In this document: positions 1-25,093 of the stretch, one piece after another
Position numbering within the stretch: the stretch's first letter is position 1
Layout: every line of letters starts with the position of its first letter
IMG/VR virus record: IMGVR_UViG_3300036945_000787
Span: 1 to 25,093 of that record
From: a virus
Strand: one strand, 5' to 3'
DNA length: 25,093 bases
Notes under the pieces: model-generated
What the model was told of the DNA's origin: nothing
Databases searched by the model: none
Seen by the model: only the letters and a program-made list of their open reading frames with translations
Translations under genes and position numbers: made by a program

Positions 1-241
1 GTGCTCCAAACGCTAATACTGCGGCGGTTTGGTTCATTGCCTCTGTTGAAAGCAAGTGTAGGGGAAGTTTGTCTTGATCAAATTTTAGTGCGGTGCCAAA
101 CTGTTTTTGGATAGCAGCCAGGGTTTCTGGAGGAATGGTAACATTATCAGCAGGAATGGGAGTAACTTTTAAATTGTTGTCGCCAATACCCACGTTACCA
201 AATACAATTTGATGTTCGATTGTGTCTTCTATTTTAGGCAT
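1..241 (-). CDS. dATP/dGTP diphosphohydrolase-like protein (DUF5664-type N-terminus), 3' part outside window
   Basis: The reading frame starts at 241 on the minus strand and runs open off the left edge, so only about 80 N-terminal residues are present. Residues around 52-79 read KFDQDKLPLHLLSTEAMNQ followed by a TAAVLAFGA stretch. This matches the K-x-D-x-x-K-x-P-L ... VLxFGA signature of the dATP/dGTP diphosphohydrolase N-terminal family (formerly DUF5664), common in phages and thought to hydrolyse purine dNTPs. The metal-binding part expected downstream is not visible. The first 50 residues are a non-conserved extension. The gene has its own consensus promoter. Its Shine-Dalgarno sequence is poor. 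Together with the ThyX-like and MazG-like genes it suggests dNTP-pool control. Family assignment is by eye from one short motif. Confidence 0.6.
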   Translation of the reverse strand, partial: MPKIEDTIEHQIVFGNVGIGDNNLKVTPIPADNVTIPPETLAAIQKQFGTALKFDQDKLPLHLLSTEAMNQTAAVLAFGA

Positions 242-271
242 AATAAATGTTAATTAGTTGGTTAATCCTAT

Positions 272-300
272 ATTATACACTAAACACCAATACTTTTCAA
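272..300 (-). promoter_or_regulatory. sigma70-type promoter for the diphosphohydrolase-like gene
   Basis: Read on the minus strand, -35 TTGAAA (295-300) and -10 TATAAT (272-277) are separated by exactly 17 bp. The -35 overlaps the stop codon of the upstream 63-residue gene. Confidence 0.75.
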
Positions 301-488
301 CTTTGTTTTTCTTTGGGTCTTAATAACGCAGGTAAAACTGTTTTAGTTCGTATTTGCTTTAATAACTCAGGATTAATATCCAGTCTACTTGGCTTTATAC
401 CTTTTTCATTATAATACTTATAATAAACTGGTAAAAGTGTTTCTATTATCAATACTTCTAATTCTCGTGTATAAGTTACTTGTGACAT
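297..488 (-). CDS. Small phage protein, 63 aa, unknown function
   Basis: The protein starts MSQVTYTRELEVLIIETLLP and has a helical, hydrophobic-amphipathic N-terminal half and a basic C-terminus (RPKEKQS). I do not recognise a domain. The longer frame starting at 536 is rejected: a perfect promoter (-10 at 508-513) puts the transcription start near 501, downstream of 536, whereas the start at 488 has a good ribosome-binding site, AAGGA, five bases before ATG. The gene is first on a minus-strand unit that leads into the diphosphohydrolase-like gene. Confidence 0.7.
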   Translation of the reverse strand: MSQVTYTRELEVLIIETLLPVYYKYYNEKGIKPSRLDINPELLKQIRTKTVLPALLRPKEKQS

Positions 489-507
489 AGGTATCCTTGT
501 TTCGTCA

Positions 508-536
508 ATTATAACTGATAAGCAAACATTTTTCAA
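508..536 (-). promoter_or_regulatory. sigma70-type promoter for the 63-aa gene
   Basis: On the minus strand, -35 TTGAAA (531-536) and -10 TATAAT (508-513) have a 17-bp spacer. The expected transcription start decides the start codon at 488. Confidence 0.75.
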
Positions 537-593
537 TACAATGTTTTTTGTGGTTTGGCGCCAGGTTGCAGTTTTGCTTTGTAAAATTTTGTC

Positions 594-622
594 TTGTATT
601 TTTGAGCTTATTGGATTATAAT
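594..622 (+). promoter_or_regulatory. sigma70-type promoter for the rightward gene run
   Basis: -35 TTGTAT (594-599) and -10 TATAAT (617-622) are spaced 17 bp. It diverges from the minus-strand promoter at 508-536 and would start a transcript near 629, ahead of the gene at 653. Confidence 0.65.
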
Positions 623-652
623 TAAAACTCGTGACAAATTTTTAAGAAAAAT

Positions 653-916
653 ATGGATATTAATTGGCTATTGCAACGACTTAAGCATGGAGAAACCTAC
701 CATGCACAAAATACGGAAGGAGAAACGTATCAAGTGAATAGACCTCCTACTTCTATAAGTATTAAAGCTGCTGACGTAATTCAGCAACTTTCCACTCAAC
801 TACAACAAAATGCTGAAACAACTCAAAACTTAATGCGTCAATTGCATGACGCAAACACACAGCTAGAATTCTTTTATAAGAAACGCGATGAAACGCAAAC
901 CACACAGCAAAACTAA
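653..916 (+). CDS. Small protein of 87 aa, unknown, C-terminal helical
   Basis: The frame begins MDINWLLQRLKHGETYHAQN. A polar, glutamine-rich C-terminal half (about residues 38-87) has a repeating hydrophobic spacing that could form a coiled coil. No signal peptide or known motif is seen. There is no strong Shine-Dalgarno sequence (only an A-rich AAGAAAAAT). It is the first gene after a well-formed promoter and lies 32 bases before the wall hydrolase, so the two are probably co-transcribed. The family is not recognised. Confidence 0.6.
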   Translation: MDINWLLQRLKHGETYHAQNTEGETYQVNRPPTSISIKAADVIQQLSTQLQQNAETTQNLMRQLHDANTQLEFFYKKRDETQTTQQN

Positions 917-948
917 TATCAGCAATTTGTTGCAAATTTGGAGATGTA

Positions 949-1410
949 ATGATTACATACAAAATAGCAACAGTTTTAGCGGCACTACTAATATCAATGA
1001 ATGTTGGTACGGCCACTAAACCTAAAACACAGATAATAAAAGCTAAAGCTCAAGATATTGAATGTTTAGCAAAAAATATCTATCATGAGGCTCGCGGAGA
1101 GCCATTTCACGGACAAGTAGCCGTTGCATTAGTTACAGTTAATCGAGTAGCTAGCGGACTATTTCAAAATACCGTATGCAAAGTAGTTTACGCAAACAGA
1201 CAGTTTTCGTGGACACTTGACAAGAATAAAAAGATTAGAGACTCAAAAGCATGGGCTTCTGCGGTAGAAGTAGCGACAGCAGTATTAAGTAGGCAAGTTT
1301 ATCATCCCGACTTTACTGCGGTATACTTCCATACCAAGCAAGTGCGACCAAAGTGGGCAAAAACTAAAATAGTTACCGCTAGAATAGGTAACCACATATT
1401 CTACGCTTAA
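949..1410 (+). CDS. SleB-type cell wall hydrolase (candidate endolysin)
   Basis: The 153-residue protein starts with a hydrophobic segment (about residues 5-21), which could be a Sec signal or a signal-anchor-release sequence. A SleB/CwlJ (Hydrolase_2) domain follows from about residue 36. The YHEARGE motif at 45-51 carries the expected catalytic glutamate (E47). The family's C-terminal pattern, with VYFHTKQVRPKWA and a final IGNHIFYA, is also present. Such enzymes cut the glycan strands of peptidoglycan. In a phage this would serve host lysis. The ribosome-binding site is GGAG about six bases from ATG. An intrinsic terminator follows immediately. No holin was identified next to it, which would fit a signal-anchor type of endolysin, though that is inference. 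Confidence 0.85.
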   Translation: MITYKIATVLAALLISMNVGTATKPKTQIIKAKAQDIECLAKNIYHEARGEPFHGQVAVALVTVNRVASGLFQNTVCKVVYANRQFSWTLDKNKKIRDSKAWASAVEVATAVLSRQVYHPDFTAVYFHTKQVRPKWAKTKIVTARIGNHIFYA

Positions 1411-1412
1411 GC

Positions 1413-1459
1413 AAGGCACAGTGAGCTCCTAAAAACAGGCTTGCTGTGCCTTTTCTTTT
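1413..1459 (+). terminator. Intrinsic terminator after the wall hydrolase
   Basis: A 9-bp stem, AAGGCACAG (1413-1421) with CTGTGCCTT (1444-1452), is followed by a T-rich tract. The 3' arm also carries the -35 of the next promoter. Confidence 0.75.
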
Positions 1460-1469
1460 GTGATATAAT
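1441..1469 (+). promoter_or_regulatory. sigma70-type promoter overlapping the terminator
   Basis: -35 TTGCTG (1441-1446), 17-bp spacer, -10 TATAAT (1464-1469). The -35 begins just before the terminator's 3' arm and the U-tract lies in the spacer. It serves the metallophosphoesterase and the genes after it. Confidence 0.7.
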
Positions 1470-1492
1470 ATCCTATAAATCAGGAAAACACT

Positions 1493-2251
1493 ATGAAAAT
1501 CAGACTACTTTCAGACTTACACACAGAATTCCGACTACCATACAAAACTTCTACTTTTGCAGAGTATCGTGGTGAAGACGTGCTCGTACTTGCTGGCGAC
1601 ATTGCGTCTGGAAGCACCAACACAATGAGCGTTATCAAGTTTTTTAAAGATCAAGGTTTTCCACACATTGTGTATGTTGCAGGCAACCACGAGTACTATG
1701 GTGGTGACTTTGTTCAGTTTAATGAAAAAATGGCTGAAAAATGTGCAATGCTTGATGGTGTTCACTTCTTGAACCCAGGTAGTGTGGTTATCGATGATGT
1801 GCTATTTACAGGCGGTACGCTGTGGACTAACTTTGCAGATAACTTCTTTAGTCAAGCGGCTGCTAAGCGTGGCATTAATGACTTCCGTGTAATCAAAAGC
1901 TTTGATACTAATGAGTGTGCTAAAACTTACTACAAGCACATTGACTTTATCAAACAATCTTATGAGCAGCGCGATAATAAGAAAGTTGTTGTTGTTACTC
2001 ACTTTTTGCCAGCACGTGAGTGCATTGCACCTCGTTTTCGTGGTGCAAACCTACTCAACGACTACTTTGCCAACGATCTTGGTGGCTATATTGGTGAAAT
2101 GACTGATACCACTTGGTTATTCGGCCATACACATGATTCAACTGATGTTATGCTTGGTGACACCCGTGTAGTTGCAAACCCACACGGCTACTATAATTCT
2201 GGTGAAACTGAAACCAACGGTTTTGACCCTTTTAAAACGATTGAAGTATGA
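1493..2251 (+). CDS. Calcineurin-like metallophosphoesterase
   Basis: The 252-residue protein shows the ordered metal-binding motifs of the metallophosphoesterase fold: SDLH (D8, H10), LAGD (D36), GNHEYYGG (from residue 64), a VTHF histidine, and GHTH near residue 210. The family hydrolyses phosphomono- or diesters using two metal ions. The natural substrate cannot be told from the sequence. Phage members are often near nucleic-acid or nucleotide genes, and here it is coupled to a ThyX-like gene by an ATGA overlap. The start is supported by an upstream AGGA and a promoter at 1441-1469. Length is typical of single-domain members. Confidence 0.88.
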   Translation: MKIRLLSDLHTEFRLPYKTSTFAEYRGEDVLVLAGDIASGSTNTMSVIKFFKDQGFPHIVYVAGNHEYYGGDFVQFNEKMAEKCAMLDGVHFLNPGSVVIDDVLFTGGTLWTNFADNFFSQAAAKRGINDFRVIKSFDTNECAKTYYKHIDFIKQSYEQRDNKKVVVVTHFLPARECIAPRFRGANLLNDYFANDLGGYIGEMTDTTWLFGHTHDSTDVMLGDTRVVANPHGYYNSGETETNGFDPFKTIEV

Positions 2252-3156
2252 ACGCAAAAGATAAAATTACAGCAAAAATAATTGCTGATAGTATTAACAA
2301 ACATGGTAATCGTATGACTACTATGGAGATTGAGTATCCTCGCTTTATTTTAGCAGAACTCAATACTCATCGTATGTTGAGTAAAAACAGTGCTAGTAGC
2401 CGTGCTATTCCTGTTAAGGCTATGCACGAACATATTAAGCAAAGCCCTGCAGAACCTGTGTTTTGGGGTAAAAATCAACCAGGTATGCAAGCCAAAGAAG
2501 AACTGTCAGGCACAGATTATACAGACGCTAAGTTCATCTGGGATCGTGCTAGGCAAGATGCTTTGCACTGGGCTTGGGCATTAGCAGATCGTGTTGGATT
2601 GCATAAACAGATTGCTAATCGTATCACAGAACCTTGGATGACTATGAAAACGGTTATCTCTGGCACTGAGTGGAAAAACTTCTTTTGGTTGCGTGCTCAT
2701 GCTGATGCACAGCCTGAAATTCATGAATTGGCAATCAAGATGTGGGATGCTTATAATAAGTCTACTCCTATACTACTACATCCTGGAGAATGGCATGTAC
2801 CTTATGTTAATAGCGTTCGTAATCGTGATACTGCTCAACTTAGCTATAGTGATGCTCTTGGACAAGAACTATCAGCTGACCAAGCTAAAATTATTAGCGC
2901 TTCATGTTGTGCTCAAGTGTCGTATCGCAAGAATGATGATAGCTTCGAAAAAGCAGAAAAAATCTTCCGACAATTAATTGAATCACAACCTTGTCATGCA
3001 AGTCCAGTAGAACATCAAGCTACACCAATGGTATCTTATAACAGTTTTGTCGATTTAGGTACTACTCACGTAGATAGGGCTAATCTTGCTTGGTCGGGCA
3101 ATCTAAAGGGCTGGGTACAACATCGTAAATTGATTGCAGGAGAAGCGCAATGGTAA
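2248..3156 (+). CDS. thyX: Flavin-dependent thymidylate synthase-like protein (ThyX family)
   Basis: Residues 40-52 (THRMLSKNSASSR) match the ThyX signature R-H-R-x-x-S-x-N-x-x-S-x-R except that the first arginine is threonine. ThyX makes dTMP from dUMP using FAD, NADPH and methylene-tetrahydrofolate. The C-terminus contains an R...AQW pattern (about residues 292-302) reminiscent of the dUMP-binding end of the family. At 302 residues it is longer than many bacterial ThyX proteins, like other phage versions. It overlaps the metallophosphoesterase stop by ATGA and is followed by an overlapping small gene. The first-arginine substitution deserves caution: activity is inferred, not shown. Neighbouring dNTP hydrolases fit a nucleotide-metabolism role. 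Confidence 0.8.
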   Translation: MNAKDKITAKIIADSINKHGNRMTTMEIEYPRFILAELNTHRMLSKNSASSRAIPVKAMHEHIKQSPAEPVFWGKNQPGMQAKEELSGTDYTDAKFIWDRARQDALHWAWALADRVGLHKQIANRITEPWMTMKTVISGTEWKNFFWLRAHADAQPEIHELAIKMWDAYNKSTPILLHPGEWHVPYVNSVRNRDTAQLSYSDALGQELSADQAKIISASCCAQVSYRKNDDSFEKAEKIFRQLIESQPCHASPVEHQATPMVSYNSFVDLGTTHVDRANLAWSGNLKGWVQHRKLIAGEAQW

Positions 3157-3320
3157 ACGACCCTGAAAGCCGTTGGACAGCAATCTTAGAAGAAGATGGG
3201 GATGACCTTATTCTACCACTGCCACAAGAATTGCTAGACGAACTAGACTGGAATATCGGTGACACCTTAACTTGGACAGAACATTCAGAAGGTTCTTGGT
3301 CTATTAGAAAGGAAGTATGA
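3150..3320 (+). CDS. AbrB/SpoVT-like small protein, 56 aa
   Basis: This gene is too short for many ORF finders. It starts at ATG 3150 inside the end of the ThyX-like gene, with AGGAG seven bases upstream. The middle (about residues 22-42) reads LPLPQELLDELDWNIGDTL, the usual P-x-x-L-L-x-x-L-x-W-x-x-G-D pattern of swapped-hairpin AbrB/MazE DNA-binding domains. A WS-x-R-K end is also common in phage homologues. It may be a small regulator. No toxin partner is evident. The stop overlaps the next start as ATGA. Confidence 0.65.
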   Translation: MVNDPESRWTAILEEDGDDLILPLPQELLDELDWNIGDTLTWTEHSEGSWSIRKEV

Positions 3321-3676
3321 ACGTAGTTCTTTATACAACTGATCTAGAGCCAATTACTATTTTAGATCTTCCTGTTTGGTTATTGGAGCAATTAGAACGC
3401 CAAGGTGCTGTTCGTATTGCAGTCTTAAAACCACCCCGTTGGTCTTCAGACAACGAATCCACAACTTTTGATATGCCTGAAACAGTAACTGTTTACTGTG
3501 AAAAGTTACGTTGGAGAGATAACACTACTAAAATTATCTTAGTTACTCCTGACGAAGAACTGGCACTAACACTAAAGCCAGAATGGTTGCCAGGTCAGCG
3601 TGCTGCTGTTCAAAGCTACAAAGCATATATTCGTCATCTTACTGAACAGCTTGTTAAAGCAATGCGAAAAGATTGA
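3317..3676 (+). CDS. Conserved-looking phage protein, 119 aa, unknown
   Basis: The start overlaps the previous stop (ATGA). The sequence opens MNVVLYTTDLEPITILDLPV and contains a WLLEQLERQGAVRIAV segment. The C-terminal third is basic and helical (about residues 90-119). I do not recognise a domain. Codon use and coupling indicate a real gene. A new promoter lies directly after its stop. Confidence 0.65.
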   Translation: MNVVLYTTDLEPITILDLPVWLLEQLERQGAVRIAVLKPPRWSSDNESTTFDMPETVTVYCEKLRWRDNTTKIILVTPDEELALTLKPEWLPGQRAAVQSYKAYIRHLTEQLVKAMRKD

Positions 3677-3677
3677 C

Positions 3678-3706
3678 TTGATTATTGAGCCATTGTGTTC
3701 TATAAT
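3678..3706 (+). promoter_or_regulatory. sigma70-type promoter for the zinc-ribbon gene run
   Basis: -35 TTGATT (3678-3683) begins two bases after the preceding stop codon. A 17-bp spacer is followed by -10 TATAAT (3701-3706). Confidence 0.7.
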
Positions 3707-3730
3707 ATTATTATTGAACAGGAGAACACT

Positions 3731-3925
3731 ATGTATAATTGCGTCAGTTGTGGTAAGGAAGTTGCTAAAGCACGGTGGTCATTAGGCTTTCATTTTTGTA
3801 TGGAGTGTGGTGAGTTGCGTGCTCGTGCTTACAAGCACTGCATTGTTCCACTTGCTAAGTCCAACTATCAGCCTATCACCGATCTTAACACTCTTAAACA
3901 ATTGAACAAATATGCTAGAGCTTAA
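3731..3925 (+). CDS. Zinc-ribbon protein, 64 aa
   Basis: The chosen start at 3731 has AGGAG six bases upstream. A longer in-frame start at 3695 is rejected because it lies before the predicted transcription start. The N-terminus has two CxxC knuckles, CVSC (residues 4-7) and CMEC (about 23-26), about 15 residues apart, the layout of a small zinc ribbon that binds one zinc ion. The remaining 35 residues are unremarkable. Function is unknown: such proteins often contact nucleic acid or polymerase. It is first in a new promoter unit and overlaps the next gene by 14 bases. Confidence 0.7.
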   Translation: MYNCVSCGKEVAKARWSLGFHFCMECGELRARAYKHCIVPLAKSNYQPITDLNTLKQLNKYARA

Positions 3926-4118
3926 AATTACTTGTGATACCATTGACGAAGTTAACATCTATGCCAACGCTGTTAGCCTACACAATTTGTTAGGTGATTT
4001 GCGTAACGCACTTCGTAATGCACAAAAACATGGCACGGACGCTGATGTTGTCAGAGTTGTGCAAAACTTTTTTCCAGAACTTACTGCTGCAGTAGATCAC
4101 TGCCAAGGACCTTACTAA
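3912..4118 (+). CDS. Small phage protein, 68 aa, unknown
   Basis: It begins MLELKITCDTIDEVNIYANA, with a beta-type start and then a helical region rich in N, L and R (about residues 25-45). It overlaps the zinc-ribbon gene in a different frame, and its stop touches the next start (TAATG), so it is probably translated by coupling. No domain is recognised. Confidence 0.6.
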   Translation: MLELKITCDTIDEVNIYANAVSLHNLLGDLRNALRNAQKHGTDADVVRVVQNFFPELTAAVDHCQGPY

Positions 4119-4444
4119 TGAAACGTGAACAATTTAACCTAGACCGCGAATTTATCAAATGGTTCTACGAAGAACAGTATCCTGAAATGGGTAGCAATCG
4201 TTGTCAAGTTCAGGCAATGGGTGACTTTCCTATTGGCAACCTTGATGTTCGTGACTACTGGATGCGTCAAGCCTTTAAGCAAGGTGCTCATGCCATGTGG
4301 GATGAAGTCAACTTGGCTTTAGCCACCTATGCTTGCACAGTTGAAGGCTGTGAGCCTGAAATGCTTGAGCCATGTGAAGTTTATGATCGTGCTCGTGAAA
4401 GTTTGCACCACTACGTAACTGAGCAACTGGAGTTGTTCCCATGA
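4118..4444 (+). CDS. Phage protein, 108 aa, unknown
   Basis: An acidic, aromatic-rich protein (MKREQFNLDREFIKWFYEEQ at the start), with several cysteines in the C-terminal half (YACTVEGCEPEMLEPCE, about 82-98). The cysteines do not form an obvious CxxC pair. Both ends are coupled to neighbours by overlapping stop and start codons. The family is not recognised. Confidence 0.6.
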   Translation: MKREQFNLDREFIKWFYEEQYPEMGSNRCQVQAMGDFPIGNLDVRDYWMRQAFKQGAHAMWDEVNLALATYACTVEGCEPEMLEPCEVYDRARESLHHYVTEQLELFP

Positions 4445-4581
4445 CCGACCAAGAAGTATTAGATAAATTTGATGCAATGGAAGAAGAGTTGTGGAAGCTT
4501 GCTGAGCGTATTGCTGAACTAGAAAAAGAAAAGTCTGCTAACATTAGTGAATTTAGAAAATTAATGGAACAAGGAAACTAA
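4441..4581 (+). CDS. Short coiled-coil protein, 46 aa
   Basis: The frame starts with ATGA overlap at 4441 and ends at TAA 4579-4581. The sequence is almost wholly charged and helical with a leucine heptad, roughly residues 7-43 (LDKFDAMEEELWKLAERIAE is the core). Such short coiled coils often act as adaptors or multimerise, but nothing specific is recognised. Its A-rich codons and tight spacing to the next ATG (one base between) support it being real. Confidence 0.55.
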   Translation: MTDQEVLDKFDAMEEELWKLAERIAELEKEKSANISEFRKLMEQGN

Positions 4582-4582
4582 A

Positions 4583-5227
4583 ATGAAAGTTGTAATCGGC
4601 CCTTACAAGTCATGGATTGGGCCATATCAAATTGCCGATGCAATCTTCTTTTGGCAAGAAAAGTATTCAGATACGTGCAAGTGGGCTGATCGTGCTCACA
4701 GGTTTGGTACTTGGCTTAGCGAAAAGTCAGATGGCAGCGACAGCACTCTCCTGAAAATTTGTCAATGGATTGAGTCTAAGCGCAGCCGTCAAATGTATGT
4801 TCGCGTTGACAAGTATGACACCTGGAGCATGGATCATACCCTTGCACTTATCACCTTGCCTATGCTCAAACAACTGCACGCTACCAAGCACGGTGCTCCA
4901 GCTGTAGATGATGCCGATGTTCCTGAACCCCTACGCAGCACAGCACCAGGTGCCAGAGACCGTTGCGAAGAAGACTGGGACACTGACGAACACTTCTTCA
5001 CTCGCTGGGACTATGTTTTAGGCGAAATGATCTGGGCTTTTGAACAAAAAACAAGCGATACAGCTGAGGATCAGTTCTACGATCACGGCGAAAAGATTCC
5101 TGGCGAGAGTTTGATGGACGGCATCAATCGTCTAAAGGTTGATCGTGAAGGCTTAGACGCACACAACAAACGTAAAGCTAACGGATTCCGTTTATTTGGT
5201 AAATACTACGAGGCACTATGGGACTAA
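4583..5227 (+). CDS. Conserved phage protein, 214 aa, unknown function
   Basis: The family is familiar from many tailed phages by its motifs VDKYDTWSMDHTLALI, MLKQLHATKHGAP with VDDADVPE after it, and the region WDTDEHFFTRWDYVLGEMIW (about residues 145-165). I know of no assigned function. The density of conserved D, W and H residues is compatible with an enzyme or metal-binding protein, but this is speculation. The start at 4583 has GGA in AAGGAAACTAAA upstream. It overlaps the next gene by 10 bases. Confidence 0.75.
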   Translation: MKVVIGPYKSWIGPYQIADAIFFWQEKYSDTCKWADRAHRFGTWLSEKSDGSDSTLLKICQWIESKRSRQMYVRVDKYDTWSMDHTLALITLPMLKQLHATKHGAPAVDDADVPEPLRSTAPGARDRCEEDWDTDEHFFTRWDYVLGEMIWAFEQKTSDTAEDQFYDHGEKIPGESLMDGINRLKVDREGLDAHNKRKANGFRLFGKYYEALWD

Positions 5228-5415
5228 TCTCTAACTTCTTTAAAACCGTTCGTGAGGCACTCTCACGTCCTCCTTATGCAAGCCCTTGCAAAGGCAACTG
5301 CGTTCAAGGCCGAGAGTGTACTTGTGCACCAGACTATGAAACATACATCAACCATCAGCGTGATGATGAATTCAACAACGCCAATTGGCCATTTCCTGTG
5401 GGTAAAAAGCCATGA
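5218..5415 (+). CDS. Small cysteine-containing protein, 65 aa
   Basis: It starts MGLISNFFKTVREALSRPPY and carries four closely spaced cysteines (CKGNCVQGRECTC, about residues 24-36). This could bind a metal or form disulfides. The N-terminal 15 residues could be an amphipathic helix. It overlaps both neighbours (10 bases before, ATGA after). The family is not recognised. Confidence 0.6.
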   Translation: MGLISNFFKTVREALSRPPYASPCKGNCVQGRECTCAPDYETYINHQRDDEFNNANWPFPVGKKP

Positions 5416-5609
5416 AAGAATACCTTACTCGCCAAGACGCAGAAGCTATCTTAAGTGTAATGAATCAATTACCAGACCATGATGCCTTTGTGCTAGAAAT
5501 TGATAACTTATCAGGGATTGGCACAAATATTAGTCTAACCACTGATATTATTCACAGTGGCCTAGCAGGTAAATTTACAGTTGAAATTAACAGCATTGAC
5601 CGTTGGTAA
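5412..5609 (+). CDS. Small phage protein, 65 aa, unknown
   Basis: The start overlaps the previous stop by ATGA. The sequence starts MKEYLTRQDAEAILSVMNQL and then has alternating beta-type stretches. It is the last gene of this coupled run: a hairpin and an intrinsic terminator follow. Confidence 0.6.
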   Translation: MKEYLTRQDAEAILSVMNQLPDHDAFVLEIDNLSGIGTNISLTTDIIHSGLAGKFTVEINSIDRW

Positions 5610-5634
5610 ATGTTGTTTTTATGCAACATTCTTT

Positions 5635-5675
5635 AAGCCCTCAGTGTTTATGCACTTGAGGGCTTTGTTGTTTTT
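5635..5675 (+). terminator. Intrinsic terminator ending the small-gene run
   Basis: Stem AAGCCCTCA (5635-5643) with TGAGGGCTT (5657-5665), loop containing a GTG/CAC pair, then a T-rich tract. A smaller hairpin (ATGTTG with CAACAT) lies just upstream at about 5610-5629. Confidence 0.8.
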
Positions 5676-5685
5676 GTGTTATAAT
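5656..5685 (+). promoter_or_regulatory. Promoter embedded in the terminator
   Basis: -35 TTGAGG (5656-5661) is part of the terminator's 3' arm. Spacer 18 bp includes the U-tract. -10 TATAAT is at 5680-5685. It serves the gene at 5707. Confidence 0.65.
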
Positions 5686-5706
5686 ACTTTATTAAACGGA
5701 GAAGTT

Positions 5707-5991
5707 ATGCAAAAAATTGTAATCAACACAGATTTTGGTGGGTTTGGACTATCAGACAAAGCCGAAGCAATGTATAAAGCTGCCAAAGGTATTGCTGACG
5801 ATGACTTTTATTACTGGTTAATTCCACGGGATGACGCCACACTAATACAAATTGTAGAACAACTGGGGCCTGAAGCTGAAGGTCGTTATGCCAACCTTAA
5901 GGTTTTGGAAATTCCTGATGGTGTAGAGTGGCATGTTTGTGAATATAATGGCATGGAACACGTTGCTGAAGAGCACAGGACTTGGAGATAA
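5707..5991 (+). CDS. Conserved phage protein, 94 aa, unknown
   Basis: The start at 5707 has GGAG six bases upstream and follows a promoter. An in-frame extension to 5581 would run through the terminator and is rejected. The signature at the N-terminus, KIVINTDFGGFGLSDKA, and the phrases IPRDDATLIQIVEQLG and RYANLKVLEIPDGVEWHV are typical of a small protein common in phage genomes with no assigned function that I know. It lacks membrane segments. Confidence 0.75.
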   Translation: MQKIVINTDFGGFGLSDKAEAMYKAAKGIADDDFYYWLIPRDDATLIQIVEQLGPEAEGRYANLKVLEIPDGVEWHVCEYNGMEHVAEEHRTWR

Positions 5992-5993
5992 GT

Positions 5994-6185
5994 ATGAGTA
6001 AATGGACTTTTGGACTTTGCCTAGTATTGCTAACCATTAGCCCTACACTAAGTGTTCGTGGCCTATTAACCTACAAACCGCCACAAGAACTATGCCTACT
6101 TAATATTGTTATGGTAAAAGGTACAGATATGTACGTGCAAAAGGGTTTATGGCCCACGCACTGTGTGAATATTTCCAAGGATTAA
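5994..6185 (+). CDS. Small exported or membrane protein, 63 aa
   Basis: The start at 5994 has GGAG upstream (an in-frame ATG at 5982 overlaps the previous gene and has no good site). Residues 5-22 form a hydrophobic segment (WTFGLCLVLLTISPTLSV) after one lysine, either an N-terminal anchor or a signal peptide. Two cysteines lie in the remaining part. Function unknown. Confidence 0.6.
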   Translation: MSKWTFGLCLVLLTISPTLSVRGLLTYKPPQELCLLNIVMVKGTDMYVQKGLWPTHCVNISKD

Positions 6186-6186
6186 T

Positions 6187-6354
6187 ATGAACAACTACCA
6201 ATTTCGCACAAACTGGCGTGGTAAACTTGTTTTGCAACGACTGCTTTATACCCGAGACAGCTGGGGTGATAAGTATTACTACTGGCAGGACGCCACTACC
6301 CAAGACTTAAAAGATTATTATGAAACACTATACAAACACACTAAACCCAGTTGA
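6187..6354 (+). CDS. Small phage protein, 55 aa
   Basis: It starts ATG 6187, one base after the previous stop, and ends TGA 6352-6354, overlapping the next gene by 35 bases. The N-terminus YQFRTNWRGKLVLQRL is a pattern I associate with a small conserved phage protein. The rest is rich in Y, W and D. No function is known to me. Confidence 0.6.
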   Translation: MNNYQFRTNWRGKLVLQRLLYTRDSWGDKYYYWQDATTQDLKDYYETLYKHTKPS

Positions 6355-6601
6355 TTTCCCTAGTGCAGAATACGAAGCTGTAGCACTTGAACAAGCACAA
6401 CCTTTTTGGGACGAACGCAATCGTGTGTTGCGTGCCCGTAGTGAAGCACTTGTGGTTGCACTAGTTGGCCGTGACCTGGCACCACAGTGGTGGACCAGCG
6501 CAAATCTTGCATTTGAGGGTCAGACTCCATGTGAGCAATTTGACCGCAATGCAGAACGAGTGTACAGCTATCTTATGCGATCCGCAGAAGGAGCTTGGTA
6601 A
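6320..6601 (+). CDS. Possible MbcA/ParS/Xre toxin-binding-domain protein, 93 aa
   Basis: The C-terminal half (about residues 52-88) reads LAPQWWTSANLAFEGQTPCE, followed by a hydrophobic helix. This resembles the W-(L/W)-x-x-x-N-x-x-x-x-G-x-T-P pattern of the DUF2384 antitoxin toxin-binding domain. In toxin-antitoxin pairs this domain contacts a RES-type toxin. No RES toxin is seen here, so it may be a stand-alone phage protein or a chance resemblance. It overlaps the previous gene and abuts the next at A6601. Confidence 0.45.
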   Translation: MKHYTNTLNPVDFPSAEYEAVALEQAQPFWDERNRVLRARSEALVVALVGRDLAPQWWTSANLAFEGQTPCEQFDRNAERVYSYLMRSAEGAW

Positions 6602-6753
6602 TGAAAGATAAAACTATTTGGATTTTAATTGGAGCAATTGCGCTAATCTTTGTGGCCAACCACTGGCTGTACAAATCAGAAGTTGCTTGTGAAGAATCGG
6701 GCGGCGTGTATGTACGTGCTGTGTGGGGCTATAAGTGTTTGGAGTTAAAATGA
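6601..6753 (+). CDS. Single-pass membrane protein, 50 aa
   Basis: ATG 6601 overlaps the previous stop (TAATG). Residues 5-19 (TIWILIGAIALIFVA) form one membrane helix after a short basic start. The remainder has two cysteines (residues 29 and 46) in an EESGGVYVRAVWGYKC stretch, likely facing the periplasm and possibly disulfide-linked. The architecture is common among tiny phage membrane proteins. Confidence 0.6.
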   Translation: MKDKTIWILIGAIALIFVANHWLYKSEVACEESGGVYVRAVWGYKCLELK

Positions 6754-6908
6754 GTAATCTATGGTTTAATATTAGATTTGGCACAAGACATTTTCAGTGG
6801 TCGCGGGACTGGGAAATCAGTTTTAGAGTAAACCCTTATTGGTTGGACAATAAACCCACCAAGTGGTTTGAAGTATATTGTATTTTTGGAAAGCAACTGG
6901 GACTATGA
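6750..6908 (+). CDS. Small aromatic-rich phage protein, 52 aa
   Basis: ATGA overlaps at both ends (6750 and 6905) show translational coupling. The sequence, which starts MSNLWFNIRFGTRHFQWSRD, is rich in W, F and N, with a pattern I have seen in small conserved phage proteins. No function is recognised. Confidence 0.6.
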   Translation: MSNLWFNIRFGTRHFQWSRDWEISFRVNPYWLDNKPTKWFEVYCIFGKQLGL

Positions 6909-7156
6909 ATAGTAAAATTAAACAAATTGTACGAGACTCACACCTAGATGTGTATGGACTAGGCAAGGACTACCAAAAATGGGACGAGACTGTTACCAAT
7001 TTCTCCAATCAACTAATTGGTGAAGTAGTCCTAGCAATCCTAGCTACAGATACACGTCAAATTGTGTACACCACATATGACCGTGATCAGGTAGCTGGAA
7101 TTATTTCAAAAGTTGTGGACAGTGTTCGCGACCATTTTAAGGAACAAAATGCGTAA
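6905..7156 (+). CDS. Small phage protein, 83 aa, unknown
   Basis: The chosen start at 6905 gives an ATGA overlap with the previous stop. The upstream in-frame ATG at 6878 is less consistent with the coupling seen along this run. The protein (MNSKIKQIVRDSHLDVYGLG start) is helical and soluble, with no recognised motif. Confidence 0.6.
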   Translation: MNSKIKQIVRDSHLDVYGLGKDYQKWDETVTNFSNQLIGEVVLAILATDTRQIVYTTYDRDQVAGIISKVVDSVRDHFKEQNA

Positions 7157-7412
7157 CTTATTTAAGAAGCCAGAGGCTACTGAGCCTGTAAAGACCGTGG
7201 TAACACCACTGCCACCATCTCCAGAACAGCCTGCTTATCAAGTTGGTGTAACTGAGTCGGGAAAAATTACACTCAGGATTGGCGGTGCGTATGGCTATGG
7301 CATGCTTACCATGAATGATACCGGCGTGCTTAAACTAATCGACTTGCTAGAAGCTGCCATGACATATGAGGTTCCTGCAACTGAGGGTCATGATGGCAGA
7401 GGTCCAGGATGA
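7149..7412 (+). CDS. Small phage protein, 87 aa, unknown
   Basis: Start at 7149 has AAGGA five bases upstream. A longer in-frame start at 7113 is inside the previous gene. A basic N-terminus (MRNLFKKPE), a proline-rich linker (about residues 18-29), and a folded part (KITLRIGGAYGYGMLTMNDT) follow. The function is not recognised. It is coupled to both neighbours. Confidence 0.6.
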   Translation: MRNLFKKPEATEPVKTVVTPLPPSPEQPAYQVGVTESGKITLRIGGAYGYGMLTMNDTGVLKLIDLLEAAMTYEVPATEGHDGRGPG

Positions 7413-7735
7413 CACAGCTAGAATTAGACTTTGATGAACCACCAACCAGTACATTTAAGTGGAATACTGAAAACTATGACTACTCCAAGTTCTATCTTAA
7501 CCCAACAGCTAATCTAAGCATTGGTACTATCAAACCCAACTACAATATGTGCTTTCACAAAGACAACAAAGAAGTTGGCAAGCTAGACTGGAATGGATCA
7601 GAAATGGTGTTTAGTGGCGACTTAGCTCCTAGCGCCAGAGTTTTCTTTGACTACCTAACAGGCTGCTTTCAACAACGACTACAACAAGAATACGATAACG
7701 GATACCAAGATGGACAAATTAAAACTAGCCTATGA
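7409..7735 (+). CDS. Phage protein, 108 aa, unknown
   Basis: ATGA overlap with the previous gene. The start MTQLELDFDEPPTS is acidic. The middle resembles a beta-rich fold (NPTANLSIGTIKPNYNMCFH). The C-terminal helix is glutamine-rich. No domain recognised. It overlaps the next gene by 26 bases in a different frame. Confidence 0.6.
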   Translation: MTQLELDFDEPPTSTFKWNTENYDYSKFYLNPTANLSIGTIKPNYNMCFHKDNKEVGKLDWNGSEMVFSGDLAPSARVFFDYLTGCFQQRLQQEYDNGYQDGQIKTSL

Positions 7736-8042
7736 TTACGTGCAAGCCTGCCAAGTGCAGGGCTGCTATGAAGATCAAATTAACCGCGCATTTGCACTGC
7801 TGAACCCAGACAATCAAATCTTTGGGTTATGTGACCCACTACGCAAGCATTATGAAGAAGTCGTTCAAGAAATCCTAGGCGAAGAAATCACAGACTGGAT
7901 TCAGTACTGGCAGTATGAGTGTGATTATGGTAAGGAGTCACGTGACGTTACCATCAATGGTGTAGAATACAACACACAGGATATCACACTATACAAGTAT
8001 TTGGAGGTAACTTGTGGACTCACTAAGCAAGATCCTACTTAA
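7710..8042 (+). CDS. Phage protein, 110 aa, unknown
   Basis: It starts within the end of the preceding gene (MDKLKLAYDYVQACQVQGCY). Three cysteines and many acidic and aromatic residues are visible, without a clear motif. It extends 29 bases past the GTG start of the next gene. Confidence 0.6.
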   Translation: MDKLKLAYDYVQACQVQGCYEDQINRAFALLNPDNQIFGLCDPLRKHYEEVVQEILGEEITDWIQYWQYECDYGKESRDVTINGVEYNTQDITLYKYLEVTCGLTKQDPT

Positions 8043-8253
8043 ACAAGCAGGCTTTGATGTTGACGAAAACAACACTGTGCTAGTAGATGAGAATCCTTGC
8101 ACACTTCAAGCAGAATTACTAATACAACTTACCCTAGCATGGTGCCTAGAAAAGAACAGACGCTACCTTTTCAGTCACCAATCATCTCAACAAATTCTCA
8201 AGGACTTTGAAATTGAACCCGACCCCCAACTGGACAAGCCCAGCAAACTATAA
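8014..8253 (+). CDS. Small phage protein, 79 aa, GTG start
   Basis: The start is GTG at 8014, preceded by GGAGG in TTGGAGGTAACTT, the strongest ribosome-binding site of this run. The protein (MDSLSKILLKQAGFDVDENN) is acidic and probably helical. The family is not recognised. Confidence 0.55.
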   Translation: MDSLSKILLKQAGFDVDENNTVLVDENPCTLQAELLIQLTLAWCLEKNRRYLFSHQSSQQILKDFEIEPDPQLDKPSKL

Positions 8254-8596
8254 CATCACGTACGCAGACCCACTGCCCATAGCACAACCCACACTAGAAT
8301 TCGCACCAGCACCACCCCCCACACAATTTGTTACACAGAGTTCACAACTGGTCAAACAATGGCTGTTAGACAAACTTCAAGAGGAGAGTGCAGAAGTCAT
8401 TCAAGCAGTCAGCAAGGTCAGACGATTTGGTGAAAGTAACCATCATCCTGACCGCTCCACCACTAATCACACCGAACTCGTAGATGAACTCACAGATTTC
8501 CTTGCAGTTGTCGCGGCCCTAGAGCACCTGCAGTACTTTGATCTGCAAAAAGAGCAATCGACTATTCTAAAGAAAACACGTGGCTTGATCTCCTAG
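8207..8596 (+). CDS. MazG-like nucleotide pyrophosphohydrolase
   Basis: Start is probably TTG at 8207 with AAGGA upstream. The first 45 residues are proline-rich and likely disordered. From about residue 46 an all-alpha NTP pyrophosphohydrolase domain appears: EE-SA-E (59, 60, 63) and E94-x-x-D97 (VDELTDF) form the EExxE plus ExxD magnesium-binding pair of the MazG/dUTPase superfamily. These enzymes hydrolyse (d)NTPs to monophosphates. In phages they adjust the dNTP pool or ppGpp signalling. It is the last gene of the rightward small-gene run. Substrate is unknown. Confidence 0.75.
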   Translation: MKLNPTPNWTSPANYNITYADPLPIAQPTLEFAPAPPPTQFVTQSSQLVKQWLLDKLQEESAEVIQAVSKVRRFGESNHHPDRSTTNHTELVDELTDFLAVVAALEHLQYFDLQKEQSTILKKTRGLIS

Positions 8597-8608
8597 TAAA
8601 AAATACTC

Positions 8609-8638
8609 TTGTGTTCCATTTGCTTGATGTGATATAAT
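8609..8638 (+). promoter_or_regulatory. Promoter for the long leader and gene at 8830
   Basis: -35 TTGTGT (8609-8614), 18-bp spacer, -10 TATAAT (8633-8638). The -35 is weak but the -10 is perfect. A transcript would start near 8645. Confidence 0.6.
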
Positions 8639-8644
8639 TTAGTA

Positions 8645-8829
8645 TAAATTGATAAAGTTCAAGACTAGACACTTTGAGTGGTTGTCCAAAACAGCTCAAT
8701 TACAGTGTTCTGGGAGGAGCTCGCGACTTACGGGGATCCAGCAAAACACTGTAGATTGGGCAAGTTTAGGGTCAAACGCAGTCAAGGTAGGCTGGTCTTC
8801 AAGCCATTGAGAAACTACGACTTAAAAAT
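8645..8829 (+). other. Long structured 5' leader (about 185 nt)
   Basis: No reading frame occupies this stretch. It folds into at least two hairpins: one closed by TTGAG/CTCAA around 8675-8702, and one with a 9-bp stem TACAGTGTT (8701-8709) / AACACTGTA (8745-8753) stacked on CTGG (8710-8713) / CCAG (8738-8741), enclosing a GC-rich 24-nt loop. A GTTTAGGGTCA motif follows at 8764-8774. No Shine-Dalgarno sequence precedes the ATG at 8830. It may be a cis-regulatory RNA. I do not recognise a known riboswitch class. Confidence 0.5.
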
Positions 8830-9618
8830 ATGCTAATACTTCGAAAACAATCTATAACTGAATTACCACACGGTGACATTGAAAGCATGACTGAAACTGA
8901 ACTGGAAGCATGGTGTACAAAAAACCTTGTAACCCGTGGCGGAACGTGGCTTTTGCCCCAACTTGTTGCCGCTTTCGGGTCTTGGACTCTAGCAAAAAAT
9001 AGCAAAGGTCAGATAGATGTTTTAGCCACCCTAAAGCTGAACTGCGAACACAATGTGGAAAATACAGCATACTGGAAGCTGACCAGAATTCCCAGAACTT
9101 GTTTAATGCCAAAACAAATTGCACAAGCTGAATATGCTGTGTTAACTCCACTTATCTTAGCGGGGTTTAAGCGTATGCAGGGTGTGCCATATAATAGTTG
9201 GCAGGGTTTAGACAGGTTGGAGTATGTCATGGAGCCTCGTCTCTTAGAAGCGGTCAATGTAGTTTGCCCTAGTTTAGGGTCAGAAAGATTATTACAAATT
9301 AGAAATCAAGGGCTAATGACCCGTAGTGGTAAAAGTGCAGGCCAATTAAAATCTGCAGAAACTACTTGGAGCCTGAATGGAATATCAGACACTGAGCTGG
9401 GTCACTTGCCCAAGCTAACACAATCCATACTAGCACAAATCTGGCTAGCCCATCCAAGTCACAGGACCGGGCTTATGATCTTAAACCCAAATAATTGGGA
9501 TGACTTACCAGAGCCACTTATAGTGAACAACGTATTCAAAACACCAGAGCCCCAAGAGATAGCTCCACTTAAGCAAACTACAAACGAAACAGCAAAAACA
9601 TTACTACCGTGGATGTAA
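8830..9618 (+). CDS. Protein of 262 aa, unknown function
   Basis: The protein (MLILRKQSITELPHGDIESM start) is not recognised. Features seen: an acidic N-terminus, a G-T-W-L-L-P-Q-L-V segment, a central basic region around RIPRTCLMPKQIAQAEYAVL, and a proline- and glutamate-rich tail ending in LLPWM. It lacks membrane segments and obvious catalytic motifs. The start lacks a good ribosome-binding site and follows a 185-nt structured leader, so expression may be controlled at the RNA level. An alternative start at 8887 is no better. One copy of the GTTTAGGGTCA motif lies inside the gene. The stop is one base before the HTH gene at 9620, so the two form an operon. Confidence 0.65.
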   Translation: MLILRKQSITELPHGDIESMTETELEAWCTKNLVTRGGTWLLPQLVAAFGSWTLAKNSKGQIDVLATLKLNCEHNVENTAYWKLTRIPRTCLMPKQIAQAEYAVLTPLILAGFKRMQGVPYNSWQGLDRLEYVMEPRLLEAVNVVCPSLGSERLLQIRNQGLMTRSGKSAGQLKSAETTWSLNGISDTELGHLPKLTQSILAQIWLAHPSHRTGLMILNPNNWDDLPEPLIVNNVFKTPEPQEIAPLKQTTNETAKTLLPWM

Positions 9619-9619
9619 G

Positions 9620-9937
9620 ATGAAATACACAAAAGAAATCACTGACCGTATTATAGCCGAGTACAAGGCTAAGGTGCCAGTTAAGGACATTGCTATCAAC
9701 ATTGATGTACCTGAAAGATCAGTTATAGCAAAATTAAGCTCACTTGGAGTTTATGAGAAAAAAACTTATACAAACAAGCGAGGTGAGCTACCAGTGAAAA
9801 AATCCGAGCATATTGAGCGCATTGCAGAATTGCTGGAAGTTAATTCAGAGGTCCTAGAGAGCCTAGAAAAGGTCAACAAAGGGGTACTCAAGTTAATTGA
9901 ACTTAAACTCACTGAAGTTGACCCTAAATTGGATTAA
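9620..9937 (+). CDS. HTH DNA-binding protein, paralog 1 of 4
   Basis: The 105-residue protein has an HTH core RSVIAKLSSLGVYEKKTYTN (about residues 37-56), preceded by a helix carrying D-R-I-I-x-E-Y and followed by a helical tail with ESLEKVNKGVLKLIE. The same order and spacing recur in the proteins encoded at 11049, 12050 and 15596. This copy is the most diverged and the only one on the plus strand. The fold looks like a sigma region 4 or homeodomain-like HTH. The target is unknown. It is co-transcribed with the 262-aa gene, and a strong terminator follows. Confidence 0.7.
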   Translation: MKYTKEITDRIIAEYKAKVPVKDIAINIDVPERSVIAKLSSLGVYEKKTYTNKRGELPVKKSEHIERIAELLEVNSEVLESLEKVNKGVLKLIELKLTEVDPKLD

Positions 9938-9957
9938 TTGAGTTAATTTGAGAAATT

Positions 9958-9988
9958 GCCCACAATCGTGAGATTTGTGGGCTTTTTT
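9958..9988 (+). terminator. Strong intrinsic terminator
   Basis: GCCCACAA (9958-9965) pairs with TTGTGGGC (9975-9982), followed by TTTTTT. It ends the operon of the 262-aa protein and HTH paralog 1. Confidence 0.85.
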
Positions 9989-10037
9989 GCGCGCGCACCA
10001 ATCACCGCAGTTTAGGGTCAGAATCGTGAATATACAC

Positions 10038-10067
10038 TTGACAAAATAGATCACACACTGGTAAAAT
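10038..10067 (+). promoter_or_regulatory. Plus-strand TTGACA promoter facing the large RNA gene
   Basis: -35 TTGACA (10038-10043), 18-bp spacer, -10 TAAAAT (10062-10067), followed by GGCGCAG. Spacing and flanks match the four operator-type promoters at 11905, 12558, 14403 and 15120, but the palindrome is absent. It would make a transcript of only about 75-80 nt before the shared terminator. Confidence 0.55.
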
Positions 10068-10114
10068 GGCGCAGTCAGGTGTGAAATTTTTAATGTGGCT
10101 TATTTTGAACAAAA

Positions 10115-10148
10115 CAAAAGCCCCAAGAGCGAGTCATTGGGGCTTTTG
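10115..10148. terminator. Bidirectional terminator between the short plus-strand unit and the large RNA
   Basis: A perfect 12-bp stem, CAAAAGCCCCAA (10115-10126) with TTGGGGCTTTTG (10137-10148), and a 10-nt loop. U-tracts are available in both directions, better on the minus strand. Confidence 0.8.
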
Positions 10149-10638
10149 AACTTTTGCCGGCAGTTTTTATCCAACTCAGACTTATGCTACCACAGCTGCT
10201 GACCCTAAACTTTTGCAATCGTACCAGTAGTGGTTAGCTCTGAGTATTGTGTTCAAGGGGAAATGCACGTTTCAGTCCTGTACAGGATATCCGTGACTAA
10301 CAGTACTGGTTCGGCTCTTCAGCCCTGGATGCACTCAAGCTGCACTCCCTCGTCTTGGCACCTGCATGAAGCCTGCGCCGCTTTTAACGACTTAGGGTCG
10401 ACGTCTGTTTTAGAGTGTTTCACGACAGTTAGCATCACTGGTTTCGCTAGTAAGACTCCATGCTTACATTTCCGAGTTCACACCACGGATCTTTGGGTTA
10501 GATGATAGCTGTATTTTATGCTCTTCTTTGAGTTGGGTTCCAGTTTATTATGTCGGCTCATAGCGGAGCCCAGCCTGGGTATAGGCACGGCAGCCTTGCA
10601 CTACTCATTACGCGTCAGCCGTAGCTCAGCGGTTTTCG

Positions 10639-10731
10639 TCCAGACCCTCAGGTGTTGCAGTTGGAAGTTAATCGAACAACTGCACTGCGCTCCCGAGGGT
10701 TTCGCACAACTTTCATGTGCTCGTCAGTGGA
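10639..10731 (-). ncRNA. Hammerhead ribozyme, type I topology
   Basis: Read on the minus strand: stem I 5' arm TCCA (10731-10728); core CTGACGA (10727-10721); stem II GCACA/TGTGC (10720-10716 and 10708-10704) with a 7-nt loop; core GAAA (10703-10700); stem III CCCTC/GAGGG (10699-10695 and 10649-10645), extended by an inner TGCAGTTG/CAACTGCA hairpin; then T10644 pairing with the last A of GAAA; C10643 as the cleavage-site nucleotide in a canonical GUC; and stem I 3' arm TGGA (10642-10639). An outer CAGCC/GGCTG pair (10743-10739 and 10620-10616) extends stem I. All invariant core positions are satisfied. Cleavage is predicted between 10643 and 10642. Confidence 0.85.
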
Positions 10732-10819
10732 ATAGGGTGGCTGTGTGTAGAGATTTCGCACACAATTAAGATGTTATACAGACATATAGGCTGCACTCAT
10801 ATCACCAATTTATATAATA

Positions 10820-10848
10820 ATTATACACTAAAAGCGTACGACAATCAA
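10820..10848 (-). promoter_or_regulatory. Promoter of the large non-coding RNA
   Basis: On the minus strand, -35 TTGATT (10843-10848), 17-bp spacer, -10 TATAAT (10820-10825). The expected start is near 10812. The -35 directly follows the U-tract of the upstream small RNA. Confidence 0.75.
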
Positions 10849-10850
10849 GT

Positions 10851-10986
10851 AAATAAAAACAGTCGTTGCAACTAGACTACCTTACGTTTGTGACTAATAA
10901 TTTTTGTCAAAGGTTGAGTAAGTGTTCTTGTGCAGACGGGCAGTTGAAGATTTCAACTATTCATTAAGCCCTTCCCGACTGTTTAT
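10851..10986 (-). ncRNA. Candidate small structured RNA of about 135 nt
   Basis: It starts at a consensus promoter (10993-11021) and lies upstream of the large RNA gene. The two ends pair: AAACAGTCG (10984-10976) with CGACTGTTT (10865-10857), 9 bp, followed by a U-rich tract. An inner hairpin AGTTGAA/TTCAACT with a 3-nt loop is enclosed by GGGC/GCCC. No reading frame is evident. The closed shape resembles small regulatory RNAs such as 6S in outline only. The class is unknown. Confidence 0.55.
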
Positions 10987-10992
10987 ATAACT

Positions 10993-11021
10993 ATTATACT
11001 GTAAAAAGGGTCATCAATCAA
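10993..11021 (-). promoter_or_regulatory. Promoter of the small structured RNA
   Basis: On the minus strand, -35 TTGATT (11016-11021), 17-bp spacer, -10 TATAAT (10993-10998). The -35 is identical to that of the large RNA's promoter and sits in the loop of the preceding terminator. Confidence 0.7.
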
Positions 11022-11040
11022 GTTAAAATTTTCTGACCCT
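11001..11040 (-). terminator. Terminator after HTH paralog 2, overlapping the next promoter
   Basis: On the minus strand, AGGGTCA (11040-11034) pairs with TGACCCT (11013-11007), followed by TTTTT. The arms repeat the core of the GTTTAGGGTCA motif, and the loop contains the -35 of the small-RNA promoter. Confidence 0.6.
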
Positions 11041-11048
11041 CAATTGCA

Positions 11049-11357
11049 TCAACCACGCAGGTGTTGCAAGAGTGTTTCCAACACTTCGTGGTTGGCTTTT
11101 TCCAAGCTGTCAAAGACTTCAGGAGCCACACCCACGTGCATGGAGATTGCGTCCACAAGGTCAGCTTTTTTGGTACGTGCCACAGTGGCCTTGGTTTTGG
11201 CTTGGTACACGCCTTCACGAGAAAGTTTTGCCACTACACTGCGAGTGGTTTTGCCCAGCTGGGTAGCCAAGGTTTCCACAGTTGCACCAGCTTTGTAGCC
11301 AGAGACGAGAGCTGCGGTTTGTTCGGGGGTGTAGTTTGATTTGGTAGCTTCAGTCAT
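11049..11357 (-). CDS. HTH DNA-binding protein, paralog 2 of 4
   Basis: Two adjacent ATG codons exist. The second (11357) is preferred because AAAGGA lies six bases before it and because it aligns with the MTAKT starts of paralogs 3 and 4. The protein is 102 residues: NYTPEQTAALVSGYKAGATV leads into the HTH segment with TRSVVAKLSREGVYQAK, then a basic linker and a helical tail with DSLEKANHEVLETL. The HTH core is nearly identical to that of paralogs 3 and 4, while the linker differs (it lacks the KTGE...KKDAHAD block). Probably a small transcriptional regulator. It has its own TTGACG-17-TATAAT promoter and a terminator. Confidence 0.75.
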   Translation of the reverse strand: MTEATKSNYTPEQTAALVSGYKAGATVETLATQLGKTTRSVVAKLSREGVYQAKTKATVARTKKADLVDAISMHVGVAPEVFDSLEKANHEVLETLLQHLRG

Positions 11358-11397
11358 CATATGTCCTTTGTTTGGTTTCTGCGCTGTTTAAAGAATA

Positions 11398-11426
11398 ATT
11401 ATATCACTAGAAGGGCACATCGTCAA
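11398..11426 (-). promoter_or_regulatory. Promoter of HTH paralog 2
   Basis: On the minus strand, -35 TTGACG (11421-11426), 17-bp spacer, -10 TATAAT (11398-11403). The -35 lies inside the out-of-frame tail of the upstream small gene. Confidence 0.75.
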
Positions 11427-11542
11427 ATTCAAAAAAGTTGTCGTGTGCGTTGGTATCACTGGGTTTTTTTCGATAGCTCTGTGTCCATGTATTCCTTGAA
11501 CCAGGCTTCCTGATCGAACTTGAAAAATTCGGTGTCTGACAT
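11407..11542 (-). CDS. Small acidic protein with a frame break and an SSB-like C-terminal tail
   Basis: The initiating frame begins at ATG 11542, with AGGAGG nine bases upstream and a perfect promoter, and encodes 28 residues (MSDTEFFKFDQEAWFKEYMD start), ending at TGA 11456-11458. Just before the stop is a run of seven A residues (plus-strand T 11464-11470). If one A is removed or skipped, the frame continues into an acidic 18-residue end, PSDTNAHDNFFEFDDVPF, closing at TAG 11407-11409 (44 residues in all). That end closely resembles the DFDDDIPF tip of bacterial single-stranded DNA-binding proteins. It may be a sequencing error, slippage in the A tract, or a decayed gene. No OB-fold is present. 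Confidence 0.5.
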
Positions 11543-11569
11543 TACTCATTCCCTCCTGTTGATATAATA

Positions 11570-11598
11570 ATTATACAAAATTCAAAAAAACTTTTCAA
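11570..11598 (-). promoter_or_regulatory. Promoter of the small acidic gene
   Basis: On the minus strand, -35 TTGAAA (11593-11598), 17-bp spacer, -10 TATAAT (11570-11575), about 28 bases before the start codon. Confidence 0.75.
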
Positions 11599-11606
11599 AT
11601 TTTAAT

Positions 11607-11724
11607 TTTTGCACTTGCTTTTGCACTGGCGCAGAGTGCATATAAGATTTTGCACTTGACAGTCCACTGGCGCGGCAGGCACCCTCAAGAATTTGCACTT
11701 GCTTTTCCACTGGCGCAGAGCGCA
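11607..11724 (+). repeat. Three imperfect tandem copies of a 34-nt unit
   Basis: Units near 11607-11640, 11647-11680 and 11691-11724 share TTGCACTTG, then CACTGGCGC and a purine-rich end. Copies 1 and 3 are the closest (about 31 of 34 alike). The middle one contains a TTGACA. The stretch resembles decayed copies of the promoter segment at 10035-10071 (CACTTGACA ... CACTGG ... GGCGCAG). No gene is seen between 11543 and 12049 on either strand. This region holds repeats and the first operator-type promoter unit. Confidence 0.6.
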
Positions 11725-11746
11725 CCTATGTAGGTCAAAAGTACTC

Positions 11747-11765
11747 AATTTCACAATGTGAAATT
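11747..11765. promoter_or_regulatory. Perfect inverted repeat, possible operator
   Basis: AATTTCACA (11747-11755) and TGTGAAATT (11757-11765) are separated by one base. No U-tract follows, so a protein-binding site is more likely than a terminator. No adjacent promoter was clear. Confidence 0.4.
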
Positions 11766-11818
11766 TACCCTAAATACGAATCATTCGCATTTGGCTGTGG
11801 GCACGGAAATTGCTAATA

Positions 11819-11862
11819 GCAAGAATCGTGCCAGGTGCTGTGGCGCAAGAATCGTGCCAGGT
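11819..11862 (+). repeat. Two direct copies of GCAAGAATCGTGCCAGGT
   Basis: Identical 18-nt copies at 11819-11836 and 11845-11862, period 26. A shorter relative (GCACGG...) is nearby at 11801. Possibly iterons or remnants of duplication. Function unknown. Confidence 0.6.
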
Positions 11863-11863
11863 T

Positions 11864-11912
11864 GCAAGAAAACAACATAGGGGAAAACACCTACAAAAAA
11901 GTTCTTGACACG
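11864..11912 (+). repeat. Upstream repeat block, type 1 (copies at 11864, 15077 and 16087)
   Basis: A block with ACAACATAGGG, an A-rich stretch and CCTA, directly before a TTGACAC promoter here and at 15077-15127. A third copy at 16087-16120 has no TTGACAC promoter after it. The copies at 15077-15099 and 16087-16109 are identical over 23 nt. The TAGGG...CCTA arms can form a hairpin. Confidence 0.6.
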
Positions 11913-11941
11913 CCCGCCAAAATTATGGTATAATTTTGGCG
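11905..11941 (+). promoter_or_regulatory. Operator-type promoter A
   Basis: -35 TTGACA (11905-11910), 18-bp spacer, -10 TATAAT (11929-11934). A perfect palindrome, arm CGCCAAAATTAT (11915-11926) with ATAATTTTGGCG (11930-11941) and a 3-bp centre, covers the spacer and the -10. Because the transcript should start after it, it is best explained as a repressor operator. Confidence 0.75.
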
Positions 11942-11944
11942 CAG

Positions 11945-12000
11945 CAAAATGTAATACTTTTGTTTGCAAAATTTATTGAAAACAAAAGTATTACATTTTG
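11945..12000 (+). ncRNA. Hairpin transcript unit A
   Basis: A perfect 21-bp inverted repeat (11945-11965 with 11980-12000; core GTAATACTTTTGTTT) with a 14-nt loop starts a few bases after the promoter's start site. A terminator follows at 12009-12035. The predicted product is a short hairpin RNA of about 90 nt without a reading frame. Related hairpins follow promoters B, C and D. Confidence 0.55.
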
Positions 12001-12008
12001 GACGCAAA

Positions 12009-12035
12009 AAAGCCCCTACAAACTGTAGGGGCTTT
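12009..12035. terminator. Bidirectional terminator between unit A and HTH paralog 3
   Basis: AAAGCCCCTACA (12009-12020) pairs with TGTAGGGGCTTT (12024-12035). On the minus strand it ends in TTTTTT, a strong terminator for the HTH gene. On the plus strand it ends the short transcript. Confidence 0.85.
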
Positions 12036-12049
12036 GTAAGCCTTTTGGC

Positions 12050-12376
12050 TTAGATTGGCTTGGAATTTGCCAATGCTTCAAAAATTGCTTTTAGTGCATT
12101 TTTGTTTGCTTTTGTCAACGATTCTACATCGTTTTCATTAAGTTTCAAAATTGCGCCGATTGCGTCAGCGTGTGCATCTTTTTTGATTACTGGCTCGCCA
12201 GTTTTGGAAACATAAGTTTTAGCTTTGTAAACTTTTTCGCGTGACAATTTTGCGACAACTGAACGAACAGTTTTGCCCAAAGTTTCAGCGATTGTTTCAA
12301 CTGTCACGCCTGCGACATAATCGGCCACCATTTTGGTGGTTTGCTCGGGAGTGTAGTTTACAGTTTTTGCAGTCAT
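12050..12376 (-). CDS. HTH DNA-binding protein, paralog 3 of 4
   Basis: The 108-residue protein starts MTAKTVNYTPEQTTKMVADY and has the HTH segment KTVRSVVAKLSREKVYKAKT (about residues 35-54), a KTGEPVIKKDAHAD linker, and a helical tail with ESLTKANKNALKAIFEAL. It is roughly 70 percent identical by eye to paralog 4, so the two duplicated most recently. The role is presumably sequence-specific DNA binding. The palindromes of the nearby promoters are candidate targets. Its promoter is consensus (TTGACA-16-TATAAT), and the ribosome-binding site AAAGGA lies eight bases from ATG. Terminator at 12009-12035. Confidence 0.75.
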   Translation of the reverse strand: MTAKTVNYTPEQTTKMVADYVAGVTVETIAETLGKTVRSVVAKLSREKVYKAKTYVSKTGEPVIKKDAHADAIGAILKLNENDVESLTKANKNALKAIFEALANSKPI

Positions 12377-12412
12377 TTTAAAATTCCTTTAGGTTTCAGT
12401 GTTTAAGCCTCT

Positions 12413-12440
12413 ATTATAGCAGAAAATCAAGAACTGTCAA
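12413..12440 (-). promoter_or_regulatory. Promoter of HTH paralog 3
   Basis: On the minus strand, -35 TTGACA (12435-12440), 16-bp spacer, -10 TATAAT (12413-12418). Confidence 0.75.
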
Positions 12441-12511
12441 TAACCTATTTTTTGTGGGGTTATTCCATCTTCTATTTTTTCCCTGCCAAGCCTAAATTAT
12501 AACACAAAATT

Positions 12512-12570
12512 GTGTTGTATTTTAAACACACACAAAAAATATGTTATTAAAAAACGCTTGACACACGCGC
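12512..12570 (+). repeat. Upstream repeat block, type 2 (copies at 12512 and 14357)
   Basis: About 56 nt running from GTGTTGT through TTTTAAACACACAC and GTTATTAAAAAA to GCTTGACAC. It is nearly identical to 14357-14414 (four or five differences by eye). Each copy leads into an operator-type promoter. The gap 12377-12686 holds this block, the promoters and hairpin unit B, and no gene. Confidence 0.65.
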
Positions 12571-12589
12571 AATTATACTAGTATAATTG
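12558..12589 (+). promoter_or_regulatory. Operator-type promoter B
   Basis: -35 TTGACA (12558-12563), 18-bp spacer, -10 TATAAT (12582-12587). CAATTATACTAGTATAATTG (12570-12589) is a perfect 20-bp palindrome over the -10, followed by GGCGCC. This version has no central 3-bp spacer. Confidence 0.75.
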
Positions 12590-12600
12590 GCGCCCCAAAA

Positions 12601-12645
12601 GTAATACTTTTGTTTGCAAAATGAAACTGCAAACAAAAATATTAC
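12601..12645 (+). ncRNA. Hairpin transcript unit B
   Basis: GTAATACTTTTGTTTGCA (12601-12618) pairs with 12628-12645 with one mismatch across a 9-nt loop. It lies directly after promoter B and before a terminator. No reading frame is present. Confidence 0.5.
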
Positions 12646-12666
12646 ATTTCGTTTTAGCCAAAATAA

Positions 12667-12694
12667 AAGCCCCGAAGGGCTTATTATTATTTTT
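12667..12694. terminator. Bidirectional terminator between unit B and the PQ-loop gene
   Basis: AAGCCC (12667-12672) with GGGCTT (12677-12682) and a four-base loop (UUCG read on the minus strand). T-rich stretches lie on both sides. The minus-strand gene's stop codon is within the plus-strand T tract. Confidence 0.65.
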
Positions 12695-12935
12695 TAGGCT
12701 TTATTTTATAATATACAATAATTGAAATAAATATTATATTAGCCGTATAATTAAATATCAACGGCCAATGCCATTTTGGGATAATATAAATAATTGTGAA
12801 TAATTCACCCACGCCCCACATAATTAAAAATCCCCATGTTAATCCATTTGAATTTTTAGTTTTATAAGATTCTATTGCCTGCGGTAATCCACAAAATGCC
12901 AATAATATTGAACCAATCCAGCCAATATATTCCAT
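12687..12935 (-). CDS. PQ-loop (SemiSWEET-like) small membrane protein
   Basis: The 82-residue protein has three hydrophobic segments (about residues 3-18, 33-52 and 57-77). A GLPQAIESYKTKNSNGLTWG stretch matches the PQ-loop motif (proline-glutamine after the first helix, K-T-K-x-S-x-G-L). Bacterial SemiSWEETs with one such three-helix bundle dimerise to carry sugars. Phage members have unknown cargo. The gene has few G or C at third codon positions, unlike the left-hand genes. It lies downstream of the exonuclease on the same strand, with a UUCG hairpin between, and has AAGGA before the start. Transport is inferred from the family only. Confidence 0.75.
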   Translation of the reverse strand: MEYIGWIGSILLAFCGLPQAIESYKTKNSNGLTWGFLIMWGVGELFTIIYIIPKWHWPLIFNYTANIIFISIIVYYKIKPKK

Positions 12936-12947
12936 GATAATCCTTTC

Positions 12948-12967
12948 AATAACCCCGAAGGGTTATT
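12948..12967 (-). terminator. Intercistronic UUCG hairpin
   Basis: On the minus strand AATAACCC and GGGTTATT enclose UUCG. It lies between the exonuclease stop and the PQ-loop ribosome-binding site and lacks a U-tract, so it is likelier a processing or mRNA-protecting hairpin than a full terminator. Confidence 0.5.
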
Positions 12968-12970
12968 ATA

Positions 12971-13669
12971 TTATTTTGCAACAAAATTATTTTTAGTTTG
13001 AAAATCACGCCAATTATAAGGCTTGATATTATCGCGCCAATTACGCTTTTTAATAACCGCTTGCAATATAGGCAATTCAAAATCTCGCGCATCTTCTAAT
13101 GCGGTATGCGGCTCTTTTACAAATTCACCATTAATAAACCCACAAACAATTTCCGCATTAGTTTGAAAAGTCATATTACCTTGTGCGGTAACTTTATTAA
13201 ATGCGTGATTATCAAGGGCAAATTGTCGATAATCTTTTTTATTGCAAATATTACCGATTGCAGAGTGCCAAAGGCAAAAACTATCAGTAAAACCCGAAAG
13301 ATCAATTCCAGTATTTTCGCATTTTGATTTATCAAAAGCCAGATTATAAGCCGTCAAAATAGGATTATATTTGCCAATGGCTTGATTAATCCATTTATTA
13401 ATGGCATTAACAGAAGCCAACATTCTAGTGCCATTATCAAGCATATTAATATAATTTGCTTTGCGTTTTTCTAAACCCGAATAACCCCAAATATCATTTG
13501 CGGCTTTATCGTGGAATAACTCAAAATTACCATAATGGCCATTAACTAAAACCGCGCATTGATTATAAATTTTACCATTGCGATCAACGATAATAATGGC
13601 AAAATCAGCCACAGTATCTGAAATTGTGGTTTCAGTATCGAGAATTGCGAAGAATTGTTTTTTAGCCAT
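12971..13669 (-). CDS. DnaQ-like DEDDh 3'-5' exonuclease
   Basis: The 232-residue protein has the three exonuclease motifs in order: Exo I LDTETT (D11, E13), Exo II AYNLAFDKS (D113) and Exo III HTALEDARD (H188, D193), the DEDDh type found in DnaQ and RNase T. Such enzymes remove 3' nucleotides from DNA or RNA with two metal ions. As a free-standing phage protein it could act in repair, recombination or RNA turnover. There is no fused polymerase. The gene is AT-rich and has its own promoter. The PQ-loop gene follows within about 35 bases. Confidence 0.85.
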   Translation of the reverse strand: MAKKQFFAILDTETTISDTVADFAIIIVDRNGKIYNQCAVLVNGHYGNFELFHDKAANDIWGYSGLEKRKANYINMLDNGTRMLASVNAINKWINQAIGKYNPILTAYNLAFDKSKCENTGIDLSGFTDSFCLWHSAIGNICNKKDYRQFALDNHAFNKVTAQGNMTFQTNAEIVCGFINGEFVKEPHTALEDARDFELPILQAVIKKRNWRDNIKPYNWRDFQTKNNFVAK

Positions 13670-13697
13670 TATGTGCTTTTCAGTGATTGAAGATTAT

Positions 13698-13725
13698 ATT
13701 ATATCAGGTTTTCGGGATTGTGCAA
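13698..13725 (-). promoter_or_regulatory. Promoter of the exonuclease gene
   Basis: On the minus strand, -35 TTGCAC (13720-13725), 16-bp spacer, -10 TATAAT (13698-13703). A second overlapping TATAAT is at 13693-13698. Confidence 0.55.
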
Positions 13726-13728
13726 CAA

Positions 13729-13947
13729 TTATTTAAAAAAGTTGTTGTAAATTCCCAACAAATTAGCAACAAAAAATGTTGCGTTCAAAACGCCCAAACT
13801 TTTATCACGTTTGACAAAAGCCACAATCAGCCAAGCCAAAGAACCAAAAGTAAACAAAACGTAACCGATTTGAAAACTTGCGTTTGCAACTGCAAACGCA
13901 CCCAAAATACTTGCTACAGTACCGAACCAAGAAACAAAAGTAATCAT
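13729..13947 (-). CDS. Small three-helix membrane protein, 72 aa
   Basis: Three hydrophobic stretches (about residues 3-21, 26-45 and 52-69) with a KRDKS loop between the second and third. The start MITFVSWFGTVASILGAF resembles half-size PQ-loop or PnuC-like transporters, although no PQ motif is present. It is coupled to the SprT-like gene by an ATGA overlap. Function unknown. Partnering with the PQ-loop protein is possible but unsupported. Confidence 0.65.
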   Translation of the reverse strand: MITFVSWFGTVASILGAFAVANASFQIGYVLFTFGSLAWLIVAFVKRDKSLGVLNATFFVANLLGIYNNFFK

Positions 13948-14324
13948 TTTCTAGAAATCTCCATTGTGTGATAAAAATCTGGTTTAAGCCCATATTCTAA
14001 CATGATTTTTTGCCAATTTTCGCCATGCCCACAAATTTTTTCTGATTCTCCGAATAGGTCAAAATCGGCTTGGTGTATAATTTCATGAGGCAAAATAACT
14101 GTAAACATTTGTTTGCGGTATTCTGCCGAATGTAAGAAAAATTTATAACCAATTTGCACAATTCTGTCTTCTTGGTGACACATTCCCGCAGTGCGATACA
14201 ATCTTGCACACAAACGTATTACAGGCGGATTAAATTTGCATAATTTTGGGTACATTTCGCAAAGCGAATCCCAAATTGTCGCAGTTTCTGCAACCAATAA
14301 ATTTTGAAGTGTTTTTCTGTCCAT
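13944..14324 (-). CDS. SprT-like zinc metalloprotease
   Basis: The chosen start at 14324 gives 126 residues. An upstream TTG start at 14351 is rejected because the -10 box lies between the two. The HEIIH motif (H80, E81, H84) and a following CGHGENW (H100) are the zinc ligands and context of the SprT domain shared with the DNA-protein crosslink protease Spartan. Phage versions may clear protein roadblocks from DNA, which is inference. The ATG is six bases after the TATAAT, so the mRNA may be leaderless. The -35 is weak. Its stop overlaps the membrane-protein gene by ATGA. Confidence 0.75.
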   Translation of the reverse strand: MDRKTLQNLLVAETATIWDSLCEMYPKLCKFNPPVIRLCARLYRTAGMCHQEDRIVQIGYKFFLHSAEYRKQMFTVILPHEIIHQADFDLFGESEKICGHGENWQKIMLEYGLKPDFYHTMEISRK

Positions 14325-14330
14325 GCTGAA

Positions 14331-14360
14331 ATTATACCCGAAAAATTCCAAAAACAGTGT
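14331..14360 (-). promoter_or_regulatory. Promoter of the SprT-like gene, probably leaderless
   Basis: On the minus strand -10 TATAAT is at 14331-14336, six bases from the ATG at 14324. At the -35 distance only ACACTG (14355-14360) is found, so the promoter would need help or be weak. Confidence 0.45.
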
Positions 14361-14402
14361 TGTTTTTTAAACACACACAAAAAATAAGTTATTAAAAAAA
14401 GC

Positions 14403-14440
14403 TTGACACGCGCCAAAATTATATGTTATAATTTTGGCGC
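14403..14440 (+). promoter_or_regulatory. Operator-type promoter C
   Basis: -35 TTGACA (14403-14408), 18-bp spacer, -10 TATAAT (14427-14432). The longest palindrome of the set: GCGCCAAAATTATA (14410-14423) with its perfect inverse at 14427-14440 and centre TGT. Confidence 0.78.
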
Positions 14441-14444
14441 AAAC

Positions 14445-14476
14445 TTGCAAACAAAAGTATTCATTTTTGTTTGCAA
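14445..14476 (+). ncRNA. Hairpin transcript unit C
   Basis: TTGCAAACAAAA (14445-14456) pairs perfectly with TTTTGTTTGCAA (14465-14476). The element uses the same sequence words as units A, B and D but in rearranged order. A parS-like palindrome and a terminator follow, giving a predicted transcript of roughly 90 nt. Confidence 0.5.
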
Positions 14477-14491
14477 ACCAAAGTGTTACAT

Positions 14492-14507
14492 TGTTTCATG
14501 TGAAACA
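14492..14507. other. parS-like palindrome
   Basis: TGTTTCATGTGAAACA differs at one central base from the chromosomal ParB-binding consensus TGTTNCACGTGAAACA. No parA or parB gene is present in the window. It could instead be an RNA hairpin preceding the terminator. Confidence 0.4.
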
Positions 14508-14530
14508 ATAGGGGCAAAGCCCCTATTTTT
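14508..14530. terminator. Terminator between unit C and the HAD gene
   Basis: ATAGGGGC (14508-14515) with GCCCCTAT (14519-14526) and loop AAA, then TTTTT on the plus strand. It probably ends the HAD transcript from the other side as well. Confidence 0.75.
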
Positions 14531-15005
14531 AGTGTCCTTGTTTTGAGGGAATATAAACGCCCCGAATATTAAAACGATCACAAACCGCTTTTAAATAAGT
14601 GGCATTATCTTCATAAAATGTAAATTCTGCATATTTGAATGTAAGCAAATTAAAAAACTTAGCCAAGCCATTAATTTTTAATTTACCGCCTGAGATATTA
14701 TCGCCATCTTTTCGTGAGATAATATAATCGGGTTCACCTAAAATCTCATTAATAAATGTAATATCAGGGGTATGCAAAACACGGGCAGTAGCAATAATGA
14801 CATAACAATTTTCATCTGACAAATCAGCTTTATATTGTTCAGCCAATGGCAAAAGAGAATCGTCAAGTGCGCGATATTCATTTTCTCTCCAATATCCCAA
14901 ATCTATTTTTTCGCCATTTTCATCTATAATAGTGCGGTATCTGTGCAAACTGCAAACGATAGTACCATCCATATCATAAATTGAAACCCGATTAATTTTA
15001 GCCAT
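14529..15005 (-). CDS. HAD-superfamily phosphatase-like protein
   Basis: The 158-residue protein has HAD motif I YDMDGT (D11, D13) near the N-terminus, a VIIATAR segment as motif II, and an FYEDNATYL segment as motif IV. HAD enzymes use the first aspartate as nucleophile to transfer phosphate. Phage members can be nucleotidases or 3'-phosphatases. The sequence does not show which. It has its own promoter and AAGGA before the ATG. The gene is AT-rich like its neighbours. Confidence 0.75.
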   Translation of the reverse strand: MAKINRVSIYDMDGTIVCSLHRYRTIIDENGEKIDLGYWRENEYRALDDSLLPLAEQYKADLSDENCYVIIATARVLHTPDITFINEILGEPDYIISRKDGDNISGGKLKINGLAKFFNLLTFKYAEFTFYEDNATYLKAVCDRFNIRGVYIPSKQGH

Positions 15006-15034
15006 TTTTGAATCCTTGTTTAGTGTATGAATGA

Positions 15035-15064
15035 ATTATACACGAAAAAACGCCCATACAACAA
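15035..15064 (-). promoter_or_regulatory. Promoter of the HAD gene
   Basis: On the minus strand, -35 TTGTTG (15059-15064), 18-bp spacer, -10 TATAAT (15035-15040). Confidence 0.6.
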
Positions 15065-15119
15065 TTATTTTTCATTTGTGCAAAAATACAACATAGGGAA
15101 AACTCCTAGCAAAAAATCC

Positions 15120-15152
15120 TTGACACGGCCCAATTATATGTGATATAATTGG
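15120..15152 (+). promoter_or_regulatory. Operator-type promoter D
   Basis: -35 TTGACA (15120-15125), 18-bp spacer, -10 TATAAT (15144-15149). Palindrome CCAATTATAT (15130-15139) with ATATAATTGG (15143-15152), centre GTG, followed by CGCC. Preceded by a type 1 repeat block. Confidence 0.75.
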
Positions 15153-15160
15153 CGCCTCAA

Positions 15161-15210
15161 AATGTAATACATTTGTTTTCAATTTTTTATGAAAACAAAA
15201 GTATTACATT
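15161..15210 (+). ncRNA. Hairpin transcript unit D
   Basis: A 20-bp inverted repeat (15161-15180 with 15191-15210, one mismatch) around a 10-nt A/T loop. Unlike the other units, no separate terminator follows. The stop codon of the facing 44-residue gene is inside the 3' arm. Confidence 0.5.
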
Positions 15211-15338
15211 CCAATTTGCGAATAAAACCAGTCGTCAAATTCTTCATCAGTCCAAACCCATGCAGGGCATGAATTCATGATAGCGTCATAATATGCACCC
15301 GACATATTGTAAATAGCATAGACCTTATTTTCTCTCAT
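15204..15338 (-). CDS. Small acidic protein, 44 aa
   Basis: Start ATG 15338 overlaps the stop of the preceding gene (ATGA), and the stop TAA lies in the hairpin arm of unit D. The sequence opens MRENKVYAIYNMSGAYYDAI and ends with an acidic, tryptophan-rich part (WVWTDEEFDDWFYSQIGM). No family is recognised. GGAT upstream may act as the ribosome-binding site. Confidence 0.6.
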   Translation of the reverse strand: MRENKVYAIYNMSGAYYDAIMNSCPAWVWTDEEFDDWFYSQIGM

Positions 15339-15418
15339 TTTGTCATCCAATTCAAAAGTGCAATTTTAGCATAAACAAATACAGCAAAGGCAATAGCCCA
15401 AAAAATAAATTCTAGCAT
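15335..15418 (-). CDS. Single-pass membrane mini-protein, 27 aa
   Basis: MLEFIFWAIAFAVFVYAKIA followed by LLNWMTK, almost entirely one membrane helix. The ribosome-binding site GAGGA lies seven bases from ATG, partly within the end of the upstream gene. Its stop overlaps the next start (ATGA). The clean signals make this tiny gene credible. Function unknown. Confidence 0.6.
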   Translation of the reverse strand: MLEFIFWAIAFAVFVYAKIALLNWMTK

Positions 15419-15421
15419 TTT

Positions 15422-15544
15422 TTATTCCTCAGAAAAGAATTGTTCTAGTGCGCCCATGTATTCAGCCATGTTAGCAAATTGTAAACCATGACGATCACAG
15501 AATCTGTGAAAGCGTGAAATTTGTTGTTCAGTGTATTTGTTCAT
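15422..15544 (-). CDS. Small protein, 40 aa, probably leaderless
   Basis: MNKYTEQQISRFHRFCDRHG begins a basic helical half, followed by an acidic half ending QFFSEE. The ATG at 15544 is six bases after TATAAT (15551-15556), so transcription should start at or near the A of ATG and no ribosome-binding site is possible. It is first in a three-gene operon (15544 to 15204). Confidence 0.6.
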   Translation of the reverse strand: MNKYTEQQISRFHRFCDRHGLQFANMAEYMGALEQFFSEE

Positions 15545-15550
15545 GAGTGT

Positions 15551-15580
15551 ATTATATCACAAATAAATGTAGGGGCATAA
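15551..15580 (-). promoter_or_regulatory. Promoter of the three-mini-gene operon, overlapping a terminator
   Basis: On the minus strand -10 TATAAT (15551-15556), with -35 TTATGC (15575-15580) at 18 bp. The -35 lies in the loop and 3' arm of the terminator at 15568-15590. Confidence 0.55.
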
Positions 15581-15590
15581 AGCCCCTACA
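15568..15590 (-). terminator. Terminator after HTH paralog 4
   Basis: TGTAGGGGC (15568-15576) with GCCCCTACA (15582-15590), 5-nt loop, then TTTATTTG on the minus strand. Confidence 0.75.
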
Positions 15591-15595
15591 ATCTA

Positions 15596-15919
15596 TCAGG
15601 CTTTTTCAGCCTTGATAAAGTCTACAATCTTAGCGAGTGCAGTCTTGTTAGCCTTAGTCAACGAATCAGCATCAGCCTCAGACAAGCCCAAAGCCTCAGC
15701 AATAAAATCAGCGTGAGCATCTTTTTTCACAACAGCTTCACCAGTCTTAGTGGTGTAAGTCTTAGCCACATAAACTTTCTCGCGGGAAAGTTTAGCAACA
15801 ACAGAGCGAACAGATTTTCCCAAAGCCTCAGCAATGGATTCAACAGTAGTGCCAGCTTGATAGTCAGCAACCATGCGGGCAGTTTGTTCAGCGGTATAGT
15901 TTACAGTTTTAGCAGTCAT
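15596..15919 (-). CDS. HTH DNA-binding protein, paralog 4 of 4
   Basis: The 107-residue protein starts MTAKTVNYTAEQTARMVADY, has the HTH segment KSVRSVVAKLSREKVYVAKT, then KTGEAVVKKDAHAD and a tail with DSLTKANKTALAKIVDFI. It is the nearest relative of paralog 3 at the protein level. The DNA has drifted noticeably (fewer A/T at third positions). The promoter TTGCAT-17-TATACT lies inside the upstream 36-aa gene, and GGAG is three bases before ATG. The DNA target is not known. Confidence 0.75.
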   Translation of the reverse strand: MTAKTVNYTAEQTARMVADYQAGTTVESIAEALGKSVRSVVAKLSREKVYVAKTYTTKTGEAVVKKDAHADFIAEALGLSEADADSLTKANKTALAKIVDFIKAEKA

Positions 15920-15938
15920 TTCATTTTCTCCAAGTTAA

Positions 15939-16049
15939 TCAGGGTTTCATCACAAAAACAAAGTATAACACAAAAGGCAGGGCAATGCAAGCCGCAAAAC
16001 CAAGTGCATCAAAAAATTCTTTTACAGTCATAGTGTCTTTCGTTGTCAT
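15939..16049 (-). CDS. Single-pass membrane protein, 36 aa, probably leaderless
   Basis: A 36-residue protein starting MTTKDTMTVKEFFDALGFAA, with a membrane helix at residues 16-33. The longer frame that starts at 16334 has no ribosome-binding site, crosses the terminase promoter region and is rejected. ATG 16049 is six bases after TATACT (16056-16061), suggesting a leaderless message. An alternative start is the second methionine (residue 7). It precedes HTH paralog 4 on the same strand. Confidence 0.55.
   Translation of the reverse strand: MTTKDTMTVKEFFDALGFAACIALPFVLYFVFVMKP
15962..15990 (-). promoter_or_regulatory. Promoter of HTH paralog 4
   Basis: On the minus strand -35 TTGCAT (15985-15990), 17-bp spacer, -10 TATACT (15962-15967), inside the 36-aa gene. 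Confidence 0.55.
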
Positions 16050-16055
16050 GTGTTT

Positions 16056-16085
16056 AGTATAACACAGTTTAGCAGAAAAATTCAA
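16056..16085 (-). promoter_or_regulatory. Promoter of the 36-aa membrane protein gene
   Basis: On the minus strand -35 TTGAAT (16080-16085), 18-bp spacer, -10 TATACT (16056-16061). Confidence 0.55.
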
Positions 16086-16276
16086 GTGTGCAAAAATACA
16101 ACATAGGGACAAACCCCTATAGACAGGGGCGGTTATTAGACCCACAATATAGACATTGCCGTGGGACCCACCCACATGCGGCCTATATGGGAATTTTTGG
16201 AAACACCTTACGGTGCGTATGGAATCCACGCCCAGTGTTACCCTAAACTGCATCAACCACATCAAAAAAATACTAC
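16086..16276. other. Non-coding junction before the terminase operon
   Basis: No convincing gene. It holds a type 1 repeat block (16087-16120), a short CCCAC/GTGGG inverted repeat around 16140-16165, and a stretch (TTACCCTAAACTG, 16238-16250) resembling the GTTTAGGGTCA motif on the opposite strand. Being next to the small terminase gene, it could hold the packaging signal, but nothing in the sequence proves this. Confidence 0.35.
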
Positions 16277-16306
16277 TTGCCACCGTGCTGGCATTTGGTA
16301 TATAAT
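16277..16306 (+). promoter_or_regulatory. Promoter of the terminase operon
   Basis: -35 TTGCCA (16277-16282), 18-bp spacer, -10 TATAAT (16301-16306), 20 bases before the start codon. Confidence 0.7.
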
Positions 16307-16325
16307 GTACCAAAAGGAGTCTGCT

Positions 16326-16799
16326 ATGACACAAAACCTACCCGCAGAAGTATTAAAGATTGCCCCTGAAATGTTGGAAGTAGCCAATTGCTACCTGCAA
16401 CTCAATGACCCGCGAGCGGTCGCAGCTGAACTTGACCTACCTGTTGAAACCGTCACCGAAATGTTAAAACGCCGTGAAGTCAAAAGTTATATCGACAGTG
16501 TGTTTTTCGATTCAGGCTACAACAACCGATTCTTAATGCGCCGTGCCATGGATGCCTTAATCAAGCAAAAGTTTGCCGAGCTTGAAGAGGCCGGAGCTGG
16601 CTCGCAAAAAGATATAAGTGAACTGCTTGCCTTATCACACAAGATGAGCATGGACTTGCTTGACAAGGAGATCCAACTGGAAAAAATCCGTAGTGGCACT
16701 GCACCGCAAAAGCAAGTAAACGTGCAAATCAATGAGGGCCTAGATGGCAGCAAGTATTCACAGCTAGTTCAAAGACTTATAACTGGAGAAGGCGTTTAA
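16326..16799 (+). CDS. terS: Terminase small subunit
   Basis: The start at 16326 has AAGGAG seven bases upstream. The 157-residue protein has an N-terminal HTH-like part (about residues 25-60, with DPRAVAAELDLPVETVTEML), followed by a long helical oligomerisation region and a short C-terminal tail, the usual layout of small terminases, which bind the packaging site as a ring. Identity rests on this layout and on the large subunit three genes downstream. The stop overlaps the next start (TAATG). Confidence 0.75.
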   Translation: MTQNLPAEVLKIAPEMLEVANCYLQLNDPRAVAAELDLPVETVTEMLKRREVKSYIDSVFFDSGYNNRFLMRRAMDALIKQKFAELEEAGAGSQKDISELLALSHKMSMDLLDKEIQLEKIRSGTAPQKQVNVQINEGLDGSKYSQLVQRLITGEGV

Positions 16800-17449
16800 T
16801 GTTAGAAACAATTTGTGAAGTAATGTTGGATGCTTACCAACGCAACTGGATTACCAGTCGCGATGGTAACTGTTCAATCCGTCACCACGACCGTGACCAC
16901 TTCTATATTACGCCAAGTGGCGTGCGTAAGCAAACACTGCAGCCTGATCAATTTAAGAAGATTGGTATTGAAACGGGCTACTATGACCAGCCTCCTCGTT
17001 TATTCTACTCAAGTCGAGAATTAACTTATACTGATATTAGCGCCAACCTGAAGCCTAGTGGAGAACTTCCCCTACACTTTGGATTACAGCGTGAAATGGG
17101 TCAACATAGTAATGATGTGCGTGTGGTAGTACACGTACATCCCACATACTGTATTGCAGCTATGCATGCAGGAATTGATTTATCAACTGTGAGTTCTAGC
17201 TTTCCAGAATTAAATCGTTATACTCGTGTTGCGCCTAATGTAGGTGAAGTACCTCCTATCAGTCAAGAGTTGGCAGATGCTTGCCATCAAAACTTGGACC
17301 TAGATGCCAAAGGTAACTTAGCCTATGACATTGTGGGAATTGTGGGACATGGCGTGGTTGCGGTTGATACGTCACCATGGCGTGCCTATGAACACATTGA
17401 GCGACTAGAACACATTTGCAAGATTGTGCTTGCATCAGGAAACTACTAA
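16799..17449 (+). CDS. Class II aldolase/adducin-family protein
   Basis: The 216-residue protein spans the whole class II aldolase domain: SRDGNCSIR near residue 20, KPSGE with the catalytic-type E89, HVHPTYCIA with zinc ligands H112 and H114, and GHGVVAV with H184. Family members such as fuculose-phosphate aldolase use zinc to cleave or isomerise sugar phosphates. The zinc triad and glutamate are intact, so activity is plausible. The substrate is unknown. Its place between the terminase subunits, with overlapping start and stop codons, means it is expressed with the packaging genes. Whether it alters host metabolism or has a virion role is open. Confidence 0.8.
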   Translation: MLETICEVMLDAYQRNWITSRDGNCSIRHHDRDHFYITPSGVRKQTLQPDQFKKIGIETGYYDQPPRLFYSSRELTYTDISANLKPSGELPLHFGLQREMGQHSNDVRVVVHVHPTYCIAAMHAGIDLSTVSSSFPELNRYTRVAPNVGEVPPISQELADACHQNLDLDAKGNLAYDIVGIVGHGVVAVDTSPWRAYEHIERLEHICKIVLASGNY

Positions 17450-18027
17450 TGAAGCAAGTAAATGATTGTGACGTGTTTGATAGTATTGAACTAGCTGACC
17501 TCTGGTGCGTGGATAAACTTATCTTAGCCAAACGGTTGGGATACTACTGCGGTCCTGCTGGTGTAGCTCCGGTTCCTGGCACTTACATAGTGCGTCCAAT
17601 CATGAACTTGCGAATGATGAGTTCGGGTGCATCAATTGAACAGCTTAGTGGTGACTCAATTCCAGACGGGTATTTTTGGTGTGAAGTGTTTTCAGGCAGA
17701 CACCTAAGCTTTGACTACAACTATGGAGTACAAACACTGGCTGTAGAAGGCTTTCGTAAGTCAAGTCGCCTAGATCGTTTTAGTCACTGGACTCGTACTG
17801 AGGATGTGTTCACACTACCACCAATATTGCAGGAAATCGCTAGGCGCTATCCTTGGTTTAATGTTGAAGTCATTGGCGATAAGGTAATTGAAGCACACTT
17901 TCGTTACAACGACGACTTCCAAAATCATTCGGCCACTACCGTTGTTCCTGTTTGGCGTGATGAGTTCTACGAGTCGCCCGCTGGTGATCGACTTGGATTT
18001 ATACTACTAGAAAGCAAAGATATTTAA
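17449..18027 (+). CDS. Conserved phage protein, 192 aa, possibly ATP-grasp-like
   Basis: The start at 17449 overlaps the aldolase stop (TAATG). Conserved-looking segments are GYYCGPAGVAPVPGTYIVRP (about residues 38-57), FWCEVFSGRHLSFDYNYG and, near the C-terminus, FNVEVIGDKVIEAHFRYNDD. The last pattern (N-x-E-x-I-G-x-K-x-I-E-x-x-x-R-x-N) resembles the end of an ATP-grasp fold, in which E and N bind magnesium-ATP. This is a weak, by-eye resemblance. It sits between the aldolase and the large terminase and is likely expressed with both. Confidence 0.6.
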   Translation: MKQVNDCDVFDSIELADLWCVDKLILAKRLGYYCGPAGVAPVPGTYIVRPIMNLRMMSSGASIEQLSGDSIPDGYFWCEVFSGRHLSFDYNYGVQTLAVEGFRKSSRLDRFSHWTRTEDVFTLPPILQEIARRYPWFNVEVIGDKVIEAHFRYNDDFQNHSATTVVPVWRDEFYESPAGDRLGFILLESKDI

Positions 18028-19316
18028 TGAGCTTAGTTATTTCACGGCCTGATGTTGACTGCGAAGTTATCACAGACTTTGCACCCCAACAGCGATTTAT
18101 TAAACTGCCGATTACCAACTATTTAAAGCTGTTAGATATTTACGATACCATTAACAGACCCCAAGTTGCACTAATCAATGCAGTCAACGATCCCAAATAC
18201 CGCTTTATTTGTGCTGCCCTTGCCCGCAGACTAGGCAAAACTTACATTGCCAACATTATTGGTCAGTTAGTAACACTTGTACCTGGATCGAATGTACTCA
18301 TCATGAGTCCCAACTACAACTTGTCGGGTATCTCGTTTGAATTGCAACGTAAGTTAATCAAACACTTTGACCTTGAAGTTGCTCGCGACAACCTAAAAGA
18401 CAAGATCATTGAACTTGAAAATGGAAGCACAATCCGCATGGGTTCGCTGTCAACAGTTGACTCCTGCGTTGGACGCAGCTATGACTTAATCATATTCGAC
18501 GAAGCTGCACTTGGTTCGGATGGTGAAGCAGCCTTTAACGTTGCACTACGTCCGACTTTGGACAAGCCCAATTCAAAGGCTATTTTTATCTCGACGCCAC
18601 GCGGTCGCAACAACTGGTTTAGTCAATTCTACAACCGCGGATTTAATCCTGAGTTTCCTGAGTGGGTTAGCCTACAAGCTGACTATTCGGAAAACACTCG
18701 CATGGCTGAATCAGATGTTGCAGAAGCTCGCAGGTCGATGAGCAAGGCTGAATTTGAACAAGAGTACCTTGCATCATTCACCGTGTTTGAGGGTCAAATT
18801 TATGCACTCTCAGAAGCATCAATCGAGCAAATGCCGTTTGACACACGCGGCGAAGCCATTGCTGGTTGCGACCCTGGATATCGTGATGCTACTGCATTTG
18901 TGGTAATTGTTTATGATTTTAACTCAGACTGCTTTTGGATTGTTGACGAGTACCTATACTCTGAACGCACTACTGCTGAGCACGCTTTAGCGTTTCAAGA
19001 ACTATGTTCGAAGTGGGGCGTTGAAGTAATTTTCATTGACTCGGCTGCTGCACAATTTGCTGGTGACCTTGCCTATCAATACGATTTGTCAACCACCAAA
19101 GCCAAAAAAGATGTACTGCCTGGAATTGCCTATGTGCAAACTCTAGTAGCGCAAAATAGATTGAAAATTGCTCCACACTGTACAAATGTAATAGCTATGT
19201 TTGATCAGTATCGTTGGGATACCAAGGAAGGCCTACAGCGTGAGCGACCACTGCACGATGAGTATTCTCACATGGCTGACGCAGTTAGATACGCACTTTA
19301 TACGTACACAGTCTAG
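18027..19316 (+). CDS. terL: Terminase large subunit (packaging ATPase and nuclease)
   Basis: The 429-residue protein shows Walker A ARRLGKT (about residues 66-72), Walker B LIIFDEA (154-160), a coupling motif around IFISTPRG (187-193), and an RNase H-like nuclease domain with acidic residues in AGCDPGY (D282), FIDSAA (D338) and HMADAV (D418). It pumps DNA into the prohead and cuts concatemers. All key residues are present and length is typical. The start follows the previous stop as TAATG. Confidence 0.95.
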   Translation: MSLVISRPDVDCEVITDFAPQQRFIKLPITNYLKLLDIYDTINRPQVALINAVNDPKYRFICAALARRLGKTYIANIIGQLVTLVPGSNVLIMSPNYNLSGISFELQRKLIKHFDLEVARDNLKDKIIELENGSTIRMGSLSTVDSCVGRSYDLIIFDEAALGSDGEAAFNVALRPTLDKPNSKAIFISTPRGRNNWFSQFYNRGFNPEFPEWVSLQADYSENTRMAESDVAEARRSMSKAEFEQEYLASFTVFEGQIYALSEASIEQMPFDTRGEAIAGCDPGYRDATAFVVIVYDFNSDCFWIVDEYLYSERTTAEHALAFQELCSKWGVEVIFIDSAAAQFAGDLAYQYDLSTTKAKKDVLPGIAYVQTLVAQNRLKIAPHCTNVIAMFDQYRWDTKEGLQRERPLHDEYSHMADAVRYALYTYTV

Positions 19317-19333
19317 GTAACAAAAATATTACC

Positions 19334-19362
19334 TTGACATTTTTATGGTATTAGGGTATAAT
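19334..19362 (+). promoter_or_regulatory. Consensus promoter before dps
   Basis: -35 TTGACA (19334-19339), 17-bp spacer, -10 TATAAT (19357-19362), a perfect consensus. A small inverted repeat GGTAA/TTACC lies just upstream at about 19319-19333, and the leader can form a TGCCA/TGGCA hairpin (19383-19404). Confidence 0.85.
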
Positions 19363-19416
19363 ACTAGATATTGCACAAGGCATGCCAAGAAACTTTTCCT
19401 GGCACAAGGGATTTAA

Positions 19417-19857
19417 ATGACACAAGAACAATACAACACATTGCTACAAAAGGCTTTTGCCTCTGAGTATGCTTTTTACTTAAAAGCACAGAACTTTCAC
19501 TGGAATGTAGAAGGTGCATTATTTCCACAATATCACGAATTCTTTGGCCATATCTATACCGAAGTTGGTGACAGCATTGACACATTTGCTGAACAACTAC
19601 GTGCAGCACGAATTTATGCTCCTGCAGCGTTTACTGTGTTAGAAGAACTAAGTGACATACGTGGTCAAGCTGGAAATCCTGACGGCATGCAAATGACACA
19701 AGAATTGCTACTTGACTCAGACATGTTGTGTGAAATGTTTAAAACAGCTTTTGCAGCAGCAGAGGAGATGGGTGATCATGGCCTATCGAACTTTTTAGCA
19801 GATCGTCAAGATGCACACCGCAAACACAGTTGGATGTTGCGCTCAACATTAAAGTAA
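19417..19857 (+). CDS. dps: Dps-like ferritin (DNA protection protein)
   Basis: The 146-residue protein has the Dps ferroxidase residues with the same spacing as the bacterial enzyme: H28, H40, D55 and E59 (HWNV, then HEFF, then DSIDTFAEQL). Dps forms a 12-subunit shell that oxidises and stores iron, sparing DNA from hydroxyl radicals, and often binds DNA. It has the strongest promoter of the window and its own leader, so it may be made at high level. Placement between terminase and portal is unusual. It could protect genomes during packaging or be a decorative component, both inference. Confidence 0.88.
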   Translation: MTQEQYNTLLQKAFASEYAFYLKAQNFHWNVEGALFPQYHEFFGHIYTEVGDSIDTFAEQLRAARIYAPAAFTVLEELSDIRGQAGNPDGMQMTQELLLDSDMLCEMFKTAFAAAEEMGDHGLSNFLADRQDAHRKHSWMLRSTLK

Positions 19858-20289
19858 ATGGCAAAAAATACAAACAAACGGATACCAGTAAAATGGGTAC
19901 GTGATCGAGCTAAAGCAGCTTATGAAAAGCAAGACCACTGCTGTATCTGTGATACTGGCGTTGATCTTGAATTACATCACCTACACTCCGTTACCATACT
20001 GTTGGAAAGATGGGCTGAACGCAAAGGCTATGACATTTCTACTGATGATGGTATTTTAGCTGTAAGAGACGAGTTTATTGCAGAACATCACGACGAGCTA
20101 TATGTGCAGGTTTACACCCTTTGTAACCCTCACCACGTTGCGCTTCATGGTGTTTACGGTAAAGCTCCTCGCCCTGGTTCAGAACCGAAACAGGCTCGAT
20201 GGATCGAGATACAACGCGAAAAATTCCTAAATGGTGGCCGTGCTGTACCCAAAACAAGTTCAGGTAGTTTTTTCTCAGAATTTATCTAA
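19858..20289 (+). CDS. HNH endonuclease-like protein
   Basis: The 143-residue protein begins directly after the Dps stop. It carries a zinc-binding pair CCIC (C28, C31), LELHHLHSVT (H40, H41) and LCNPHHVALHG (C89 to H97), the ordered elements of an HNH nuclease fold. HNH proteins next to terminase genes can be needed for packaging in HK97-like phages. Free-standing homing enzymes are the alternative. The insertion between the first histidines and the second zinc pair is about 45 residues, longer than usual. No strong Shine-Dalgarno sequence is present, so translation is probably coupled to Dps. Confidence 0.8.
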   Translation: MAKNTNKRIPVKWVRDRAKAAYEKQDHCCICDTGVDLELHHLHSVTILLERWAERKGYDISTDDGILAVRDEFIAEHHDELYVQVYTLCNPHHVALHGVYGKAPRPGSEPKQARWIEIQREKFLNGGRAVPKTSSGSFFSEFI

Positions 20290-20298
20290 AGGGAAATT

Positions 20299-21483
20299 AT
20301 GAACTGGTTTCAAAAAAGCGCTGGTTGGGTACGTGAAAAACTAAACCCTGCACAAACAAGAATCGCACAAGAAAACGGTAGTCGCATTGGTACTACCGCT
20401 AAAATCGGATATCAAACTGCTTTTCAAAAGCTTGAGTCCGTAAATCGCTCAGTCAACATGCTAGTAAGCGCTTGCGCTAGTCTTGACTACGATGTAAAAG
20501 ATAAATTAAATGATGGAATTGTTGCTGGCGTTCGCCAAAAACAATTAACCAATTTACTAAACTTTAGACCTAATCCATACCAAAGTGCACAAGACTTTCG
20601 TATGGCAATCTTCCAAGACTTAGTACTAGAAGGCAACGTGTTTATCCACTTTGATGGCGTATTCATGTATCACCTTCCAGCAATTAACGTACAGATCATG
20701 CCTGATACTAAAACGTTTATTAGCGGCTATTTGTACCAAGGATTAACAGAGTTTAAAGAATCTGAAATTTTCCACTTTAAAGATATTAATTCCAAGTCTA
20801 TCTACCGTGGTAGTTCAAGACTTGAATCTGCAGACCAGTCGATTAATCTACTGTATGCAATGAAAGAGTTCCAAGATAATTTCTTTGATAACGGAGCCGT
20901 GTTCGGCTTAGTACTAACTAGTGATAACACACTTTCACAAGTTGCCAAAGAAAAGACTATTCAGTATTGGTTACAAAGATATAGCGCCAAAGGCGGCGGT
21001 AAGCGCCCAGTTATTTTAGATTCTGGACTTAAGCCACATTCTATATCAAACACAAGTTTCAAAGACATGGACTTCGATCTTTCGATGAATACCCATGCTC
21101 AAACCATTATGCAAGCTATTGGCGTTCCACCAATCTTATTGGAAGGCGGAAACAATGCTAACATCAGCCCAAACTTAAGACTATTCTACTTAGAAACAGT
21201 AATGCCTATTGTCCGACGTTTTACGTCAGCACTAGAAAGATATTACGGTTACGACATAGAAGCAATCACAAGCTCAGTTTCCGCACTACAACCAGAATTA
21301 AAAGATATTGCCGCATACCATTCAACATTAGTTAATGCAGGTATTATTACAGCAAACGAAGCACGATTAGAATTACGTTATCCTGTTATCTCAGGCCATG
21401 ACGATTTAAGAATACCAGCCAATATTGCTGGATCAGCTGCTAACCCAGCTCAGGGAGGACGTCCCGCCTCCACTAAAGAATAA
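20299..21483 (+). CDS. Portal protein (HK97 type)
   Basis: The 394-residue protein lies between terminase and protease-capsid genes, as expected. It has the usual features of HK97-type portals: RSVNMLVSACASLDYDV near the start, NLLNFRPNPYQSAQDFRMAI (about 89-108), a GNVFIHF segment, an IFHFKD strand, and the RLFYLETVMPIVRRF helix before the C-terminal clip and tail. Twelve copies would form the entry pore of the head. The C-terminal 20 residues are polar and disordered. AAGG precedes the start. Confidence 0.88.
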   Translation: MNWFQKSAGWVREKLNPAQTRIAQENGSRIGTTAKIGYQTAFQKLESVNRSVNMLVSACASLDYDVKDKLNDGIVAGVRQKQLTNLLNFRPNPYQSAQDFRMAIFQDLVLEGNVFIHFDGVFMYHLPAINVQIMPDTKTFISGYLYQGLTEFKESEIFHFKDINSKSIYRGSSRLESADQSINLLYAMKEFQDNFFDNGAVFGLVLTSDNTLSQVAKEKTIQYWLQRYSAKGGGKRPVILDSGLKPHSISNTSFKDMDFDLSMNTHAQTIMQAIGVPPILLEGGNNANISPNLRLFYLETVMPIVRRFTSALERYYGYDIEAITSSVSALQPELKDIAAYHSTLVNAGIITANEARLELRYPVISGHDDLRIPANIAGSAANPAQGGRPASTKE

Positions 21484-21494
21484 TAAGGGGTAAT

Positions 21495-23441
21495 ATGGTA
21501 GACAAAAACAAAGTACTCACGCTAACGAGTACATTTACAAAAAGTGGCGAACTACCTACCAAAAACGATGTAATTGACTCTATCATGATCGAAGGCTACG
21601 CAAGTACCAACGATGTAGACAGACAAGGTGATATCGTGCCCACTAGTGTTTGGGAAGCGGGTATGCAGAATTACTTGAAAAATCCAGTAATTCTTGCCTA
21701 TCACGAACACTGTGAGCCTATCGGTAGAATGGTAGAACATAGAATTGACGAAAAAGGATTGTGGATTAAAGCCAGAATCTCGGCAGCAGCAGAAGATGTG
21801 TTTAGTCTTGTAAAAGACGGCGTGTTAACTGCATTTAGCATAGGCTTCCGCATCGTTGATGCTGAGTACAATTCAGCTGCAGAGCTGTTTGTAGTAAAAG
21901 AACTGGAATTGCACGAAATCTCTGTTGTGTCAGTGCCAGCAAATCAAAATACAATTTTCAGTCTTTCTAAAGCATTTAACAGTGCCGAAGAATTTAAATC
22001 TTTCAAAATGCAATTTGCACCCAAAAGCGAGTCAGCTAAAGGGCTAGAATCCTCTACGGAAGCAAAAAGCGATATTAATAAGGAATGGAACATCATGGAT
22101 CCAAAAGAATTAGAACAAATGTTGGCTAAGGCTGCCTCTACAGCCGCTGAGCAAACTGCAAAAGCAATTGCCGAACAACAAGCCAAAGCCGTAGCTGAAC
22201 AAGCTGCAAAAGAAAAACAACAAGCTGAATTTGACGAAAAAGTCAAAGCAGCTGTTATCAGCAGCGGTCAATCCGGTGCAGAAAAACTATTGGCCGAAGT
22301 TGAAAAGCGTTTAGCTGACCAACAAGAGTCAAGCAAGTCAGTTCTAGCTGGTCTAGAAGCTGCTTTGAAAGAAAAAGCTGCTGAAATCGAAGCAATCACA
22401 AAATCTAAAATGTCTTTCCAAGACAGCAAAGACGGCATGTCTTACGCTGACAAAGAAAAGGCTGTTATGTTATCCAAGATGGCTGGTAAGTCAATCGACG
22501 GTACAAAACTAGGTCGTGAATTAGTACAAAAGTACGGTGCACACGTTCCTTCAGCTACATGGGAATTAGAAGTTTCTTTAAATCTAGAATCTGAAGTTCG
22601 TCGTCGTTTAGTTGTTGCTCCAGTATTCCGCAACATCTCTATGCAGACTAACGTAATGACAATCCCAGTAAATCCAGAAGCAGGTACTGCTACTTGGGTT
22701 ACTAATGCTGACTTTGGCGCCGTTCCTGCTACTCTAGGTGCAGCTGGTGCTTCTGCTGGTAACACTGCTACTCACGCGCTAAAAGAGATTACTCTAAACG
22801 CATACAAACTAGCTACTAACGAATACACAGCATACGAAGAAGAAGAAGATTCTTTAATCGCTTTAATGCCAATTATCCGTGACGGTATGGTTCGTCGTGT
22901 TGCTCGCGCTGTTGACAAGGCCTTCTTGTTAGGTGCTGGTTCTGGTTCTGACCCTGTTAAAGGTCTAGCAAACTGGGCAACTAACACAACTGCTACAGGT
23001 AACACAGTTGCCGCTGGTATGACAGTTGCTAAGATGCGCACTCTACGTCAAGGTCTTGGTGCTTGGGGTCTAGACCCACAAGAAGTTATTTATATCGTTA
23101 ACACCGATACATACTACCAATTGCTAGAAGACACAGTGTTCCAAACTATGAACCAAGTTGGTACACAAGCTACATTACTAACAGGTCAAATTGGCCAAAT
23201 CGGTGGTAGCCCAGTGTTAGTTTCTGCAGAATTTGCTAGCCCAGCTTCTGGTGTTGCCGGTGCAATCTGCTTGAACCCAGGTAACTTCATTGTTGGTAAC
23301 CAACGCGGTCTACGCATTGATACTCAAGAATTAGTTGAAACACAACGTCGTGTAATGGTAGCTAGCCTACGTACAGGTATGACACGTGTTACTACTAACC
23401 TAGGTAACGCTGTAACAGCACACAAGTACACAGCATCTTAA
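21495..23441 (+). CDS. Prohead protease, scaffold and major capsid protein fusion
   Basis: The 648-residue protein joins three parts. Residues 25-165 are an S78-type prohead serine protease: YHEHCEPIG (H70) and TAFSIGF (S115) match the catalytic histidine and serine. Residues about 200-310 are an alanine-, glutamate- and glutamine-rich coiled coil that fits the delta (scaffolding) domain. Residues about 320-648 have the look of an HK97-fold capsid protein, with an RRRLVVAPVFRNIS start and a long glycine-alanine-rich core. Normally protease and capsid are separate genes. An ATG at 22095 (M201), with AAGGA upstream, could yield a separate capsid precursor. Maturation cleavage between delta and capsid parts is expected. 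Confidence 0.85.
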   Translation: MVDKNKVLTLTSTFTKSGELPTKNDVIDSIMIEGYASTNDVDRQGDIVPTSVWEAGMQNYLKNPVILAYHEHCEPIGRMVEHRIDEKGLWIKARISAAAEDVFSLVKDGVLTAFSIGFRIVDAEYNSAAELFVVKELELHEISVVSVPANQNTIFSLSKAFNSAEEFKSFKMQFAPKSESAKGLESSTEAKSDINKEWNIMDPKELEQMLAKAASTAAEQTAKAIAEQQAKAVAEQAAKEKQQAEFDEKVKAAVISSGQSGAEKLLAEVEKRLADQQESSKSVLAGLEAALKEKAAEIEAITKSKMSFQDSKDGMSYADKEKAVMLSKMAGKSIDGTKLGRELVQKYGAHVPSATWELEVSLNLESEVRRRLVVAPVFRNISMQTNVMTIPVNPEAGTATWVTNADFGAVPATLGAAGASAGNTATHALKEITLNAYKLATNEYTAYEEEEDSLIALMPIIRDGMVRRVARAVDKAFLLGAGSGSDPVKGLANWATNTTATGNTVAAGMTVAKMRTLRQGLGAWGLDPQEVIYIVNTDTYYQLLEDTVFQTMNQVGTQATLLTGQIGQIGGSPVLVSAEFASPASGVAGAICLNPGNFIVGNQRGLRIDTQELVETQRRVMVASLRTGMTRVTTNLGNAVTAHKYTAS

Positions 23442-23461
23442 TTTATTAAGTTGTTGACTTT

Positions 23462-23487
23462 GACAGGGCTTTCGAGCCCTGTCTTTT
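23462..23487 (+). terminator. Terminator or attenuator after the capsid gene
   Basis: GACAGGGCT (23462-23470) and AGCCCTGTC (23475-23483) enclose UUCG and are followed by TTTT. Part of its 3' arm is shared with the next hairpin. Confidence 0.8.
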
Positions 23488-23517
23488 AAAAGGATTGTAC
23501 CAGTCCTTTTAAAAGAC
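23481..23517 (+). promoter_or_regulatory. Competing hairpin after the capsid terminator
   Basis: A perfect 14-bp stem, GTCTTTTAAAAGGA (23481-23494) with its inverse at 23504-23517, and a 9-nt loop. It takes bases 23481-23483 from the terminator's 3' arm and the T tract, so the two structures exclude each other in part. Confidence 0.65.
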
Positions 23518-23530
23518 AAGAGAGGCAAAC

Positions 23531-24100
23531 ATGGGATTAAATCTTACAACAAAAGCAGACTATAAAACCTATGCTGGAATTAAGAGTACTAACGAAGACA
23601 CTGCTATTGATTTTATCATTCCCAAAGTCTCGGATTTAGTTAAAAATTACTGCAACAGAAGTTTTGTAGACTATTGGGACACACCTAAAACCGAAATTTT
23701 TAACGGCGGAGTAAAGAAGTTTATTTTAGCCGAATGTCCAGTAGCCACTATTACCAGCGTACAAGGTAGTACAGATTACGGCCAAACATGGACTAATCTA
23801 GAACAGTATAAAGAATGGGTACAAGAAGACGACACTGTATTGAGCTTGGACTCCAGTGGTTATTTTCCTAAACTAATTCGTGGTTATAAAGTTGTTTATA
23901 CCGCAGGATATGATGACGTACCACCAGACTTAGAAATTGCTGTACTAGACCTAATAACTTACTATCGTAGGTACGAAGGCACTATTCATAGCGCTAAAGG
24001 TGTTGGCAGTAATACTACTCAAATCGAGTATATTACAACTACCAGCCTACCTGCACATATTCGCCGCGTACTAGATTTATACAGGGCAGACTATACATGA
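23531..24100 (+). CDS. Head-tail connector protein (Gp6-like)
   Basis: The 189-residue protein follows the capsid gene, where HK97-like phages carry the connector. It starts MGLNLTTKADYKTYAGIKST, with a helix bundle including IDFIIPKVSDLVKNYCNRSF (about 27-46), a beta-rich middle, a YTAGYDDVPPDLEIAVLDLI segment and a C-terminal helix ending LDLYRADYT. These fit the phage Gp6/YqbG-like head-tail connector family that docks under the portal. GAGAGG precedes the start. Stop overlaps the next gene by ATGA. Confidence 0.8.
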   Translation: MGLNLTTKADYKTYAGIKSTNEDTAIDFIIPKVSDLVKNYCNRSFVDYWDTPKTEIFNGGVKKFILAECPVATITSVQGSTDYGQTWTNLEQYKEWVQEDDTVLSLDSSGYFPKLIRGYKVVYTAGYDDVPPDLEIAVLDLITYYRRYEGTIHSAKGVGSNTTQIEYITTTSLPAHIRRVLDLYRADYT

Positions 24101-25093
24101 GTTTTACAAGAGCTGTTGACTTAGCCACGGCACTGCAAGCTTATGCTGTAAGGCAAAAATCAGATAAAACTTCAGATACTAATAGGTTGTTACAAGAGGT
24201 AAAGCTACGAAAAGGCTCTTTTGATACTTTATTTCCTACAATGTTTTCTTTGCATGGTTTAGACATTAAAGTTGCTATTGACAAAGCGGTAAGTGATAAA
24301 GATATTACACCAAATGCAGCAGCAGTTGCTGTTAGAGCAATTAATAAAGCAATGAAAGATATTGTTAGTAGATATCCAGTACTAGACACAGCTACGCTAA
24401 ATGAAATAACAGCAATTGTTGATGCTTTTGTTAATGAGTTCAATACAGGCGGCTCAGATTCAGTATCTAAAGAAAAAGCAACACTTATGAACGCTCACAT
24501 GGAGCGTTTAAAAGCAAAATTTAGCCAACCTTACATAGTAAGTTATTTTGAAGGAAGTATAGATAAACTACCTTCTGTTAAAATTGCACATAATAGTTTT
24601 GCTAACTTACGAACAATTGTAAATAATCGTATTAAAGAATCTATAGTTGAAGAGTTAGAAAAAAATAAAATAACAAACTCTAAGCTAAAAGACTCTACCT
24701 TTTTAACAACAAAAATTATTAATTGGGGACACACTCAAGCGGATAACTCTATTATTACTGGTAAGCTATTAGCAGAAGTATTGTCCGCTAGAAACGCTTT
24801 AAAAAATATAGACTCTCCTAATGAGGTATTTAAAGTAGTAGTTAGAGACTTTTTACAGCAAACTGGACAAGAAAAAACAGTTATTAAACTACATAAGGGA
24901 GACCTAACTAAAGGTGATCCTAATGTTTTGCAAATGGTAATAACTTCTGGAATTTTTCAGACTGTTGCTGTTCAAAACCGTCGTGAAAATCAAGAAGAAC
25001 TAGGTAGTTTAGAGAAAAAGTGGAGTTTTACAGAGGCGGTATCAAGAAATAACTTACTTAAAGCGTTGGGCGTAAATTCCACGCAAGCTTTAG
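24097..25093 (+). CDS. Probable virion protein, partial, unknown
   Basis: This frame opens at ATG 24097 (ATGA overlap with the connector gene) and has no stop before the window end, giving 332 residues so far (MSFTRAVDLATALQAYAVRQ start). It is lysine-rich and mostly helical, with no recognised domain. Codon use is distinctly more AT-rich than the capsid gene. By position it could be a head-closure, neck or injected protein. This is inference from gene order only. Confidence 0.7.
   Translation, partial: MSFTRAVDLATALQAYAVRQKSDKTSDTNRLLQEVKLRKGSFDTLFPTMFSLHGLDIKVAIDKAVSDKDITPNAAAVAVRAINKAMKDIVSRYPVLDTATLNEITAIVDAFVNEFNTGGSDSVSKEKATLMNAHMERLKAKFSQPYIVSYFEGSIDKLPSVKIAHNSFANLRTIVNNRIKESIVEELEKNKITNSKLKDSTFLTTKIINWGHTQADNSIITGKLLAEVLSARNALKNIDSPNEVFKVVVRDFLQQTGQEKTVIKLHKGDLTKGDPNVLQMVITSGIFQTVAVQNRRENQEELGSLEKKWSFTEAVSRNNLLKALGVNSTQAL

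Follow-up and report, generated by a model that had tools for sequence, protein, structure and literature searches.

A predicted type I hammerhead ribozyme inside a non-coding RNA gene of an uncultured T5-like phage relative

Inspection of IMG/VR virus record IMGVR_UViG_3300036945_000787 (positions 1 to 25,093, a stretch of 25,093 nucleotides hereafter called the window) revealed a candidate type I hammerhead ribozyme on the minus strand. Comparative evidence strongly supports the prediction that this hammerhead is complete and that it resides inside a phage non-coding RNA gene. We consider it likely that it is a genuine ribozyme within an RNA gene that runs from promoter to terminator, and that the nascent RNA cleaves itself, parting a leader from a structured body. 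This reading builds on the sequence, its fold, covariation among relatives, and the conserved position and signals of the element. The large terminase encoded in the window shares ~50% identity with its counterparts in Vibrio phages (112-121 kb), among them VspSw_1, which is classified as Demerecviridae; judged by this similarity, the source of the window is an uncultured Demerecviridae (T5-like) relative.

The RNA gene is flanked on both sides by members of a small gene family (Table 1). Four paralogous genes encoding D5-like HTH proteins of ~105 aa occur within 6.3 kb of the window, namely the two listed in the table and two more at 12050-12376 and 15596-15919, both on the minus strand. The other three paralogues are 38-50% identical to the copy located directly upstream of the ribozyme RNA.

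Read 5′ to 3′ from 10731 to 10639 on the minus strand, the element has the order UCCA-CUGACGA-GCACA-UGAAAGU-UGUGC-GAAA-CCCUCGGG-(39 nt)-CCUGAGGG-UC-UGGA, with helices of 4 bp (stem I), 5 bp (stem II) and 8 bp (stem III) in addition to the A15.1-U16.1 pair. All of the features named in an earlier, sequence-only reading of this DNA (the invariant core, a 5-bp stem II closed by G-C, the A-U pair, the GUC triplet, and stems I to III) were found on this strand. The predicted cut, after GUC and between 10643 and 10642, makes 10642 the nucleotide carrying the 5′-hydroxyl, which is the 5′ end proposed in that reading. An insertion of about 65 nt that folds on itself had also been assigned to stem III. 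The self-folding is borne out and the length is revised, as 55 nt separate GAAA from U16.1, with 39 of these located beyond the 8-bp stem. As in type I hammerheads, the nucleotides C3 U4 G5 A6 N7 G8 A9, G12 A13 A14 A15.1 and U16.1 are present in the window and in 42 relatives, and helices I, II and III surround the core with stem I open, this stem being short and weakly predicted in the full-length RNA.

Table 1. Features of the ribozyme RNA gene and its surroundings (window coordinates unless a locus is given)
Feature	Position	Strand	Basis
Hammerhead ribozyme of type I, from one stem I strand to the other	10639..10731	minus	sequence, fold, alignment, covariance model
Stem I, UCCA/UGGA	10728-10731/10639-10642	minus	
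Catalytic core strand CUGACGA (C3-A9; N7 = C)	10721..10727	minus	sequence, alignment
Stem II GCACA/UGUGC, loop UGAAAGU	10704..10720	minus	fold, covariation
Core strand GAAA (G12-A15.1)	10700..10703	minus	sequence, alignment
Stem III, 8 bp plus self-folding 39-nt apical insertion	10645..10699; strands 10692-10699/10645-10652	minus	
A15.1-U16.1 pair	10700/10644	minus	sequence
Cleavage region; U16.1 = 10644, C17 = 10643	10642..10644	minus	predicted
Sigma70-type promoter of ribozyme RNA, TTGATT-17-TATAAT	10820..10848	minus	sequence; -10 region aligned, conserved in relatives
Leader hairpin UGUGUG/CACACA; tRNA-Glu at same place in some relatives	10742..10764	minus	fold, alignment
Structured body of ~530 nt, the predicted 3′ product of cleavage	10108..10642	minus	
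Module conserved in the body, AAAUACAGCUAUC...; GCUA/UAGC closes its hairpins	10434..10566	minus	alignment, covariation, R2
GACCCUAA, predicted to pair with UUAGGGUC	10392..10399	minus	pairing probability 0.65-0.95
UUAGGGUC, partner of GACCCUAA	10201..10208	minus	fold prediction
Strong intrinsic terminator AAAAGCCCCAA...UUGGGGCUUUU, then U-rich	10111..10147	minus	sequence; same form in relatives
D5-like HTH regulator gene, directly upstream of ribozyme RNA	11049..11360	minus	used to find relatives
HTH paralogue, convergent, downstream of RNA gene	9620..9937	plus	
Upstream element GACCCUAAACCG	L060		

The minimum free energy structure of an isolated 126-nt segment is exactly the hammerhead fold with an unpaired core (z = -2.3), and in this structure CAGC/GCUG pairing extends stem I outward. 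In a partition function for the full-length RNA, the pair probability of stem I is ~0.1, and it is 0.4-0.5 right after synthesis of the site, under a model that ignores tertiary contacts.

Comparative data were drawn from 79 loci, which are viral contigs carrying relatives of the HTH gene upstream of the ribozyme RNA. By blastn, the intergenic unit as a whole is partly conserved downstream of this gene, and a motif search of the relatives located hammerheads at the corresponding place, with the strand unchanged. Across 43 aligned, distinct hammerhead copies, the window included, CUGANGA, GAAA and U16.1 do not vary, N7 is the sole variable core position, and position 17 is always C or A and G in no sequence. 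The loop of stem II has a conserved UGCAAGU-like sequence. Base pairing is retained in 88.8% of the paired cells, compared to 78.7% for shuffled alignments, and double changes affect 11 of the 18 pairs in 78 cells (shuffled means, 6.6 and 25.9). The covariation score of 0.285 likewise compares with 0.123 for the shuffled alignments, and all controls in which the structure was slid along the alignment gave values of at most 0.122. Stem II is paired in 99% of cells with four of its five pairs compensated, and RNAalifold recovers the three-way junction unprompted. Two relatives (L029:6752-6905 and L047:6827-6965) have a long insertion in stem II of the hammerhead that carries another GACCCTAAAC element.

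A covariance model built from this alignment, termed R1, scores the window at 93 bits (E 4e-22), with the window copy being part of the model. At E up to 1e-4, R1 matches the element in 63 of the 79 loci (18 + 45), always 3′ of the HTH gene and in the same orientation. This count includes the training rows and some near-duplicate contigs. In many of the misses, either the contig ends before the site or the HTH gene is more distant. A DNA-pattern scan that was blind to the HTH gene returned the same phages again, together with the new contigs L116, L124 and L162 at high scores. Each of these contigs carries genes for such HTH paralogues, and in two of them the RNA adjoins one. DNA similarity searches of sequenced phages gave nothing useful for the RNA gene, and the HTH protein encoded at 15596-15919 found no match there, so all known members of the RNA family come from metagenomic viral contigs. 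These findings of conservation, covariation and R1 matches uphold the earlier placement of the hammerhead within a phage non-coding RNA gene. A stricter pattern applied to bacterial genomes produced two matches only (L164 and L165), neither with an R1 match at E up to 1, and these were judged to be chance occurrences. A possible tandem duplication in contig 3300043436_004120 (L121/L152) was also set aside, as it may be an assembly effect; the contig ends share 127 identical bases.

No Rfam family reached its gathering score in the window, and no hammerhead appeared in an Rfam search of the window at E up to 10. The sequence-only reading had offered a miss of this kind as grounds for refutation. 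However, this test is not valid, because textbook phage hammerheads also score below the cut-offs. Those in one phage contig (L158) score 20-28 bits against Rfam cut-offs of 48-56, and among nine phage loci with textbook-type hammerheads a single hammerhead is found at gathering level. In addition, Hammerhead_HH9 aligns over the entire core, with a 43-nt insertion, to the relative of the window element in L060, at a score (17.2 bits) that is below the cut-off. We therefore rejected Rfam as arbiter and regard its miss in the window as uninformative. More broadly, Rfam thresholds overlook whole families of real-looking phage hammerheads.

The promoter recognized upstream by the sequence-only reading is retained, with its spacing of ~80 nt amended to ~85 nt between the predicted transcription start site and the hammerhead core. 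Cleavage would yield a 5′ product of ~170 nt that includes the ribozyme, and a 3′ product computed at about 531 nt, in agreement with the earlier figure of roughly 530 nt. In most loci, the window included, the place of the leader is occupied by a hairpin and there is no tRNA. In about nine loci (L020, L022, L027/28, L035/37, L051, L053, L057/58), a tRNA-Glu(UUC) precedes the core, with a gap of 5-9 nt between them. The body varies among relatives in both length and sequence, and because the bodies are mosaic, an attempt to derive one consensus structure for the entire body failed. A common module of ~130 nt could be aligned, and it shows independent covariation, with 13 of 21 pairs compensated across 20 aligned loci. 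A model of this module (R2) scores the window at 90 bits and matched further loci, including second copies that lack the hammerhead. Pairing between GACCCUAA and UUAGGGUC is predicted to close a body domain of ~190 nt. For the 701-nt RNA as a whole, folding gives no clear gain in stability over shuffled sequences (z = -0.87). In most of the loci L059-L067 the body is gone, and the terminator hairpin follows within a few bases 3′ of the hammerhead, leaving almost no 3′ product.

Several related elements were observed near these RNAs. The body module recurs in second copies that are richer in A+T, occupy another stretch upstream of the HTH gene and have no hammerhead (L002:5231-5349, L017:5162-5299, L046:5165-5302), as is likewise the case in L006/L009/L010/L011 near 5230-5440. 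In L078, the body module is present and the hammerhead is not detectable; directly 5′ of the module (L078:10915-11019), a YrlA (Y RNA-like) match occupies the leader place at 33 bits (E 4e-5), short of the gathering score, and suggests a tRNA-like leader. In the window, the minus-strand region 10851-10988, situated downstream of the HTH gene and ahead of the ribozyme RNA, is a candidate for a second small-RNA gene with its own promoter (11021-10993). It has an ACAGUCG...CGACUGU closing stem followed by a U-run (z = -2.5 relative to shuffled sequences), parts of it are conserved in L021, L029 and L050, and an Rfam search with it gave no significant match.

From the features of the RNA gene we infer transcription, cleavage and their co-transcriptional timing. 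The three-way junction would fold in the nascent RNA during transcription, and the RNA would then cut itself after GUC. This reaction would release the 5′ leader (which holds the tRNA-Glu in relatives) with a 2′,3′-cyclic phosphate, and the structured body with a 5′-hydroxyl end. The most economical idea for the purpose of the cut, and the least certain part of the proposal, is that one transcript would thereby give rise to two RNAs with defined ends. The sequence-only reading had suggested 5′-end processing of the ~530-nt RNA, which is compatible with the window phage. It does not hold as a general role, because most of L059-L067 have almost no 3′ product, and the tRNA-Glu located just before the core in other loci implies that the 5′ product may be equally important. 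Processing of the 5′ end of the body fits the window, whereas trimming of an upstream RNA is a better fit for the relatives that bear a tRNA or lack a body.

A less likely possibility is that the ribozyme chiefly serves the upstream RNA, a tRNA-Glu or a leader resembling a tRNA, by trimming it on its 3′ side, with the body being a variable passenger or trailer. The adjacent tRNAs and the variable or missing bodies, in the extreme case with the terminator right after the ribozyme, are consistent with this arrangement, and trimming of phage tRNAs has been reported for theta ribozymes, which belong to another class (PMC10879173). However, most loci have no tRNA at this place, and a hammerhead would leave ~85 nt of its own on the tRNA, whereas a theta ribozyme cuts at its own 5′ border. 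Structural selection on the body module also argues against a passenger role. Another view would treat the element as a chance or decayed, inactive hammerhead-like sequence, as could be proposed from the Rfam miss and the weak thermodynamic prediction for stem I. We find this very improbable, since the element is conserved and covaries in dozens of phages, and since a motif search with loosened stem requirements that yields one match in the window yields none in 400 dinucleotide shuffles of the window (10.0 Mb, both strands).

A further alternative arises from a phage-wide repeat, TTTAGGGTC, that is ~23-fold enriched and coincides with the 3′ strand of stem III in relatives, where this strand and the cleavage triplet together form the repeat, with the cut falling between GTTTAGGGTC and AGG. 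It is improbable, though somewhat less so than chance or decay, that the element persists chiefly for a role as DNA, with the stem III strand being an operator-like copy of TTTAGGGTC bound by the HTH paralogues and self-cleavage being secondary or lost. The sequence TTAGGGTC occurs six times in the window (0.39 expected) and 495 times in 80 related sequences (21.6 expected), more densely outside genes, and GACCC or GGGTC repeat cores lie between the -35 and -10 elements of 30 promoter-like sites in the related sequences. Moreover, the repeat stays intact even where stem III of some relatives has a bulged A. A role at the DNA level could account for part of the conservation of the stem III 3′ strand, but it leaves unexplained the invariance of CUGANGA and GAAA and the covariation of stem II, all of which lie outside the repeat. 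In addition, the window copy has drifted from the repeat (CTGAGGGTCT), yet the hammerhead pairing is retained. A ribozyme that is switchable seems similarly improbable; complementary GACCCUAAA copies, or HTH proteins as putative repeat binders, would obstruct or free the hammerhead and thereby determine whether the RNA is cleaved. Such complementary copies are present in the same transcript, at 10-15 nt in length and ~55 nt upstream in L059-L067, and at 8-14 nt in length and roughly 160-600 nt downstream in most other loci. One complementary pair in the window is that of GACCCUAA with UUAGGGUC. The repeat TTTAGGGTCA has 11 near-consensus copies in the window (0.45 expected), at positions 8766, 9274, 9920, 10012, 10201, 10392, 11034 and others, is ~23-fold enriched over the related loci, and is a candidate binding site for the HTH paralogues.

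Self-cleavage of a nascent RNA into leader and body remains our preferred reading. What hammerheads do in bacteria and phages has long been asked, and here one is tied to a fixed place, a conserved gene for a structured RNA that is driven by a promoter and lies beside a regulator gene. Phages with a tRNA on the 5′ side and phages with no body form a natural series, which makes the question of which product matters directly testable.

Further hammerheads were also encountered in phages. Approximately 10 small hammerheads lie within 6.7 kb of phage operons in L158:5967-12707 (IMGVR_UViG_3300033153_007262), and nearly all such hammerheads are missed by Rfam at gathering level. Most of those in L158 sit where a gene has just ended, at its stop codon or shortly past it, and the ribosome-binding site of the next gene follows immediately, as if each gene were cut from the polycistronic mRNA. 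An array of approximately eight is present in L163, and further arrays are found in L095, L096/L122/L140, L128 and L153. In crAssphage cr131_1 (NC_055902.1), a hammerhead lies in an unannotated stretch near one end of this crAss-like genome (L167:293-380) and is matched by R1 at 47.7 bits.

Phage hammerheads, ribozymes of another class beside phage tRNAs, and large phage RNAs near tRNAs are all known already. The literature searched, which lay outside subscription papers and preprints, yielded no description of a large phage RNA to which a hammerhead is joined. The window element shares with type I hammerheads (Rfam clan CL00010; RAGATH-1 hammerhead RF03152) the core, the three stems, the open stem I and the UH cleavage rule. 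It differs in the 39-nt apical insertion of stem III, in having no Rfam model at threshold, in its location within a large structured RNA, and in the coincidence of a stem III strand with a phage repeat. The consulted portion of PMC3088659 reports hammerheads in PaP3, Bcep176, a Xanthomonas phage and a saltern phage, those of PaP3 and Bcep176 being in intergenic regions, and the window hammerhead lies in phage intergenic DNA as well. However, that portion mentions neither a conserved large RNA nor an adjacent tRNA, whereas the window hammerhead is part of an RNA gene conserved in a phage lineage. The theta (HDV-like) ribozymes of gut phages are found directly 3′ of phage tRNAs and are associated with suppressor tRNAs (PMC10879173). 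Some of the loci described here similarly place a ribozyme of self-cleaving type directly 3′ of a phage tRNA, although theta ribozymes are a different class that cuts at its own 5′ edge, and the tRNA here is tRNA-Glu(UUC) in a minority of loci. The window itself has a hammerhead rather than an HDV-like double pseudoknot, and no tRNA. Finally, the window RNA resembles GOLLD and ROOL in being a large structured phage non-coding RNA. These RNAs often occur near tRNAs, and GOLLD has one conserved half and another that is less so, according to the consulted part of PMC12286853. The Rfam covariance models for GOLLD and ROOL do not match the window RNA or its relatives. The same part of that source describes no self-cleaving ribozyme in either RNA, whereas the window RNA carries a predicted hammerhead.
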